Of a stretch of DNA of 64,000 nucleotides, positions 1 through 64,000 are shown one piece after another. The position numbers were made by a program, and so were the translations under genes. The notes under the pieces are model-generated. The model did not search any database and was not told the DNA's origin. It worked only from the letters and a program-made list of their open reading frames with translations. The DNA lies in the NCBI GenBank assembly GCA_030426765.1, contig JAUHXV010000002.1:62001-126000 (forward strand), given 5' to 3'. The DNA is from Bacteroidia bacterium (lineage in GTDB: Bacteria; Bacteroidota; Bacteroidia; Chitinophagales; Saprospiraceae). The first letter of the stretch is position 1; every line of letters starts with the position of its first letter.

Positions 1-1209
1 TGCCTGCACACTTCCAACAGATAAGCCGGTGGAATCCAGAAGGACAAAAATCTTTCCAGGTCCCGTTGTGCTATCCCTGTTACAGCAATTAGTATTGCCA
101 AGTACTACAAGATTTCCTTCTGTATCAATGATTGCATCAACTGGCACTTCATCATCTTCACTTATTTCATAATATTTCGATGTTAGGGTTTCGCCACTTG
201 GGCCCAATAATTTTACCAACACATCTAATGATCCGGATGTCATATTGTATTCACTTGTAATAAAGTAGATTGTGCCATCCGGGTTTTCAATGAGGATTGC
301 ATTAATTACATCAGGAAAGAGTTCGCTCCAAAGTACCTCACCTTGCTGCGTAACTCGAATTATCTCAAATACCTGATCTTGACTCGAAAAACTTTTTCGC
401 AAAACGCCCAGCAATAAATCAGAATTGTTTAAATTTTTCATTTGAACAATTCTGATTTTGTCGCTATCGGTAATGGGCATTGCTTGTGTAATCTCACCTC
501 CTGAATCAATTAGCACCAGGTTCAAACTGTCTTTCAGTTGATTTACTTGGCTTGCAAAAGTTTTTTGAGTTTCTGTGCGAATAAGCGAATAATACTTTAC
601 TTCGGTGCTCGGTAAAACTTTATCCACAAAAACATTGAGTTCCTGATCTAACTCCAGATAGTGGGTGTTATTATTAATGTCAAAACTATCCGGAATGGCC
701 AGCATCTGAATATCGTTATTACTTAATCGAACAAGATCAATAAGACCTAATCCACATTCACTATTTAGAATTATAGTGTCAATCATTTCACCAAAAGAGG
801 ACAGATGGTATCGGGATAGTCTGTAAAATCCAAAAAACCCAACCGAGATCATGCCGCAGTCGTAATTTATGGGTTGAGACGTCAAGAGCTCCAGATCTCC
901 GTTTGGATTCTCTATCATTTTTTCAGGTGCAGAATTGTGCGATAGGAATAAATCAGAACTCCATATTACATTTCCGGAATAGTCGATTTCAAATATATGC
1001 CTTGCAATAGGACACCCTTCAATGGTTATTGAACCCGGAGTGTAGCAGTCTTTTTGTGTAGTTATAATATAGTTCCCATCATCTTTTTGCTGGATCAAGG
1101 CACTACGCAAATTACCACCGTTGAATGAATACTCATAGGTAATAAAATCCTGACCATATACCATACCCCCAGCAAAAAAACAGAGTAGAACAAAAACAGC
1201 ATTTTTCAT
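1..1209 (-). CDS. Secreted protein of unknown function, 3' end outside window
   Basis: The open frame runs from an ATG at 1209 without a stop to base 1, giving 403 visible residues. The N-terminus (MKNAVFVLLCFFAGGMVYGQ) is a lipid-poor Sec signal peptide ending at a typical Bacteroidota G-Q cleavage site. The rest is soluble and rich in short beta segments of the form 'E.DYSGNVIW' and 'VTQQGEVLW', spaced as in propeller-like delta-60 or WD-type secreted proteins that usually end in a T9SS sorting domain; that C-terminus would lie beyond the window. An in-frame ATG at 1221 is an alternative start. The family and role are inferred only from this pattern. Confidence 0.75.
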   Translation of the reverse strand, partial: MKNAVFVLLCFFAGGMVYGQDFITYEYSFNGGNLRSALIQQKDDGNYIITTQKDCYTPGSITIEGCPIARHIFEIDYSGNVIWSSDLFLSHNSAPEKMIENPNGDLELLTSQPINYDCGMISVGFFGFYRLSRYHLSSFGEMIDTIILNSECGLGLIDLVRLSNNDIQMLAIPDSFDINNNTHYLELDQELNVFVDKVLPSTEVKYYSLIRTETQKTFASQVNQLKDSLNLVLIDSGGEITQAMPITDSDKIRIVQMKNLNNSDLLLGVLRKSFSSQDQVFEIIRVTQQGEVLWSELFPDVINAILIENPDGTIYFITSEYNMTSGSLDVLVKLLGPSGETLTSKYYEISEDDEVPVDAIIDTEGNLVVLGNTNCCNRDSTTGPGKIFVLLDSTGLSVGSVQA

Positions 1210-1503
1210 TTGAATGTACATTTAGGAGTAGGTGAACAAAGTACAAGAATCGAAACAACTATCAATTTAAGCAAAAAGAACTTGACCCAATGAATAGGCC
1301 ATCTTTTTTTTCAAAATGTCGTTTTCGTTGCAATTGGGTAGCCGGCCGTTGAAAGGGGTGGGTTAATTTCCTGACTAGCTGGTGGGTGACCCTACATGCC
1401 GAAGACGTTGTGCTTGTTAAAATGTTTAAAATCAGGCATTCCTTAATCTGGTTTGATTGCTACCAATGGAGATGTTTTGTGACTTTGCCGGAAAATGGTA
1501 TTG

Positions 1504-2214
1504 TCAGAAGACCAACCCCGCTCCCACACCCAGATCAAATGCATGTCCCTGATAAATACCATAGAACGCCTGCCCTTCTCCTTCAATCTGACTCTTCAAA
1601 GCATACCTTGAGAAAATTGAAAAATTGAGCTTATTGGACTGCCAGGGGATTTCATATCCAATTTCCAGATGAACAGCCAGATTTGGATTCCTTGAATCAT
1701 AAAAAGGCTGGTTGTCAAACTCAATTGTATGTATGCCGGATTCATATATTTTGGCCTCAAAGGAATCGCTTAGAATAATGCGATACTCTACACCCGCTGC
1801 CAGAAAAACATGCTTTGCCGATTCGCCAAACTTATATCGCAGATGTAAGGGTATATACACCTGTCCAAGCTTAACTTCATTCGAAACAAATGATTTATAA
1901 ATATCGACTTCTCCTTTGGAAGGATCATAATCACCAGGAAACGTTGGGGAGTAATCTTTGCTATACAGAGTGCTGAAGGAATAGGCACACCCTAATCTGA
2001 CCTGAAACCGAGAGCCGAGATCATAGTGCTCATAAACCCCCAGCGCAAACCCAGGTCGTATCTTGGAAGAGGCTAATTCATATTGAAAAAACTGCGTCGC
2101 GCTATAAGCCTGAAGAAATATCCCGGTATGAAATCGCTTATCAGTTTGTTTTTCCTGGGCTGAAAGAAAACCCGACAGGAAAAGCATCAGGAATAAAAGT
2201 GGAGTAGATTTCAC
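1504..2214 (-). CDS. Outer-membrane beta-barrel protein (porin-like)
   Basis: This is a 236-residue protein with a Sec signal peptide (residues 1-19, ending SAQ). It is followed by alternating amphipathic beta strands such as 'FQVRLGCAYSF', 'HVFLAAGVEYRI' and 'LAVHLEIGYEI', and it ends in a hydrophobic strand closing with a C-terminal Phe. That is the layout of small 8-10 strand outer-membrane barrels of the PorT/OmpW-like group common in Bacteroidota. No catalytic motif is visible. It stands alone: the neighbours on either side are more than 280 bp away. Its cargo or function cannot be told from sequence. Confidence 0.75.
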   Translation of the reverse strand: MKSTPLLFLMLFLSGFLSAQEKQTDKRFHTGIFLQAYSATQFFQYELASSKIRPGFALGVYEHYDLGSRFQVRLGCAYSFSTLYSKDYSPTFPGDYDPSKGEVDIYKSFVSNEVKLGQVYIPLHLRYKFGESAKHVFLAAGVEYRIILSDSFEAKIYESGIHTIEFDNQPFYDSRNPNLAVHLEIGYEIPWQSNKLNFSIFSRYALKSQIEGEGQAFYGIYQGHAFDLGVGAGLVF

Positions 2215-2496
2215 TATATGCGTGTAGATTATACTATGTGTTCAACAAGAAGAGAATTCGGTTATAATTTCCCTGGCCCGAAGTTGTATGCCAATCCATT
2301 CTGTACCTCCATTTAACTTAATTCCCAGGCTAAAGTACCACGGAAATATAACGCCATAATCGTATAAATATTCCGCAAACCCGATTAAGAAGTTTTGCTC
2401 TACACGCTATCTGATCAACACCATTTACTTACAATTACCTGCACACCAATTAAAGCAAACATATATTTAAGGGATTTGAAACAGCCCCCCAGATAC

Positions 2497-3663
2497 CTAT
2501 TCACCAATTTTCAGCAGTTCAACTTCAATTTCGTCCAGCAGCACATCTTTTCCTTCCCAATTGCCCTCTACCTCTTGTAATAGAAAGGCCGCCTTTTCCA
2601 GATAAGCACGTGCTTTCTGGGGATCATGCGGAGATGTGAGCTCGTATAGCGATAGGTAGAACTCATAGAAGTGTGGATAGAATCCAATGCCCATGGTATA
2701 CACGGCAGTAGCAATGTCATCATATCCACTGTATGCGTAGCGTGAAGCGATACCATTGATCTCAGCGATTTCCGGGGGATAAAAATGAGGCCCGAGTGTG
2801 GCAGCAGCCATCACTTTTTCCATTTCCTTTTCCGGAGAAGCGGGCACATCGATGAGTTTGTACATGTCATCTACCTTGGCGAGGTTTGCAAACCTGCTGC
2901 TGAAATCATCAAACAAGCTGGTCAGCAATGCAGGTGTCGCAACAATCGGAACGGCATTGTGGGCTGAGTGATCTGCTTCGAAGGTATGGATCGCCTGAAA
3001 GAAGGCGGAATATTTGTCTTTGAGCTGATCATACGCTTTTCGATGATAGAAGTCTTCATTCCGCTTCGCTCCTCCTGTACTAATATATATGCTTTGCAAG
3101 GCGGCATTGTCCTTTTCCATAAAACCCACTGCCAGTGACTCCAATTCGTCAAGAGGTGTGTGTGCGATGACCGCAGAGAATATATCCGGGTGATGATAGT
3201 AAGCATACAAAGCAAATGAAGCCGAAAAGGAATGGCCAATCAAAATCCGAAAATCACCGGGATGGTAAGGTGCCAGAACTTCAGGCAACTCGTCCGTGAT
3301 CATTATGTCGAGTGGAATCTCTTTGCTGAGATATGCGATTGTACATTCTTTGTTTCGATTGGTCAGGGGAATCACAACGATCAGGGCATTCGGCACCTCA
3401 TGTGTATACTGCAGAAACCGAATATCCGATACTATCGGGTCGACAAACCATTCATGCTGCCCATCGAGCAGGTAGATGACGGGCAACCCTACGTCGTCAG
3501 AAGCATATTTGTAGAACTGCGGTTTGTGCACGTACACCGAGCGCTGCGTGCCAAACGCGCTCGAATAAAATGTCAGCGTGTCGATGTCCTGGCCAAAGGT
3601 GATCGTGCCGGTGGACATAAATAGTGCGAAAAATATGGGTCTCAATCGAAAGATTTCAGGCAT
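2497..3663 (-). CDS. Secreted alpha/beta-hydrolase esterase (Fes/IroE-like fold)
   Basis: The protein has 388 residues, with a signal peptide at 1-24 ending FGQ. Residues 27-245 fit the putative esterase (PF00756-like) alpha/beta-hydrolase domain. 'PVIYLLDGQHEWF' near residue 61 matches the oxyanion/strand region, the nucleophile elbow GHSFS has Ser145, and an acidic-His segment (ADHSAH, residues 230-235) fits the catalytic histidine. Relatives hydrolyse siderophore or acyl esters; the substrate here is unknown. The last about 110 residues are helical and TPR-like, an addition seen in several Bacteroidota members. It is monocistronic and exported to the periplasm or surface. Confidence 0.75.
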   Translation of the reverse strand: MPEIFRLRPIFFALFMSTGTITFGQDIDTLTFYSSAFGTQRSVYVHKPQFYKYASDDVGLPVIYLLDGQHEWFVDPIVSDIRFLQYTHEVPNALIVVIPLTNRNKECTIAYLSKEIPLDIMITDELPEVLAPYHPGDFRILIGHSFSASFALYAYYHHPDIFSAVIAHTPLDELESLAVGFMEKDNAALQSIYISTGGAKRNEDFYHRKAYDQLKDKYSAFFQAIHTFEADHSAHNAVPIVATPALLTSLFDDFSSRFANLAKVDDMYKLIDVPASPEKEMEKVMAAATLGPHFYPPEIAEINGIASRYAYSGYDDIATAVYTMGIGFYPHFYEFYLSLYELTSPHDPQKARAYLEKAAFLLQEVEGNWEGKDVLLDEIEVELLKIGE

Positions 3664-3801
3664 GAGTTAAATCAAAAAGGTGTAAATAGGTGGTCGCGCG
3701 TAATCAAAATTGACTTCTGGTATTTCTCATCCTTGATGGCCGGAAAGAGAGCCAAATTTAGTAATTCACTGCATTCCGGATGTTATCGTGATTAGTTGTT
3801 G

Positions 3802-4446
3802 CTACTGTTTATACCCTTTGATCTGCTCCAGTATTTCTGCTGATTTGAGAATTGGCTGCCATTCATTGCCTGAGAGGAAGAAATCTCTAAGCTTTGATTT
3901 TTCGTTTTTGTAATTCATTTTATTATATATCCAGTATGAAAGAAAGCAAAGCGCCATGAATATCAGCAAATTGACTCCCCCATAGAGAAAAGGGCTCTCT
4001 TTCAGTGCATCGATACTTATCCAGCAAACGGACCAGAAGGGCAACTGGAAGACAGCCAGATTCAGGCTCCGAAAACTTGAAATCTTCAGTCTGGAAAGTT
4101 GATATTGCGTGGACAGCACTTCTTCATCGCCTCTGATCCTGCTGATTAAATACACCTGATATACATAGAGTGCGATTAACACTGTCATGATTAAAGTGAT
4201 CACACCAAAGCCGAGGGCAACAAGGTAGGCCTTTGCAAGCGTGGCTGTAATCACAACCGACATCAGAAGTAGTGTATAAGGCACACCTATAATAATGGCT
4301 GTCCATTTAGGTCGGTAGAGTTTTCCGATTTGTTTGTTGAGTTTCTGCCTTGAAAGATGTAATGCCATTTCTTTATTGATCGCCAGCACGTTTTCAAGTT
4401 TTTGGTCATAGGATTTCCAAATCATTTGCAATTCAGTGTTTTCCAT
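3802..4446 (-). CDS. Four-TM membrane protein, possible anti-sigma partner
   Basis: This 214-residue protein has a cytoplasmic-looking, charged N-terminus (residues 1-48), two hydrophobic helices around 49-105, and two more around 130-175. It has no recognised catalytic motif. Its start overlaps the end of the ECF sigma factor gene by 14 bp, so the two are translationally coupled. In Bacteroidota such sigma-coupled membrane proteins with a soluble N-terminal segment often act as anti-sigma factors; that role is inferred from position only. The short N-terminal 'IWKSYDQKLE' helix is a common opening of this uncharacterised family. Confidence 0.7.
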   Translation of the reverse strand: MENTELQMIWKSYDQKLENVLAINKEMALHLSRQKLNKQIGKLYRPKWTAIIIGVPYTLLLMSVVITATLAKAYLVALGFGVITLIMTVLIALYVYQVYLISRIRGDEEVLSTQYQLSRLKISSFRSLNLAVFQLPFWSVCWISIDALKESPFLYGGVNLLIFMALCFLSYWIYNKMNYKNEKSKLRDFFLSGNEWQPILKSAEILEQIKGYKQ

Positions 4447-4951
4447 AATTTTTGGCTTTATATTCTTTAAATTTTTCTCTGAGCTTATCTTTTATTCTGG
4501 ATATTTTGGTGGTTACATTGGTTTGGGTGGTGTCGATGATTTTGGCAATTTCTTTGGTGGTCAGGCCATCCAGATGCAGGAGGATCACGGCCCTGTCGAT
4601 TTCTTTAAGTTCTCGTATGCACTTTCTTAACAGCAGCAGGTCTTCGTCCTCGCCACCGGATTCGTCGGCTTGTGGGAATTCAATGATCGGACTCAGGCCA
4701 ACGGTATTTTCTTTTCGGGTTCTGTTTTTCCGATAGAATGAGATAGCGGTATTAAGGGCAATCTTGTAGATCAGGGTTGACCATTTGTATTGGTCATTGT
4801 ACTGCTCAATGGACAGCCAGATCTGAACTGTGATTTCCTGGATTAAGTCGTCTTTATCCGAGTCATGCTGGCAGTAGGTATGGGCTACTTTGAAAATGAT
4901 GCCTTTGTGACTTTCCAGAACGGATAAAAATATTTTTTCCTTGTCGTTCAA
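4433..4951 (-). CDS. ECF-type RNA polymerase sigma-70 factor
   Basis: The product has 172 residues. Region 2 is recognisable at about 30-80 ('DKDDLIQEITVQIWLSIEQY' with the downstream 'RKNRTRKE' basic stretch), and region 4 at about 115-165 ('LKEIDRAVILLHLDGLTTKE' followed by an HTH ending in KISRIKDKLREKF). There is no region 1 or 3, as expected for group 4 (ECF) sigma factors. It directs RNA polymerase to a small regulon, probably under control of the coupled membrane protein downstream. It differs from SusC-linked ECF sigmas in having no FecR or TonB-receptor neighbours. The signal sensed is unknown. Confidence 0.9.
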   Translation of the reverse strand: MNDKEKIFLSVLESHKGIIFKVAHTYCQHDSDKDDLIQEITVQIWLSIEQYNDQYKWSTLIYKIALNTAISFYRKNRTRKENTVGLSPIIEFPQADESGGEDEDLLLLRKCIRELKEIDRAVILLHLDGLTTKEIAKIIDTTQTNVTTKISRIKDKLREKFKEYKAKNYGKH

Positions 4952-5176
4952 ATTGAATTCAGTTTAGCCTATTATTCGCAGGGAGTTTCAATTTGTCACA
5001 GTTTTTAGCCATAAAGTCAGAAGATTTCTGACTTGAAGATGGCACAAGAGCCTTATCAAGGCTTTAGAAGGACGTTAAGAGACTGAGATGATCTCGAATA
5101 AGAAATGCACAACAAACCCTATCCGCACTATGTTTTACGTACCTCAGAAGAGGCCAGGTTGTGTCTTCCTTCTGAA

Positions 5177-5629
<453 letters not shown>

Positions 5630-5655
5630 CTAATGTACTGTTAATCCGTGTTAAA

Positions 5656-7440
5656 TTATGATTTGCCGGGAGCTTTTCTGGCTAACGGCGTATACGGTTT
5701 ACCCCCACCGGTAAATCCCGTGTTCTTATAAAACTCTACAAAGGTCAAACGCATAGGATGCACAAATGCACTTAAAGAGGCAAGCAACAAATTGGCTGTA
5801 TGCCCGATCACCAGCACCACGATAAATAACAGAATGCCTATGTAAGGAATGCCCTTAGCCGACAAAGCGATACTGTTGACCACCAGCCCCAGAATTGCAC
5901 TGGAGACGCCCAGGGCAAACAACCGGATATACGAAAGCAAATCTCCCATCACACCGGTGATATTGTACAGGTCTGTCAGGCCCATCCCGAACGATTTTAA
6001 CCAACCGCTTTCCGGACTTCCAAAGAATACAATCAACGCGACACCGATCCACACCATAACGCTACTCACTCCGGTGAAATACTGAGTCACATACAGATCC
6101 AGCAAACTCACACACAGGATAATCCATCCCATCTTCGACATCCCGAATTTCCATCCGCGAAACCTGACCTGCTTGTACACCTGTACCCCCATGCCAAAAA
6201 GAATCTGCACCAGCCCTACCGCCAATGCGAGTTGCAACATCTCAATCTGGTTGAGAAAAATATTTTTATGTGCAGTAAAAACCGGCAATTCAGCCATGGT
6301 CAACCCAAACAAGGTGCCGGAGAGATATCCCATCAGCATGGTCGACACACCGAACAACTGCACCAGGGTCAGGTAATCCCGAAATGGTCCTTTAATTTTG
6401 AGTTTCAAGACGGTGCCTGCTATCAGGAAGACAGCACCGTATCCCGCATCGCCCAGACAAAAGCCGAAAAAGAGGAAAAAAAACGGCGCGAAAAAAACCG
6501 TGAGGTCGAGTTCCCGATAGTCCGGTAAAGCATACAGCCGGCCAATCGGCTCGAATAAACGGGCAAAACGATTGTTTCGTAAAAGCACCGGCGGACGCTC
6601 TTCTTCAGAAACTTCAGGTATAGCATACACGATATTTTGTTCCTGCAGAAATGCCTGAAGAGTTTCTTCCGCAAACTCCGGACACCAGCCTTCCACCAGG
6701 ATCAGGCTCTCATGTTGCACAGATTCGGCATCGAGATGCGCCTGGTGTAAACGGAGTCGGTCCCAGGCTTTGTCGATGCCTTCGCGTAGTAAGTCTGTAT
6801 ACGTAGCTGCGTAAAAATCCAGCGCCTGATTGACGGCAAGAATCTTTTTTTCACAGTCTGTAAGGTGTTGTTCAAGTTCGCCAAGTGATATATGAGGAAG
6901 CGCCAGCGGCACGACAGGCAAGGCTTTGTTCTCATTGCGTTGGAATATTATGAAGTAAACAAACCCATTCTCTTCATGAACGATTTCTATCGGATGTTCA
7001 GCATACCATTCCTCTCGAAACTTGCGCTTCTGATGTCGGCAAAACCGAAGTGCCATTCCGGTGTTTTGTTCCAGCGCTCGGATGGCATCCCAGGAAAATT
7101 CTCCCCAGGGTTTGAGCATTTGAATTTGCACCTGCAATGCTGCTCTTTCTTTTTCGAGGGATTCAAGTTCTTTCTGTAGTTCCGGGATATCGGCTACCGT
7201 GGGTCGCGGGAAATCAGGATTTTCAGGGAGCGATGTTAGTTTTGTTTTTTTCCGCTGTCGAAACGTTTGCAACACCTGTTCTGCCAGAGCGATATCCGCA
7301 CTTTGCTTTTTAACCTCAGCATCTTCTGCGATGCGCCTGGAAATAAGATGTACGACACCCAGGTCCATCAGCTTTTCCATAAACGGGTCAAGCTCACGGT
7401 GGAATATTAAAAAACTATATTTTGCCATTGGGGCAATCAT
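5656..7440 (-). CDS. ntpI: V-type ATPase membrane stator subunit I (a-subunit)
   Basis: This 594-residue subunit has a long soluble, coiled-coil-rich N-terminal half (about 1-310) that contacts the peripheral stalks. The membrane half (about 311-580) has the usual 'DAGYG' loop and the essential arginine Arg506 in LLSYIRLFALG, which faces the rotor ring and drives ion exchange. The length is normal for bacterial NtpI (about 600-650). The start overlaps the end of subunit D by 4 bp (ATGA-type overlap), indicating translational coupling. An in-frame ATG four codons downstream is an alternative start. It acts in the cytoplasmic membrane with K to translocate H+ or Na+. Confidence 0.93.
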   Translation of the reverse strand: MIAPMAKYSFLIFHRELDPFMEKLMDLGVVHLISRRIAEDAEVKKQSADIALAEQVLQTFRQRKKTKLTSLPENPDFPRPTVADIPELQKELESLEKERAALQVQIQMLKPWGEFSWDAIRALEQNTGMALRFCRHQKRKFREEWYAEHPIEIVHEENGFVYFIIFQRNENKALPVVPLALPHISLGELEQHLTDCEKKILAVNQALDFYAATYTDLLREGIDKAWDRLRLHQAHLDAESVQHESLILVEGWCPEFAEETLQAFLQEQNIVYAIPEVSEEERPPVLLRNNRFARLFEPIGRLYALPDYRELDLTVFFAPFFFLFFGFCLGDAGYGAVFLIAGTVLKLKIKGPFRDYLTLVQLFGVSTMLMGYLSGTLFGLTMAELPVFTAHKNIFLNQIEMLQLALAVGLVQILFGMGVQVYKQVRFRGWKFGMSKMGWIILCVSLLDLYVTQYFTGVSSVMVWIGVALIVFFGSPESGWLKSFGMGLTDLYNITGVMGDLLSYIRLFALGVSSAILGLVVNSIALSAKGIPYIGILLFIVVLVIGHTANLLLASLSAFVHPMRLTFVEFYKNTGFTGGGKPYTPLARKAPGKS

Positions 7441-8036
7441 GCGTGTCGTTTTTTCTCGTTTCTCCTTTTGATGATCTTCTGCGCGGACTTACTCAGGTTT
7501 TCTTCGTCCTCGAGGAAGCGTTTGATCTTTGCAATAGCTTCATTGAATTGTGGTATCTGAACTTTTTCATACAGGTTTACTTTTTGCGTGGTTTTTTTTC
7601 TGGCAAATTCTAATGTCTCCATCGCTTTCCAGCTTACATCCCTTCGGATGGAATATTCGGTCAGTTCTTTCAAAATGGCAAAGCCATCGAGAAACCAGTC
7701 GGGTTTTTGGAAAATGCTAAACTCTTTTAATTCAAAACTTAAATTTTCCAGAACCGGAATTTTCACGCCTGCAATCGTTCGGGTAGCATACGTGGCATCT
7801 TTCAGTTGGATCAAATCGCGATCAAACTCCACCCACAGCCGCATCATATCGCGCATATTTTTCACCGTTTGCTTCAGTTTTTCATCATACGCCAGGGCCA
7901 GAGCTTTGGCTTTCTTCACCTCGATGCGCAGCGCGGCCTCCTTACTCTTGAGTGTCGGCAGTGCAGTCTTTCGCATCCGGAGTTGCGCAGACAGATCGTG
8001 CATTGAACTTTTGTTGTATGTAAATTGAATGGCCAA
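7437..8036 (-). CDS. ntpD: V-type ATPase central-stalk subunit D
   Basis: The product is 199 residues, almost all helical, beginning 'FTYNKSSMHDLSAQLRMRKT' and ending in a basic tail (RRNEKKRH). This is the classic antiparallel coiled-coil shaft of V-ATPase subunit D, with the conserved 'ALPTLKSKEAALR' N-terminal helix. It rotates within the A3B3 head and transmits torque to the K ring. It lies 25 bp after subunit B and overlaps subunit I. The F subunit that normally binds D in the shaft is not encoded nearby. Confidence 0.92.
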   Translation of the reverse strand: MAIQFTYNKSSMHDLSAQLRMRKTALPTLKSKEAALRIEVKKAKALALAYDEKLKQTVKNMRDMMRLWVEFDRDLIQLKDATYATRTIAGVKIPVLENLSFELKEFSIFQKPDWFLDGFAILKELTEYSIRRDVSWKAMETLEFARKKTTQKVNLYEKVQIPQFNEAIAKIKRFLEDEENLSKSAQKIIKRRNEKKRHA

Positions 8037-8061
8037 ACTGCTTTACTCTTTTTTTAATGTA

Positions 8062-9426
8062 CTAGTCAGATCGATCTGCTTTTGAATCAGCTTTTACTTC
8101 ACGTTTTTTTCCTTTCCAATATGTATTGATCAGTTCTTTTTTGACGCTGAGTTCTTCGATGCTAAAATATTTGGCAAACAGATCCCAGCAGATATCCAGC
8201 ATGGTTTCGATTTCGATATTGACATCGATGGACAGTAAGTGCTTTGCATATTCTTTTGCAAATTCCAGACAGCGCTGATCGTAGTCAGACAGGTCAAAGC
8301 CATTTTCCAGTTTGGTTTTAGCATTCATCGCATCAGCGTAGAGTCTGACGGAGGCATTCATCACCTGCGGATGATCTTCCCTGGTTTTTTTGCCGATCAC
8401 CAATTGCTTGAGCCGCGACAGACTGCGGAACGGATCCACCACTGTCGCTCCGATGTCGGTATTTCTTCGGAGAAACAACTGACCTTCCGTGATGTATCCT
8501 GTATTGTCCGGAATCGCATGGGTTATATCTCCTCCCGACAAGGTGGTGACCGCGATGATCGTGATCGATCCGCCATCGGGAAACTGCACAGCTTTTTCGT
8601 AATGTCTGGCCAGGTCACTGTAGAGAGATGCAGGCATATTATCTTTTGACGCGATCTGATCCATATTGTTGCTCACAATGCTCAGGGCATCGCAATACAA
8701 GGTGAGATCGGTCAGCAGCACCAGGACTTTTTCATTTTTATCCACGGCAAAATATTCGGCTGCGGTAAGCGCCATGTCCGGGATCAACAGGCGTTCGATC
8801 GATGGATCTTCGGTCGTGTTGATAAACGAAACGATTCGATCGAGAGCACCGGCGTTTTCAAATACATTTTTATAAAACAGGTAATCGTCATTGGTAAGGC
8901 CGATGCCGCCGAGGATGATGCGATCGGCTTTGGCCCGCAGAGCCACATCCGCCATGATCTGATTGTACGGTTGCTCGGGATCAGCGAAAAAGGGAATTTT
9001 CTGTCCGGTGACCAGGGTGTTATTCAGATCGATACCGCCAATGCCGGTTGCCAGCAATTCGGAAGGTTGCTTTCGTTTTGTCGGGTTGACAGACGGGCCT
9101 CCGATGACGCGTTCTTCACCGACCACTTCCGGGCCATTGTCAATCGGGTCGCCATAGGCATTGAAAAACCGACCACACAGTTCATCACTCACCTGCAGCA
9201 CCGGAGCTTTGCCGGTAAATACCACTTCCGCGTTGGTTGGGATACCATCCGTGCCGGAAAAAACCTGCAGGGTAACCTGGTCGCCCATAATTTTTACGAC
9301 CTGGGCCAAACGTCCGTTGACAATGGCCAGTTCGTCGTAACTCGCGCGACGCGATTGCAACTCACAGGTGGCTTTGTTGATCCGCGTGATTTTTGAAAAA
9401 ATAGGTTGGAACGCTTTATACTGCAT
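8062..9426 (-). CDS. ntpB: V-type ATPase subunit B (regulatory nucleotide-binding)
   Basis: The protein has 454 residues with the three-domain layout of V-ATPase B: an N-terminal beta barrel (about 1-75), a RecA-like core (about 76-360) lacking a Walker A P-loop, and a helical C-terminus. Diagnostic segments are 'LLATGIGGIDLNNTLVTGQK' at about 120-140 and the 'NTGYITEGQLFLRRN' motif typical of B subunits. It alternates with A in the hexameric head and contributes an arginine finger to the catalytic site. It is separated from A by 2 bp. Confidence 0.95.
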   Translation of the reverse strand: MQYKAFQPIFSKITRINKATCELQSRRASYDELAIVNGRLAQVVKIMGDQVTLQVFSGTDGIPTNAEVVFTGKAPVLQVSDELCGRFFNAYGDPIDNGPEVVGEERVIGGPSVNPTKRKQPSELLATGIGGIDLNNTLVTGQKIPFFADPEQPYNQIMADVALRAKADRIILGGIGLTNDDYLFYKNVFENAGALDRIVSFINTTEDPSIERLLIPDMALTAAEYFAVDKNEKVLVLLTDLTLYCDALSIVSNNMDQIASKDNMPASLYSDLARHYEKAVQFPDGGSITIIAVTTLSGGDITHAIPDNTGYITEGQLFLRRNTDIGATVVDPFRSLSRLKQLVIGKKTREDHPQVMNASVRLYADAMNAKTKLENGFDLSDYDQRCLEFAKEYAKHLLSIDVNIEIETMLDICWDLFAKYFSIEELSVKKELINTYWKGKKREVKADSKADRSD

Positions 9427-9428
9427 GG

Positions 9429-11201
9429 TTACATGATTCGCTTTTCATCAATAATTGTTTTCAGCTCGTCGAGCAGTGTCTTAAACTCAGGAGATGCATA
9501 GGGGGAATAATTGAGTTGTTTCAGTTGGTTGATAAGTCGTTTAAAGTAATTGGCGACGTCTTCAAACGTTTCCAGTTGGAAGTCCATCTCGTATATGTCG
9601 AGGAGAAGTTCGAGCATAAACCGCTGCCGGTCGATTGGAGTCATGGCATCGATTTTGTCAAAAGCATCTTGTTGGAGAATGACAAAATCGATGAGTTCGG
9701 CTTTCCAGAAAAGCAGGTGGTAATCGAGTGGTACGCCGTCATCGCCCAGAATATTAATCTGGTCGCGCACTTCCTGCCCTTTGATCAGAATGTCTTTCGT
9801 TTGGTTGATATGATCGACCCATTGCATGGAGACGTGTTCCTGCAGGTAGCTGCGCACTTCGGGGTATTCGAGGTATTTCGAATAACTTTCCACGGGATCG
9901 ACAGCCGGGTATCGTTTTTGGTCGGCGCGTTTTTGCGAAAGGGCGTAATAGCAACGAGCGGATTTTTTTGTGGCCTCCGTTACCGGTTCTTTCAGGTTGC
10001 CGCCGCTGGGCGAAACTGTCCCTAAAAACGTAATCGAACCTGTCTGCCCGTTTCGCAGGTAGGTGTATCCCGCTCTCGAATAGAAATTGGCGATAACGGC
10101 CGTGAGGTCCATCGGAAAGGCATCGGGACCGGGAAGTTCTTCCAGGCGGTTGCTCATCTCGCGCAGCGCTTGTGCCCATCGGGAGGTTGAGTCGGCCAGG
10201 ATCAGGACGCGCAAGCCCATCGTGCGATAATACTCGGCGATCGTCATGGCGGTATATACTGAAGCCTCCCGTGCGGCCACCGGCATGTTGGACGTATTGG
10301 CGATGATGATGGTCCGTTCCATCAGCTTGCGACCGGTAAAAGGATCTTCCAGTTTTGGGAATTCAGTAAACACCTCCACGATTTCGTTGGCGCGCTCTCC
10401 GCATGCGGCAAAGATCACTACATCGGCGGCGGCTTGTTTGGAGATCGCATGTTGCAATACTGTTTTTCCCGTCCCGAAAGGGCCGGGGACAAATCCGGTA
10501 CCTCCTTCCATGATCGGGTTTAAACTGTCTACGGTTCGGATACCGGTTTCCAGCATAGAAAACGGACGAACTTTTTCGGAATAAAGCTTCACGGCGCGTT
10601 TGATTGGCCAGTATTGTACCATAGTAACGGTAAGCTCCTGTCCTTCGGGGTTGATGAGTGTGGCGATGGTGTCTTCCAATCCATACGATCCGTCTGCCAC
10701 GATGCTTTTGATGGTAAACCGGCCTACTGCTTTAAAGGGTACCATGATGCGATGCGTGATGGAGTTTTCTTTTACTTCACCGAGCCAATCTCCTGCCTGG
10801 ACGGAGTCACCTTCTTTGGCAGTTGGGGTAAAATGCCATGATGAACCCGGATCGAGGGCATCGCTGGTTTGACCACGCTTGAGAAACAACGAGTCGAGTT
10901 TGTTGAGATCGTTTTGCAGACCGTCGTACGTTTTGGATAGCATTCCGGGTCCCAGTTTGACTTCCAGCATCTGTCCGGTAAATTCCACGGTGTTGCCCAC
11001 CTTCAAGCCTCGTGTACTTTCATAGCACTGGACGAAGATGTCTTGTTCTTCTACTTTGATCACCTCACCGAGGAGGCGTTCGTCACCGATATGGATGTAA
11101 CAGATTTCATTTTGGGCAACGGGTTGTTCCGCTCTTACTATGACCAGATTGGAGATCATTCCTCTGACTTTTCCAACGGCATGTGTTGCTGTGTCCACCA
11201 T
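9429..11201 (-). CDS. ntpA: V-type ATPase catalytic subunit A
   Basis: This 590-residue catalytic subunit carries Walker A GPFGTGKT at 240-247, the CGER motif with the catalytic glutamate at about 267-270, and the A-type bulge or non-homologous insertion (about 110-200, including 'GLQNDLNKLDS') that distinguishes A from F-type beta. It hydrolyses or makes ATP in the cytoplasmic head. Length and motifs are intact. Spacing to the DUF2764 gene (1 bp) and to B (2 bp) indicates one transcript. Confidence 0.96.
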   Translation of the reverse strand: MVDTATHAVGKVRGMISNLVIVRAEQPVAQNEICYIHIGDERLLGEVIKVEEQDIFVQCYESTRGLKVGNTVEFTGQMLEVKLGPGMLSKTYDGLQNDLNKLDSLFLKRGQTSDALDPGSSWHFTPTAKEGDSVQAGDWLGEVKENSITHRIMVPFKAVGRFTIKSIVADGSYGLEDTIATLINPEGQELTVTMVQYWPIKRAVKLYSEKVRPFSMLETGIRTVDSLNPIMEGGTGFVPGPFGTGKTVLQHAISKQAAADVVIFAACGERANEIVEVFTEFPKLEDPFTGRKLMERTIIIANTSNMPVAAREASVYTAMTIAEYYRTMGLRVLILADSTSRWAQALREMSNRLEELPGPDAFPMDLTAVIANFYSRAGYTYLRNGQTGSITFLGTVSPSGGNLKEPVTEATKKSARCYYALSQKRADQKRYPAVDPVESYSKYLEYPEVRSYLQEHVSMQWVDHINQTKDILIKGQEVRDQINILGDDGVPLDYHLLFWKAELIDFVILQQDAFDKIDAMTPIDRQRFMLELLLDIYEMDFQLETFEDVANYFKRLINQLKQLNYSPYASPEFKTLLDELKTIIDEKRIM

Positions 11202-11202
11202 A

Positions 11203-12021
11203 TCAATTAAATGTTTCGGGCATTGAGTATTCGTGTGTTATATCGTGCATAAGTTCTTGGAGCCGTTGACGGCCTGCCTCTTCCGTATTCAGGTTGCGAT
11301 GCAGGATGCGCAGCCGGATGGCATAGGCAAGCAGTCGCTCGATGCCAAAGGAATAGTCTTCTTCCAGTGTATCGAGGTGTTTCCAGCGGAATTCTTCGAT
11401 CAGAAATTCTCGCTGCGCGATATTGGGGTTGTGGAAGAGTACTTCAACTTCTTTGGCAGGGAAATCCCACCATCGCACATCGACGTGTTCGGAGGCGGTT
11501 TCCCGCAGGTATTCGGCTTCAGCAAATTTTCCGAGAACGGCCTCCATGGCAGAAAGATCAAATTTTTGGCAGTTGAGGTGGATCAGCAGATTTTTTAAGG
11601 TCACTGAAAAATGAATCCATTGCTGTAGAAATCGATTGGGTGTACTAGCGGCCCAATCCAGGTACGCCGACATAGCGTGATTGAAAAACTGTTTTTCGTT
11701 CCACCTCTCCCATCGTGTATGGGTGTCTTCATAAAAAGCAGGTAAAAAATCAGGAAGCGTCTCCGGAGCGCGCAGCATGGCTTCGAAAGAATCTTTTGAA
11801 TAGTTGCCTGCCTTGTTCCAGATGGCAGCGGGGTTTTTTACGAGTGCGGCGAGATTAGAAATATCATACGAGTAGTAGAGCGTTTTGATCAGCCGTGCGT
11901 CTTTAGGATCGAGGTCTTGTTGAATATAATCGCGGTAGCCGACCACATCAAAGGGCAGGGATTTGTCAGTCAGACTCAGCTCGGGTAGTGAGGCGATGAG
12001 ATAGTAATATCCGTTGGCCAT
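11203..12021 (-). CDS. DUF2764 protein, V-ATPase operon-specific component
   Basis: This 272-residue helical protein begins 'ANGYYYLIASLPELSLTDKS', the signature opening of the DUF2764 family, which is found between E and A in Bacteroidota V-ATPase operons. No subunit C gene is present, so it has been suggested by position to take the place of the collar subunit C (NtpC) that caps the rotor; that is inference. It is soluble, with no signal peptide or membrane segment. It lies 2 bp after subunit E and 1 bp before A. Confidence 0.85.
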   Translation of the reverse strand: MANGYYYLIASLPELSLTDKSLPFDVVGYRDYIQQDLDPKDARLIKTLYYSYDISNLAALVKNPAAIWNKAGNYSKDSFEAMLRAPETLPDFLPAFYEDTHTRWERWNEKQFFNHAMSAYLDWAASTPNRFLQQWIHFSVTLKNLLIHLNCQKFDLSAMEAVLGKFAEAEYLRETASEHVDVRWWDFPAKEVEVLFHNPNIAQREFLIEEFRWKHLDTLEEDYSFGIERLLAYAIRLRILHRNLNTEEAGRQRLQELMHDITHEYSMPETFN

Positions 12022-12023
12022 GC

Positions 12024-12644
12024 TTATTCGTTTTCTTCGAAGAGTAGTTTGAAAACGCGTGGTTTAGCAAAAGACTTGAAGTAATTTTCAAAATCTTCAG
12101 CCGTAAAACTCACTTTAAACCTGCCGTCTTCCGGTGAAATCTGAAAGCCGTTGGTCATCGTGTTCGAAGCGGAAATATGGATTTTGTTTTGCAATATGTC
12201 CTGGGCGCGTTGTTGCATATAGGCCTGTGCTTCTTCAAAATCTTTTTCCGGGAGAAGGATATTCAGGCCTTCGATCTGGCCAAAATGTTGTAACCAGAAG
12301 TCCACCAGTTTTTCGATCAGACCTTGCACAAATTTTTTATCATCAAATGCTTCGTCGAGGGGCCTGGCGGTAACTTCCCATACGAGCAGATCGCGGATTT
12401 TCTGTTGGAGATGACTCAGGGCCTGTCGTGCCGAGAGGCGCATTTCAGCTTCGTTCTTACGACGCAGGTCGGTGGCTTCCTGGGTGGCATTTTCCAGGAT
12501 TTGATCGCGTTTTGCTTCGGCTTTCTGAACGATGGCTTGTGCTTTCCTGTGCGCTTCTTCGAGAATTTTTTCTGCCTCCTGTTCTGATTTCTCTACGCCT
12601 TCCTGGTATATTTTTCGGGTGAGTTCTTCTACGCTACGATGCAT
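12024..12644 (-). CDS. ntpE: V-type ATPase peripheral-stalk subunit E
   Basis: The protein has 206 residues. The first about 90 form a charged continuous helix ('ILEEAHRKAQAIVQKAEAKR') that pairs with a partner in the peripheral stalk, and the C-terminal half is a mixed alpha/beta head-binding domain, as in NtpE/AtpE. It is the first gene of the seven-gene operon; the 98 bp upstream of the ATG should hold the promoter, though no strong TAnnTTTG box was found (TACTTTCG near 12685 is the nearest). No G/H stalk partner is encoded in the cluster, so the partner of this helix is uncertain. Confidence 0.88.
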   Translation of the reverse strand: MHRSVEELTRKIYQEGVEKSEQEAEKILEEAHRKAQAIVQKAEAKRDQILENATQEATDLRRKNEAEMRLSARQALSHLQQKIRDLLVWEVTARPLDEAFDDKKFVQGLIEKLVDFWLQHFGQIEGLNILLPEKDFEEAQAYMQQRAQDILQNKIHISASNTMTNGFQISPEDGRFKVSFTAEDFENYFKSFAKPRVFKLLFEENE

Positions 12645-12742
12645 GATGGTGGGTTTTGAAACGATCGGATATCCGAAAGTAAGAAGAGCGGGTCATTAAT
12701 CCGACAGAAAGACAGGATTTTTTAGGTAACTGTGTTGACCGC

Positions 12743-12934
12743 TTAGCAAAAACATTCAAGGAACGTAGTGACAGGTGCCTGACTGCGTATGTATACTTTG
12801 CTTTTGAGCGGAATGGTGCCTATCAGCTTTCGAATTGTCCCCTTATTGAAATACTGATGACCGGAGTTTTTTCCATTCTTAAAATTCGAGTACAGAGAGA
12901 CAATGGTCTCATTGTCTTCGATCCATCCTTTCAC
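12743..12934 (-). CDS. Small hypothetical ORF (GTG start), doubtful
   Basis: A 63-residue frame with a GTG start lies in the 340 bp between the V-ATPase operon and the glycosyltransferase, on the same strand as both. The composition (WIEDNETIVSLYSNFKNGKN, then IPLKSKVYIRSQ) looks protein-like, and the frame stays open for about 16 further codons upstream of the GTG to the end of the glycosyltransferase gene. There is no ATG. It could be a small translated protein or a gene remnant; no family was recognised. Confidence 0.22.
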   Translation of the reverse strand: MKGWIEDNETIVSLYSNFKNGKNSGHQYFNKGTIRKLIGTIPLKSKVYIRSQAPVTTFLECFC

Positions 12935-12986
12935 GGTTGTGTGATCGTTGATACGAATCGTTATTTTTAAGGGTAATTCTATTTTT

Positions 12987-14237
12987 TCAACCCGCTATGA
13001 GTTTGCATAGGATGTTTTCAAACGCTTCATTTCGCATTGTACTTCCTAAGTGTTCAGCAGTTTCTTTATAGGCTTTACGCGTATACAGATCGACTATCAG
13101 GGGCTCAAGATTGTTTACCGTGATTCGGCTGATATTGATCCCTCGTGGCCCTGCTCCTTTTTCATGGATGATTTTATTCCACACGAATTGGTCAATGATG
13201 TGAGGAATAATCAGAGAAGCACATCCGTATTTTATTGCGGTATGCGTGGTGCCAGAGCCCCCATGGTGTATGACAGCGTATAGTCTGGGAAAAATCCAGT
13301 CGTATGGAATTCGGTCCGTAAAGTGAAAATTGTCTTTGTTATAAGAGGGTAACCGGACGAGTCCGCCGGAAGCAGTATTAATAATGGCAGGAATCTTATT
13401 TCTTTTCAGGATATCTAGTATAATTTCAGTTTTCTGTTTGGGATTTGTGTTAATCATGCTTCCAAAGGTCACCAACACTACTTTTGAGTGAGTTTCTAGA
13501 AACGTCTCTAAGTCGGAAGAAGGTTGCCAGCGCATCGTTTTTATTCTTTCGTGATACCCTAGCACCTGAAGATGGTCTTTCCAATACGGAGGCCTGTTAA
13601 AAAGGACAGGAGAAATTGTGTAAATCACCTTTTCACCGAGGAGTGCTTTTTTTATTTCGCTCGTAGTGAGTTGTTTGGGATGTGACAGGATTTTGAGTGA
13701 ACCAGAAATGGTTTTAATCAAACCATAATTGGCCAGATCGTAGGTCAGTTTGTTAAAAAAGGCTCCAAAGTTTCTATTAAATACAAGATGTGAGTGGTTT
13801 CTGACATAGTGTAAATAGGGAACCGGGCTTATCAGAAATCGCTTGCCTTTGTTTTCAGTTCCCCATATCACCGGATACATGGTTTTACCATTGTGTAAAA
13901 TTCTGTCCGGGCGCTCTTTTTCAATCACAGCCTCTTGCCTCAGAATCATTTTTTTATTGATTTCTTTCTGTTTGGCTGCTAGTTTGAAAAGTGCGGTAAT
14001 TTTTTTGATTCCAAGCCTTCCACCACTCATGACAGTTATGCCTGTCGAACTATTGAGCATTTCGATAAACTCAGATCCCAGCGAAGCAAACTCAAACCCG
14101 GAATCTTCTGCAAGTGTTCTGAATTGTTCCGGAAACAAACAAAGTATATCATGCCCTCTGTCCTTCAATAATTGACCCAGCGCAAGAAATGGTTCCATGT
14201 CTCCTCTTGTACCTATTGATGTCAGGATTATTTTCAT
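12987..14237 (-). CDS. UGT/MurG-like family 1 glycosyltransferase (GT-B fold)
   Basis: The protein has 416 residues. The N-terminal domain opens with 'LTSIGTRGDMEPFLALGQLL', the acceptor-side signature of UGT-type (GT1) enzymes such as sterol, macrolide and rhamnosyl transferases. The C-terminal donor domain carries 'HHGGSGTTHTAIKYGCASLI' at about 335-355, the UDP/TDP-sugar binding loop. There is no signal peptide, so it is cytoplasmic, possibly membrane-associated. It likely glycosylates a small lipid or secondary metabolite, but no biosynthetic neighbours identify the acceptor. Length is normal for the family. Confidence 0.9.
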   Translation of the reverse strand: MKIILTSIGTRGDMEPFLALGQLLKDRGHDILCLFPEQFRTLAEDSGFEFASLGSEFIEMLNSSTGITVMSGGRLGIKKITALFKLAAKQKEINKKMILRQEAVIEKERPDRILHNGKTMYPVIWGTENKGKRFLISPVPYLHYVRNHSHLVFNRNFGAFFNKLTYDLANYGLIKTISGSLKILSHPKQLTTSEIKKALLGEKVIYTISPVLFNRPPYWKDHLQVLGYHERIKTMRWQPSSDLETFLETHSKVVLVTFGSMINTNPKQKTEIILDILKRNKIPAIINTASGGLVRLPSYNKDNFHFTDRIPYDWIFPRLYAVIHHGGSGTTHTAIKYGCASLIIPHIIDQFVWNKIIHEKGAGPRGINISRITVNNLEPLIVDLYTRKAYKETAEHLGSTMRNEAFENILCKLIAG

Positions 14238-14492
14238 GATTCAGGTGACAAAATCGGGAGTAAATCGCATACTTCGTAGTGTTTTAAGTGATAATGCGAA
14301 GTGATATGCAAAAGCGGTGAGCGATTGTTTCGCAATCTTGATCTGTTTTCAAACTTACACTAAGGTAACTTCAAAATCCACAGCGGATTCTACCGGGTAA
14401 AAGGGGTGAAGTATGTCTATGCCAAACTGATTCTGGAATCGGAGAGGGTAGAAAACGTCCGTATTGTATTTATCATTCCGAAAGTGCAGATT

Positions 14493-14849
14493 CTAATCGC
14501 ATTTTCCATCCGGCACCCGGATATAACTTTTAGGGTATCGTTCTTTCATGGTGGATACCAGTCGGAGTATTCCTTCATCCATTCTGAAGGTCATTTTATT
14601 CGTCAGGTCTTGAGATACATTCAATATGATCAGATTTTCACTGAGTGTGTATCCAACCTCCCAGGACCAGTCATCCCCACATTCCTGAAAAACTACCGTT
14701 CTGTCGGAATTGAAGCACAGCGATGTAACACAACTATCGCTTACCGGGCTGATCCATTTGGTGTTGATCAGCTCCCCGGGGGTTACGCTTGTCTGAGCGT
14801 AGGACATGGATGCAAGCAACCATGTAAAACAGAGCAATAAGATTTTCAT
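14493..14849 (-). CDS. Small secreted protein, lipocalin-like, unknown function
   Basis: The product is 118 residues with a Sec signal peptide (1-18, SYAQ cleavage). The mature part contains repeated short beta strands (TKWISP, RTVVFQEC, GYTLSENLIILNV, GILRLVS) and four cysteines that could form disulfides. The pattern 'LINTKW..SP..D....LCF..D' resembles small lipocalin-like/META-type secreted proteins of Bacteroidota, but no family is certain. It stands alone between the glycosyltransferase and a repeat-rich intergenic stretch. Confidence 0.6.
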   Translation of the reverse strand: MKILLLCFTWLLASMSYAQTSVTPGELINTKWISPVSDSCVTSLCFNSDRTVVFQECGDDWSWEVGYTLSENLIILNVSQDLTNKMTFRMDEGILRLVSTMKERYPKSYIRVPDGKCD

Positions 14850-14886
14850 GTTTACATGAGTTTTTAAAATTGTTATTTAATTATAA

Positions 14887-15200
14887 GTGTCAAAATAAAT
14901 TTTGCCCACATAAAAATTAATATCCATACATCATTCTTGTTACTTTTTTCATCGCCAAAAAAGTAACCAAAAAGTCTAGTCACGCAAAAAACTCACTTTG
15001 TGTTTCGTTCTTTGTTTGAGGCACTAGGTTACCTTAAGTTCGATTTCACATTTCCTTTTATTTCCGCTTGCGAACGGAAATAAAAGATAGTCAGGGGGCT
15101 CATACTCCCGCTGTACAGCGGGATGCGTGACAGGACTTATCTGGTAGAAATTGACTTTTGAATCCAACATAAAAAACTTTCCCAACGAGGAAATGTCCTT
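14887..15200. repeat. Dispersed hairpin-rich intergenic repeat, copy A
   Basis: This stretch reappears, in the same orientation and with inserted material, at 62609-63199. It starts GTGTC.AAAAT.AATTTTGC and ends near AAATGTCCT. It contains a perfect hairpin with arms GTTACTTTTTT (14939-14949) and AAAAAAGTAAC (14957-14967), a perfect 11-bp-arm hairpin at 15056-15066/15075-15085, and a 16-bp palindrome CCCGCTGTACAGCGGG (15107-15122). The 84-residue frame running through it on the minus strand is not conserved and is considered spurious. The rest of the 523-bp gap up to 15372 holds a degenerate second version of the palindrome near 15211. Confidence 0.75.
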
Positions 15201-15372
15201 CGTCCCGATCCCGCTGCACAGTGGGATTCGCTGACAGATTTTACTCATTCGATTTAATATTTTATAAATTAATGACATGGGGGGTTAAATTCTAAATTTG
15301 CTGATGGAGATAAAGAAGTGTCTGAATATCAGAACAATTCCTTCTCAATTTCAAATATCCTGGCCAGCTGTG

Positions 15373-16146
15373 TTATTTAATCATGTGTAAGGCCCATGCA
15401 TCTTCGGATTTAGTGAGATTCCGTAATGCGTGTTTTACAATCCATTTTCTTTCTTTGCGTATTCTTTTCGTGTTCCATCGCTCAATCACTTCCTTGCCGA
15501 TATCATAGTTATCTTTTAGTATATCATTCAGGCAGTTGGCCACTGACTTTTGCACAAACCGTGAGGGGTCATCTTTCAGGTTGTTGAGAATAGGTATAAT
15601 GGGTTTTGGATCATCTATAAAAACATCCAGTTTTTTGGCCCAGGGCAATCGCGGTCTGACCCCTTCGCTTGAAAGTCGTCGGACATGTACATTCGGATGA
15701 AGCGACCAGGCCTTCATTTGTGCCAGCGTCTTTTGCTGGCGATTCTCAAGATAAGGACGAATGGCATATTCTCCGGTGTTTCTTTTGGTGATTTCTTCAA
15801 TGGCGTGCATGGATAGATCGAAATTTTCCAGCCCATACGTTTCAACAAATTTGGCGATAGGCATGACCCAGTAGTATTCAGTAAACATGCCGGTTTCATT
15901 CTCATTTTCAGGTCCGAGGATTTTGATCAGCGAGGAAACTCCTTTTGGATAATCGCCATGATATCTTGCATATAGTGCATCGGCCATTTTTTCGACCCGG
16001 TCTTTCAGTTCGAGAGGCTCCAGGCCTGCTGTTGCGTTTTGGATAAACGTTTTTCGATCAAACGCAGGATCCACTACGGAAAGTTTGTCCGCCAGCCGGT
16101 CTGCCAGGTCTTTGTCAAACCAGTATTTGAGTTTTTTGTAGGCCAT
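15373..16146 (-). CDS. AlkC/YhaZ-like DNA alkylation repair glycosylase
   Basis: The protein has 257 residues, all-helical with HEAT-like repeats. 'VHVRRLSSEGVRPRLPWA' at about 165-182 is the hallmark of the AlkC-type 3-methyladenine glycosylase branch of the AlkC/AlkD superfamily. The fold clamps DNA and excises alkylated bases without flipping. The N-terminal 'LADKLSVVDPAFDRKTFI' also matches this family. It is cytoplasmic and monocistronic. A second superfamily member of the AlkD type lies 4 kb away (20322-20966), so the locus holds both branches. Confidence 0.85.
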   Translation of the reverse strand: MAYKKLKYWFDKDLADRLADKLSVVDPAFDRKTFIQNATAGLEPLELKDRVEKMADALYARYHGDYPKGVSSLIKILGPENENETGMFTEYYWVMPIAKFVETYGLENFDLSMHAIEEITKRNTGEYAIRPYLENRQQKTLAQMKAWSLHPNVHVRRLSSEGVRPRLPWAKKLDVFIDDPKPIIPILNNLKDDPSRFVQKSVANCLNDILKDNYDIGKEVIERWNTKRIRKERKWIVKHALRNLTKSEDAWALHMIK

Positions 16147-16383
16147 GGATAACCATTATTTTGAGCTAAACAAGATTAGCGTCGTGCGATTGAAATGAGG
16201 TGTGAAATAAGAACGAAAGCAACCTAGCGTTAGTACACAAGTGCTTGCTATCTATAGTGGTCTGAGCTGAGAAATTTAATGAAGTGTTGTTCATTTGATT
16301 TGCAGAGTAGGAAATTCTATCTCATTTGTCGGCAAGACCAGTCAGTATCAGCCACATAATGGAACAATTGCTATCAACGTGTG

Positions 16384-17721
16384 CTATTGCTTTATGAACT
16401 TTCTGATCAGTGGTTCCCCTCCTTTATTTTCCAAAACAAGCCAATAGACACCAGGCTGTAAATCCTGGATGTTGAGGGTAGCACCGTCATGGGTTTGTTG
16501 AAAGCTGACTTGGGTCTGCAGTCGCCCAAGTTGATCCACGATGTATAGCTGATCTTCTTTGGCTGTAACCGATTTCGGGTATTTTATCCACAGGTTGTGC
16601 GTAGCTGGATTGGGAAATATCTCGAGGTCAAAATCAGATGTATTTTGAGAAGTTGGAAGAGAGCCTATAGGAGCTGTGTTTCCAAATGCCGGAGGGTCTT
16701 CGCATTCCGGTTTGACTGAGCACTTTCGCTTTTTGCCACAAAGATCTGTGATAGTTACTTCGAGTTTGATCTTTCTGTCTCCAACAGCCATTGTAATATT
16801 GTCTGTGCCTTGCCCGGTCAATATAGACCATCCGCGTGGGTTGCCTTTGATCTGCCAGTTGTACTCAAACGGACCGTACCCGCCTGTAGTAAGGATGGAA
16901 AATGGGACGCCTGAGTCGCCACAGATAATCGGATCCGGAACAATGATCTCACAGGAAGAGGGTCTTGGATCGCCTACCGTCACGGTTGACCAGCAACTGT
17001 TACCTGACACAGGATCAGTAATGGTCACGACTACGGGTGCATCGATGTCGGCGCAACTTACTGATGAGGGACTGATAATCGCACCCGGAATGCAGGCGCC
17101 TGGCGGATCAAATAAAATCATTTCGGGAGTGAGCGCAAGTGTACCTGAAGATCCAAGGTTTAGGTTAATGTCAGCATAACAACTCATAGCACCTACCGCA
17201 TACGAAACTTGTACATTCGTCCAACAACTATTTCCTGATACAGGGTCAGAAATCGTCACCACTACCGGAGCGCCGATATCAGCGCAACTTACCGATGAAG
17301 GGCTGATGATGGCCCCCGGAATGCATACGCCAGGAGGATCAAACAACAACATATCAGAGGTAAGTGCAGCTGTGCCTGATGGTCCCAGCGCCACGTTAAT
17401 ATCCGCATAGCAGGACATAGCACCGACGGGATAGCTGACATGAATATTTCCTGTACAGGCATTTCCTGACCCGAGATCAGTCACCGTGAAAGGAACAGGT
17501 GCTCCGATATCACTGCAATCAAAAGCAGAGGGTTCTACGACGAGGGTGCCGCAAACGGGGCCGTAGGAGGCCAGCACGGTTTCGGCAGAAATCGTGGCAT
17601 GTCCACTTGCATCCAGCGAAATGTTTACATCCGAATAGCAGGCAAGTGTACATTGTGCATGTGCAGCAGAATAGGTGAAGAATAAAAGAGCCACCCAAAT
17701 AACAGTCGTTATCTTTTTCAT
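16384..17721 (-). CDS. Repeat-containing secreted protein with T9SS type A sorting domain
   Basis: This 445-residue surface protein has a signal peptide at 1-22 (AHAQ cleavage). Residues about 25-255 hold tandem 77-residue beta modules of the form 'CYADINVALGPSGTAALTSD' through 'SDPVSGNSCW', with conserved cysteines. A PKD-like module follows (about 260-335), and the C-terminal 75 residues form a T9SS type A sorting domain ('IFPNPATHNLWI', 'LQPGVYWLVLENKGGE'). It should be exported through the T9SS and anchored or released at the cell surface. Function beyond adhesion or scaffold is unknown. Confidence 0.88.
   Translation of the reverse strand: MKKITTVIWVALLFFTYSAAHAQCTLACYSDVNISLDASGHATISAETVLASYGPVCGTLVVEPSAFDCSDIGAPVPFTVTDLGSGNACTGNIHVSYPVGAMSCYADINVALGPSGTAALTSDMLLFDPPGVCIPGAIISPSSVSCADIGAPVVVTISDPVSGNSCWTNVQVSYAVGAMSCYADINLNLGSSGTLALTPEMILFDPPGACIPGAIISPSSVSCADIDAPVVVTITDPVSGNSCWSTVTVGDPRPSSCEIIVPDPIICGDSGVPFSILTTGGYGPFEYNWQIKGNPRGWSILTGQGTDNITMAVGDRKIKLEVTITDLCGKKRKCSVKPECEDPPAFGNTAPIGSLPTSQNTSDFDLEIFPNPATHNLWIKYPKSVTAKEDQLYIVDQLGRLQTQVSFQQTHDGATLNIQDLQPGVYWLVLENKGGEPLIRKFIKQ
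16990..17440 (-). repeat. Near-identical 231-bp tandem repeats inside a T9SS gene
   Basis: The coding sequence contains adjacent units 231 bp (77 codons) apart. For example, CCTGACACAGGATCAG near 17003 recurs as CCTGATACAGGGTCAG near 17234, and the following about 100 bp are also close to identical. A third, more diverged unit lies upstream in the reading direction. High nucleotide identity suggests recent duplication or gene conversion and allows unit-number change by slippage. Confidence 0.8.
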
Positions 17722-17981
17722 GAAGTTTGGTTTTACAGGAGTAGAGAGGATCCTAAAATAACCTTTTTTTCTAGAAAGTGCACTGATTACCCAAAAGAAT
17801 AGCCGGATGATTTAGATTGGACAATGCAAAATTGTTTATCTCGTAAGCCGATGATATTCACGACGTTTTATTTTGAGGCAAGCCGGGTGTTTGACGGGAT
17901 CAGCGTTTTATGTACATCTGTTGTTTCTTTGGCTTCAATTGTGTATTTCAGTAGTTTATTTTTTTAGTGTCTCCTCCTTTT

Positions 17982-18365
17982 TTATAAAGGCTGTAGATCC
18001 GTTTTGGAAAGTTCTTTTCCTATCTGCCTGATTGCTTTTTCAATCCGGGCAACCTGTTCAAGGCCTGGAAATTTTATACCTTTTGAATATTGACGCAGAA
18101 GGCTTGCATTCATGCCTATGCGTCGGGCAAGACTCGTGATATTGATAAACTCATTTACTTTAAAAAATTCCTGGATGTCCATTGCCAATTCAAAATCTAT
18201 CCTTGGAGTCCTTTTTCCACTTTCATCAAAGTACAAGTCAATTGCCTCTTTTGTGTTTTCAAGTAACTGCTCAATGGATTCACCCCAACTGAATACGGTT
18301 GGTAATTGTTCGACCTGACTCCAATAGCCATCTTTGTTTTTCTCAATGATCAATCTATACTTCAT
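17982..18365 (-). CDS. hicB: HicB-type antitoxin
   Basis: The product has 127 residues. The N-terminal half ('YRLIIEKNKDGYWSQVEQLP' through 'ENTKEAIDLYFDESG') is the partial RNase-H-like HicB fold that binds HicA. The C-terminal half (about 75-125) is an HTH of the XRE type ('SLARRIGMNASLLRQYSKG') that represses the operon. It overlaps the end of hicA by 4 bp and is translated second, the usual hicA-hicB order. It is cytoplasmic and intact. Confidence 0.9.
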   Translation of the reverse strand: MKYRLIIEKNKDGYWSQVEQLPTVFSWGESIEQLLENTKEAIDLYFDESGKRTPRIDFELAMDIQEFFKVNEFINITSLARRIGMNASLLRQYSKGIKFPGLEQVARIEKAIRQIGKELSKTDLQPL

Positions 18366-18547
18366 TTGATACCAGCTTGTTTTAGAATTCTGAGAGCCGT
18401 CCCTTTAGGCATTTCTTTTCCGCGATGGTATGGTAAAACAATAGTTTGAGCTTCACCGTACTTCCTGAGGATTTTATGACTTCCCTTCTGACGAATTTCG
18501 ATCCATCCCGATTTCTGGAGGGCTTTTAATAATTCGTCGCATTTCAC
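18362..18547 (-). CDS. hicA: HicA-type mRNA interferase toxin
   Basis: A 61-residue double-stranded-RNA-binding-like toxin. The catalytic histidine is His24 in KGSHKIL, within the family motif G-S-H; 'LLKALQKSGWIEIRQ' is the opening helix-strand and 'PKGTALRILKQAGI' the closing helix. Length is typical (about 60-80). It cleaves mRNA when free of HicB. A good promoter with an inverted repeat lies directly upstream (18552-18583). Confidence 0.92.
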   Translation of the reverse strand: MKCDELLKALQKSGWIEIRQKGSHKILRKYGEAQTIVLPYHRGKEMPKGTALRILKQAGIK

Positions 18548-18551
18548 TTTA

Positions 18552-18583
18552 CAAAAGTAACGAATAAGTTACTACTTGTCAAG
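18552..18583 (-). promoter_or_regulatory. hicAB promoter with inverted-repeat operator
   Basis: Read on the minus strand, this segment has CTTG (18580-18583), then 20 bp, then TACTTTTG (18552-18559). It fits the Bacteroidota consensus TTTG-N19-TAnnTTTG. An inverted repeat AGTAAC-N6-GTTACT (18556-18573) overlaps the -7 box and spacer, a plausible binding site for HicB. Confidence 0.6.
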
Positions 18584-18683
18584 ACCCTTACGAAAAGTTT
18601 AAGATTGCAATTCTAAGAGAGCCAACCAAATTAAATCAAAAGATTCTGCTGGCATTCGTTGGAAACGAATTCACACAAAACCC

Positions 18684-19589
18684 TTAAAAACTTTCCTGCG
18701 TCAAATCGTTGTTGATCATCGCGCCGGTAATATTTCCTCCATATACGGCAGTGGCCACTGAACGCATCATGGCGCTATTGTCTCCACATGCATAGATGCC
18801 TTCCACGGTGGTTCGCTGCATAAAATTGACCTCAATGTGTCCGTGCTCCGTGAGCTGACAGCCTAATTCTTCCGGAAGAGTTAAGGTTTGTTTGAAAGGG
18901 ATAGACGCATACGCGCAGTCAAAAGCTTCAGTACTGCCGTCTTTGAAAATGATTTGGTCCAGCTGTCCGTTTTGATGGGTAATGGCAGAGATCTCCTTCT
19001 CGATAATGGGAATGTTGTGTTTTTTTAGTTTCTCAAGGTGATGGTCTTCAATTTCTCCAGGACCAGAAGTGAGGATGGTGATCTCTTTTGTCAGGTTATT
19101 GACCAGAGAGGCCAGGTGATGGGCTTTGTCTCCGTTGGCAATGATAGCAGTTTTCTTGTTTCGGATTTCGTAGCCGTGACAATAGGGGCAATGGACCACA
19201 GAAATACCCCAGCATTCAGCAAAGCCATCTATGTCGGGCATGAGGTCTTTGATACCGGTAGCGAAAACCAATTTTGCAGCTGTAAAAACATCTCCGTTGG
19301 ATGTTGACACTTCAAAGCCCTTTTCGGTCTTTTTGCCTCCCGTGACCAGTCCATCGTAAAAGGTGATGCTGTCGTAATCCATCACTTGTTTTTTGGCCAG
19401 CGTCGCGAATTCTTTTGGTGTGCTTCCGTCCTGGGTCAGAAAATTATGGGAGTGCGGTGTCTGGCGGTTGCACGGCTGACCCCCATCGATGATCAGGGTT
19501 TTCCTGAGTGATCGGCCCAGGGTCAGGGCAGCAGAAAGGCCTGCGTAACTGCCACCGATAATGATGACTTCAAAACTTTTTGAATGCAT
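18684..19589 (-). CDS. Thioredoxin reductase-like NAD(P)/FAD-dependent oxidoreductase
   Basis: The protein has 301 residues from the family-typical start MHSKSF. The FAD-binding motif is 'VIIIGGSYAGLSAAL', the redox-type CxxC is 'HCPYCHGYE', the NAD(P) domain lies about residues 140-250, and the closing FAD motif is 'GIYACGDNSAM'. It belongs to the low-molecular-weight thioredoxin reductase-like group whose natural partner is often unknown. The frame remains open upstream to an ATG at 19742. This adds 'MKRRELIELLGISGWVLTLP', which resembles a twin-arginine leader, so an exported longer form from 19682 is possible. It is divergent from a Fur-family gene. Confidence 0.85.
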   Translation of the reverse strand: MHSKSFEVIIIGGSYAGLSAALTLGRSLRKTLIIDGGQPCNRQTPHSHNFLTQDGSTPKEFATLAKKQVMDYDSITFYDGLVTGGKKTEKGFEVSTSNGDVFTAAKLVFATGIKDLMPDIDGFAECWGISVVHCPYCHGYEIRNKKTAIIANGDKAHHLASLVNNLTKEITILTSGPGEIEDHHLEKLKKHNIPIIEKEISAITHQNGQLDQIIFKDGSTEAFDCAYASIPFKQTLTLPEELGCQLTEHGHIEVNFMQRTTVEGIYACGDNSAMMRSVATAVYGGNITGAMINNDLTQESF

Positions 19590-19825
19590 GTTGTTGTATT
19601 TAGCAAAGTAAGATAGGGGTTCGGGTAGTGTGAGCACCCAACCTGATATTCCGAGTAATTCTATGAGTTCTCTTCTTTTCATTCCACTTGTGTGTTTTCG
19701 CGAACTACCGATGTCCAGGTATTTGTGATTTCCGTAAAACATCCTGTCTGGCAGTGACTGCAGTATGGTATTGTGGATCGATCATTGGAATGTTAGCAGT
19801 TAATGCAGATGTCATACGAATTGCG

Positions 19826-19884
19826 TATTATTGCAAATAAGTCGCAATAATAATAAATGTTTTTGTAATTGCAACAAAGTTGCA
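19826..19884. promoter_or_regulatory. Inverted repeats between oxidoreductase and Fur-family gene
   Basis: TATTATTGC (19826-19834) and GCAATAATA (19844-19852) form a perfect 9-bp inverted repeat with a 9-bp spacer, and TGCAAC-AAA-GTTGCA (19870-19884) follows just before the Fur-family ATG. Both share the ATTGC/GCAAT core. Placement in the divergent intergenic region makes them candidate operators for the Fur-family protein, autoregulating itself and perhaps the oxidoreductase. Confidence 0.5.
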
Positions 19885-19895
19885 TTAGTAAAAGG

Positions 19896-20270
19896 ATGAA
19901 TCGAAGAAATACACCGGCCAAAGAAGCGGTCCTGCACCTGCTAGCTCAATCGGGAAAAGCCTTAAGTCACGACGCGATTGAAAGGGAGTTAGACATAGAT
20001 GTCAACCGCGCCACCATTTACAGAGTCCTCAACCAATTTTGTGAAGACGAGATTGCGCACAGAATTGTTGCAGAGGACGGCAAGCAGTACTTTGCCATTT
20101 GCAAAAAGTGCGAGCCCCATGAAGTTGTCCATCACCATTTTCATTTTCGGTGTGTATCGTGTGATACCATCGAGTGCCTGCAGATCCCGGTGCAGTATGC
20201 GGTGCCTGACGGATACGACGTCCGGCATGCAAACTGTGTGCTGACCGGTACGTGCAATGCATGTGCGTAA
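19896..20270 (+). CDS. Fur-family metal- or peroxide-responsive repressor
   Basis: The protein has 124 residues from the ATG at 19896, which is preceded by an AAAGG purine stretch. It has an N-terminal winged helix (about 1-60; 'NRATIYRVLNQFCEDEIAH' is the recognition helix region) and a C-terminal dimerisation domain with the metal motif 'VVHHHFHFRC'. Two CxxC pairs (Cys86/Cys89 and Cys120/Cys123) make the structural zinc site. The length and short C-terminus fit the Zur/PerR-like Bacteroidota group; which metal or signal it senses cannot be fixed. It is divergent from the flavin oxidoreductase with shared inverted repeats. Confidence 0.88.
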   Translation: MNRRNTPAKEAVLHLLAQSGKALSHDAIERELDIDVNRATIYRVLNQFCEDEIAHRIVAEDGKQYFAICKKCEPHEVVHHHFHFRCVSCDTIECLQIPVQYAVPDGYDVRHANCVLTGTCNACA

Positions 20271-20321
20271 GAAAGAATATAGCCTCTGAGGGGTTCCCGA
20301 CTCGTGAAGACGTAAATCCGC

Positions 20322-20966
20322 CTAACCTGTTTTTCGTTTACGGACTTCCATCTCGATAAAAGCAGGCAGGTAATCCGGGGTGCATCCTTTTGACACGACA
20401 TCATCTTTGTACAGACCCGTTTTCTCTCCGATCTGAATGCAGCGCTTTCTGAACCGTTCTTCGTAAACGCCGATCCACGCAGCTGTAAAGTTCATGGCCC
20501 ATTGCACTTCCGGTACTTCCTTCATCAGATTTTTTTCAATGGCAGAAAGCAGTTCTTCCGTGTTTTCGTGATCGGTATTTCCCATCCATCGCAATCGGGC
20601 CTGGTAATACCAAAACACTCTTCGCTGTAGCGCAGAACTGCTTTTTTCCCAGGTTTCCATGAGCGAAACGATTTTCTTATCGCGTGTAAACTGATTGGCC
20701 AGCAGCCAATCGATCAGCTGATTGCGCTCATCCCGGGGATGCTTTTGAATGTCCCGATCAAGCTGGTCAATGGATTCCTGGTCGAGTAGCTTTTTGTCTA
20801 AAAGCAGAATGGCTAATTGCCTGGGAAGGAATTCGCCTGTGGACCAAAGTTCCATGGCCATTGTGTGGTCTGTTTTAATCTCCTTTGCCATTTTCCGGAG
20901 ATCCCCCAACTTAGTTTTTGGAGTGATTTGCGTATAAACAGATTTTGTTTTTGTGGATAGTTTCAT
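20322..20966 (-). CDS. AlkD-like DNA alkylation repair protein
   Basis: This 214-residue helical-repeat protein of the DNA_alkylation family (PF08713 type) carries 'KLGDLRKMAKEIKTDHTMAM' near the N-terminus and 'RRVFWYYQARLRWMGN' at about 125-140. The C-terminal part has the conserved 'MNFTAAWIGVYEERFRKRCI' helix pair and 'CTPDYLPAFIEMEVRKR'. It is predicted to bind and excise N3/N7-alkylated purines. It converges with the Fur-family gene. It is distinct in sequence from the AlkC-type gene at 15373-16146, so it is not a duplicate. Confidence 0.82.
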   Translation of the reverse strand: MKLSTKTKSVYTQITPKTKLGDLRKMAKEIKTDHTMAMELWSTGEFLPRQLAILLLDKKLLDQESIDQLDRDIQKHPRDERNQLIDWLLANQFTRDKKIVSLMETWEKSSSALQRRVFWYYQARLRWMGNTDHENTEELLSAIEKNLMKEVPEVQWAMNFTAAWIGVYEERFRKRCIQIGEKTGLYKDDVVSKGCTPDYLPAFIEMEVRKRKTG

Positions 20967-21055
20967 GAGTGGTAGGTTTCAATTTATTTACCTGTACGCA
21001 ATGTTGTTTAGCTGACTTTACACAATCCTTCTGTTCAAGTTGTTTGATCAACGGG

Positions 21056-21970
21056 TCACCACTTTACCCAGATGGGTCCTTCGTTCCTGCCGGTGGTATG
21101 GGTCAATTGTACCCGCTGCTTTGATTCGATATGGATTTTCCACAGGTTGTAAACGCCTTTTTCTCCCGCCGTATAGACCAGCCATTGTCCATCCGGTGAC
21201 CATTCCGGTGAATAACACTCTGTCGAGTCATTCGTCACGTTGTATATATGGCTTCCGTCAGTATCCATGATAAACAAATCCCAAAAATCATCACGCAAGC
21301 CATAAAAAGCGATTTTCTGACCATCGGGAGAAAAAGTCGCTCCGGAATCATAACCTTCCTTATGAGTGAGTCGACGCACTTGACTGCCGTCGGCATTCAT
21401 CAGGTGTATTTCACCATTCCCTGCATGCGAGTGATCAGTTGAGTCTCTTAGCTGTCGGGTAAAAACGATGGTACGTCCATCCGGAGACCAGTCAGGACTC
21501 TCTTCGTATAGTTGGTTTAGGGTGAGGGGTTGGACATTCGAACCGTCCGCCTGCATCCGGTAGATGTTGCGGCTCAAAGAATCCCGTTCACTGACAAAGA
21601 GAATCTGCGAACCATCCGGTGAGGGATTCGGCAGCACATCATTGGCGGGATGATCAGTGAGTCGGCGAATCTGTTTGTCCTCCATATCAAGACTGTAAAT
21701 TTCCGGATTGCCATCGCGTTTAGAATAAAAGTAAAGCTGGCGGTTGGCATCGGACCAGGCAGGACTATAGTCAATGCTGTCGTGATTCGTCAGGTTTTCA
21801 AGATGCTTACCGTCCGTGTCCATTTGGTAGATCTCAGGATTACCATCTCGGTTGGTCACGAAAACAATCCTTTCCTGTTGGGATTCGGTTTGATCTGAAT
21901 CATCCTTTGGATTTAGCTGTCCACAGGAGGCGATCATCATCCAAGCAAATATTAGCGTCAGTTGCTTCAT
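21056..21970 (-). CDS. TolB-like PD40 beta-propeller lipoprotein
   Basis: 304 residues from the ATG at 21970, chosen because it gives a clean lipoprotein signal (MKQLTLIFAWMMIASCGQ, lipobox Cys at 16). At least six WD40-like PD40 repeats follow, each with 'RDGNPEIYSLD'/'SPDGQKIAFYG' motifs, as in TolB and tricorn-like propellers. It is probably anchored in the inner leaflet of the outer membrane and binds a protein partner. There are no Tol-Pal genes beside it, so it is unlikely to be the housekeeping TolB. It is monocistronic. Confidence 0.85.
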   Translation of the reverse strand: MKQLTLIFAWMMIASCGQLNPKDDSDQTESQQERIVFVTNRDGNPEIYQMDTDGKHLENLTNHDSIDYSPAWSDANRQLYFYSKRDGNPEIYSLDMEDKQIRRLTDHPANDVLPNPSPDGSQILFVSERDSLSRNIYRMQADGSNVQPLTLNQLYEESPDWSPDGRTIVFTRQLRDSTDHSHAGNGEIHLMNADGSQVRRLTHKEGYDSGATFSPDGQKIAFYGLRDDFWDLFIMDTDGSHIYNVTNDSTECYSPEWSPDGQWLVYTAGEKGVYNLWKIHIESKQRVQLTHTTGRNEGPIWVKW

Positions 21971-22143
21971 ATCTTTTTGCGTAAAGTGTGTGTACATAAG
22001 CATCCAAAAAGAGAATTCAACGAATGGAGTTCTTGTGCTGCTCTTCTTCTTTAAAACTACATCTTTTTCTATACATCAAGGTTCAGTGAGCAGGGCCTTG
22101 ACAGGGTCGAAATACTACATGTAGTTGACAAAAATCGTGCGTG

Positions 22144-22344
22144 TTACCATGTTTTATTTTGCCTGGCACCATACTGCAAAACCTTATAGATAAGATAACC
22201 TGCAACACAGGACACCAGGGCTGTGATCGCATAGTACCTGATGCTTCGAATGATAATCAACTCTCCGTCTATCACCCATTCAACAAAAATATTTGTCAAT
22301 ACGAGTGTAATGAACATGCCAAGGATCCAGGTAGATAGTTTCAT
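22144..22344 (-). CDS. Small two-TM membrane protein
   Basis: The product is 66 residues: a first hydrophobic helix at about 5-22, a short charged loop, and a second helix at about 39-59 ending in a basic tail (YGARQNKTW). It has no known family. The composition and clean start make it a likely real gene. A 12-bp palindrome ACTACATGTAGT (22114-22125) lies just past its stop. Confidence 0.5.
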   Translation of the reverse strand: MKLSTWILGMFITLVLTNIFVEWVIDGELIIIRSIRYYAITALVSCVAGYLIYKVLQYGARQNKTW

Positions 22345-22591
22345 AAGATAAGTGCGTTGAGGATCATTTGATACTTTTTAGTGTATCACTATCTAGACTC
22401 TCCCCGATTGTCTTCAAGTGTGTAAAGAAGATTTGTTTTTCCTCTTCAAAAAGTGGCAAACCGTCTAGGATAGTGACATTAATATTTTAGATAAAGCTAC
22501 CAATTTTAGGATACAGAGACGTATAATTATTTGCCATCTTGGAAAACAGGAGCCCTGCATGATGGCATCTCAATACAAGGCTCTTTTTCGA

Positions 22592-22945
22592 TCATCCGGA
22601 GGCTTCCGGTTTATGTAAACTCACGACAGTCAGGACTGCAGTTCCATTTACCCAATAGTAGTAGGCATCCAGACCCTGGAAGGAGAACAGAAACGGGGCG
22701 GTTACAAACATCGCGCCTACAAGGGCGTCGACCACCAGGTGCCCTTTGTACGGAATGATTCGGTATGCACCCAGTTGATGGTCAGTAAGAAGTGTCAGAA
22801 AGAAAGCGGCGATTCCTGTGACCACCGATAGCGTTAATGCTAATGAATTTGAACTTCCTAAACCCAGGACAAAAGGCAGCACCGTAAGTGCAATGGCCAC
22901 TGGATAATCCAGATAGGCGTGCATTTGTTTTGTTACAAACTTCAT
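22592..22945 (-). CDS. SPW-repeat membrane protein
   Basis: The protein has 117 residues with four hydrophobic helices arranged as two SPW-type units: 'YPVAIALTVLPFVLGLG' and 'HLVVDALVGAMFVTAPFLFS', each followed by a second helix. The family is an uncharacterised small integral membrane group. It begins 12 bp after the stop of the NTF2-like gene, so the two are probably co-transcribed behind the Crp-family regulator. Confidence 0.75.
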   Translation of the reverse strand: MKFVTKQMHAYLDYPVAIALTVLPFVLGLGSSNSLALTLSVVTGIAAFFLTLLTDHQLGAYRIIPYKGHLVVDALVGAMFVTAPFLFSFQGLDAYYYWVNGTAVLTVVSLHKPEASG

Positions 22946-22957
22946 CTTGACTTCGAT

Positions 22958-23311
22958 TTAAGATTTGAAATATTGCTCTTCTACAATCTGGCCGTTTTCC
23001 CATACGGTACGCAGTATTTCATGCCAGTGTATTTTGCTGCCATCCTGCATGTCAAAATCAAAAGTGAATTCGGCAAAAGAGACATTTTCATGCAATGACG
23101 CATGATGGAGAGTGATACCATTGACTTTGGCAATCGCACCTGCAAAGCTTTTCATTTTGGAGAGCATTTCTGGCTTGCCATTGGTGGTGGTACCATCAAA
23201 GTCAATGGTTTTAGCATGCGGAGCGAAAAACCGGTCTGTTGCTTCTACGATTTGCCCTTTTCGTACCATCTCGTTTTTGGCCGAAAAGATTTCATTTAAC
23301 GATTGTTCCAT
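22958..23311 (-). CDS. SnoaL/NTF2-like protein
   Basis: A 117-residue single NTF2-like cone fold: an N-terminal helix pair 'EIFSAKNEMVRKGQIVEATD', then 'FFAPHAKTIDFDGTTTNGKP', a strand-rich C-terminal half and 'KIHWHEILRTVWENGQIVEE'. It lacks a signal peptide, so it is cytoplasmic. Members range from isomerases to binding proteins; no catalytic residues can be assigned safely. It lies 101 bp downstream of the Crp-family gene and 12 bp upstream of the SPW gene. Confidence 0.8.
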   Translation of the reverse strand: MEQSLNEIFSAKNEMVRKGQIVEATDRFFAPHAKTIDFDGTTTNGKPEMLSKMKSFAGAIAKVNGITLHHASLHENVSFAEFTFDFDMQDGSKIHWHEILRTVWENGQIVEEQYFKS

Positions 23312-23412
23312 TTTTAATCAGTTTAACATGATGTGTCGGATTGACAAGACAAAAGTCCTCCAATTCCAACGGACTAAAAATGAAGCAGATCAAGAAAAGA
23401 AGTTGAACTAGT

Positions 23413-24000
23413 TCAACTCTTTTTACGGGTTTTCTTATTTCTGATTCGGGATAGGAATTCGGTAGACATACCCAGGTAGGAAGCCAAAGCGTATTGAGGT
23501 ACGCGCTGAACAAAATTTGGATAGTTCAACAAAAAATTATCATAACGCGCTTCAGCAGAGTGTGTGAGATTAAACAAGATTCTTCGGTGTTCAAAAGCAA
23601 GACCTTTTTCAGCTATGATTCTAAAAAAAGTCTCAATGGTATGGCTGGCTTTTTTTAGTTCCTGCTCTTTGTGGTATTCAATCTGCAATACGGTACTGTC
23701 TTCAAGGGCTACGATAAAAAGGGTCGCAGGATGTTGGTAGAGGTAGCTGTTAAAATCTGAGACCCACCAGTTTTCAATAGCAAACTGAAGCGTGTGATCT
23801 TGTCCGTCATCCGTGATGGTATAAGTTCTGAATGCTCCTTTTATCACAAAAGATCTGTGCGTATTGATAAAGTTAGGCTGTGCCAGGAACTGCCTTTTTT
23901 TAACCTTGACTTCCTTAAAACAGGAAACGACTAATTTAGCCTCTTCCTCTTTTAAGGAGACGAAATTTTGTATATAATCCAGAAGTTGCTTGTGATTCAT
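23413..24000 (-). CDS. Crp/Fnr-family transcriptional regulator
   Basis: The product has 195 residues. A cyclic-nucleotide-binding-like beta barrel (about 15-125) carries 'RSFVIKGAFRTYTITDDGQD', followed by a long dimer helix and a C-terminal winged helix ending 'YALASYLGMSTEFLSRIRNK'. It lacks the four cysteines of Fnr and an intact cAMP phosphate-binding cassette, as is common in the Bacteroidota subgroup where the ligand is unknown. It probably controls itself and the two genes downstream. Confidence 0.88.
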   Translation of the reverse strand: MNHKQLLDYIQNFVSLKEEEAKLVVSCFKEVKVKKRQFLAQPNFINTHRSFVIKGAFRTYTITDDGQDHTLQFAIENWWVSDFNSYLYQHPATLFIVALEDSTVLQIEYHKEQELKKASHTIETFFRIIAEKGLAFEHRRILFNLTHSAEARYDNFLLNYPNFVQRVPQYALASYLGMSTEFLSRIRNKKTRKKS

Positions 24001-24128
24001 CGGCGTGTTTAATATACTTCCTCACATTGAAATCAGTATCATCGAAAAGACTCACGCAGGAAACAGAAGGAAACGCGTGATCATGCGATCTTTGCTTTGT
24101 TCCAGCGCGAGTGTGATCGGATTTAGTT

Positions 24129-24902
24129 TTACTTCATTTCCTCGTATTGCTCAAAGGTCAGTTCCTGATAGTTTTCAGGGTTGAAGTCAAGGTATTTTTT
24201 GAACGAAGCATCCTCATTATATTCAACTGCGCCCATAGTTAAGGTTAATCCCTCAATATACATGATGGTTTTTAAGGGGGCTCCGGTGTAAAATTTACTC
24301 AATGGTCCCATGGCTTCTGATAAGAATGGGATTTCATTCGTCATATAGGTTATTGAAAACACTTTGGTAAAATCATCGGGATGCATCGTGGTTATTTCAT
24401 CACATTTAAACCCTAATATTTCTGTTTTTGAGTCCGGGTATTTTTTCACTTTTATTAACTCCTGAAACTTTTTCTCAACCTCTTCATTCTCCTCGTCCGA
24501 GCCTTGATAATCTTTCATCAATTCATCATAGCTCATTTTGAAGAAATAGTCAATTGAATCCCTGGTCAGAAAGTGATATCCTGCATTTTCTGACCTGTCA
24601 TAAAGTATTCGTCTTACATAGCCTGTATCTTCTTTCACTATGTCGGCAGACCTGATGTGATTAAAGACCAATTCTGATTCCATGGCCGGCCCCATCATTT
24701 CAATATACATTTCTGCCACTTCCTTATTAACTATGTTCGTATCGGCTATTTCATATCCAATAAATCCCATTTTCAAATGGCCTATTACTTCTTGATCAGC
24801 TTTGTCTTTATCCACATGGCCGGAAGCTGGTATGGCTTTATTTGTTTTGCAGGATAGCATAAACAAAAGCAATATGTAAATAACGGGCATTGTGTGTTTC
24901 AT
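24129..24902 (-). CDS. Lipoprotein of unknown function (DUF4412/GLPGLI-like)
   Basis: The protein has 257 residues with a lipoprotein signal (IYILLLFMLSC, Cys17). The mature chain repeats short strands in an order typical of LolA-fold-like DUF4412 or GLPGLI proteins: 'ELVFNHIRSADIV', 'GYVRRILYDRSENAGYHFLT', 'TEILGFKCDEITT' and 'PLKTIMYIEGLTLTMGAVEY'. The 'KTEILGFKCDE' element is characteristic of these groups, whose role in lipid or stress handling is unproven. It stands alone. Confidence 0.7.
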   Translation of the reverse strand: MKHTMPVIYILLLFMLSCKTNKAIPASGHVDKDKADQEVIGHLKMGFIGYEIADTNIVNKEVAEMYIEMMGPAMESELVFNHIRSADIVKEDTGYVRRILYDRSENAGYHFLTRDSIDYFFKMSYDELMKDYQGSDEENEEVEKKFQELIKVKKYPDSKTEILGFKCDEITTMHPDDFTKVFSITYMTNEIPFLSEAMGPLSKFYTGAPLKTIMYIEGLTLTMGAVEYNEDASFKKYLDFNPENYQELTFEQYEEMK

Positions 24903-25039
24903 GTTTGGATATTTAATCTTGTTCGTTGCATGTATTGATTTGTTTTTAAGCCATTTTCCTGAGCAACAGGATCACTATTCCTGTGGCAAAGGTTGCTTTC
25001 AGGTCATACCTCATGCACCACGCGAAACGCGCAAAGTGA

Positions 25040-25585
25040 TCATGCATACTCCTCACCTATCAGCAGCCCTAATAAAACCAACAGCCAGAATATGACCCCA
25101 AACACAATGAGTCCGATTTGTCGGCCATTGTATGAGGTTTGCTCAGTCACCAACAATTCGGTGGAATGACGTTTCGCATAATTCAATGCCATAAACGGCG
25201 GGATGAGAAAGATAAAGCTTGCGATGGAGACCAGCCAAAACGGATCCGGCAGTCTCGACATCAGGTTGACGATTACAAACCCAATCAACAGGAGAACGGA
25301 CGAGTAATTATTGTTGTAGCCTTTCTCTCGTGCATAAACTAGTATTCGATCCCCCAGAGAAATCAAAAAGAATATGCTAAAAATAGCTCTGGCGGCCGGC
25401 ATGATATCCAGCCGATCTTTCTGACTAAAAAATCTCCAGGCCTTGTACATCCACCAGACATTGTAAAGTCCGAAAGAGACAATGCTCAACACGATGAATT
25501 TGTCTACGCTGATGACTTTTTGTTCTTCCACCAGGTAGTTGATGGAGGATTGGTCTTCTTCTAAAACAGAGTCCTGGTTTTCCAT
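25040..25585 (-). CDS. DUF4234-like multi-pass membrane protein
   Basis: The protein has 181 residues. After a soluble acidic N-terminus come 'FIVLSIVSFGLYNVWWMYKA', a second helix around 65-82, and helices near 95-115, 118-138 and 155-178. 'SFGLYNVWW' is the typical opening of DUF4234-like proteins, which sit in the cytoplasmic membrane and have no known activity. No partner gene is evident. Confidence 0.65.
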   Translation of the reverse strand: MENQDSVLEEDQSSINYLVEEQKVISVDKFIVLSIVSFGLYNVWWMYKAWRFFSQKDRLDIMPAARAIFSIFFLISLGDRILVYAREKGYNNNYSSVLLLIGFVIVNLMSRLPDPFWLVSIASFIFLIPPFMALNYAKRHSTELLVTEQTSYNGRQIGLIVFGVIFWLLVLLGLLIGEEYA

Positions 25586-25656
25586 TTTTCTATGATAAAG
25601 GTGTAGTATGTATACTGAATGACGATGCTACGATGGGTATATTTTTTTGGCAAGCC

Positions 25657-26862
25657 TCATTTTACAAGCAACTTCCGGGTACGTAAAATCTCATGCTCAG
25701 TTGCAATCGATATAAAGTAAATTCCTTTCTCCGGAAAAATGCCGTTCAGTTCAATGCTTTGGGTCAATGGGGTTGCTTCATACACAAGCTGTCCGGAAGC
25801 ATTGAATATACGCATTCGCTTTATTTTAACCGGACTGATCAGGTTGATCTGTTCATGTACTGAAGCAGGGTTGGGAAACAGGCTCACAGGGGTCAGCAAG
25901 GAATTGGGCTCTTCCACCTCAAGGAGCAAATCCTTGGCATACAAGCCGTCCTCTTTGGCTAAGTACAATCTGGTGTTATACTCAAAAATATCATAGGAGT
26001 AACCGGTCGGGAAGAGCTCCTCATCGGTTTCCCAACTCGAACCGGTAGCTGCATTTTTATTCCTTTTTTGAATCCAGGTGCCGTTTCCCGGCAGGTTGGT
26101 GATGGTGTATACATCAGTCGTGCCTACGAAAATATTGCGGTCCAGTCCATTGTTGGCACCGGTATGATCGTTAGTCCAATTCACCCCGCCATCAGTACTT
26201 CTGATAATCCGGTTGCCTGTGACCGCAAATAGAGTGTCTGCATGATGGACTATTTTATGGATGATCAATCCCGGTGACAGTACACCATAATAATAGCCGA
26301 CTTCCCATTGGTTGAGATCAAAATTGTAATGATAGTAGGTGCCGTTTCCGCCCGCACCAATCAGGAGCTTGTCGGGTGTGGCCACAATAGTTTCCACGTT
26401 ATGAGAGATGCTGGCAGGTAGCGCATTGTTAAAAGCTCCCCAGGTATTTCCCGCTGCTTCATATCGGTAAACGCCGCTCCCGATGGTGCTTGCGTATATG
26501 TGGTCCTCAAACTTTGCAAATCCACTGACAGCAGGTAAAGATGGATTGTACTGAGTCCAGCTGGCACCAAAGTTTTCGCTTGTAAAAATGCCGTGGTCCA
26601 GAGTGCCGGTGTAAATCGTTTGATCAATGATCTGTAAAGAAAAAATGCCAATCGATTGTGCACTTACTGTAAGCGCCTTCCATGTAGCGCCGTGGTCTGT
26701 GCTCTTATACAACAGGTTTGATGCCGATGCGGCATACAAAGTATCCTGCATGCTGGCAAGGGCGACTATATCCTGGCTGGGTATGCTGTTTATTTTGTTC
26801 CATTGCGCCTGCGAAAGGCTGAAGGAAAACAATATACCGAGGGCTATCGAAATACCTTTCAT
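25657..26862 (-). CDS. T9SS-exported beta-propeller protein (sialidase/YCF48-like)
   Basis: The protein has 401 residues: a signal peptide at 1-19 (SQAQ) and then a propeller of sialidase-like Asp-box blades such as 'LLYKSTDHGATWKALTV', 'GIFTSENFGASWTQY' and 'RIIRSTDGGVNWTND'. The C-terminal 75 residues form a type A sorting domain ('LFPNPASVHEQINLISPV', 'FPEKGIYFISIATEHEIL'). Asp boxes are structural, so enzymatic activity should not be assumed. It is an exposed or secreted T9SS substrate. Confidence 0.87.
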   Translation of the reverse strand: MKGISIALGILFSFSLSQAQWNKINSIPSQDIVALASMQDTLYAASASNLLYKSTDHGATWKALTVSAQSIGIFSLQIIDQTIYTGTLDHGIFTSENFGASWTQYNPSLPAVSGFAKFEDHIYASTIGSGVYRYEAAGNTWGAFNNALPASISHNVETIVATPDKLLIGAGGNGTYYHYNFDLNQWEVGYYYGVLSPGLIIHKIVHHADTLFAVTGNRIIRSTDGGVNWTNDHTGANNGLDRNIFVGTTDVYTITNLPGNGTWIQKRNKNAATGSSWETDEELFPTGYSYDIFEYNTRLYLAKEDGLYAKDLLLEVEEPNSLLTPVSLFPNPASVHEQINLISPVKIKRMRIFNASGQLVYEATPLTQSIELNGIFPEKGIYFISIATEHEILRTRKLLVK

Positions 26863-27241
26863 AAGATGTTCTGGTTGGTCTGTTTGTCTAAGAGTGTTGG
26901 TTGGTGCCTATCGACTGAGGGGCGCTGTATGGTTAGTTTTAGCCGAGGGTGATTTCGGGCGTTTAAATCTACGACTTAGGGCAGAAATGGAGGTTGGTAT
27001 TTTTAGCGTCAAATGTTAAAATGGCTGGGAAAGCCGGGGGCTTACTTTGGGTGGGTTAGTGTTCGTGTTGTTGGTTTGAGGGAGGAGGAGGAAGTGCTTA
27101 CGCGTAAGACTGTACACCATGGAAGTCATGTTTAGAGATGCATACATTGTGGGAAGGGTTTTTATAGCAAAAGGCCTCAACAGAAAGCGGATTTCTACTT
27201 GGCCTCCAGCGAGTATAAAAACGCATTAGCAGTAGACCTAA
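26863..27241. other. 379-bp gap without a recognised gene
   Basis: No convincing coding frame, RNA or repeat was found here. A 12-bp palindrome CTTACGCGTAAG lies near 27098-27109. A 37-codon minus frame (about 27021-27134) has no protein-like features. Confidence 0.5.
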
Positions 27242-27625
27242 CTAGTCTTTTGTCCCATAAAAACTGCCACTTATGTTCGTGGTTTGATTCACAAGTGACC
27301 ATGTCCCGTAAACCACGCCTGTTTCCGCATTAAATTGCCCCATAGATTCAGCTCCGGTGGAAAAAACCATATTAAGCACACCGCTTTCAGTGACGGTTCC
27401 GGCACCGTTGCCTACACCGGATACTCCAATAAATGTCTGACTGGCAGTGCCATGGTCTGTAACAAACATGTCCCAGGGTCCTTCGTGGTCTCCTTCGTAC
27501 GTCCCGCTCCAGGATCCTTCATATATAGACGTATCCGGCGTTTCGGGATTGTTTTCTTCAGTATCCTTGCTGCAGGAAGGAAGCAAAAGAGTGAGCAATA
27601 TAGCGGCGAATAACAGGTTTTTCAT
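27242..27625 (-). CDS. Small lipoprotein of unknown function
   Basis: The protein has 127 residues with a lipoprotein signal (LLFAAILLTLLLPSC, Cys18). After an acidic linker, residues 35-125 contain the pattern 'YEGSWSGTYEGDHEGPW' through 'GVVYGTWSLVNQTTNISGSF', repeated G-x-W-S strands that look like a small lipocalin or avidin-like barrel. No ligand residues can be assigned. Probably outer-membrane anchored. Confidence 0.7.
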   Translation of the reverse strand: MKNLLFAAILLTLLLPSCSKDTEENNPETPDTSIYEGSWSGTYEGDHEGPWDMFVTDHGTASQTFIGVSGVGNGAGTVTESGVLNMVFSTGAESMGQFNAETGVVYGTWSLVNQTTNISGSFYGTKD

Positions 27626-27761
27626 AATTGGGTAGTTTAGGAAATGATAACTACCCTAAAATAAGAAATTCTGAGGTTTTGTGTCTGTTAAGGTGAAAGC
27701 GAATACTGCAGCATGTATATGCTTTAATGCTTTGTTAACCAGAAGGTACAAAATTCATTTT

Positions 27762-28244
27762 TCAGTGCTTCGACCTATCAATACTCCGTGCGTCAGAAAT
27801 AAGATGCGCCACAATTCTCCAATCACCCTCTTTTTTGAACAATCGATGATGGGTGGTTCGTCGCGGGCCTAGTTCTTCATCGTTGTTTAGTTTTTGACCT
27901 TTCCGGGAAATGGTCGACACTACCAGCACGGTGTTTTCCGCAATGTATTTGAGTTTTAACGACGTTTGTTCCGAGACACCGGCCATGACAAAGTCCATTT
28001 TAAACACCTCGGTCAGGTATTCGTTAATGGCTTCTTTCCCCACCATGCTGAATCCAAATGCATTCGTAAATTCTGCATCATCTGAATACCATTTAGCCGC
28101 GAGAGCAGCATCTTTTGTGCTCCAGGCGGTATTCCAGTCTTCTATTTTTTGAACGATAAGTGTGCTGTCATTTTCTGATATGACTTGCGCCATCGAGCTG
28201 AAGGTAATAGTGAGTAGCGGAAACAAGAGTAGAATATTTTTCAT
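27762..28244 (-). CDS. Secreted DUF4440/SgcJ-type NTF2-like protein
   Basis: 160 residues from the ATG at 28244, preferred because it gives a clean signal peptide (LLFPLLTITFSSMAQ). The mature domain has the DUF4440 NTF2-like pattern: 'IEDWNTAWSTKDAALAAKWY', 'DDAEFTNAFGFSMVGKEAIN', and a C-terminal 'HHRLFKKEGDWRIVAHLISD'. An upstream in-frame ATG at 28280 would disrupt the signal peptide. Proteins of this type bind small molecules or act as isomerases; the role here is unknown and it is predicted periplasmic. Confidence 0.8.
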   Translation of the reverse strand: MKNILLLFPLLTITFSSMAQVISENDSTLIVQKIEDWNTAWSTKDAALAAKWYSDDAEFTNAFGFSMVGKEAINEYLTEVFKMDFVMAGVSEQTSLKLKYIAENTVLVVSTISRKGQKLNNDEELGPRRTTHHRLFKKEGDWRIVAHLISDARSIDRSKH

Positions 28245-28434
28245 CGATTTTCGATTACAAACCAGGCGATGTATTTTCATTTACACGGTATAAATGAAAG
28301 GGAAATTTTAGGCTCTCTAAAAATACATATTTACCCAGTGGTTTCTTGAGGGATTTTATTTCATACCACGGTAGCGTGCCAGGAGTCGCATCGAGGTAAC
28401 GAGTATTGTACGAATCATCATGTTGCAATGTTTT

Positions 28435-28716
28435 TTAAGCGGAGGGCTTTACGTTTATCTTCCCGCCGATTGCTTTTAGAACTTTCATAATCGTCTCGAA
28501 TTGTGGTTTTGCCCCATCGGCAAATGCCTTGTACAGGCTCGGTCTGCTCATTCCTGTTTTCTCCGCGATTTTTGACATTCCGATAGCTTTTGCGACATGT
28601 CCGATGGCAACAATCAGGTCAGCGCTGTCTCCCTCTTCGAGAACGCTATTGAGATATTCAGCGATCATTTCTTCGTTGTCGAGGTAGTCCGCAATATCAA
28701 ATTTTGTTGTAGCCAT
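28435..28716 (-). CDS. HigA/XRE-type addiction-module antitoxin
   Basis: The product has 93 residues. 'FDIADYLDNEEMIAEYLNSV' near the N-terminus and the HTH 'MSKIAEKTGMSRPSLYKAFA' at about 50-69 match the 'putative addiction module antidote' family that pairs with RelE/Gp49-like killers. It starts 1 bp after the toxin stop codon, so the two form an operon. The antitoxin is intact although its toxin is interrupted. Confidence 0.88.
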   Translation of the reverse strand: MATTKFDIADYLDNEEMIAEYLNSVLEEGDSADLIVAIGHVAKAIGMSKIAEKTGMSRPSLYKAFADGAKPQFETIMKVLKAIGGKINVKPSA

Positions 28717-28717
28717 G

Positions 28718-29020
28718 TTAACTGATCTTTAATGTGTTCCAGATTTTCTTTGCCTTTTTAATGTCCTTCTGTTGACTTGATTTCTCTCCGCCGATTAATA
28801 AAATAATGATTTTGTTTTCTTTCGCTTTGAAGTAGATCCTGTATCCTTTTGCATAGTTAATTCGCACTTCGCTGATGCCATGACCCACAGGTTTACAGTC
28901 TCTAAAATGTTCATCGGTCTCTAACTTTTGAATTCTAAAGAGAATTTTTGCTTTGGCTCGAATATCCTTTTACTTTCTGATCCACGTATCGAATTCCGCT
29001 GTTTTTTCAATTTTGAACAT
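28718..29020 (-). pseudogene. RelE/HigB-type toxin interrupted by one in-frame stop
   Basis: From the ATG at 29020 the frame reads MFKIEKTAEFDTWIRK, then a TAA (28970-28972), then continues in the same frame without further stops for 83 residues to a TAA at 28718-28720. That tail contains 'KDIRAKAKILFRIQKLE', 'CKPVGHGISEVRINYAKGYR', 'IYFKAKENKIIILLIGGEKS' and a lysine-rich end. Together this is a full-length addiction-module killer protein of the RelE/HigB group. A single TTA-to-TAA type change would explain the stop. Either the toxin is inactivated or the base is a sequencing error. There is no ATG soon after the stop for re-initiation. Confidence 0.85.
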
Positions 29021-29028
29021 ATTGGGGG

Positions 29029-29052
29029 TGTATCCTAATGGATACAAAATTA
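29029..29052 (-). promoter_or_regulatory. TA-operon promoter and palindromic operator
   Basis: TGTATCC-TAAT-GGATACA (29029-29046) is a perfect 7-bp-arm inverted repeat 8 bp ahead of the toxin ATG. On the minus strand it abuts TAATTTTG (29045-29052), a match to the TAnnTTTG box, so the operator covers the expected transcription start. It is probably bound by the HigA-type antitoxin. Confidence 0.6.
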
Positions 29053-29109
29053 GGGTGTTTTTAAAAAACAGAAATGACGGATTGAACAAAACCCAATTTG
29101 CTCCATAAT

Positions 29110-29276
29110 GCTCCACAGCGCTTCAGGCTATCTGGTATAAGGACTGCCATATCAGGGACAGTGTTATGTAGGCTTATGAAAAAATCAGGGACTCTACGAT
29201 TGCCATAACCTGGGTGAAGGCATTTTATTGAAGGGAGTTCTGGTGGTGTAGCATAGCCCGCTTACGAGTTCGCCGC
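29110..29276 (-). other. attC-like imperfect inverted repeat after RraB-like gene
   Basis: Minus-strand order: GCGAAC (29273-29268), spacer, GGCTATgCT (29258-29250), central region, AGATAGCC (29133-29126), spacer, GTGGAGC (29116-29110). The inner arms pair perfectly except for one unpaired G in the gene-proximal arm. The stop codon of the RraB-like gene (29262-29264) lies inside the site. At 167 bp it is longer than a classic attC. Confidence 0.42.
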
Positions 29277-29600
29277 TGCAAAATAGCCCTCAAGCGCTGT
29301 TTCATGCTGGATAGCAAGAGATTCGAGCTCTGTTAATGTATGTTTCAACTCTTCCTGCGTCCACAATTTGGTCTTCTCAGCGCTGATGACATATCCTTTG
29401 AAAATTATCATCGTTCGCTTACTTTTCTTTTCTACCCGGTATCCATTTTGTTCCAGCTCGAGTACTAAGTTTGATGATTCCGTATCAAAAGCAGAGTAAA
29501 ACGTGAATAAGAGTGATATCGCTTTGTCGGTTTCAATTCCGTTTTCATTCCAGAACTTCCAAAAATGCGGCACGCTTTCTAAAAGATCATTTTTATCCAT
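29262..29600 (-). CDS. RraB-like protein (regulator of ribonuclease activity B fold)
   Basis: The protein has 112 residues. The order 'ETDKAISLLFTFYSAFDTES', 'LVLELEQNGYRVEKK', a strand 'KGYVISAEKTKLWTQ' and the closing helix 'LESLAIQHETALEGYFA' follows the RraB family (PF06877), which in gamma-proteobacteria inhibits RNase E. The acidic N-terminal tail of E. coli RraB is absent. In this accessory setting it may instead act as an immunity-like or unknown factor; the assignment rests on pattern only. Its stop codon lies inside an attC-like repeat. Confidence 0.55.
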   Translation of the reverse strand: MDKNDLLESVPHFWKFWNENGIETDKAISLLFTFYSAFDTESSNLVLELEQNGYRVEKKSKRTMIIFKGYVISAEKTKLWTQEELKHTLTELESLAIQHETALEGYFAAANS

Positions 29601-29759
29601 AGTTCAGTTGATGATTTTTATTTCATACATCAGGAGCGAGCAAGGAGAAGGAGTATCAGCAATAAACATAGGGGTTTCATCACCTGAATAGTTTAAAATC
29701 CTCTCAACAAATCGTATCCGGAATATTTAGGTAAGCAATACGGTATTCGTGGTAACCAT

Positions 29760-30707
29760 TTATGGGTACAGACCTAATTGCATATACTTTTGTGTAACTA
29801 AATCTTTGTACGCGGTTTTCATATCTAAAGATAGGAATGATCGATCAATCCATTCGAGCGCTTTTGCCTGATGCTCGACCATTCTGGTAAAGCTTCCCTT
29901 TATCTGTTTTGTCGATAGTCCCAGCCCACGGCCTAATGCTTCAAAATTTTCCCTCTTCAATTTCTTTTTCTTACCGGCTAATGTCAAAGCAAGCTCTTCC
30001 GGATCTTCCGGGAATATAATTGAAACATTCAGCAAATCATACGCTGGAGACAACACCCATCCTGAAGGGCTTTCGATCAGGGAGAAGTTCTTCAGGTGCA
30101 TGTCATTATTGCCGGTCAAGAAGGAAAAGATAGCCAGATCAAAGTAATATGTTTGGTCGAGTAACGAGTGGTTTGAATAGTGGCCTATGGCTTTGCCAAC
30201 TTTCTCCATCGAACTGATGTACTTATCAAATGCTTCTGTGATTTGATACATATCGATCATGTGCAGCTTTTCTCCCGTTTCTGTCCTGTCTGCGCGTTTC
30301 GTTATATAGGCAAGCTCCCCGGAGGACAAGGGAATTAAAGAGGATGGTACAACCGGGATTCCGAAAGATTCTGCGATTCGCATGGTGACATGCTCGTTTG
30401 CCGGCATTTCGGGAAACGTATCGGAAGGGGGTTTGAAAATATACTGTCCTCCTAATGCCCCAACCACGGTCAACCTTGAGTCGGATTCTTCCCTGGTTTT
30501 TTTGATCAATGACATGGATAGTTTTGCCTGAACACCAGGTACAGCGACACTTCGCTCAACTACCTGTTTCGCAAGGGTTTCTATCTGGTCGAGCGAAAAT
30601 TTAATGCTCGGAGGAGTTTTTGTTCCAAAGAATTTGAAGGAGCATTTCTCGTGAAAGGCATTTCCGGATTCAACATGTTCATAACAATACAAACACCTGC
30701 TATTCAT
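29760..30707 (-). CDS. hipT: HipT-like serine/threonine kinase toxin (HipA C-lobe)
   Basis: The product has 315 residues. It opens with a zinc-finger-like Cys5-x2-Cys8-x10-His19-x2-Cys22, then the Ser-containing loop 'RSVAVPGVQAK' equivalent to the HipA 'SIAGAQEK' autophosphorylation loop, the ATP-binding 'GGQYIFKPP', the catalytic loop GNNDMHLKN (Asp202, Asn207) and the metal-binding AYDLLN (Asp224). It lacks the N-terminal subdomain of classical HipA (about 440 residues), which is encoded by the gene just upstream with an 8-bp overlap. By analogy to HipBST it should phosphorylate an aminoacyl-tRNA synthetase; the target is not shown by sequence. Confidence 0.85.
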   Translation of the reverse strand: MNSRCLYCYEHVESGNAFHEKCSFKFFGTKTPPSIKFSLDQIETLAKQVVERSVAVPGVQAKLSMSLIKKTREESDSRLTVVGALGGQYIFKPPSDTFPEMPANEHVTMRIAESFGIPVVPSSLIPLSSGELAYITKRADRTETGEKLHMIDMYQITEAFDKYISSMEKVGKAIGHYSNHSLLDQTYYFDLAIFSFLTGNNDMHLKNFSLIESPSGWVLSPAYDLLNVSIIFPEDPEELALTLAGKKKKLKRENFEALGRGLGLSTKQIKGSFTRMVEHQAKALEWIDRSFLSLDMKTAYKDLVTQKYMQLGLYP

Positions 30708-31032
30708 TTTCTTCTATCATAGGTTTTACACTCACAGCCCCAATACAGTTTTGACAGCATGCCAGGAGTAATCCCATGCGATCATTTTTATTGATTTTCC
30801 AGTTTTCAGAAGCTATTTCCAGCAACCAGCCTTCCGGGATTAATCCGTCAAAAAATGGAAAAAGTCGCTTTTCGGTATATGGTTTTGTAGTCACAGGCAT
30901 TGTAAATGTGATGAAGTCATCGGGATGATCATTTACATACCTGTCATCATATTGAAACACATACTCCCCATCATCCGTTTCAATAATAATCCCGGCGACA
31001 AAATCTTTATAAAACACCTTACCTTTTCTCAT
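30700..31032 (-). CDS. hipS: HipS-like protein (separate HipA N-terminal subdomain)
   Basis: The protein has 110 residues corresponding to the first subdomain of HipA: 'GKVFYKDFVAGIIIETDDGE' strands and the conserved 'LFPFFDGLIPEGWLLEIA' segment. In the tripartite HipBST system of enteropathogenic E. coli this small protein is the antitoxin that blocks the kinase. Here it overlaps both hipB (4 bp) and hipT (8 bp), the same order B-S-T. A four-cysteine-poor tail 'LLACCQNCIGAVSVKP' is an extra. The antitoxin role is inferred. Confidence 0.8.
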   Translation of the reverse strand: MRKGKVFYKDFVAGIIIETDDGEYVFQYDDRYVNDHPDDFITFTMPVTTKPYTEKRLFPFFDGLIPEGWLLEIASENWKINKNDRMGLLLACCQNCIGAVSVKPMIEENE

Positions 31033-31235
31033 TCATTCAGTGCTTTTTGATCAACCGGGGCTAGTGTATGCCCAAACATCTGAAGGACTAAGTTCACCTT
31101 GGCCATATTGAGGTTGGTTTTGCCTTGCTCGATTTTACGTACCACCGTAAGGGCAACGCCTGTGCGTTCGGCAAATTCTTCCTGCGTCAGATTCACTTCC
31201 TTTCTTCGGCTTTTTACAAATTCGTCAAGCTTCAT
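31029..31235 (-). CDS. hipB: HipB-like XRE-family DNA-binding protein
   Basis: 68 residues from the ATG at 31235. An in-frame ATG at 31247 lies inside a repeated operator-like element, so the shorter form is preferred. The HTH 'VNLTQEEFAERTGVALTVVR' is typical of XRE/Cro repressors such as HipB, followed by 'KIEQGKTNLNMAKVNLVLQM'. It probably represses the three-gene operon from the repeated sites upstream. Confidence 0.85.
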   Translation of the reverse strand: MKLDEFVKSRRKEVNLTQEEFAERTGVALTVVRKIEQGKTNLNMAKVNLVLQMFGHTLAPVDQKALNE

Positions 31236-31236
31236 T

Positions 31237-31336
31237 ATTGTATGCATATAGATATAATACTAAGCTAATTTGCTAAATTATATGTAAAAAGGTATAAAAA
31301 TATAATTGGTATTAGAATTATATGCGAATAGATATA
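31237..31336 (-). promoter_or_regulatory. AT-rich hip operon control region with direct repeats
   Basis: ATTGTATGCATATAGATATA (31237-31256) and ATTATATGCGAATAGATATA (31317-31336) match at 17 of 20 positions and lie 80 bp apart in the same orientation; a partial third (TTTGCATATAG) occurs at 31368-31378. They flank the expected promoter of the HipB-like gene and are candidate HipB operators. Read on the minus strand, TACCTTTT near 31290 is the nearest -7-like box. Confidence 0.5.
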
Positions 31337-31491
31337 AATATTAAATAGTAGCACAAATTATATTTTTTTGCATATAGTTATTGTGAAATGGGACAGAACA
31401 AATCGCACCAGGCTTTATTGGTATCGAATGCCAATAGAGAATCAACGTGATTTGCATTGTCAAATCAAAGGCTTCTCCAATCCTGCTTATT

Positions 31492-32253
31492 TTAACGATT
31501 ATCACGTGCCGGAACCCGAGGATTGATCCATCCCTGGGTATCCAATTCAATTTCACTGACGGCAATTTGAACCGCTTTTTGGGAGAGCAATCTGGTTGAA
31601 TCGAGTATCGGGAGGGGAGAATTCTCACGGTTAATAAGTAAAGGAATTTCCGTACATCCTAAGATCACGCAATCCGCTCCCGAGTGTTTAAGGTCTTCAA
31701 TGATGCGGATAAACCTATTAAGGGTTGTCGGCTTGAATATGCCCTGACATAGTTCGTCGAAGATCGCTCCATTTATAAAGGCGCGATCATCCTCATTGGG
31801 GATTAATCTTTCTAAGCCGTTTTTTTTAAGCTGATGCGCGTACACCGGTCCGGTCATGGTCCACTTGGTACCAAGCAATGCAACTTTTTTCCATTGGTTA
31901 TCCACAGCTTCCTGACAGACGACTTCTGCTATATGCAGTCCGGGTATGGGAAGGGAATGGATGATTTGTTCAAGCACCACATGCGCTGTATTATCCGGGC
32001 AGATAAAAAAATGTGCTCCGCTTTTTTCTACTTCGTGTACACCATTACGCAGGTGTATGGCGACGTCATCGTAATGGTCAGCTTCCCAGGCGGGCATGCT
32101 CAGTCCCATGGGTATGGCACTCAGCACAATATTGGGATGCATGTGAGGCCCGAGTCGCCTGCCGCCTTCTCTGCAGGCTTCTAAGAAACACAAAGCGCCC
32201 CCTTCATAGCTGTGGGCACAAATTCCGATTTTCTTAAAGTTGTGTATGTTCAT
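31492..32253 (-). CDS. Aspartate/glutamate racemase-family protein with altered active site
   Basis: The protein has 253 residues of the two-domain Asp/Glu racemase fold. The second catalytic cysteine is kept in 'VILGCTEIPLL' (Cys200). The first site, normally C-N-T-x-H, reads CPDNTAH (residues 85-91), so the residue before Asn is Asp87 with Cys85 two positions earlier. A shifted or missing first cysteine would prevent the usual two-base racemisation, pointing to a one-base or different reaction. The N-terminal 'IGICAHSYEGGALCFLEACR' contains a His at a position where most racemases have G/T. It is cytoplasmic and monocistronic. Confidence 0.8.
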   Translation of the reverse strand: MNIHNFKKIGICAHSYEGGALCFLEACREGGRRLGPHMHPNIVLSAIPMGLSMPAWEADHYDDVAIHLRNGVHEVEKSGAHFFICPDNTAHVVLEQIIHSLPIPGLHIAEVVCQEAVDNQWKKVALLGTKWTMTGPVYAHQLKKNGLERLIPNEDDRAFINGAIFDELCQGIFKPTTLNRFIRIIEDLKHSGADCVILGCTEIPLLINRENSPLPILDSTRLLSQKAVQIAVSEIELDTQGWINPRVPARDNR

Positions 32254-32414
32254 TTTTTCAGTAACCTATAGTTTTATTTTGCGGCATACAGCGGGATTTT
32301 TGAAACTGATTTCTTGTCCGCCGATCGTAAATTTGATTAGTTGTAATATCCTCATATGTAAGTTGTCAACCCGAATTTGTTTTAACCGATGTTTTACTCT
32401 CGTGCTTTTTTATT

Positions 32415-32945
32415 TTACCAACTAAGTCTCTTTACAATTAGCGTTTCATTGTCTGTCAAGAAACCGACATAGTAATAAACTCCGCCATCGTCTTCCATTG
32501 AGAATTCGCTATCAATTTCCAAGTTGTCTGTGTGTTTTAGTGCTTTGGCAAATTCTGTTGTGTGTAATTTCTGTCCGTTTTCTTTAAGTCCTTTTTCAGT
32601 CAAGGTCTTGGGTAGGTTGTTATAAAGGTCTCTTCCAACATTGATAATCGAAATTGAAGTGTAGTCTCCAAAGTGGTCTGGATAGGTGGCGGACTTGTAT
32701 TTAAATTCAGCATGTTCTGGTAATTCAATTCCTGTTACTTCGGTAAAGTCTGTTCGATAAAAGTCTTCGTTTGGATAAAGTGCTGAATAAATCAGGTATG
32801 TTATTATCAGAATTGGGGTCAGCGCAATCAGTTTTAGGCGCTTGTCGTAATTTTTCCTTTTTATGAAACGATAAATTAAACAGGAAAGTCCGATCGGGAT
32901 TCCGATTATCAGTAGAAAGGCTAATATTAGAAGAAGAAAATCCAT
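32415..32945 (-). CDS. Hypothetical two-TM membrane protein
   Basis: The product has 176 residues, with hydrophobic helices at about 2-25 and 40-58 followed by a soluble domain of about 115 residues containing 'FTEVTGIELPEHAEFKYK' and 'DDGGVYYYVGFLTDNETLIV'. The 'TGI.LP....F' pattern is seen in many uncharacterised membrane-anchored proteins of accessory regions. It has no catalytic motif. Low-GC composition and the adjacent dispersed repeat suggest an acquired gene. Confidence 0.65.
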   Translation of the reverse strand: MDFLLLILAFLLIIGIPIGLSCLIYRFIKRKNYDKRLKLIALTPILIITYLIYSALYPNEDFYRTDFTEVTGIELPEHAEFKYKSATYPDHFGDYTSISIINVGRDLYNNLPKTLTEKGLKENGQKLHTTEFAKALKHTDNLEIDSEFSMEDDGGVYYYVGFLTDNETLIVKRLSW

Positions 32946-32993
32946 TTATTCTTAATCAACGGTGTTTTGGTTGCGCATGAAGCACAGCGATCA

Positions 32994-33090
32994 GAGCTAC
33001 CTGACGTCAGTCCACACTTATCGGAGACAGCTTCCCGGTAGCGTTCTTTAAAAATACGGCCTTTTTGTTTGCTTTAGCTTTGGCGATGAC
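32994..33090 (-). repeat. Dispersed stem-loop repeat, related to the 35.6-kb site
   Basis: This about 97-bp stretch is closely similar to 35641-35737: both read G.GCTACC.GA, then a CCGGA/TCGGA segment, then CC(G/T)GGTAGCG, then TACGGCCTTTTTG on the plus strand. GCTACC and GGTAGC can pair. It lacks a clear gene-proximal arm, so it may be half of an attC-like site. On the minus strand, a 32-codon frame (33112-33210, starting MVDSVVFGDWYIETD) next to it could be a gene remnant. Nothing else was seen in the 300-bp gap. Confidence 0.45.
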
Positions 33091-33245
33091 AATTTGTTGG
33101 TTGAATCCCTGCTAGTATGCAGGTAGTGTTACCTGCATTTTTAGGTTTTCTAATAAACTTCTGAAGTCTGTTTCAATATACCAATCTCCAAAAACAACGG
33201 AATCCACCATGAGCTAATAACTATGTACCACACAACGCATAATGA

Positions 33246-35555
33246 TCACCCCTTCACAAACGTCTTTGTGCCGATCACTTTCTTTTTGCTCATTAGAGAA
33301 AGAATATATGTACCGGGGGCCAGTGAAGAGATATCCAATGAGCGATCATGCTGATATAAAGCCTGCAGCATCGTCCTGCCCTGACTATCGTATATTTTCC
33401 ATGATTCTATGAGGTTGTGGTCTGTTTCATCAATGAGGAGTTCCAGTATGTGCTTTGCTGGATTTGGAAAGACAGAGAAATCAATCTGTTTCTGCGGGTT
33501 TTGTACATCTACAGCCGGGAGGATTACGGTATTCGTCTCATTTGTCAAAATAGGATCATTGAAATCAAAGAAAATATCAGCTTTATTTGGAATGCTTGTG
33601 CCATAATCATACGATGAAAATGGTTTTACCCTGAACTTTAGAAACCCATGGGAAGCAGCTTCATTTGTCGTACTGTCTGGCAGAAGTATATTCTTAAAGT
33701 CTGCTATCAGGAAAGATCCATCCGTGATCTCATAGGTATACGGATGACTGGAAGTGAGCATTTCGAGTGTCATCAGATCCAAATAAGCAGATAGCGGATC
33801 AATAATGCGAACGTTGAACGCTGTGTCCGTGCCAGTATTCTGGAATCGGATATGGTAATAGATAAACTCATCCTTTTCAACACGATCTGACTCCCTGCCA
33901 TCCTCATTGAAGGATCGCTTGTCATTCGGATCAAACGAGCCGCGATTAGTCTGGCATTCAATCGAAGATGTCTGTATGCCAGCACAGACATTTTCAGCGA
34001 TGAGTTCCCCTGACAAACAATGTTCCATGCCGAGTTCGGCCTGGCAGGATAGTGTAAAAAAGATTCGGAACACCAGATCAGTATTTAGTTCCAGAGTACC
34101 CAGGTCAAAAGAAATCGTTGTTGCATCAATTTGGTTGTGAGGAATAGACGCAGACTGGAATTCAAAAAACTGATCAAGCTGCAAAACCAAGGTAGTGCCG
34201 GTGCTTACCTGGGGCCCGGTGTTTCGCACGCGAACCGTATAATAGTTTTCAAAACATCGACGGAGTAAGGGAGTCGAAAAATCCAAACTTAGACTTGCAC
34301 AATTATCAGTGGCTTTTGCAAGGAAATCGACGTTAGCTGTCGATTGATTGTCATCTACTACAACCTGGATGTCATCTTCACAAAGAACCCACCCGGTGCC
34401 GGGTGGTTGAGCGCTGACCGTATACTCACCATTGGGTACCGAATAACTGAATGTTCCATCAGTCCTGCTGATACCTGAGTGAAAGAAATTTGGTCCTGCA
34501 ACGGTTACGTTCCAGAATGCCAAACCGGTTTCACCCGCATCCGGAATGCATTCCTGTTCCTTATCCTGATTTACCCGGCCACTCAGTATAGCAGGATATG
34601 TAAGCGTTCCGACGGACCTGAAAATACGGGTATTATCTATGATAGCAAAGACATGATCGTTTTCAGCATGTATGAAATATCGTTCACCATCCTGAGGGAG
34701 TCCGACATATGATATCGGTTGAAATTCAATTCCGTTAAAAACCTCAGCGTTACTCTGACCAAAATTGTACAGCGCTGATCCTGTAGTAAAAAATGACCAA
34801 GCATTGGTAGGATTGGGAAATGGACCAAGTGATTCAATATTTTGTCCAAAGTAGTATCGCAAGAGGAGAAATTCAGATTGCGGGCCGCTGTAGTCCTTTC
34901 CAAGCATATATACAGCACCATCCTCAGTAATCTGGCTATAAATAAACTCTATCTGGCCTGCCAGAATGTTCATATCGACAATTTCAACCTGACCAGTGAT
35001 CGAATTGATTTGGGCCACGATGCCAGCTCCGACAAAGGATGGATCAGCAACGTATATGTAGTTGTCAACCAGTCTTACAACAGGCTCCGATGAGAGTAAT
35101 AACTGACCAGCCCAGTGCCATAATTGTCCATTATCTAATGTATAGAAACAATGTCCTCCATAATCATAAATGAAGAGCACATCGTCATCCAATACATATA
35201 AATAGGTAAAATTGAACGGCGGAAAAATCCCATTGGGCCAATCAATGACGGTAAACGTCTCTCCATTGTTTTGGGAATGGAGTATCAGACTATCGTTTTT
35301 TGTATACAAGTCACCATCTGGTGAATGCTGCAAGTCATAGATTGAAGCCGCATTCTGGTTACGTAGAACCCATGAAGAACCTGTCACTGGTTTTCCAAAA
35401 AGGGATTCCTGTGTCACAGCACTTTGAAAACCTGTGGATGACTCATCGATGTCGAATAAAACTGTTCCGGGTATCGGGGTAATCTCTTCGAATATTATTT
35501 GAGCTTCAATAGGTAAATACAAAGCTAGGACCATAATTAGGGATAGGGTTCTCAT
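33246..35555 (-). CDS. Large T9SS-secreted protein with DUF7619-type and SdrD-B-like domains
   Basis: The protein has 769 residues, with a signal peptide at 1-18 (IEAQ). Residues about 20-320 are propeller-like; about 325-410 form a prealbumin/SdrD B-like module ('SGRVNQDKEQECIPDAGETG'). A conserved-repeat domain follows (about 415-520), then a DUF7619-type domain (about 535-680; 'GSFDPNDKRSFNEDGRES', 'FQNTGTDTAFNVRIIDPLS'), and a type A sorting domain ('FSVFPNPAKHILELLIDE'). This build is typical of T9SS cell-surface proteins. The ligand is unknown. Confidence 0.87.
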   Translation of the reverse strand: MRTLSLIMVLALYLPIEAQIIFEEITPIPGTVLFDIDESSTGFQSAVTQESLFGKPVTGSSWVLRNQNAASIYDLQHSPDGDLYTKNDSLILHSQNNGETFTVIDWPNGIFPPFNFTYLYVLDDDVLFIYDYGGHCFYTLDNGQLWHWAGQLLLSSEPVVRLVDNYIYVADPSFVGAGIVAQINSITGQVEIVDMNILAGQIEFIYSQITEDGAVYMLGKDYSGPQSEFLLLRYYFGQNIESLGPFPNPTNAWSFFTTGSALYNFGQSNAEVFNGIEFQPISYVGLPQDGERYFIHAENDHVFAIIDNTRIFRSVGTLTYPAILSGRVNQDKEQECIPDAGETGLAFWNVTVAGPNFFHSGISRTDGTFSYSVPNGEYTVSAQPPGTGWVLCEDDIQVVVDDNQSTANVDFLAKATDNCASLSLDFSTPLLRRCFENYYTVRVRNTGPQVSTGTTLVLQLDQFFEFQSASIPHNQIDATTISFDLGTLELNTDLVFRIFFTLSCQAELGMEHCLSGELIAENVCAGIQTSSIECQTNRGSFDPNDKRSFNEDGRESDRVEKDEFIYYHIRFQNTGTDTAFNVRIIDPLSAYLDLMTLEMLTSSHPYTYEITDGSFLIADFKNILLPDSTTNEAASHGFLKFRVKPFSSYDYGTSIPNKADIFFDFNDPILTNETNTVILPAVDVQNPQKQIDFSVFPNPAKHILELLIDETDHNLIESWKIYDSQGRTMLQALYQHDRSLDISSLAPGTYILSLMSKKKVIGTKTFVKG

Positions 35556-35633
35556 GTGACAGACAAATATTTAAAGTGTGGTTTAGAAAAATACATTTGA
35601 CCAGTTCAATAGAGCATTCGTAAGATGTATAAA

Positions 35634-35813
35634 ATGCCACGGGCTACCCGATAGCAGACCCACATACCGGAGGCTTTGCCCTGGTAGCGATCTCTAAACT
35701 TACGGCCTTTTTGGTTGCAATTACTTTCGCCGCGGCATTTTAATAATTGTAATAGCCCTGGCGGATGAAATTTATTGGTTGGAGTACTTGTGGTGGGGCA
35801 GCTTTTGTTATAG
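35634..35813 (-). other. attC-like inverted repeat overlapping a gene end
   Basis: Minus-strand order: CTATAAC (35813-35807, containing the TAA stop of the gene at 35808-36359), GCTGCCCC (35802-35795), about 145 bp centre, GGGTAGCCC (35649-35641), GTGGCAT (35640-35634). The inner arms pair only partly. The low-coordinate half repeats the element at 32994-33090. This is the weakest-paired and longest of the set. Confidence 0.33.
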
Positions 35814-36359
35814 TGTCGTTTTTTCTTCTATTAGTTTCCTTGCAATTTCATAGCAATGGTCACGATCACCAACAAGCCCCATGGTTACGGTTGCAATTTT
35901 ATACAGTCTCTCTGCAATCTCTTTTTCTGGCCTGCGATCCATTAGGAGTTCAACAATAACATGAACGTAATTTGAGTATTCATTTCTCGGTGCGACGTCA
36001 TTTACGCCAAGAGGATCCCAGTCATACCAAAGAATCTTATCAACCAATTTCCATGTTGCCTTTTCCTCCTCCAATTCCATGTCTTCGGCTATGGTTGTGG
36101 GGTATTCAGAGAAGTAAACATTCATTCCGATTTCACCCATTATTCGCATTGATTCAGAACTCAATACTGCGCCCCCACCACAGGCATCTTTTCTGATATC
36201 AAAACCAATGTCAGCAACATATTTATCAGGTGGTAGTGTTTTAGCCTTTTTACGTAACCACGTTTCCAGCGCATCGATTTGAGTAGGCAAGTCCCAAATA
36301 TCATTGCACAGCCAATCTACTTTCTCAGACGATTCCTCTTTGTAAATATTTATTGGCAA
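35808..36359 (-). CDS. Hypothetical protein, unknown function
   Basis: The protein has 183 residues and no signal or membrane segment. The C-terminal half has 'WYDWDPLGVNDVAPRNEYSN', then 'YVHVIVELLMDRRPEKEIAE'. 'WDPLGV..........Y....' followed by a helix pair is a shared pattern of small proteins found in toxin-immunity neighbourhoods and phage-related loci. The N-terminal half ('DKYVADIGFDIRKDACGGGA') contains an unusual C-GGG loop. No function is assigned. Its stop is within an attC-like repeat, so it may be a mobile cassette gene. Confidence 0.6.
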   Translation of the reverse strand: MPINIYKEESSEKVDWLCNDIWDLPTQIDALETWLRKKAKTLPPDKYVADIGFDIRKDACGGGAVLSSESMRIMGEIGMNVYFSEYPTTIAEDMELEEEKATWKLVDKILWYDWDPLGVNDVAPRNEYSNYVHVIVELLMDRRPEKEIAERLYKIATVTMGLVGDRDHCYEIARKLIEEKTTL

Positions 36360-36489
36360 AATTAGATTGTTTTGAATGCACTAAAACTCCCAGATCAAGC
36401 CGCCCTTGATGACATGCTATACGTAGAAGTGGCTGGTTTTATTGAGTTGCTATATTCTGTTCAAGTTCTTTTGCGATGACCGTAAATAT

Positions 36490-37104
36490 CTACCATCGGT
36501 AACTGTTCAGAAAATTCACCACCTCGACGCGCGTGTGCACCCCCAGCTTGTTGTAGAGGTTCTTCAGGTGTGTTTTGATCGTATTTTCTGAATTATGACG
36601 TTGCTCAGCAATGTCGGGTATGGAAAGACCCTTGTCTACTTCAAGCAGGATCTCATATTCCGTTTTGGTAAGGCCCTGCACAAGATCCTTGTTGATCAGC
36701 GTGAGGGAAGGGGTGTGTTGAGCCTGTTTCCTGATCGCCCCGGCCATCGCCATTTCGATGGCTGGCGCAAGATCGGCTTCTTTGAAAGGTTTGACGAGAT
36801 ATGTGGAGGGAAATGTGTCTGCGGCGCTGGCTACAGTCTCCCGGTCCGAATAGGAGGTCAGAAATATAAACGGGATACCGACCTCTTCATTGATGCGATG
36901 CGCCAGATCAATACCGGTCATCTCGCCTTCCAGGTTGATATCGAGCAGGGCAAGGTCTATCCGCTCCCCATGCAAATATTCAAGCGCTCGATCTGCCCGG
37001 TGTGTCGGCCCTAACACTCTGTATCCCTGCCCTTCGAGCGCCAGCATGAGGTCGATAGCGATCGTGGGGTCATCTTCTACGACAAGAATATTCAATTGGG
37101 CCAT
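36490..37104 (-). CDS. LuxR-type response regulator
   Basis: The protein has 204 residues. The receiver domain (about 4-120) has acidic residues 'VVEDDPTIAID', the phospho-acceptor Asp in 'LALLDINLEGEMTGID' (about residue 55), Thr/Ser in 'IFLTSYS' and Lys in 'YLVKPF'. The HTH (about 145-200) is LuxR-like ('LSIPDIAEQRHNSENTIKTH'). It is coupled 2 bp downstream of the TPR histidine kinase, which presumably phosphorylates it. Residues predict an active transcription factor. Confidence 0.93.
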   Translation of the reverse strand: MAQLNILVVEDDPTIAIDLMLALEGQGYRVLGPTHRADRALEYLHGERIDLALLDINLEGEMTGIDLAHRINEEVGIPFIFLTSYSDRETVASAADTFPSTYLVKPFKEADLAPAIEMAMAGAIRKQAQHTPSLTLINKDLVQGLTKTEYEILLEVDKGLSIPDIAEQRHNSENTIKTHLKNLYNKLGVHTRVEVVNFLNSYRW

Positions 37105-37106
37105 GA

Positions 37107-39218
37107 TTAGGCGATGCGCGTTTGTAATGAATTGTGTTGTGATTCGAATTGCAGGATCACATGGCAGCCATCGGAATTTTCGATACGGATATCTGCCTCC
37201 AGTCTTTCGGCAAATGAGTAAATCAGTTGCATGCCCAGTGAGCGGCTTCGCCGAGGCAGACTATTGATCGGAAGCCCCGGACCATTGTCCCGGACAGCCA
37301 GGGTGATCAGCGAGCCTTCGTGCGTTAGTTCAAAAAGCAAAGCGGGCTCGGGATTTTCTCTAAAGGCATACTTAAATGTATTTGTTATCAGCTCGTTGGC
37401 GATCAGTCCAAGTGGCACCAGAGTGTCTATATCCAACAGGAAATTATCGATCCTTTGGGTCAGATCGAGTTTGTTGTCCGGGCCGAGATAGGAATTGACA
37501 AGGTGCTCTATGAGTTCGGTAAAATACGGGCGCACCCGCACGCTCCTGAGGTCCTGGTTGTCGTAGAGAGTTTTGTGCAGCAAGGAGATCGAATGAACAC
37601 GTTCCTTCCCGGTATTGATCGCCTGGATGACCGCGGCGTCCTTTTCGAACTTACCCTGGAGATTGAGCAGTGAGGAGACTACCTGCAGGTTGTTCTTGAC
37701 GCGGTGGTGGATTTCCTTCATCAACATCGTATTCTGGTCCAAGGCCTTTCTCAGATCTGCGTTGACACGCTGCAACTGCTGGTTGGCGCGTTGCTTGATG
37801 CGGAAAGCAAACGCCACACCAAGGATAGCCATCAGGGCCAGGATCAAACCGCCGACCAGGGCCCAGATCTTGCGGCGCTCTTTTTCGATCTGCAGCTGAT
37901 TGATCAGTGTTTCGTTTTTCAATCTGGCAATCTCGGCATTCTTGAGATCTGTCTGGTATTTTGCCTCCAGGTCATATATCAATTGTTTCTGATCGGCCCG
38001 CGTCAGGTATACCTGTATATCCTCGATACTGTCGGCAAGTGCATTGGCAGATCGCCAGTTTTCAGTTTCGGTATAGAGTGCCCGAAGTTCACGATAGGCC
38101 TTGAGCTTTGTCGCCTTGCTATTGCGTTCATGCGCATAGTTCAGGAAATTGTCGAGCTGATGCCGTGCCTCCACAAAACGCCCTTCAGCCATAAACAATC
38201 GTACTCTGGCAGTATAATAATCCTCCCGGTTGTCTTTGAATGGGATCAGTAGGAACAATGAATCCGCTTTGCTGACATACCTGCGCGCAGCTGCGGTCTT
38301 TCCCTTTTTGAGTTCTAAAAGTGCCAGGAAGGAGTACGCAGAAAGGAGTGCACTTTCATGCTTCCGTTTGATCGCCAGTGGGATCGCCAGCTCAAAGTGG
38401 ACCTGGGCGAGTGAGTCCAATCCCTTCCGGTAGTACAGTTCCCCGAGTCTGGCATTTCCCGTGGCAAGAGTGCGCGAGAGATTATGGTCTTGACTGATTG
38501 CGAGGCACTTCAGTTCATATTCGATCGCCTTGTCTAAGTCCCCGATCTGGCGGTAGACCTGGGCGAAACGGACAAAGATCTCCGCCCGTCTGATCACGTT
38601 ATCCTGGGGAACAAATGGAATAGACCTTAGCAGGATGTCGAGTGCCGCGTGGAATTTATTTTCCCGTATCAGCAACTGGAATTTCTGCATATAAAACGTG
38701 GACCTCCATGTACTGTCCAGCGCTACCCCGAGCACAAAGGCCGAATCGATGTAATACCGCGCCGAGTCAAATTGCACCTGTTGCAGATAGCCGACCCCGA
38801 TATCTCCCAGGGTATGCGCAAGCAGGATGGGATCACCGGTATAGGGCAACGATTTCAACCCATACTTAATCTGGTTGGTCACATCTCCCTGCAATTTGTA
38901 CAAGAAGGCCAGGCTGGCATATCCATTGGCGATCACATCGTCATTGCCGATTTGCTTGCCGAATTCAGCCATCTGCTCGTATAACACCAATCCTGTATCC
39001 GGATCGTCATGGATGAGCTCCTCGATATAATAGAGGTAGATGAAGGCAGCCTCCACGCTGTCAACGGAGGCGGGATCGGCGATCATTTGTTCAAACGCCA
39101 CTTGCTTCTCACTGCGTTCATCAGTCTGTGCATGTCCCGACACATACACCACAAGGCAACACAGCAGAGTCAGACAGGTGTTGATGTAAAGAGCGGGTAC
39201 CATCCTAAATAGGTTCAT
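37107..39218 (-). CDS. TPR-containing HisKA_2 sensor histidine kinase
   Basis: The protein has 703 residues: a signal peptide, then an about 400-residue periplasmic TPR array ('GNARLGELYYRKGLDSLAQV' is one unit), one TM helix (about 445-467), a short coiled coil, a HisKA_2 domain with phospho-accepting His in 'MKEIHHRVKNNLQVVSSLL', and a HATPase_c domain ('LIANELITNTFKYAF', 'VRDNGPGLPI'). HisKA_2 kinases with TPR sensors are abundant in Bacteroidota. It is the middle gene of a three-gene operon, 15 bp after the fibre gene and 2 bp before the regulator, so it may sense the state of the fibre or envelope. Confidence 0.93.
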   Translation of the reverse strand: MNLFRMVPALYINTCLTLLCCLVVYVSGHAQTDERSEKQVAFEQMIADPASVDSVEAAFIYLYYIEELIHDDPDTGLVLYEQMAEFGKQIGNDDVIANGYASLAFLYKLQGDVTNQIKYGLKSLPYTGDPILLAHTLGDIGVGYLQQVQFDSARYYIDSAFVLGVALDSTWRSTFYMQKFQLLIRENKFHAALDILLRSIPFVPQDNVIRRAEIFVRFAQVYRQIGDLDKAIEYELKCLAISQDHNLSRTLATGNARLGELYYRKGLDSLAQVHFELAIPLAIKRKHESALLSAYSFLALLELKKGKTAAARRYVSKADSLFLLIPFKDNREDYYTARVRLFMAEGRFVEARHQLDNFLNYAHERNSKATKLKAYRELRALYTETENWRSANALADSIEDIQVYLTRADQKQLIYDLEAKYQTDLKNAEIARLKNETLINQLQIEKERRKIWALVGGLILALMAILGVAFAFRIKQRANQQLQRVNADLRKALDQNTMLMKEIHHRVKNNLQVVSSLLNLQGKFEKDAAVIQAINTGKERVHSISLLHKTLYDNQDLRSVRVRPYFTELIEHLVNSYLGPDNKLDLTQRIDNFLLDIDTLVPLGLIANELITNTFKYAFRENPEPALLFELTHEGSLITLAVRDNGPGLPINSLPRRSRSLGMQLIYSFAERLEADIRIENSDGCHVILQFESQHNSLQTRIA

Positions 39219-39233
39219 GGTTACACAATATCG

Positions 39234-42200
39234 CTATTCATCTTCAGATAACCTGCTCAGGGCTTCCTCCAGTCGATCCATGCGCTCAGTAAGTGTTTGA
39301 ATCTCTGCATCCTTGTCCGTGAGCGCATCATTGAGATGACCGATGGTTTCCTGTTGTTCCTGGATGGCTTTGATCGCGATCACACCAAATCCTGCATAAT
39401 CCAGGAGATAGCGGTCTGCCTCATTATCATAGGTGACGAGTTCCGGGTAAATCTCGGCCACATCCTGGGCGACAAGACCAACATATTGTTGCCCGGTGTT
39501 GTCCGCTTTGAAGGAATACGTGAGGGGTTGCAATTTGGCAAAGGTTTCCCAGTCGAAATGGAGGTCCCGGACATTTTCCTTCAGGCGTCTGTCAGATAGG
39601 GCGCTGTAGGCTCCCGACACATCATCAAAGGTGCCGATGATCCCGACGGAGTCCATATAGATCCTTAGGAATCCGTTACTGCTGGAGATGTAAAACCTCG
39701 CCCATTCTTCTGACACGGTGTTTTCCAGTTTCAGTCCGCCCGAGCCTCCGCTGTTGATATGTTTGATATGTAGATCGCTTTCAGGATTATTGGTGCGGAT
39801 CCCCACTTTCTGGTTCTGCGTGAGCGTCATGATATTAACGTCGTGGTGCCGGATATCAATGTTGCCCGTACCGTCCGCATTGATAAATGCGTTGTTGCCG
39901 CCATGTCCGAATTCGATAAAATCCGTTTCGCTTTCCTGATAAGCACCGCGCAAGGTACCGACTACCGAAAGCGCTTCTTCTGGCGTATGGGTGCCGATCC
40001 CGGTCCTGCCATCCTTGAGGACTGTTACAGCGTTAGCACGATTGCCAGAACTACTGCCATTCCCGATCTCGAAGATCGGATCGGTATCTATCCAGGCCGT
40101 ATCATTGCCTCCTCCGATATTGTATCGGCCAAGTGCGAAGGTGGCGAAGGCATCAGCTTTAGTGAGCAGTCCAATTGCCATTGAATTCGTGGCATTGGCT
40201 TCAGCAAAGTTTCCCAGGGCGAAAGCTGCACCACCGGAAGCAGACGCGAAATTACCGGCGGCAAATGAAGCCCAGCCGGTGGCCTCAGAAAGCTGTCCGG
40301 AAGCAAAGCTATAATTCCCTGAAGCCTTGGTATTCCAGCCGGCGGCAAACGAAGTCACACCCAGCCACTCTGTGTTCCAGTCTTCTGAATCCCAAACGCG
40401 ACCGGCCCTGAATGCCGCTTTGCTTTCGTCAAAGAAAAACAAACTGGCACGGTGTTCGACTCCATCTATCGGTAGGGAGTCAAGTCCAAACACAAAATCA
40501 TCGAATGTTCCGCCAGTATTGTAGACTGCGTTGCCGTTCAGGGCAAACTGGCACACTTCGTCATTCTCCCAGTGAAGAGCCCCGGATCCGTCAGTAGCTA
40601 GCACCTGCCCTGACAGTCCATCAGCATTTGGAAAGGTATAGTCATTGAATGACACGGTCCCATTCTTGAGGACCGTGACCGCGTTGGCACGATTAGCAGC
40701 ACTGCTGCCAATCCCGATCTCGAAGACCGGATCGGAAGCCGTCCAGGTGGATGCGTTGCCACCCCCGACATTGTAGCGCCCAAGGGAGAATGAAGCATAC
40801 GCATCGGCGTCCGTTTCGATACCGGTGGCAAATGCACCATTACCCTCTGCATCCGTCGCCAGTCCTGTGGCAGTAGCGTGATCACCGGACGCAGATGTCA
40901 GTTGGCCGGCAGCAAAGCTGTAGTCGCCACCGGCATCACTTGAAAATCCAGTCACCATTGAATAGTCGCCGGAAGCTGTGGCAAAGCTTCCGAAGGCAGT
41001 GGAAGCGGTCCCGGTCGCATTGGTGAGTTCGCCTGCAGCAAATGAAGATGACCCGTTGGCATCTGTTGAGTTACCAAAAGCAGCTGAGAACGCACCGGAT
41101 GCCTGTGTGGCGAGGCCCGCAGCAAAAGACAGGTCCCCGATATTCGCCGGGCTCCAGCGATCGCCGCCACCGGGTTGGCCCGCTCGAAAGGCACCGCCTT
41201 TGGACTGATCGAAAAAGAACAGCGTATCGGATACGTTTCCTGTCGGTAGCTCATCGGCTCCAAAAACAAAGTCGTCTTGATCCGGCCCGGTACTGCGAAT
41301 CACACCGCTGGAACTTTCAAATATGCCGAGATCTTCCTGCCACGATAGCTGACCTGCCCCGTCAGTGGCCAGTACCTGGCCGGAGACTCCTGCGGAATTA
41401 GGGAAAGCGTATTCTTTGAAGGACACCGTACCGTCTTTCAGAACCGTCAGTGCGTTGGCGGGTGTGATCAACGTGCCGATACCAATCTCAAAAATGGGAT
41501 CGGTTTCGATCCATGCATTCGGGTTGCCTCCACCAACATTGAAAGCGCCAAAGACACTGGCGTATTGGGCATCTGCTTTTGTCCATTGCCCTTGGGCAAA
41601 GGTACCCTGGCCATTCGCCTGGGACAGGAACCCTGTCGCCAATGCGTTGGATCCCGCAGCCAGCGTACTCTGTCCTGTCGAGAATGCGCCGCTTCCCGTG
41701 GCCTTGCTTTGGAGACCATGCGCGGCTGCATAGTCGCCGGTGGCAAACGAAGCCCATCCGTGCGCTACCGAATGATCACCGCTGGCCTTGGTATTCCTTC
41801 CAGTCGCGAATGAATAGTTGCCGATAGAATCCGGTGCCCAGTTGAAAGAATTGTCAAGTGCTCCGGCACGAAAAGCGGATTTGCTTTCATCAAAAAACAA
41901 TAAGTTTTCGAGGTAGAATGACCCGTTTTGCGGCAGAGAGTCCATACCAAAGACAAAGTCGTCATCCGTCGATCCCGAGCTGCGTACGGCACCATTGTAT
42001 TGCTCAAAGATTCCGACGTCCACGATACTGCCTCCCCCGTTTGAGAGCATGATGGTGTCCCCTGATTTGGAGATGGTTTGGAGTTCATTGGACGGGTCAG
42101 CATCCGCATCGTTCACGTCATCCGTGTCATCCGCGAATCCGGATGGGATACCTCCCAGCGTTGACCATGTTTCAATTTCGTTGGCCGGATCATTGTCGGC

Positions 42201-42878
42201 GTCATCGACCTCATCGGTGAAGGAGCCGCCTCCATCCGAGAGGGTCACTGTGTTCCCGGTTTTGGAGATGGTCTGCAACTCGTTGGCCGGATTATTGTCT
42301 GCGTCATCGACCTCATCAGTGAAGCTCCCGCCGCCGTTTGAAAGGGTCACCGTATTCCCCGTTTTGGAGATGGTCTGCAGTTCGTTAGTTGGGTTATTGT
42401 CGGCGTCATCGACAGAGACACAAATCGGCATCCCGATAGCATTGAATCCTTTCAGGACCTCTCCTGTCGGGCACACCTGGTTGCTGGGCACGAAATCAGA
42501 AGCGTCGTAGGTTGTGTTGGCATCAATGAAGGTGCCGCCGCCGTCTGAGAGGGTCACCGTATTCCCTGTTTTGGAGATGGTCTGGATCTCATTGAGGGGA
42601 TTCGCGTCATCGTCTATACGCACATCTGCCCAGTCCGAGCCGTTGAAATACCAGAAGGACATGGTAAGCGTATCAAACACCAGAAGTCCGGTAGCCGGTG
42701 TGGGTAGGTTCAGGCGTTGAGTTGTACTCATACGCGGAATGAGCAGTCCTTTGTCAGTCGCTGAAAGATCCAGAATGGCAGAGGTGTCCGGGGTTGTCGT
42801 GCCGATACCTACACTTTGTCCGAAACCTGCATGGGCGGCCAGAAGCAGCAGGAATATGAGTATGTGTCTTGAAGTCAT
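39234..42878 (-). CDS. YadA-head-like fibre protein with C-terminal S74 chaperone domain
   Basis: The protein has 1214 residues with a signal peptide at 1-20 (GFGQ). Residues about 95-290 hold five 'NPANELQTISKTGNTVTLSD' repeats. Three large modules follow; each starts 'DDFVFGMDSLP', has 'FFDESKSAFRAG', and contains runs of 'SFAAGLATQASGAFSAAFGN'-type 14-residue left-handed helix repeats like the YadA head. Residues about 1095-1170 form an intramolecular chaperone/S74 peptidase domain ('SDRRLKENVRDLHFDWETFA') with the Ser and Lys of the self-cleaving site, followed by a coiled coil. A trimeric fibre that self-trims is predicted. Co-transcribed with the kinase and regulator. Confidence 0.88.
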   Translation of the reverse strand: MTSRHILIFLLLLAAHAGFGQSVGIGTTTPDTSAILDLSATDKGLLIPRMSTTQRLNLPTPATGLLVFDTLTMSFWYFNGSDWADVRIDDDANPLNEIQTISKTGNTVTLSDGGGTFIDANTTYDASDFVPSNQVCPTGEVLKGFNAIGMPICVSVDDADNNPTNELQTISKTGNTVTLSNGGGSFTDEVDDADNNPANELQTISKTGNTVTLSDGGGSFTDEVDDADNDPANEIETWSTLGGIPSGFADDTDDVNDADADPSNELQTISKSGDTIMLSNGGGSIVDVGIFEQYNGAVRSSGSTDDDFVFGMDSLPQNGSFYLENLLFFDESKSAFRAGALDNSFNWAPDSIGNYSFATGRNTKASGDHSVAHGWASFATGDYAAAHGLQSKATGSGAFSTGQSTLAAGSNALATGFLSQANGQGTFAQGQWTKADAQYASVFGAFNVGGGNPNAWIETDPIFEIGIGTLITPANALTVLKDGTVSFKEYAFPNSAGVSGQVLATDGAGQLSWQEDLGIFESSSGVIRSTGPDQDDFVFGADELPTGNVSDTLFFFDQSKGGAFRAGQPGGGDRWSPANIGDLSFAAGLATQASGAFSAAFGNSTDANGSSSFAAGELTNATGTASTAFGSFATASGDYSMVTGFSSDAGGDYSFAAGQLTSASGDHATATGLATDAEGNGAFATGIETDADAYASFSLGRYNVGGGNASTWTASDPVFEIGIGSSAANRANAVTVLKNGTVSFNDYTFPNADGLSGQVLATDGSGALHWENDEVCQFALNGNAVYNTGGTFDDFVFGLDSLPIDGVEHRASLFFFDESKAAFRAGRVWDSEDWNTEWLGVTSFAAGWNTKASGNYSFASGQLSEATGWASFAAGNFASASGGAAFALGNFAEANATNSMAIGLLTKADAFATFALGRYNIGGGNDTAWIDTDPIFEIGNGSSSGNRANAVTVLKDGRTGIGTHTPEEALSVVGTLRGAYQESETDFIEFGHGGNNAFINADGTGNIDIRHHDVNIMTLTQNQKVGIRTNNPESDLHIKHINSGGSGGLKLENTVSEEWARFYISSSNGFLRIYMDSVGIIGTFDDVSGAYSALSDRRLKENVRDLHFDWETFAKLQPLTYSFKADNTGQQYVGLVAQDVAEIYPELVTYDNEADRYLLDYAGFGVIAIKAIQEQQETIGHLNDALTDKDAEIQTLTERMDRLEEALSRLSEDE

Positions 42879-43165
42879 CTGTCGTTGATTTGGTTGATGT
42901 GAACAAAGTTCAACCGGGTGGACTGGGCAGACATCACCCGTTCAGGGTATTTTGGGATTGATCATTGGCCGGAGTGATGAATTCGCTACCTGGGAACGTC
43001 ACGCATTATTTGATCCGGGCAGTGAGACCGATGACATCATCTGTGTTTATGCAGATTCTGTTAATGCTTCAAAGGCTTTGGCTATGATCGCTTTAATTTT
43101 CTGATTAGTTTATTACCTGATGTGTACCGAAGGATATGGGGTGGGTTTAGCTGGTTTGAAAGGGT

Positions 43166-43291
43166 GGCAACGTTTCAGGCTACCCGCTATCCGAAGGATG
43201 CTTGTAAGTGGGTTAGCCAGTATAAAAGTTTGAGATTCCTTGCATAGTGTTGGATCGCTGTTTACAGGCTGGTGAGTAGCCGCTGTTATGC
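43166..43291 (-). other. attC-like site after higBA
   Basis: Minus-strand order: GCATAAC (43291-43285), 3-nt spacer, GGCTACTC (43281-43274), centre, GGGTAGCC (43185-43178), 6-nt spacer, GTTGCC (43171-43166). AAC/GTT and GGCTAC/GTAGCC pair. The length of 126 bp is in the range known for attC sites, and the TAA stop of higA (43286-43288) lies inside the first box. The rest of the 407-bp gap down to 42879 shows no gene. Confidence 0.52.
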
Positions 43292-43585
43292 CGCGTTTGA
43301 TTCCAGTGGTTGTATGGCTCCAAGTTCTTTTTGATTATTCTTCTTTTCTTCTTCAAGGTCATAATCAGCTTGGAGACCCAGCCAAAATTTAGCGGTTGTG
43401 CCAAAATATTTGGCTAATCTCAACGCAGTGTCGGCTGTAACCCTTCGGTTACCTTTAATGATTTCGCTTATTCTGGTTTGCGGAATAAAGGTTTCTTTGG
43501 AGAGTCGATAGGCTGAGATTCCCATTGGATTAAGAAATTCCTCTTTCAGGACTTCACCAGGATGAATATTTTTAAGTGCAGCCAT
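43286..43585 (-). CDS. higA: HigA antitoxin
   Basis: The product has 99 residues and begins with the family signature 'NIHPGEVLKEEFLNPMGISA', then the XRE-type HTH 'RLSKETFIPQTRISEIIKGN'. The C-terminal 'ALRLAKYFGTTAKFWLGLQA' is diagnostic for the HigA/VapI group. It is transcribed after higB with an 11-bp gap, the typical toxin-first order of HigBA. The last codons and stop lie in an attC-like repeat, which probably defines the cassette end. Confidence 0.93.
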   Translation of the reverse strand: MAALKNIHPGEVLKEEFLNPMGISAYRLSKETFIPQTRISEIIKGNRRVTADTALRLAKYFGTTAKFWLGLQADYDLEEEKKNNQKELGAIQPLESNAA

Positions 43586-43596
43586 AGTTCGATAGT

Positions 43597-43878
43597 TTAA
43601 TGGTAATCAATTATGCTAACGTTTGTGGCATTGCCACTTTGCCAATTGAAAATGATCCGCCATTGCTGATTGATCCGGATACTGTAATACCCTTTCCACT
43701 TTCCCTTCAGCTTTTCAAGCCGATTGGCCGGAGGAATGCGCAGGTCATTAAGATCCTGAGCATTGTTTAGCATCCGGAGCTTTCTTCTGGCAAGTTGCTG
43801 GATGGAAGTAGGCAGCTTGGTTGACCGCTCACCAGCCCAAATCTTCTCTGTTACGCCGTCACCAAAGGAACGGATCAT
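43597..43878 (-). CDS. higB: HigB ribosome-dependent mRNase toxin
   Basis: This 93-residue RelE-fold toxin of the plasmid-maintenance killer group carries 'RSFGDGVTEKIWAGERSTKL', 'IQQLARRKLRMLNNAQDLND', and the core 'LKGKWKGYYSIRINQQWRII' with the conserved Arg/Trp, ending 'VSIIDYH'. It is full length with no stops, in contrast to the toxin at 28.7-29.0 kb. It cleaves translated mRNA unless bound by HigA. Confidence 0.93.
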   Translation of the reverse strand: MIRSFGDGVTEKIWAGERSTKLPTSIQQLARRKLRMLNNAQDLNDLRIPPANRLEKLKGKWKGYYSIRINQQWRIIFNWQSGNATNVSIIDYH

Positions 43879-43891
43879 TTACTTCTGGTTT

Positions 43892-43912
43892 GCGTTACTA
43901 ACGCCAAAGGTA
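43892..43912 (-). promoter_or_regulatory. higBA promoter with palindromic operator
   Basis: On the minus strand TACCTTTG (43912-43905) matches TAnnTTTG exactly. It is followed immediately by GCGTTA-G-TAACGC (43904-43892), a 13-bp palindrome covering the expected transcription start, 13 bp before the higB ATG. HigA is the likely ligand. Confidence 0.65.
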
Positions 43913-43952
43913 AGTAAAAAATTTCTAAAAGAAAGACGAGTGTGAAAATGCG

Positions 43953-44045
43953 GCATTACGTTCCGGGCTACCCGACGGCAGTCCCGATAACTATAGGGAT
44001 GCCGATAGTCTGTCTTTGACCTCCGAAGCTAGCTAATGTTGGTGC
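43953..44045 (-). other. attC-like site upstream of higBA
   Basis: Minus-strand order: GCACCAAC (44045-44038), ATTA, GCTAGCT, a centre containing a TCCC...GGGA hairpin, GGGTAGCCC (43973-43965), GGAAC, GTAATGC (43959-43953). The inner arms differ at one position (GCTAGC versus GCTACC). It ends 75 bp before the higB ATG and so would form the 5' boundary of a higBA cassette. The remaining bases to 44147 hold no gene. Confidence 0.42.
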
Positions 44046-44147
44046 AAAGCCAAGCGGAGGAGGTGCTCATGTGTTTTTCTTTAAAGGTAAGGTTTGAATG
44101 CTCTATGAATATATCCCTGCTGTTGTAGTAGTTTTTGTTGTATGTCG

Positions 44148-44657
44148 TTAGCTTTTTTCTTTATAATTGACAAACATATTCACAAGATTTTCAAAGAAAG
44201 CATTTGGCAATAGTATAAACAGTACTAAAATAAAACCAAAAACTACTGCTTCAAAAACAATATCACCTTTGGTCGTCACATCTGCTGGATTTCGAAATGT
44301 AACATTGTTAATTTCCTCACCTTTTCGAAGTGTTGCAATCAACGAGAAAGCAGGCTTATTGATTATCGCTCCGACTTCAAATAATTCGTATGAAGCGTGA
44401 TCTCCCTTTTCCAATAAAATTGGGAACTGTCCTCTTTGCCTAATTGAGCTAAACAATCTGTAATTTCCCCGTCCAGTAGGGTAAGGAACATTGATAATTT
44501 TGTCGATTTTGAAGTTAATAAATTCCTTTTGATAGAGTATATCCATTTCTCCTCTTGTATACGTTAAGTGATCTTCATTATACTTTAAAGCGATTGATCC
44601 ACATAAAAGTACCAGGGCGATAAATAGAAATACACTTTTAGTTTTCCTTAATTTCAT
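44148..44657 (-). CDS. Hypothetical membrane protein, unknown function
   Basis: The product has 169 residues: an N-terminal TM helix (about 9-25), an extracytoplasmic beta-rich segment of about 100 residues ('GNYRLFSSIRQRGQFPILLE'), and a second TM helix (about 134-158) with a short cytoplasmic tail. The layout resembles DUF3592-like proteins with a loop domain between two helices, but identity is not certain. The gene is AT-rich with a clean start and sits between two attC-like elements. Confidence 0.6.
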   Translation of the reverse strand: MKLRKTKSVFLFIALVLLCGSIALKYNEDHLTYTRGEMDILYQKEFINFKIDKIINVPYPTGRGNYRLFSSIRQRGQFPILLEKGDHASYELFEVGAIINKPAFSLIATLRKGEEINNVTFRNPADVTTKGDIVFEAVVFGFILVLFILLPNAFFENLVNMFVNYKEKS

Positions 44658-44889
44658 TTATGCCATTTTGTGCAATTCAAAAGAGTGAGGTATTGATAAC
44701 CTACAACGTCTTGTGGCACCCGCCATATTCCTCCACGATCAGGTGTGATGTCGGACAACTAAATCTACAACATTTGCCAGAGACGGAGATCGAAATATAA
44801 AGGGTGAAATGTTAAGTGATGGACGAATCCGGATAATGTATCCTCAGCAAAAATGAATGCGAATTCGGCTAATTAACACTCGTGATGTA

Positions 44890-47800
44890 TCACCTGACGA
44901 TCGTAACATTACCAACTTTTGATTGCAGCTGTCCATCCGGGGATTCGAAAATAATCCTATACACAAAGACACCGGGGTTTAAGGGTTGGTTGTGCCACGA
45001 TCCATTCCACGCATGAGCGGGATCATTGGTCTGAAAATGCTCGTCCTGAAAAACCAGGTTTCCCCAGCGATCAAATATTTCGATTAACGCAATTTCCTGC
45101 GCAATCAGGCGACTACTGATCATAAACAAGTCGTTGATTTGATCATTATTAGGGGAAAATACATTCGGGACATACAACACGGAAGATCGGTCCACAAGAA
45201 TCTGCATATCATCTGAAGCCACGCACCCAAACAAGTTGCTCACGGTAACCGAATAGGCAGAAGTTATTAGAGGAATAAATGTCTGGGTCAGACACGTAGC
45301 ACAATTGATATTTTCAATACCACTCCATTGGATGTTAGCCAGTGAATCATACGGCACATTCACAACAGCCTGGATAACCGCGGTATCCCCCAGGGGTATC
45401 ATTTGATCCTCCCCCAGATTGACACTCAGCGGGGCAGGGGCAGCGATCAAGATCATTTCCTGTACCTGGCAATCATTGGCATCCAATGCCGTCAGTTGGA
45501 AGGAACCGCCGGCAAGATTTTCAAACAGCGGAGTAGCTTGCCAGGAGGAATCATTTAGCGCAAAGAGAAACGGGCCGGTTCCTCCATTAGGATGGATTTC
45601 TATAGTGCCATCTTCATCATCAAAACATGCCGGAGGTGAAACCGTGAACGTGATGCCGAAAAGATCGGGTTCCTCCAATTGCACAACAGATGAAATGGTG
45701 CATCCATTGCCATCTGTCATCGTTACTGCATATTGCCCGGATCCCAGCCCTGAAATAGACGCATCCGTTTGTCCGGTAGACCATATGTATTCAAAAGGTG
45801 ATGTTCCATCTCCTGTGGCCTCTATGCTTCCATCCATGCCTGCATAGCAACTGATTGCCTCTCCATTATAATCTGAAGTGATCACCAATGAGAGCGTCGG
45901 TAATGCAAATAAGTTGGTGACTTCCCGAATAATGCTGTCGCAACCTTGTGATGAAGTCAATATTAAAAACTCGACACCGACTAAATTAGGATCGCAGGTT
46001 TGGTTAACGATGACGGTAGTGTCCGGAGGTGCCAACCCAATATGAAGCGTGACCAGACTATCACACCCATATTGATTGACATGATACGCGTTAAAGGTTC
46101 CGGTCTCATTTGGATCGCAAGTGAAAGAATCCTGTAGCGTGTGATGCACGGGCAACAGATCTACCACGGTAGTGATGACACTGTCGCATCCATACTGATT
46201 GAAAAAGTTTTGGGTGAAGATCCCGGATAGATTCGAATCACAGGTAGTTTCAAACAGTTCAATGCTGTCGGTAGGGAGCAACAAGAGGTCGCTGATAACT
46301 ATGCTATCACATGTATATTGGTTGATAAGATTGTGTATCTGCATTCCTGCAAGGGAAGGATCGCATGTGGTGCCGGAAATCAGCGTGGTATCTGGTGGAA
46401 CAAATACCTGTGTGGTGACAACAAAGCTATCACAAAGACCAGCGGTCATTAAATGTTGGGTCATTGTTCCCGCACTATTGGCATCGCAGGTATAGAGCTG
46501 TACAAAGGTTGAATCCAGCGGCTGATATCCGATCGTGGAAAGGACGACACTATCACAACCATCAGCGTCTGACAAAGTGAGTGAAAATATTCCCGTGTCA
46601 AGCGCATTGCAGGAAACGAATGACAGCCAGGTGGTATCGATCGCAGGAAGGCTGTCCGTAATTGTATAATATTCTGTGACGGTACAGTTGGAATTCTGTG
46701 TAATGGTCACGGTATAGAGACCTGCGCTCAGGTTGAACAACTGACTGGTCGTATCTCCGGTAGACCATACGTAGGTATACAGGCCCGGCTGAAGGATGGA
46801 AAGCTGTATAGATCCGTTAGCGGACTGGCATGATGAGTTTGGGGACAGGAGGCTATTGACCGAGAAGGTGCCGGACACAGTTGTCACGACAATGGTATCG
46901 ATGGTTTCACAACCGTTGAATCCGGTAACCGTCACGATGTAGTTACCCGCTGTAAGAGAGGAGATGTCTTGGGTGGTCATTCCATTTGACCAAAGGTATT
47001 CGTAGGGGCTTTCGCCGCCTATCACGGAAAGGTTTATACTGCCGGTTGGAAAGCCGCAATTACTGTGCGTTACATCAGCTGTCACCTGGTGAGTCAGCGT
47101 GTGATCTTCTATCGTATACACCTGATTGATCTCGCACGCGCCGGCGGTGATCGTGACACGATAGGTGCCACCCACGATATCAAATAGATCTTCTGTGAAC
47201 TCTCCTTCAAGCCATTCAAACTCATAATTACCCTCCGGTGCGGGTGTTAAATCAATATATCCATTTGGCGGGTCACAACCGGTATTGTCCATAACCATTC
47301 CGGTGACCGTAAAGAGCGAGTCAATATTGGGTATCAGCACCTCGAGTGTCGCCTGACATCCGCCAAAACCAGTCACCGTAACGGTACTGATTCCGGGAGG
47401 AAGGGACATAGGATCCTCTAAGGTTTCGCCATTCGACCAAAGGAAGGTAAAAGGTTCAAGTCCTCCGATGACTGTGAGATCCGCTTTGCCTTCCGACAAT
47501 TCACAATAGGTCGGCGTGACTGTTGCAGAGAGCATGCTGATTGGGCTGGAATGGTCCAGCACTTCAAATGAGGCGATCGCCTGGCACGGGGATGGCCCGG
47601 TGATGGTAACCGTATACAAACCGGGCTGCAGGTCAGACAAATCCTGGGAGGTGGATCCATTGGACCATTCATAGGTGTAAAAAAGCTGGTTGGGGAAAAC
47701 GATAACGTCGATTTCACCACTGCCTTCCGCACAAGCACTATCGGCTATAATGACGTCATCGAGGATGATGGTGTCTATATTCGGTACGGTGAATGTCTGG

Positions 47801-48408
47801 ACAATCGGACATGTCCAGCCTACGTTATTCGATCTGGTAATCGTGACGGTATAGTCACCGGCGGCTAATTGGTCCCGGCATTCTGAATTCGAGCCATTGT
47901 CCCATTCAATGTTGACCTCCTCAACATCAGGGTATTCTCCGGGGCTAATCGTCAGACAAATTTCTCCAATGGATTGACCGCAATAGGTAGGTGTAATCTC
48001 GGGTGTGGCTTCCGGGCTCACCGGTAAAACTCCGGGATACATGCCTCCGCAATATATCGTACATCCTGAAGTATCTATGATCTGGAGACAATACAAAGCT
48101 AATCCCAGTACCATAACAGTATCTCCATCATTAGGCCCTATAAAAATCGGGTCAAAACCAGAGGAATCGACTAGTGTCCAAATGAATTGCTCCGGAACAG
48201 AACTGCCTGACCAAGTTGCCCAGAGCATAGAGGTATCATCTTTACAGAAATTGTCAAAATCCCAATGAAGCCCACCTAAATATTCGTTTGCCGGATGACA
48301 AGGGTCGCCAAGGCAAGGCGGACATACTGGTTGCCCTTGGGCATAAATCGGTTGGTCACTTAGGGCGAGGAAGAAAAACAGGAGTGCTATGCAGATCTCC
48401 TTAAACAT
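44890..48408 (-). CDS. Gliding-motility-type surface adhesin with SprB repeats and CHU C-terminus
   Basis: The protein has 1172 residues with a signal peptide at 1-23 (IYAQ). Residues about 130-600 contain SprB-type repeats such as 'YEWSNGSTSQDLSDLQPGLY' followed by TVTITG. About 600-830 comprises shorter cysteine-paired units 'DSTFVQLYTCDANSAGTMTQ' and relatives. The last about 85 residues form the gliding motility-associated C-terminal domain ('YVPNVFSPNNDQINDLFMIS', 'LIEIFDRWGNLVF', 'NPGVFVYRIIF'), a T9SS type B signal. It is probably a large adhesin moved on or released from the surface. Confidence 0.9.
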   Translation of the reverse strand: MFKEICIALLFFFLALSDQPIYAQGQPVCPPCLGDPCHPANEYLGGLHWDFDNFCKDDTSMLWATWSGSSVPEQFIWTLVDSSGFDPIFIGPNDGDTVMVLGLALYCLQIIDTSGCTIYCGGMYPGVLPVSPEATPEITPTYCGQSIGEICLTISPGEYPDVEEVNIEWDNGSNSECRDQLAAGDYTVTITRSNNVGWTCPIVQTFTVPNIDTIILDDVIIADSACAEGSGEIDVIVFPNQLFYTYEWSNGSTSQDLSDLQPGLYTVTITGPSPCQAIASFEVLDHSSPISMLSATVTPTYCELSEGKADLTVIGGLEPFTFLWSNGETLEDPMSLPPGISTVTVTGFGGCQATLEVLIPNIDSLFTVTGMVMDNTGCDPPNGYIDLTPAPEGNYEFEWLEGEFTEDLFDIVGGTYRVTITAGACEINQVYTIEDHTLTHQVTADVTHSNCGFPTGSINLSVIGGESPYEYLWSNGMTTQDISSLTAGNYIVTVTGFNGCETIDTIVVTTVSGTFSVNSLLSPNSSCQSANGSIQLSILQPGLYTYVWSTGDTTSQLFNLSAGLYTVTITQNSNCTVTEYYTITDSLPAIDTTWLSFVSCNALDTGIFSLTLSDADGCDSVVLSTIGYQPLDSTFVQLYTCDANSAGTMTQHLMTAGLCDSFVVTTQVFVPPDTTLISGTTCDPSLAGMQIHNLINQYTCDSIVISDLLLLPTDSIELFETTCDSNLSGIFTQNFFNQYGCDSVITTVVDLLPVHHTLQDSFTCDPNETGTFNAYHVNQYGCDSLVTLHIGLAPPDTTVIVNQTCDPNLVGVEFLILTSSQGCDSIIREVTNLFALPTLSLVITSDYNGEAISCYAGMDGSIEATGDGTSPFEYIWSTGQTDASISGLGSGQYAVTMTDGNGCTISSVVQLEEPDLFGITFTVSPPACFDDEDGTIEIHPNGGTGPFLFALNDSSWQATPLFENLAGGSFQLTALDANDCQVQEMILIAAPAPLSVNLGEDQMIPLGDTAVIQAVVNVPYDSLANIQWSGIENINCATCLTQTFIPLITSAYSVTVSNLFGCVASDDMQILVDRSSVLYVPNVFSPNNDQINDLFMISSRLIAQEIALIEIFDRWGNLVFQDEHFQTNDPAHAWNGSWHNQPLNPGVFVYRIIFESPDGQLQSKVGNVTIVR

Positions 48409-48668
48409 ATTCCAAACTAAGAAAAAAAGCTGAGAAGGTCGGAGGAAAAATTCCTGCGTTGTCAGATTTTAAAGGAGTTGGTGGACACAGGGCAAAGCAG
48501 CCGGTGAGACAACATCCAATTTGATCAGTCGTAGTTTAGGGAATGTTTTACGCGAAGCTTAGGATCCGTGACGACAGGTGACTTGGGTAGGTAAGTACTG
48601 CAGGATTCTGGGGGTAGGATTCTACGTTTTCAAATGACGATGGAAAAAAGTTATGTCATGAGTTTCGC

Positions 48669-48797
48669 GCTAAACAATCTAGGCTACCCGACGGCTGGTT
48701 AGCAACCAAAAATCTGTGCCTGTGCGTTTGCTTTCAAATATAATGATATCATCGATTGTGCAGTTATCAAAGCGGTCATGAAGCCAATGTTATCGGC
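48669..48797 (-). other. attC-like site after the trypsin-like gene
   Basis: Minus-strand order: GCCGATAAC (48797-48789), ATT, GGCTTCATGACC (48785-48774), centre, GGGTAGCC (48689-48682), TAGATT, GTTTAGC (48675-48669). The outer arms (GATAAC against GTTTAGC) and inner arms pair imperfectly, with extra bases in the gene-proximal arm. It starts 7 bp after the gene's stop. No gene is seen in the rest of the 395-bp gap (48409-48803). Confidence 0.42.
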
Positions 48798-48803
48798 TTC
48801 TTC

Positions 48804-49541
48804 TCAATCCAGCAAATTCTGTTCCCTAAGAAAATTAGAAAAACTCCCACCTAAAATTCGAAATTCAGCCTGAAGAATATCCTTGGAGGTAACAGCAATA
48901 CCATATGTACTTGTTTCTGTTTTGTGATAAATTGTTTTTCCATCCTTTTCAATTGAATCTTCAGTTATATAGTGCAAATCTAATTCTGATTTATCCGTGC
49001 CGATTACAATTCCACATATCTTTCCCGTTACATTGTCGAGGACAAAAGCACCAGAAATGCCACGAGGACATGGAATCGAAAGCTCATAAATGTTCGGAAT
49101 TGCTTTTAATCTATAATATGGCCTACGGGTAATGATGTATCCTTTAAAATCTCTTCTGAATATTCCAGGTGGTTCCTTACTTAATGCATGAGGATATCCT
49201 GTAATCAAAACATCAACCAAGCTGTCAACATATTTGTCTGTCCAAGGAAAGGCTTTTTTAATTATATGCTCAGTTCGAAATACGCTAACATCTAAATCTT
49301 CATTTGTTTCCCATTCTTCAATTTTAAATGGGGACCAAGGTTGTAACGACTCTGTAACTCCTAATGCGAAGAAATCAAATTCAATAGCTTCTTTCATCAC
49401 ATGACCTGCAGTTATGTAAAAACCATTGCCAATGTAAAAGCAAGTGCCAATAACAGATTTTACATCCATTCCATGAGGATCCGAAATTAATTTGCCTCCA
49501 AGAAGTGGAAACGATAAAGTATACCCATCAAGCTTTGGCAT
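48804..49541 (-). CDS. Trypsin-like serine protease
   Basis: The product has 245 residues and a complete S1-type triad: His47 in ITAGHV, Asp84 in DLDVSVF, and Ser163 in 'IPCPRGISGAF'. It has no signal peptide, no PDZ domain and no transmembrane helix, so unlike HtrA it would act in the cytoplasm. Cytoplasmic stand-alone trypsin-like proteases of this size occur as effectors or activators in several bacterial defence systems; here that is only a suggestion from the neighbourhood. It is followed by an attC-like repeat and has low GC. Confidence 0.8.
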   Translation of the reverse strand: MPKLDGYTLSFPLLGGKLISDPHGMDVKSVIGTCFYIGNGFYITAGHVMKEAIEFDFFALGVTESLQPWSPFKIEEWETNEDLDVSVFRTEHIIKKAFPWTDKYVDSLVDVLITGYPHALSKEPPGIFRRDFKGYIITRRPYYRLKAIPNIYELSIPCPRGISGAFVLDNVTGKICGIVIGTDKSELDLHYITEDSIEKDGKTIYHKTETSTYGIAVTSKDILQAEFRILGGSFSNFLREQNLLD

Positions 49542-49815
49542 ATAAATCCTAGGAGGTGTAATTTAGGTAAATAGTAAAATTAATTTTCGAGTGCTCGCAT
49601 TTGCAGATAACGTCCTGGGCGCTATAGGCAGTGTCGTTCAAAGTTAATCATCTTTGAATTGAATTAAACAGTTTCATGGTATGGATCTTTGTGTGGTTTG
49701 TTTTGAACCAAAGCGCATAACCTGTATTATCGGTAGTTGTATGCATTTTTCCTATCAAAGTGATTTAGCCACATGATCTACTTGATGAATTGCCCATTTT
49801 AAAGAATGTCTGAGA

Positions 49816-50760
49816 TCAAGATTTAGGTGGGAAATATTCGTTTAGCCTTTGTATATAAGCGATCTCTCTACCAACGGCTTTGTTCTCGGCATCAAAGAGA
49901 GAAATTCGATTGAGCTCCAATTCAAAAACTGCTTTCGCTGCTTTGCTAAACTTTATAAAAGGAAAGGATTCAACAAACTCCATCGATGGTATGATCAACC
50001 AATGCGCTTTAGCAACCTTATGACGAAGCTTGTGGATGGACATATGATAGACATACTCCTCAAGCAAACTATCTAGTTTTTGAGCAATTTCCTTTTCAGT
50101 TAGGTTCGTTTTCGAAATGTCTGTCATCCAATCTTTTAGTCGCAAAAGCTTTCTCCTGGAGTCCTCGTCCTGCTTAAATTCAACCAGTTTCTCTAATGGT
50201 ATGTCTTTATCAAGTATAGGGAATCTATTAATAACAATATCTAGTACATTAATGGATGGTTCCTGTGAACTGAGGAAAGCATCTATTGGGATCTGGAGAA
50301 TAGGGGTATGCATATTAGGTGATCCGGCATTCAAATATGTATTAAATGCCCTACATCCCAATTGTTCTGTTGCGAATTCATGTAGATAAAAATCTTGAAG
50401 TGTTTTATCATCAACCGGTGTTGGACTTGTAATTAATTTTTCATGCTTTACCTTCAGGGCTTTATATGCTTCGTAGAACAAGCGAAAGAGCTTCTTATTT
50501 TCTGGATTATTTGCACTCTCGAGGATGAAGTCCGTCATAGCATCTATCTTCGCTTCCTCTATTAGGTCATGCTTGCCTAGAAAATCTATTTCATGATTGA
50601 ATTTATTAATCTTATCAAGCAGTATCTCTGAAGTATTAAATTCATTGAACCCAAATTTCTTGATGATCGTAAGTTTATCAAAGTAGAGCAACTTTGATTT
50701 TATTGAGTCTTCATCAAGTATGTAAAATTTATTGATTACTGCAACACCAATATTCTGCAT
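49816..50760 (-). CDS. Hypothetical protein, DUF6236-like pattern
   Basis: The protein has 314 residues, helical, with no signal peptide. The early 'KLLYFDKLTIIKKFGFN' and the central 'INVLDIVINRFPILDKDIPL' followed by 'EKLVEFKQDEDSRRKLLRLK' follow a pattern in uncharacterised proteins found in mobile islands (DUF6236-like), in which a 'P.P......L..F...' linker is followed by long helices. No catalytic residues can be named. GC is low, like the flanking genes. Neighbouring genes on the same strand are separate by position, not overlapping. Confidence 0.6.
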   Translation of the reverse strand: MQNIGVAVINKFYILDEDSIKSKLLYFDKLTIIKKFGFNEFNTSEILLDKINKFNHEIDFLGKHDLIEEAKIDAMTDFILESANNPENKKLFRLFYEAYKALKVKHEKLITSPTPVDDKTLQDFYLHEFATEQLGCRAFNTYLNAGSPNMHTPILQIPIDAFLSSQEPSINVLDIVINRFPILDKDIPLEKLVEFKQDEDSRRKLLRLKDWMTDISKTNLTEKEIAQKLDSLLEEYVYHMSIHKLRHKVAKAHWLIIPSMEFVESFPFIKFSKAAKAVFELELNRISLFDAENKAVGREIAYIQRLNEYFPPKS

Positions 50761-50879
50761 GTTTCAATTATTATAGTAAATAGCAAACGCACTCAATTTG
50801 AAAATATCTTTTGGTCCTTAGTCTTTGTAAATGGCTGTTTGAGCGATTTAACACTCAGAAGTATTTATTTCGATATACA

Positions 50880-52067
50880 TCAAGAACGGGAAATATTTAA
50901 TATTCCTTCAATAATGTCAAATATAATTTTGAAATGTGTAAAATCTTCTTCTGTTCCATTATCGCAAGCCCATTCACAAAAATTCTTTTTCTCATCCTTG
51001 TTTATAACATTAATCTCCTCTACGTATGGCTCACCTCTTTTTGTGCCTTTCGTCTCTTTGAAGTCTACAAAAGCATTTTTATGTTTTATTGCCCTCTCGA
51101 TTGTTGCTTTTGGAAAAAGATTTTCTATTCCTCTCTTTATAGTATGCCCGTTTATCAAAGGTATAGTTCTTCTATAAACATGTCCAAAATCTTCATCACT
51201 ACGATTGGCGTCACAATCATAAATGAGAATTTTTATTTGGGGACTTGTTTCCCAATTATTTTCGGTCAGAATTGACCAAAGTTTATCAAGATTGTTACAA
51301 CTCCCTCTTTGTCGAACTTCAATTCTACCTAAAAGATCTGTTTTATTCAGTAATGTCGCCGCCTTATTGATAAATGCTAAATCATGGTCACCCTCAAAAA
51401 AAACTATAGGTTTTAAGAATATTGTTTTTTCTGCTTTTGACTTTACTTCACCTTTACGCCAAAGACGTCCATAGTTATCGGAGATCGTAATAAAATTTTT
51501 AACAAGTTCATCTAGAATAGCATAGCATTTATCAGTATACCCTAGATTAATTAAGATTGGCGTTTCAGTTATGCAGTAGAAATTGTGGTTAACTATTTGA
51601 GTTTTTCTATACTTGGGCGTTTCAAATAAAGCAAAGGGATTTATAGGTTCATACCCTTCATATTCCTCTAAATGCCTGTATTTTGACCTTTCCTCTTGTT
51701 TAAAATATTCTTCTGTATTATTTTCAACCAATTTATCATACTCTTTTTGCGAAGTTGCATCCCACTCAGCAATTTGCTTCATGAAATATTCCTTGTCGAT
51801 TAAATCTCGTAAATTATCAGTTTCGGTACTTAAATCTGTAAAAAAGGAATCAATTGTTTCCTGGGTAGTCGTATTTATTATCTGAAGGATTTCATTTTCA
51901 AAGTTGGGAAGGCATTTGTGGTAAAAATCAATATCTGAATCAGTATCTATAATATTTTCTGATGGGTTTCTTGCAAGTTCATTTGTAATATGTTGGATTT
52001 TGTCTTGTTCAAAGAATTGTAGTAAACTGTTATAGGTTAAATTTTTAAATGGAAAAACTAAATTCAT
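50880..52067 (-). CDS. TOPRIM-domain protein of unknown system
   Basis: 395 residues from the ATG at 52067, preferred over an upstream GTG that would start within an attC-like repeat. The N-terminal about 210 residues are helical and unknown. Residues about 215-335 form a TOPRIM-like domain: the catalytic Glu225 in 'KPIVFFEGDHDLAFINKA', then 'ILIYDCDANRSDEDF' with Asp284 and Asp286, and the following 'KRGIENLFPKATIERAI'. Such single TOPRIM proteins without a recognisable ATPase are found in phage-defence neighbourhoods (OLD-like, DUF4435-like), as nucleases. The function is inferred. Confidence 0.72.
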   Translation of the reverse strand: MNLVFPFKNLTYNSLLQFFEQDKIQHITNELARNPSENIIDTDSDIDFYHKCLPNFENEILQIINTTTQETIDSFFTDLSTETDNLRDLIDKEYFMKQIAEWDATSQKEYDKLVENNTEEYFKQEERSKYRHLEEYEGYEPINPFALFETPKYRKTQIVNHNFYCITETPILINLGYTDKCYAILDELVKNFITISDNYGRLWRKGEVKSKAEKTIFLKPIVFFEGDHDLAFINKAATLLNKTDLLGRIEVRQRGSCNNLDKLWSILTENNWETSPQIKILIYDCDANRSDEDFGHVYRRTIPLINGHTIKRGIENLFPKATIERAIKHKNAFVDFKETKGTKRGEPYVEEINVINKDEKKNFCEWACDNGTEEDFTHFKIIFDIIEGILNISRS

Positions 52068-52081
52068 ATTGCTATTTATTT

Positions 52082-52154
52082 CCAATAACGGTCCGGCGGT
52101 ACCCGACGGCCATCCCGATAGGGTGGCTGGCGTGGTCACCGCTTGTTCTATGCC
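52082..52154 (-). other. attC-like site, best-formed (73 bp)
   Basis: Minus-strand order: GGCATAGAAC (52154-52145), spacer AAG, CGGTgACC (52141-52134), a 30-bp centre, GGTACCG (52103-52097), spacer, GTTATTGG (52089-52082). The inner arms pair over seven bases with one unpaired G in the gene-proximal arm, as in the L'' box of true attC sites. AAC and GTT pair as the outer arms. The TAG stop of the upstream gene (52148-52150) is inside the site. Confidence 0.55.
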
Positions 52155-52807
52155 GCATTCATTTTTCTAATAGATTCTTGTGCCCAGAGATATTTATCAG
52201 TAAATCTCCACGCAATCAATTCACTTCTATTCAATTTAAGATGTTTAAGAAGTATTTTTACTTCATTTTCCATTTCGAGCTTAATGTCAATTAGTATAGT
52301 ATCCAAATTTCGTGAAACCCAATTTTTAAGCTTCTTTGCATGGTAATAATACTCAGGAATAGATTTTATATTACTCTTACTGTTTATTTTAAGGCTGTTA
52401 AGTACATATGAATCATATGGCATTATTTTGTCGGGGTGCTTTATGAAAAGAAATTTTGAACTAAATGAGATAGGCAAAGACTTTCCTGAGTTTCGTGTGT
52501 TGGATGAAAGCTTTTTTAGTTTTAGTTCTACCGCAATCTTCTCTACGTCGCATACGAGCTCATTTGTGTATTCGAAGTCGTTTAATAGGGTTAAAATTTT
52601 CAGTTTTGCTTCTTCACCCTGGGCCAAAGTTCGAGCTACTGAATACTCATTAACGAACTTCATGAATCCAAATTCTTCTGTTAAGTAGTTAGTTGGATTT
52701 GTTTTGCCGATAATAAAGTCGTGTAGTTTTTGGCAATAGCTCAAGTCTGAGTATAATTTCTCATTAACTTCTTTAATAGCTAAGTTTCTTACTTCTGCAA
52801 TTATCAT
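52148..52807 (-). CDS. Hypothetical protein, island gene upstream of TOPRIM gene
   Basis: 219 residues from the ATG at 52807, since the upstream extension has no protein-like features. Mostly helical. The segment 'SFSSKFLFIKHPDKIMPYDS' at about 114-133, followed by YVLNSLK, matches a pattern ('S..SK.L....P....YDS.V') seen in uncharacterised proteins of restriction or defence islands and in HhH-GPD-like folds. No signal peptide. It ends within an attC-like repeat whose far side lies 15 bp before the TOPRIM ATG, so the two are neighbours but may be separate cassettes. Confidence 0.6.
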   Translation of the reverse strand: MIIAEVRNLAIKEVNEKLYSDLSYCQKLHDFIIGKTNPTNYLTEEFGFMKFVNEYSVARTLAQGEEAKLKILTLLNDFEYTNELVCDVEKIAVELKLKKLSSNTRNSGKSLPISFSSKFLFIKHPDKIMPYDSYVLNSLKINSKSNIKSIPEYYYHAKKLKNWVSRNLDTILIDIKLEMENEVKILLKHLKLNRSELIAWRFTDKYLWAQESIRKMNAA

Positions 52808-53005
52808 CTTAGTTGCTTTTTTTAATTTGTGGCATAGAACTTGTATATGCCCGCCACCCCATAGCGCCTTACATGAAAATAAGCATGTAACGCGAAACAA
52901 AATAGCGTGTAACCAACCCTGCTTTTTAAGGTCGCAATTATCACTTCTGTAAGTTAAAGCTAAAATCCATTTGGAACTGTAATCAACAAGTAAAATAGTA
53001 GCCGC

Positions 53006-53617
53006 TCACCGACACTTCCTCACCATCCGCACTACCTCCCTCTGTCTATCATCCGACAAAAGAAGTTCAGGATCCTCTGCCAACTCCTCTATCTCCCGAA
53101 ATGACACGAACTGCTCCTGGTAGAAGTCCCGATAAAAGTCCCCGAAATACCGACAGAAATCCTGATAGTCGCGCAGCACCTGCAGCTGCTCACAATGCCG
53201 ATGGTTTTCCAATCGAAGTGTCTCCACAGCCCGGTAGTGTTCAATGCCCTCTGTTGTCGATGTGTCGATCGCAACCATCACATTCCACCGCATACAAGGG
53301 AAGTCCTCTTCTTCGGACTTTGGATCCAAGCCCGCGTCCAATAAATGAGCAGCAAAACGAAGCCAGAGTTTGGAGAGCTGTTCCCGGTAATATGCATTTG
53401 CGGTGATATCTGTCGAATGGTATTTAGCTTGCCAGGGGAAGGATCTAAGACGCAGGAGCAACCCCCTTCTTCCCACTATAAAATCCTCATCAAATTGTTC
53501 GCGAAGTGAATCCAATGCCACATCACTTTGGCTCACTTGCGCTAACATATTTTCGGAAGGGATGCTTATCATCGCGGCCAACAGGAACACACCAAACCAT
53601 ATCGAATGCTTATACAT
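53006..53617 (-). CDS. Secreted hypothetical protein
   Basis: The product has 203 residues with a signal peptide of about 27 residues (VFLLAAMISIP...MLAQ). The mature part is helical and charged ('YREQLSKLWLRFAAHLLDAG', 'YFGDFYRDFYQEQF'), with three cysteines. No family was recognised. GC returns to a more typical level here, marking the end of the low-GC island. Confidence 0.6.
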   Translation of the reverse strand: MYKHSIWFGVFLLAAMISIPSENMLAQVSQSDVALDSLREQFDEDFIVGRRGLLLRLRSFPWQAKYHSTDITANAYYREQLSKLWLRFAAHLLDAGLDPKSEEEDFPCMRWNVMVAIDTSTTEGIEHYRAVETLRLENHRHCEQLQVLRDYQDFCRYFGDFYRDFYQEQFVSFREIEELAEDPELLLSDDRQREVVRMVRKCR

Positions 53618-53659
53618 GAGCTTCTATTCAGCGGGAGGAAAACAAACCATCATGCGATA

Positions 53660-54160
53660 TCACTTTTTGTCGCGAATGGATTTCACGAGGTAGTAAAGTA
53701 TTGGCAACATCGTCAGCCCTAAGGTGATGGGTAGGAACCAAACACCAAGCCCATCCGATTGCCCGCGCACATTCCGAAGTATAAAATAAATGATCAGCCC
53801 GAAAATGAGTACTATAGTCAACTTGAGATACCGGATCAATCGCGTCGCCTGCGTATACTGCCTCAGATAATTGTCCTCCGTGATCGCCGTCGGATAATTA
53901 AATATATGCGGATACCGATTGAGAATCGTCATGCCCACAAACAACACCGATAGAATAATCGGGATGCCGAGCAAAGTCTGTTTGTGTCCATACCCATCCG
54001 CCTCACCCGCCGCATTGAAATGGGTGGGAATCGTCTCCGGCAGCGAACCATAACTCGTCATAGACAAAATCCAAACCGCAGCGAGTAAAACCCATCCGGC
54101 TATCTCCGCAGCCATATCGATGGAGGTCAGGGGTATGTCAGCCTGGGGTCTTTTTTTCAT
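53660..54160 (-). CDS. DUF1648 membrane protein
   Basis: The product has 166 residues with four TM helices (about 18-36, 62-80, 108-130, 140-160). The first loop contains 'LPETIPTHFNAAGEADGYG', the signature of the DUF1648 family (SdpI-like), which includes immunity or signalling membrane proteins. A single DUF1648 unit without the SdpI repeat is common in Bacteroidota. It lies 26 bp upstream of the OmpA-like gene's end but they are likely one transcript. Confidence 0.82.
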   Translation of the reverse strand: MKKRPQADIPLTSIDMAAEIAGWVLLAAVWILSMTSYGSLPETIPTHFNAAGEADGYGHKQTLLGIPIILSVLFVGMTILNRYPHIFNYPTAITEDNYLRQYTQATRLIRYLKLTIVLIFGLIIYFILRNVRGQSDGLGVWFLPITLGLTMLPILYYLVKSIRDKK

Positions 54161-54186
54161 AGGGTTCTTTTTTGTTTTTAGGTTCG

Positions 54187-55644
54187 TCAGTCCTCATTAA
54201 AACTTTGCACATACTCTTCTATTGGTCCTAGGCCCGTTTCTTTGCGCAACGCGTCGACGTGGTCGGGGTATTCGAGGTCGAACAACTTAAAAGTATCACT
54301 TTCTTCATCAAGATATAGCTGCGTGCCATAGATTTGTTTCATCCCCTGATCCAGTCGGTTGCGATCCGTAAAATAAGGCAGCAAAGCCACGGTCGCTTCC
54401 CCGTGATGGATCGCTTCCATGATCAGATCTTCATATTTCAGTCGCATAGCAAGCGGGCTGTGATGAATGAGCAGGAATGCCGCATCCATGTATTCCGCTC
54501 CCACCACCGACAATCCCGGATAGCCCATACTGTCGAGGATGACAGACAACCTTTGCTGATGTATGGAATCCCGGCGCACCATTTCTTGTATCACAGTCTG
54601 ATACTCATCTGGATTCATCTCATCATCCAATTCCACGCGAATCGCCTGATCCGCCTCTTCCATCTGACGTAACTCTTTGGAGAGTCTTGCGCTAAAGGCA
54701 TCCTGATAAGGCGTATCGGGATCTTCAGGAAATACGTGATACCTGACTTCAACCACCACATTTCGATCTGCAGCTTCACGCCCTGCATGACTTTCATTTT
54801 CGCCTTTGTTGACTACGATCAACGGAATATCTAAAGGTTCAAGAATAGTTTTGACCGCATCAGCTCGTTTTCCGGCAAGGGTTAAGTTGTCAGCATCGTC
54901 ACCGATGACGGAAGCCTGTCCGGTGATAGTAACAGACTCGACAATTTTGTCAGACACCGCGGAAAGGATTTGTTCTTTTTGCTGATCACCTAATGCATAT
55001 TGATTGGATGCAAATCGAAAAGTGAGTGTGTCGGTTTTAATCTCACTTTGATACAGCGCCACTTCATCAAACAGGTAATACAGTTCATTTGCATTGAGGC
55101 CAAGGTAGTCGTAGGTATGACCGAAAAAACCAAAGTACAATTCATCCTTTGAGGGTGTGCCCTTTATTATTGTTTCAACTTTATACCAATCCGCATAGCT
55201 CGTGTCTATAGGATGAGGCGCTTCGATGGGAATAATCCCGGGTTGATCACGAGGCGTTTTAAACTGACCGGTAAAGACATGCGTGACCGTGGCTGTATTA
55301 TAAATCGGAGGCTTTCGAATGTGGAGTGACAACTTATAATAGTGTCCAGCCATCATCGGATTCCGGAGTCGGCATTTGATGATCTCATCATAGCGCAGGC
55401 CAAAATAGGTGATCCCGTGACTGCCTTTTTCCGGAAAGCGGGATCTGAATTCTGCGTTATGCTGACTCACGCCCACCGGGATTACGCGATGATTGGATTT
55501 GAAAATATCAACCGTCTTTTCTACGATCTCCCAATCTTCCGGCATGCCGTTTTCCCACGCTTCCAGGCTGGGGTTGAGCACCAGGTTGTGTTGGGCGGCG
55601 ATACTGCCTGAACAGAGCAGAAGGATGAAGAGGAGTTTTTGCAT
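54187..55644 (-). CDS. Secreted protein with OmpA-like domain
   Basis: The protein has 485 residues with a signal peptide at 1-17 (IAAQ). Residues about 20-200 resemble a carbohydrate-binding-like jelly roll ('NLVLNPSLEAWENGMPEDWE'). Residues about 205-305 form an OmpA-like peptidoglycan-associating domain ('LTFRFASNQYALGDQQKEQI', 'LTLAGKRADAVKTILEPLDI', 'DRNVVVEVRY'). The last 180 residues are helical with alternating acidic motifs. The OmpA domain suggests attachment of the outer membrane to the cell wall. The jelly-roll part is inferred from the opening N-P-S-L-E pattern. Confidence 0.83.
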   Translation of the reverse strand: MQKLLFILLLCSGSIAAQHNLVLNPSLEAWENGMPEDWEIVEKTVDIFKSNHRVIPVGVSQHNAEFRSRFPEKGSHGITYFGLRYDEIIKCRLRNPMMAGHYYKLSLHIRKPPIYNTATVTHVFTGQFKTPRDQPGIIPIEAPHPIDTSYADWYKVETIIKGTPSKDELYFGFFGHTYDYLGLNANELYYLFDEVALYQSEIKTDTLTFRFASNQYALGDQQKEQILSAVSDKIVESVTITGQASVIGDDADNLTLAGKRADAVKTILEPLDIPLIVVNKGENESHAGREAADRNVVVEVRYHVFPEDPDTPYQDAFSARLSKELRQMEEADQAIRVELDDEMNPDEYQTVIQEMVRRDSIHQQRLSVILDSMGYPGLSVVGAEYMDAAFLLIHHSPLAMRLKYEDLIMEAIHHGEATVALLPYFTDRNRLDQGMKQIYGTQLYLDEESDTFKLFDLEYPDHVDALRKETGLGPIEEYVQSFNED

Positions 55645-55853
55645 GGATGAATAACTAACGTCTCATTTAGAAAATTCTTACGCATTGAGGAAATTGCTCA
55701 CCACGTTCAATTTGGGCTGAAATGGTCGCTACCCGTGATGAAATTAGCGCTATTCTGGTGAAATTTGGAAATGCTTCTATCATACTAATTTGTTGATAAA
55801 CAGCATATTACTCTTAAAAATATCTTAAAAAATAGGTATTACTTGCAAAAATG

Positions 55854-55866
55854 ATAGTAATACTAT
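55854..55866. promoter_or_regulatory. Inverted repeat upstream of type I secretion operon
   Basis: ATAGTA-A-TACTAT is a perfect 13-bp palindrome 142 bp ahead of the ABC-exporter ATG, in an AT-rich stretch. It is a candidate regulator site. No clear TAnnTTTG box was found; TGAATTTG near 55878 is the closest. The remaining bases of the 363-bp gap (55645-56007) show no other feature. Confidence 0.3.
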
Positions 55867-56007
55867 TATATTTACATTGAATTTGATATTAAGTTCTGCT
55901 CAGCCGGGATGCAATTACGTGGTTTCAAGAGCTGTAGAAATGGACTTAGTTACATTCTATGAAAACTAAATGTCAGAGATAATTAAATGTACATCCTTTA
56001 ACGGAAG

Positions 56008-57735
56008 ATGAATCCACAAATCGAACTCACCACTACACAACGTTTCTGGAATCTGCTCAAACCGGATCGAAAGGAGATCACAAACGTATATGTGTATTCG
56101 ATCTTCAATGGATTGATCAATCTGTCTTTGCCTTTGGGCATCCAGGCGATTATCAATCTCATTCAGGGCGGTCGGGTCAGCACTTCATGGATGATCCTTG
56201 TGATGTTTGTCGTACTAGGCGTAGCTATTACCGGTGTGCTGCAGATCTATCAGCTTCGGATCACAGAAAACCTGCGGCAGAAAATATTTTCTCGCGCGGC
56301 TTTTGAATTTGCCTACCGCATTCCCAAGATCAGAATGGAGGCACTCTATCGACACTACGCCCCTGAACTGATGAATCGCTTTTTTGATACCATCTCCGTG
56401 CAGAAAGGATTGTCGAAATTGCTTATTGATTTTTCTTCAGCAGCACTTCAGGTTACGTTTGGATTGATCCTCTTATCGCTCTACCATCCGTTTTTTATTC
56501 TATTTGGTCTGGTACTGGTGGTGCTGGTGTATGCCATTTTCAGGTTTACCGGAAAGAAAGGCCTGCAGACCAGTCTTAAAGAATCCAAATTCAAATACAA
56601 AGTAGCGCATTGGCTGGAAGAGCTGGCCAGAACACACACGACATTCAAGTTGGCCGGAAAAAGCGATCTGCCTTTGCAACATGTTGATAAGCAGGTTGGC
56701 GACTACCTGCAGGCGCGAGAAAGCCATTTCAAGGTGTTGGTACAGCAGTATTCACTGATGGTGATCTTTAAAGTCCTGGTTGCTACAGGCCTGCTCGCGA
56801 TCGGTGGCATACTGGTCATGAACCAGCAGATGAACATCGGACAATTCGTTGCCGCGGAGATCATCATCCTGATGGTGATGGCGTCAGTGGAAAAATTAAT
56901 TCTCAGTCTTGAAACCATCTATGATGTTCTGACTTCCCTCGAAAAAATCGGACAGGTCACAGACCTTGAACTTGAAGCTACACGAGGAACCGATCTCGGG
57001 CAGCACAGCCCGAACCCGGGACTGGAGGTTGAGATGGATGCAGTAAGTTTTACGTATCCGGGTGCACAGAAAAAGACCCTGAAAGAGCTTTCAATTCATA
57101 TCCGCGAAGGAGAGAAATGGCTGATATCCGGACCCAACGGCTCCGGAAAAAGCACGCTGCTGTTTGTCCTGGCTGGTCTGTATCGCGTTCAGGAAGGATC
57201 GCTGATGTACAACGGAATTTCCAAAGCCAGCTTGCACCCCGATTCTCTCCGATCTGTAATAGGTGATTGTCTGTCACAGGAGTTGTTGTTTGAAGGTCCT
57301 TTGTACGATAATATTACCATGGGAAAGGAGGAAGTCACCTTCGATGATGTGAAGTGGGCTGTGAAACATCTCAGGCTGGAAAAGTTTATTAGTTCACTCC
57401 CGGATGGGTATGATACAGTACTCGATCCGCAGGGCAAACGATTGCCCAGGAGTGTGATTCAGAAACTACTGCTGGCACGAGCGATAGCAGATAAACCAAA
57501 ATTGCTGTTGCTCGAAGATGTGTTTGAGCACATTGAAGAAAAGGAGCGAAGAGAGATTTTCGACTTCCTGACGTCCAGTGAGAATGCATGGACGATGGTG
57601 ACCGTATCGTCCGATCCTTACATTGCCATGTGTTGTGACACCATTGGGTTAATGCAGGGCGGTCAATTGGTACGCACAGGCACTTTTGATGAAATGAAAA
57701 GTATGGTAAACTTCAAAACGAGAAGCCATGCTTAA
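56008..57735 (+). CDS. Type I secretion ABC transporter with degenerate nucleotide-binding domain
   Basis: The protein has 575 residues. TM helices occupy about 25-320. The nucleotide-binding domain has Walker A GPNGSGKS at 375-382 and a Q-loop ('IGDCLSQELLF'). The signature is LPRSV (479-483) instead of LSGGQ, Walker B ends E503-D504 instead of D-E, and the H-loop His is Ser (VTVSSD, 531-536). These changes occur together in a Bacteroidota subfamily linked to HlyD and TolC genes, so they are probably lineage features rather than decay. There is no N-terminal C39 peptidase domain. It overlaps the HlyD gene by 8 bp. Cargo unknown. Confidence 0.87.
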   Translation: MNPQIELTTTQRFWNLLKPDRKEITNVYVYSIFNGLINLSLPLGIQAIINLIQGGRVSTSWMILVMFVVLGVAITGVLQIYQLRITENLRQKIFSRAAFEFAYRIPKIRMEALYRHYAPELMNRFFDTISVQKGLSKLLIDFSSAALQVTFGLILLSLYHPFFILFGLVLVVLVYAIFRFTGKKGLQTSLKESKFKYKVAHWLEELARTHTTFKLAGKSDLPLQHVDKQVGDYLQARESHFKVLVQQYSLMVIFKVLVATGLLAIGGILVMNQQMNIGQFVAAEIIILMVMASVEKLILSLETIYDVLTSLEKIGQVTDLELEATRGTDLGQHSPNPGLEVEMDAVSFTYPGAQKKTLKELSIHIREGEKWLISGPNGSGKSTLLFVLAGLYRVQEGSLMYNGISKASLHPDSLRSVIGDCLSQELLFEGPLYDNITMGKEEVTFDDVKWAVKHLRLEKFISSLPDGYDTVLDPQGKRLPRSVIQKLLLARAIADKPKLLLLEDVFEHIEEKERREIFDFLTSSENAWTMVTVSSDPYIAMCCDTIGLMQGGQLVRTGTFDEMKSMVNFKTRSHA

Positions 57736-59080
57736 CATTTCAACAAACAGTATTAACGAGTTTGTCGACCGGAATAAGTTTCGCGCACTCCGCGAAGCAG
57801 AAGCCAGACAGTCCGGAAAAGTTTTGCTGAGGTTGCTGACCTTCATGTCCGTCCTAATCCTCATCACCATGTTTTTACCCTGGACGCAAAACATACGGTC
57901 TCTGGGAAGTGTCACGACCTTGAAACCGGATCAAAGGCCCCAGACGATTCACTCCGTCATTGCCGGACGCATTGAAAAGTGGTTTGTACAGGAAGGGGAT
58001 TTTGTAAATCGTGGGGATACCATCCTCTACATCTCAGAAGTTAAGGATGAGTTTTTCGATCCCAACCTGCTGACCCGAACGGAAGAGCAGTTGCAGGCAA
58101 AAGAAATGTCTGTCAATTCGTACATGGAGAAGGTAAAAGCGCTCGACAGCCAGATCGATGCGATGGTACAAACCGGAAAACTGAAACTCGAGCAGGCGCA
58201 AAACAAGTGGCAGCAGGCATTGCTTAAAGTGCGAAGTGACAGTATTGAATACGAGGCGGCGCTGATTAACTATGAGATTGCCGTAGAACAGCATACCCGG
58301 ATGGAGCAGTTGTTTCGCGAGGGCCTGAAATCAAAAACAGATTTGGAAACGCGCAAACTGACCATGCAAAAAGCATTGGCCGATAAAATCGCGATGGAGA
58401 ATAAGTTGCTGGCCAGCCAAAATGAAGTGCTCAATGCGCGGGTGGAGATCACATCGGTTCAGGCGCAGTATCGCGATGGTGTCTCCAAAGCAGAATCAGA
58501 AAAGTTTGCTGCCTTGTCCAACATGTACGATGCTGAAGCAATCGTCACCAAATTGCAGAATCAGTACATGAACTACTCCGTTCGCACCGGATTGTATTAT
58601 ATCACCGCACCACAGGATGGATACGTGACCAAAGCAATACAATCGGGTATAGGTGAAACGATTAAAGAGGGAGAAGAGATCGTGAGCATTATGCCGGCCC
58701 AATACGAACTGGCGGTAGCTATGTACATAAAACCTATCGACCTGCCCCTGATGGAGAAAGGACAGGATGTGCAGATACAGTTTGACGGTTGGCCCGCTAT
58801 TGTATTTTCCGGATGGCCCAATACGAGTTATGGTACCTACTCCGGAAAGGTGTTTGCCATCGACAATTTTATCAGTGATAATGGTATGTACAGGGTGCTG
58901 GTGTCACCGGATCCATCGAGTTATCCATGGCCGGATGCGCTGCGTGTCGGCGCGGGAACGATCAATATGGTCTTGCTGAAAGATGTCCCGATCTGGTATG
59001 AACTATGGCGAAAGATTAATGGCTTTCCGCCGGACTTTTACAGAACTGAAACGAACCAGATAGAACCTCAGGTCAAATGA
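57728..59080 (+). CDS. HlyD-family membrane fusion protein
   Basis: The protein has 450 residues with one N-terminal TM helix (about 33-55). It has a lipoyl half-motif ('SVIAGRIEKWFVQEGDFVNR'), a long alpha-hairpin (about 110-290), a second lipoyl half ('YYITAPQDGYVTKAIQSGIG') and a beta-barrel domain ('MYIKPIDLPLMEKGQDVQIQ'). It bridges the ABC transporter and the TolC channel. Both overlaps (8 bp and 4 bp) show a single transcript. Confidence 0.9.
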   Translation: MLNISTNSINEFVDRNKFRALREAEARQSGKVLLRLLTFMSVLILITMFLPWTQNIRSLGSVTTLKPDQRPQTIHSVIAGRIEKWFVQEGDFVNRGDTILYISEVKDEFFDPNLLTRTEEQLQAKEMSVNSYMEKVKALDSQIDAMVQTGKLKLEQAQNKWQQALLKVRSDSIEYEAALINYEIAVEQHTRMEQLFREGLKSKTDLETRKLTMQKALADKIAMENKLLASQNEVLNARVEITSVQAQYRDGVSKAESEKFAALSNMYDAEAIVTKLQNQYMNYSVRTGLYYITAPQDGYVTKAIQSGIGETIKEGEEIVSIMPAQYELAVAMYIKPIDLPLMEKGQDVQIQFDGWPAIVFSGWPNTSYGTYSGKVFAIDNFISDNGMYRVLVSPDPSSYPWPDALRVGAGTINMVLLKDVPIWYELWRKINGFPPDFYRTETNQIEPQVK

Positions 59081-60483
59081 TACGAAGCATTTACATAGGT
59101 GTTATGCTCCTGTTGTCAGGCAGCGTACTGGCACAGCAGGACAGTGTGCTTGTACTGAGCTTCGACAGATATATGCAACTTGTCAAAGATCATCATCCGG
59201 TCGCGAGACAGGCTGCGCTGCAGGTGCAACTTGGAGAAGCGACATTGTTGCAAAGCAAAGGCCTCTTTGACTTGCAGGCGTTTACCAGTGTGGCGCAGAA
59301 GTATTATGATGGTACACAATATTATAGTAAGGTAGATGGAGGACTGAAACTGCCCACGTGGTTTGGCCTCGAACTAAAGAGTGGCTATGAACAAAACGAA
59401 GGGGTGTATCTGGATCCTGAGCGAACGACTCCTAGCGGTGGACTTTGGTATGCCGGTGTTTCCGTTCCGGTCGGACAGGGATTGTTTATTGATAAGCGCA
59501 GAGCAGAATTAAAGAAAGCCCGGTCGTATGTCAATATGACCAAAACGGATCAGCAGATCATGTTAAATGATTTGTTGTTTGCCGCCGGCAAAGTGTACTG
59601 GGATTGGTTTTCCGCTTACCAGAATCTGGAAGTGTACAGGGAAGCGCTTTCGTTGTCGCAAGTGCGATTTGAAGCGGTCAAACAAGGTGCTGAGTTAGGA
59701 GATCGACCTTTTATTGATACGCTCGAAGCCGGGATTCAGGTGCAAAACCGATTGGTAGGTGTTCAACAAACGCAGTTAGATTTTGCCAATGCAACGGCGA
59801 TGTTAGAAGTCTACCTCTGGGCAGAAGGTGTCGTTCCGTTAGAGCTCGAAGATAGTACAGTTCCTGAATCCATAGCAGACATTAAAGCCAGTGCTGCAGA
59901 TGAAGCAATTGCCGAAAGTTCAGACAGCCTGATTGCTTCGCATCCTGAACTGGCGCGTTACGGATTTCAACTGGAGCAATTGGAAATTGAAAAACAATGG
60001 CAGCGGGAGCAAATGAAGCCGACGCTCAACCTGAACTATAATGCGATTGCAGAGCCTGTAGGAGGTGATCTGTTTTCTTCTTATTCGATCAACAACTATA
60101 CATGGGGCTTGAACTTTCAAATGCCACTTTTTCTTCGCCGTGAACGAGGTGCGGTTCAGATGGCCGAGCTCAGGATTCAGGAGACTGTTCTCGATGTAGG
60201 ACTTAAGAATGCTTCGCTGATGTTTAAGGCTTCTGCTTCATTGAATGAATGGAATGCCACAAAAGAACAGGCGGATGTGTATGCACGAACCGTGCAGGAT
60301 TATGCCGGCTTGCTGGAAGGCGAGCGACAATTGTTTAATTCAGGCGAGAGTTCCCTTTTCATGGTCAACGCGCGTGAGTTAGGCTATATCAACGCACAAA
60401 TCAATCAAATCGAAATACTGGCTAAGAACCAAAAAGCAAAGCTGTCTGCGGCGCATGCTTTTGGTCAGTTGTGGAACCAATAA
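59077..60483 (+). CDS. TolC-family outer-membrane efflux channel
   Basis: The protein has 468 residues with a signal peptide at 1-19 (VLAQ). The two related halves of the TolC/OEP fold are visible: 'FDRYMQLVKDHHPVARQAAL' and 'ELARYGFQLEQLEIEKQWQR', each followed by helices and a beta segment ('LNLNYNAIAEP'). It forms the outer-membrane exit duct. The 4-bp overlap with HlyD indicates coupling. Length is normal for the family. Confidence 0.9.
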   Translation: MIRSIYIGVMLLLSGSVLAQQDSVLVLSFDRYMQLVKDHHPVARQAALQVQLGEATLLQSKGLFDLQAFTSVAQKYYDGTQYYSKVDGGLKLPTWFGLELKSGYEQNEGVYLDPERTTPSGGLWYAGVSVPVGQGLFIDKRRAELKKARSYVNMTKTDQQIMLNDLLFAAGKVYWDWFSAYQNLEVYREALSLSQVRFEAVKQGAELGDRPFIDTLEAGIQVQNRLVGVQQTQLDFANATAMLEVYLWAEGVVPLELEDSTVPESIADIKASAADEAIAESSDSLIASHPELARYGFQLEQLEIEKQWQREQMKPTLNLNYNAIAEPVGGDLFSSYSINNYTWGLNFQMPLFLRRERGAVQMAELRIQETVLDVGLKNASLMFKASASLNEWNATKEQADVYARTVQDYAGLLEGERQLFNSGESSLFMVNARELGYINAQINQIEILAKNQKAKLSAAHAFGQLWNQ

Positions 60484-60493
60484 ACACCGCTAT

Positions 60494-60808
60494 ATGATTC
60501 TACTTAAGATTTCGGGAAAAGACGAAAAGCAAATCGAGGAAATTGCCTCACTGCTTTTGAAGGAGAGGCTTGGGATTGATATGAATATTGAGGGTCACCT
60601 TGAGCGTCTTGCGTATGAAGATGACAAGATAGTCACGGAATGGGTGTGCCTGCTGACAGCTAAAACAAAGGCGTTACTGTTTCCAACCATTGATCATATG
60701 CTCAAGGAAAAATATGGCAATGAAATTCCGGAGATATATTCAGTGCCAATCGTAAATATGGATTTCGAACAGGCAAGTCAGTTAGTCAGTGATGTGAAGG
60801 AGGTGTGA
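60494..60808 (+). CDS. CutA-like PII-fold protein
   Basis: 104 residues from the ATG at 60494, preferred over an upstream in-frame start that would overlap the TolC gene. 'LKISGKDEKQIEEIASLLLK' followed by 'EWVCLLTAKTKALLFPTIDH' and 'NEIPEIYSVPIVNMDFEQAS' follow the CutA1 ferredoxin-like fold (the usual 'E.......H.YE.PEI...P' line). The metal-binding Cys and His of E. coli CutA are not obvious. It lies 10 bp after the TolC gene and may be co-transcribed; a role in secretion is not implied. Confidence 0.65.
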   Translation: MILLKISGKDEKQIEEIASLLLKERLGIDMNIEGHLERLAYEDDKIVTEWVCLLTAKTKALLFPTIDHMLKEKYGNEIPEIYSVPIVNMDFEQASQLVSDVKEV

Positions 60809-60929
60809 TATAAATGGTGTTTAACTAATTTAATTAGCCCTAGGACAACCAGCAGTTTCTTCTGCTTGTGAGGTTGCTTTCCCTAAGATAATTGGAATCG
60901 CGGACAATAAGACTGGATTTTTATTCCTC

Positions 60930-62411
60930 TCAGTCGTCCGGACGGAATCGTTTCGCACTGTAGGAATACTTTAGTTTGTGGATATCCCATTTGCCATAAC
61001 TTGCCGGTGTCTCATACTTTTGCGCCAAAATCATTTTGACACCATCCGTCCGCAGGTTGATCATCCCATAGCGCGTGAGGAAGGAATTCAATTCTTTATT
61101 GATTTTTTTCTGCTTTGCTTTCAACTCTTTGATAATCGTTTCATCAGTGGCTTGCTTAATCTCTTTTTTCAGTTCGTCCAACTTACCCAGACTAGCGGAT
61201 ATACCTTTTAATTTACTGTAGGTAAATTCTTTATTTGATCGCGCCAGCTCCGTGGAGAATATCAACGGCTTATCACCATACCCACATTTCCCAAGCGCGC
61301 CAATCGTATCCGGCCGGGGATGCGAATAACTTTCATCATCTCCGGAAGAGATCACTGTGGCAGATGCATTCAGGGATTTCACAAAGTCGTAATGAAAATG
61401 ATTGCTCCCGTGATGACACGCCTTGGCCACATCCACGGTGAGTTCATCGAGACTGTTTTTCCCTTTATAATACTTATGGATTTCTTTTCCAAATTCCGTA
61501 TTGACATCACCGCCCAATAGGATCTTTGCATTGCCATACTTTAATTTAAGGATGACGGAATGCCCGTTTTTATCTTTCCCCAGGTCATTTATGGTTTTTA
61601 AGGAGTCCTTTCCATTGGTCTGCTTAATGATCGGCCCCAGGATTTTCATCGAATATTCTTTGTTGTTTATCTCATTAGTATCATCATACCCGGCGAGGTA
61701 ATTATCATGTGTGGAGAGTGATGTGAAGTGGACATTTGGATTGTGTTGCAGAGCCTTAAACAATGTCTTACAGTAGAGCGATCCATCACCTTTACGGTTG
61801 TCACTTTTGTTGATAATATTTAGCATATCCGCCGTAGATTTTACCAGCCCTGTAAGGTGCCCGTTTTCTACTTTTCCCAATCGGTTTTTTCCAGGCCGCT
61901 CCACCAGGCCGTTGTGGTAAATATCGTCCACCTGCACCTTGTCATTGTCAAAGATTCTTCCGAAACCCAGGTAGTGATCCGAATCGGAGTGACTGATGAT
62001 GACCTTAAACGGATATCGAAGGGGAGACTTTCGGTCATACAGATTAAACCGCCATGCGAGATACCGCACCATATTATCGGTCTTGCCGGCATCGATGATA
62101 ATGTGTTCATCAGCGGGCGTCACAATATGACATCCGTCACCCTGTCCGATGTCAACAAAGTTGACTTCCAAAACCCGTTTTTTCTCGAGGTCTTTGACAT
62201 TCACCCATCCGGTCGTGTTGCGGCTTTTGGCACGCACCCGACCATCTTTAATTTTCGTGTCCAGGATTTTGATGTAATCACCAAAGAGCAAATGATTTTT
62301 CCAGGTATCGCCGGTGGTGTCGGCATAAATCTTAATAGAAGGGTATTCCGCGAAACTATAGTTGATGTTGCTTTCGCTCGTGTTGTATTTTCTGCGGGAA
62401 AGTTGTGCCAT
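60930..62411 (-). CDS. ComEC/Rec2-type metallo-beta-lactamase-fold hydrolase
   Basis: 493 residues from the ATG at 62411; an in-frame TTG at 62543 adds a hydrophobic segment and is less likely. An SH3-like domain (about 15-85; 'WKNHLLFGDYIKILDTKIKD') precedes the MBL domain. The metal motifs are 'NFVDIGQGDGCHIVTPADEH', the HxDxDH 'ISHSDSDHYLGFGRIF', 'CHHGSNHFHYDFV' and 'SSGDDESYSHPRPDTIGALG'. These match the soluble hydrolase domain of ComEC (nuclease-like) rather than glyoxalase. There is no ComEC membrane channel, so it acts alone. It may process DNA or phosphodiesters; the substrate is not determined. It is convergent with the CutA-like gene. Confidence 0.85.
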   Translation of the reverse strand: MAQLSRRKYNTSESNINYSFAEYPSIKIYADTTGDTWKNHLLFGDYIKILDTKIKDGRVRAKSRNTTGWVNVKDLEKKRVLEVNFVDIGQGDGCHIVTPADEHIIIDAGKTDNMVRYLAWRFNLYDRKSPLRYPFKVIISHSDSDHYLGFGRIFDNDKVQVDDIYHNGLVERPGKNRLGKVENGHLTGLVKSTADMLNIINKSDNRKGDGSLYCKTLFKALQHNPNVHFTSLSTHDNYLAGYDDTNEINNKEYSMKILGPIIKQTNGKDSLKTINDLGKDKNGHSVILKLKYGNAKILLGGDVNTEFGKEIHKYYKGKNSLDELTVDVAKACHHGSNHFHYDFVKSLNASATVISSGDDESYSHPRPDTIGALGKCGYGDKPLIFSTELARSNKEFTYSKLKGISASLGKLDELKKEIKQATDETIIKELKAKQKKINKELNSFLTRYGMINLRTDGVKMILAQKYETPASYGKWDIHKLKYSYSAKRFRPDD

Positions 62412-62608
62412 GGCATAGGGGTTTAGGGTTAGATAATTAATTCCGTACAGGAGGATTACGGAAACACCAAAGAATCGCAGGTGTTTTTTCGGGATATCTA
62501 ACGAGGGATTCAGGTGGGCAGGATCCCACGCATAACATTCCAATCGTAAATCTCGCCACCTAAATTACAAAGCAGAAAGCGGATTTCAAATTTTATTACG
62601 ATTGTTAT

Positions 62609-63330
62609 GTGTCCAAAATGAATTTTGCACACGTAAGAATTAATATTCGGACACCTTTCTTGTTACTTTTTTCCTTGCCCTGTAGAAGATAATTCTACAG
62701 GGACCTGTCCTGAAGCCGACAGTGCTTTCAGGATCGCCATCATGTAATATGTTAATTACAGGACTCGAAAAAGTATCCGCCTTAGGCGGACTAGTTATGT
62801 AAAAATGTCCTTTACTTAGTTTAACATCGCTATGATACTTTAAATGTGAAAAAGACACAGATCTGTTACTTTTTTCACGTGTCCTGAAACCGGCAGTGTT
62901 TCAGGATCGCCATCCTGTAATATTTTAATTACAGGACACGAAAAAGTAACCAAAAAGTCTAGTCACGCAAAAAACTCGCCTTGCATTTCGTTCTTGGTTT
63001 GAGGCACTAGGCTTCTTTATGTTCGATTTCACACTGCCTTCCATTTCCACTTGCGAACCCAGCAGCACTAAGGCTTCTGAGCGCGCAGAAATAGAAGATA
63101 GTCAGGGTGCTCATACAGTTTTGCGTGACGGGAATTATCTGGTAGAAATTGACTTTTCAATACCATATAAAAATTAATTTCCCATCGGGAAATGTCCTCC
63201 GCATACTCCGCGTACTCCGCGCATTCTGCGATTCAAACAGTTGAGCAAGGCGAATCTGCTGCCAATTGACCTGATGCGCAAAAAACCGGAACTCGAGCGA
63301 TCATACTCCCCCTGTACAGCGGGATCCAAC
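62609..63330. repeat. Dispersed hairpin-rich intergenic repeat, copy B with inserts
   Basis: The ends match copy A at 14887-15200, but the GTTACTTTTTT/AAAAAAGTAAC loop has been enlarged into two tandem hairpin modules (62662-62775 and 62865-62950). Each has an inner CCTGAA..TTCAGG hairpin and an ATGTAAT/CTGTAAT..ATTACAGG hairpin; module 1 also has the perfect CCCTGTAGAA-N5-TTCTACAGGG hairpin, and the modules are separated by a TCCGCC-TTA-GGCGGA repeat. The right part (62949-63199) matches the AGTCTAGTCACGCAAAAAAC section of copy A. A CATACTCCC..CTGTACAGCGGGAT piece recurs at 63302-63326. No gene lies in 62412-63430. Confidence 0.75.
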
Positions 63331-63430
63331 AGGCCGTGTTGAAGCGAACAAAACGTATGCAGATGCATACAACATTTTTTCTTAAAAAATTTCACAAGCC
63401 TTTTTGAAATTATTTGTAGTACAATACCAT

Positions 63431-64000
63431 TTACGAGCCGGTTAGAAACCGGAACGTATAACCCAAATTGACATAATATGGAATCAAAGGCGAGGTTTTG
63501 AAGTCTTCATTCAGCACACCCCCTATGCCAAACGTAATATCAGATCGCTTCATCGTATAGCCCGTCTGAATGCCAAATCGGAAATGTCCTCCGGTAGTTG
63601 GATCATACCATCCGTCTCGGGCATCCGGAAAAATATTTTCACGATAGATAGACGAGTGTTTAAAATGGGTCACAATCGCTTTGTCAAAGGCTACTTCTCC
63701 AGCAACAAACCATCTTGCCTGATAATACCCAATCACACCTTTCATATCACAGCCGAAGTTTTGCAGCCGCACTAATGGATTTTCAAATCTTCGGTAGATA
63801 CCGTGTATTCCCACACTCGCTTTTATGTTTTTCTGATTGAGGACCAGTAACTGACCGCCGATACCGACTTTAAAGTCATCCAGGAGTTGCTTCCCCGAAG
63901 GAACTGAAAATTGTATATTGAGCAGAGCAGGAAATTTTCCCGGAAGGTAGATACCATACCCCAGGTCATAGGAGACACTGTAATCCCAACCTATGCCCGC
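63431..64000 (-). CDS. Outer-membrane-barrel-like protein, 5' end outside window
   Basis: The frame runs from the window edge to a stop at 63431, 189 visible residues, with no start inside the window. Alternating strands such as 'WDYSVSYDLGYGIYLPGKFP', 'FKVGIGGQLLVLNQKNIKAS' and 'HFRFGIQTGYTMKRSD', ending 'YYVNLGYTFRFLTGS', fit an outer-membrane beta barrel, for example a PorP/SprF-type protein. That type often works with the gliding or T9SS machinery whose substrates are in this window. The subfamily assignment is tentative. Confidence 0.7.
   Translation of the reverse strand, partial: AGIGWDYSVSYDLGYGIYLPGKFPALLNIQFSVPSGKQLLDDFKVGIGGQLLVLNQKNIKASVGIHGIYRRFENPLVRLQNFGCDMKGVIGYYQARWFVAGEVAFDKAIVTHFKHSSIYRENIFPDARDGWYDPTTGGHFRFGIQTGYTMKRSDITFGIGGVLNEDFKTSPLIPYYVNLGYTFRFLTGS

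What the first reader, a model, noticed from the sequence alone, without database searches (positions are those of the whole stretch)
36490..42878. Fibre-kinase-regulator operon: YadA-head/S74 fibre encoded with a TPR histidine kinase and LuxR-type regulator
The 1214-residue fibre gene, the kinase and the regulator are spaced by 15 and 2 bp. The fibre joins YadA-like head repeats to a self-cleaving S74 chaperone, a phage-tail-fibre module, yet it has a Sec signal peptide and no phage neighbours. Tight linkage suggests that the kinase senses the assembly or binding state of its own surface fibre.
Basis: partly seen in the sequence, partly recalled or inferred. Interest (0 to 1): 0.6.

Follow-up and report, generated by a model that had tools for sequence, protein, structure and literature searches.

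The report
Surface fibre operon with two-component regulator
A bacterium of the Saprospiraceae carries a probably self-processing surface fibre gene tightly packed with a sensor kinase and its regulator, and some related bacteria keep such genes side by side, in shuffled order, more often than chance, so the pair probably controls when the fibre is made.

Summary
The trio is real and exactly where stated: a 1214-aa fibre (signal peptide, three YadA-head modules, C-terminal S74 chaperone with the Ser1095/Lys1100 dyad), a 703-aa TPR sensor kinase (HisKA_2) and a REC-LuxR regulator, spaced 15 and 2 bp. The link recurs: in 100 genomes of the same order, 11 kinase loci besides the window's (9 genomes) have an S74 gene within 5 kb against 1.2 expected, 10 of 11 on the same strand, in varied gene order; a wider family search added two loci. 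In the own genome 3 of 4 S74 genes sit beside two-component systems of three classes. Against generality: 0 of 80 kinase loci from a named scan carry S74, most S74 genes and kinases are unlinked, and linkage to other kinase classes is weak. Best reading: a sense-and-display unit in which the two-component system sets fibre production, as FimS/FimR does for fimbriae. That the kinase senses its own fibre is possible but unsupported. Prophage or injection-system origin is unlikely. New variant of a known kind.

The parts
39234..42878 (-). Fibre gene, 1214 aa: signal peptide, four copies of a linker motif (QTISK, residues 99, 168, 202, 267), three YadA-head modules, C-terminal S74 chaperone and long terminal helix
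42819..42878 (-). Sec-type signal peptide region of the fibre (about residues 1-20; hydrophobic 5-25)
   Evidence: hydropathy only
41439..41963 (-). Head module 1 (about residues 306-480), opens with DDFVFG, head motifs at 356 and 370
   Evidence: module ends approximate
40668..41276 (-). Head module 2 (about residues 535-737); head motifs 14 residues apart; best Pfam YadA_head stretch 621-645
   Evidence: module ends approximate
39999..40502 (-). Head module 3 (about residues 793-960), head motifs at 843, 857, 871
   Evidence: module ends approximate
39432..39596 (-). Peptidase_S74 intramolecular chaperone (residues 1095-1149) with Ser1095 and Lys1100, invariant in 18 of 18 aligned domains
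37107..39218 (-). Sensor histidine kinase, 703 aa
37899..39110 (-). All-helical TPR-type sensor region (about residues 37-440), predicted periplasmic
37791..37874 (-). Second membrane helix (residues 449-476)
37488..37715 (-). HisKA_2 domain (502-577) with EIHHRVKNNLQ conserved in 14 of 14 aligned
37143..37442 (-). HATPase domain (about 593-692)
36490..37104 (-). Response regulator, 204 aa: receiver plus LuxR/GerE HTH; Asp55 and Lys105 invariant in 12 of 12 aligned

Best explanation
The three genes form one sense-and-display operon. The kinase reads an envelope or environmental cue with its periplasmic TPR region and phosphorylates the LuxR-type regulator, which sets transcription of the operon and hence the amount of fibre. 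The fibre is exported by Sec, trimerises with the help of its C-terminal S74 chaperone, which then cuts itself off, and is shown on or outside the outer membrane as an adhesin-like fibre. Shown here: gene arrangement, domains, intact catalytic residues, recurrence of the neighbourhood. Inferred: co-transcription, cognate phosphotransfer, direct regulation, trimerisation, self-cleavage, surface location and adhesion.
For: Gaps of 15 and 2 bp on one strand. Eleven further kinase loci in 9 of the 100 genomes with S74 within 5 kb against 1.2 expected, Poisson P 7e-8, or 5e-6 counting one per genome; 10 of 11 same strand. Order is shuffled (fibre-kinase-regulator, kinase-regulator-fibre, fibre-regulator-kinase, divergent), so the linkage outlives rearrangement. 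Kin of this kinase in 398 family genomes added two loci within 5 kb, G178:C134 and G295:C53; 0.12 expected, P 0.006. The fibre's best full-length match lies by a HisKA_2 kinase in G178 (61%, with a second S74 gene between it and the kinase), G054 and G295, and is second best in G001. In G000 3 of 4 S74 domains lie within 3 kb of a receiver domain, P 1.8e-4, or 0.004 for the three others alone, with sensors of three classes. A control family, T9SS tails, shows no clear excess near these kinases: 34 of 131 against a loose 11-35 expected of 118. Kinase and regulator residues intact; S74 dyad intact. FimS/FimR precedent.
Against: 0 of 80 named kinase loci have S74. Most members of both families are unlinked. 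Of 11 new kinase kin, those of G287, G168 (two), G126, G171, G376, G195 and one of G178 have no S74 near, the last lying at a contig end. Linkage of S74 to two-component genes outside HisKA_2 is marginal: of 60 loci 5 within 3 kb, P 0.23; 8 within 4 kb, P 0.055; 11 within 5 kb, P 0.011; adjacency 11 of 73 against 6 of 105 secreted genes, P 0.067, and same-strand adjacency 5 of 73 against 4 of 105, P 0.49. No Bacteroidota-type promoter upstream of the fibre and no shared inverted repeat in 8 upstream regions. With the S74 end alone as query, the best match is not the HisKA_2-linked copy in G001, G039, G054 or (by 0.4 bits) G295.
Confidence: 0.55

Rival explanations
1. The kinase senses the assembly or binding state of its own fibre (for example unassembled fibre or the released S74 trimer bound by the periplasmic TPR region) and adjusts fibre production by feedback.
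For: Sensor region is all-helical, TPR-matched and predicted periplasmic, a protein-binding fold; fibre and sensor would meet in the periplasm; a FimS mutagenesis paper proposes a polypeptide ligand for its TPR sensor (passages). Linkage recurs.
Against: 119 of 131 such kinases have no S74 gene found nearby (contig ends hide some); S74 genes also pair with Y_Y_Y LytS-type and hybrid kinases without a TPR match in G000.
Confidence: 0.13
2. The linkage is incidental: fibre genes and two-component genes settle in the same variable chromosomal regions, and the kinase regulates something else.
For: Gene order is highly variable, linkage needs about nine gains or losses on the kinase tree, was not found in the 80 named loci and is weak for other kinase classes. 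A toxin-antitoxin pair lies upstream of the fibre, a hint of a variable region.
Against: Ninefold excess over chance with 10 of 11 on the same strand, best fibre match by a kinase in three of four genomes that have both, and no clear excess for T9SS-tail genes at the same kinases.
Confidence: 0.27
3. The fibre is a prophage or extracellular contractile injection system (eCIS) tail fibre with a nearby two-component system.
For: S74 is a phage tail fibre module; PHROGs tail fibre match 4.8e-18. An eCIS survey describes S74 genes, and GerE genes with a kinase gene upstream, among eCIS shell domains (passages).
Against: No Phage_sheath_1 match in the own genome; no other tail protein among 10 window proteins scanned; in phage records no match covers 80% of the fibre and the 10 listed of 51 cover at most 15%, all at the S74 end; N-terminal signal-peptide-like stretch.
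Confidence: 0.02

Closest known systems
FimS/FimR of Porphyromonas gingivalis (controls FimA and Mfa1 fimbriae)
   Same: Same phylum; periplasmic TPR sensor kinase with two membrane helices and a regulator that together control surface fimbriae, signal unknown (passages read). That FimR is of LuxR type and that the genes lie near the fimbrial cluster is recalled.
   Different: Kinase core here is HisKA_2, and NCBIfam FimS matches only weakly in the TPR part (E 5.7e-4, 18.3 bits against a cut-off of 600); the output is an S74-chaperoned YadA-head fibre, not a fimbrilin polymer.
S74 / intramolecular chaperone autoprocessing (ICA) proteins: phage endosialidases and tail fibres, MYRF
   Same: C-terminal S74 with Ser and, five residues on, Lys, as S578/K583 of MYRF; the model's top Foldseek hits are two 3gw6 chains, though only at E 0.17 and 0.23.
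   Different: Chromosomal, with signal peptide and YadA-head modules, no tail genes found; cleavage untested.
YadA-type trimeric autotransporter adhesins
   Same: YadA_head repeats with 14-residue period.
   Different: No anchor domain among the Pfam matches; C-terminus is S74.
PhyK-type HisKA_2/HWE kinases
   Same: Best NCBIfam match of the kinase core, 1.6e-38.
   Different: 132.6 bits against a cut-off of 750; TPR sensor; partner is REC-LuxR, not PhyR (PhyR as the usual partner is recalled).

Membership tests
Peptidase_S74 / ICA | S74 profile match over cut-off | tested here: met
   46.6 bits, cut-off 22
Peptidase_S74 / ICA | Ser-Lys catalytic dyad spaced by five | tested here: met
   S1095, K1100; invariant in 18 of 18 aligned; pattern S[DS]xRxK in 80 of 98 distinct domains
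Peptidase_S74 / ICA | Trimerisation and self-cleavage | not testable with these tools
   needs protein
YadA-type trimeric autotransporter | YadA_head repeats | tested here: met
   44.2 bits, cut-off 25
YadA-type trimeric autotransporter | C-terminal beta-barrel anchor | tested here: not met
   no anchor family among Pfam matches at E 0.001; so not filed as a member
FimS | NCBIfam FimS equivalog over cut-off 600 | tested here: not met
   18.3 bits
FimS/FimR-like control of surface fibres (works like) | TPR sensor kinase plus regulator encoded beside the surface fibre | tested here: met
   adjacency for FimS itself recalled
FimS/FimR-like control of surface fibres (works like) | Regulator controls the fibre | not testable with these tools
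   motif and promoter searches negative
Two-component system | Phospho-acceptor His, ATP-binding core, receiver Asp intact | tested here: met
eCIS or contractile prophage tail | Sheath protein in the genome | tested here: not met
   0 matches for PF04984 in G000; genome 95% complete

The most novel reading that the evidence does not exclude
In Saprospiraceae, S74-chaperoned fibres are a common output module plugged into interchangeable envelope-sensing two-component systems (TPR-HisKA_2/LuxR, LytS-type/LytTR, hybrid/AraC), and in the TPR class the S74 trimer released on each successful assembly is read in the periplasm by the kinase, so the cell counts its finished fibres.
Probability: 0.07. 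Interest if true: 0.75.

Novelty: new variant of a known kind. Interest (0 to 1): 0.4.

Why it matters
S74 genes are common in this order (68 of 100 genomes), yet my searches of the held open-access library showed no paper on what the non-phage ones do there (listings; subscription journals are mostly not held). A recurring tie to sensor kinases gives a first handle: it predicts regulated display, names the regulators to delete, and offers a natural test of whether a self-releasing chaperone can report assembly. It would also extend FimS/FimR-style control from fimbriae to a fibre class known from phages.

Tried and rejected
Prophage or injection-system fibre: judged unlikely. Shared regulator-binding repeat in 8 upstream regions: none above shuffles. 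Bacteroidota promoter upstream of the fibre: none; sigma-70-type (13 against 9.5) and terminator-like (9 against 8.8) scans no better than shuffles. Co-occurrence of S74 and HisKA_2 across genomes: no association (37 both, 31 and 14 one alone, 18 neither, P 0.39), so the signal is in position, not presence. Generality: 0 of 80. A general link between S74 and all two-component genes: weak. I had doubted one kinase call in L193 as an antisense ORF; Pfam shows a real hybrid kinase, so it stays; without its two cases adjacency would be 9 of 71. Neighbour census: of 96 same-strand neighbours listed, 47 of at least 120 aa belong to the 63-kinase group; I scanned 45 of these: S74 and Por_Secre_tail in 4 each. 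S74 fold search: right family on top but weak, monomer only. Sequence search of solved structures: a phage long tail fibre subunit, 6f45, E 0.0064. Literature: listings; passages only of PMC11053733, PMC1974823, PMC3742443 and PMC8213781.
Full report
OBSERVATION. Three genes lie head to tail on the - strand with gaps of 15 and 2 bp. The fibre matches YadA_head and Peptidase_S74, the kinase HisKA_2, HATPase_c and TPR families, the regulator Response_reg and GerE. The fibre is built of a signal-peptide-like start, four copies of a linker motif (residues 99, 168, 202, 267), three head modules that each open with DDFVFG (306, 535, 793) and carry head motifs mostly 14 residues apart, and the S74 end. 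Ser1095 and Lys1100 are invariant in 18 of 18 aligned S74 domains, the spacing given for MYRF S578/K583 and phage endosialidases (passages). The kinase model (14-row alignment, mean pLDDT 80) shows an all-helical region from about 37 to 440, a long helix through the second membrane segment and the catalytic core; the EIHHRVKNNLQ block is shared by 14 of 14 aligned kinases and the receiver Asp55 and Lys105 by 12 of 12 regulators.

WHERE. The genome (G000, 3.98 Mb, 147 contigs) shares its family, f1, with G052 and G014. Two contigs of these have the lengths of named Saprospiraceae MAG contigs (G052:C117, 23215, CALLXF010000117.1; G014:C1, 285829, JABSSL010000001.1), so f1 is taken to be Saprospiraceae (inference).

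DOES IT RECUR? In 100 genomes (the own one, 60 others of the family, 39 of the order) S74 occurs in 68 (323 matches) and HisKA_2 in 51 (132 matches). The surroundings of 130 of the 132 HisKA_2 places are held, the two missing ones being weak (checked). In-box profiles gave 131 distinct kinase ORFs of at least 300 aa there; 12, the window's included, have an S74 gene within 5 kb between domain centres. Without G000 that is 11 loci in 9 genomes (G001, G005 twice, G016, G017, G034 twice, G039, G042, G054, G055) against 1.2 expected from counts and genome sizes, P 7e-8, or 5e-6 counting one per genome. S74 genes can be clustered, so the P values are approximate; contig ends make the observed count a lower bound. 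One S74 match (L089) is weak, 42 bits. By gene maps eight of the 12 touch the kinase-regulator unit directly, two (L085, L089) are parted from it by small LuxR-HTH ORFs (L085 also by a short opposite-strand ORF, and its full regulator is divergent), two (L094, L067) by one or two other genes.

CONTROLS. Presence of the two families is not associated across genomes (P 0.39). The kinase tree (131 rows, quick method, 38 of 128 inner branches open) puts the window kinase next to those of G054 and G001, both linked; all 12 linked kinases lie on one side of a supported branch with 63 rows (12 of 63 against 0 of 68, P 8e-5); nine changes are needed, shuffles 11.7, 0 of 500 as low.

WIDER SETS. Among 398 family genomes the kinase search at E 1e-62 gave 11 kinases in 8 genomes not seen before. 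S74 lies next to that of G178:C134 (convergent) and, in G295:C53, between two kinases, about 3.6 kb from one and 5.9 kb from the other; the other 8 kinases have none near, one of them at a contig end (distances by hand from listed places). The fibre's best full-length match is the one by a HisKA_2 kinase in G178, G054 and G295, second in G001; in G178 that match is one gene further out, a second S74 gene lying between. In G039 the best (C647) is not at a listed HisKA_2 place, and the second (C338) lies by a Reg_prop/HisKA_3 kinase and a REC-LuxR gene; the contig of the G008 match is too short to tell. With the S74 end alone the linked copy is best in G178 only. The link is therefore a facultative feature, seen so far in this family only.

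OTHER FIBRES. In G000, C37 repeats the plan with another kinase: YadA-head/S74 fibre, Y_Y_Y LytS-type kinase, REC-LytTR, gaps 70 and -17; C142 has a hybrid kinase with AraC-type output 162 bp before an S74 gene; at C72 no such gene was seen. With 24 receiver domains in the genome chance gives 1.8e-4 for 3 of 4, partly post hoc, 0.004 for 2 of the other 3. In 60 S74 loci (57 picked from the listing after leaving out those already seen to be linked, and the 3 others of G000) the excess is small: 5 (3 kb), 8 (4 kb) and 11 (5 kb) with a receiver domain, against 3.3, 4.2 and 5.1 expected, P 0.23, 0.055 and 0.011. Adjacency to any two-component gene: 11 of 73 S74 genes, against 12 of 235 other genes, P 0.009, or 6 of 105 secreted ones, P 0.067; on the same strand 5 of 73 against 8 of 235, P 0.20. 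Pfam bears out the two-component calls behind the 11; they are hybrid, LytS-type and HisKA_3 kinases or a lone regulator. This wider pattern is a lead, not a result.

MECHANISM. Several sensor architectures beside one kind of product fits the fibre as output (inference). The nearest precedent is FimS/FimR: a TPR sensor whose point mutants change FimA level, and a regulator that binds the mfa1 promoter (passages). I could not find a binding site or promoter, so regulation rests on neighbourhood and precedent. Self-sensing remains open.

VERDICT. A real, recurring gene neighbourhood, seen in one family; new variant of a known kind; interest 0.4.

Noticed in passing
window 43286-43878 (-): HigA-type antitoxin gene (NCBIfam 4.5e-31) preceded by a RelE/YoeB-like toxin gene (PHROGs toxin 1.8e-30; NCBIfam under cut-off), just upstream of the fibre.
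   Followed up: no
window 44890-48408 (-) and 33246-35555 (-): Two large exported proteins flank the region: an SprB-repeat protein with a type B T9SS sorting domain and a DUF7619/DUF11 protein with a type A one.
   Followed up: no
L064:8250-8516, L085:6851-7060 and 7126-7341, L089:1177-1401, L218:9369-9587: Small stand-alone LuxR-type HTH ORFs (69-88 aa) sit beside S74 genes and two-component genes in several genomes.
   Followed up: no
L214:6097-11444 (G000:C37): A second fibre-kinase-regulator run in the same genome, with a LytS-type kinase and LytTR regulator.
   Followed up: partly
L063:10648-12336, L195, L200:6426-8639, L186:7432-10200: Some S74 proteins end in what looks by eye like a T9SS sorting tail beyond the S74 domain, which would leave the tail on the released chaperone if it cuts.
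   Followed up: no
G295:C53:87558-98019: One S74 gene lies between two HisKA_2 kinase-regulator pairs.
   Followed up: partly
L193:589-8403 (G005:C113): S74 genes lie on both sides of a hybrid kinase with TPR repeats and AraC-type output.
   Followed up: no
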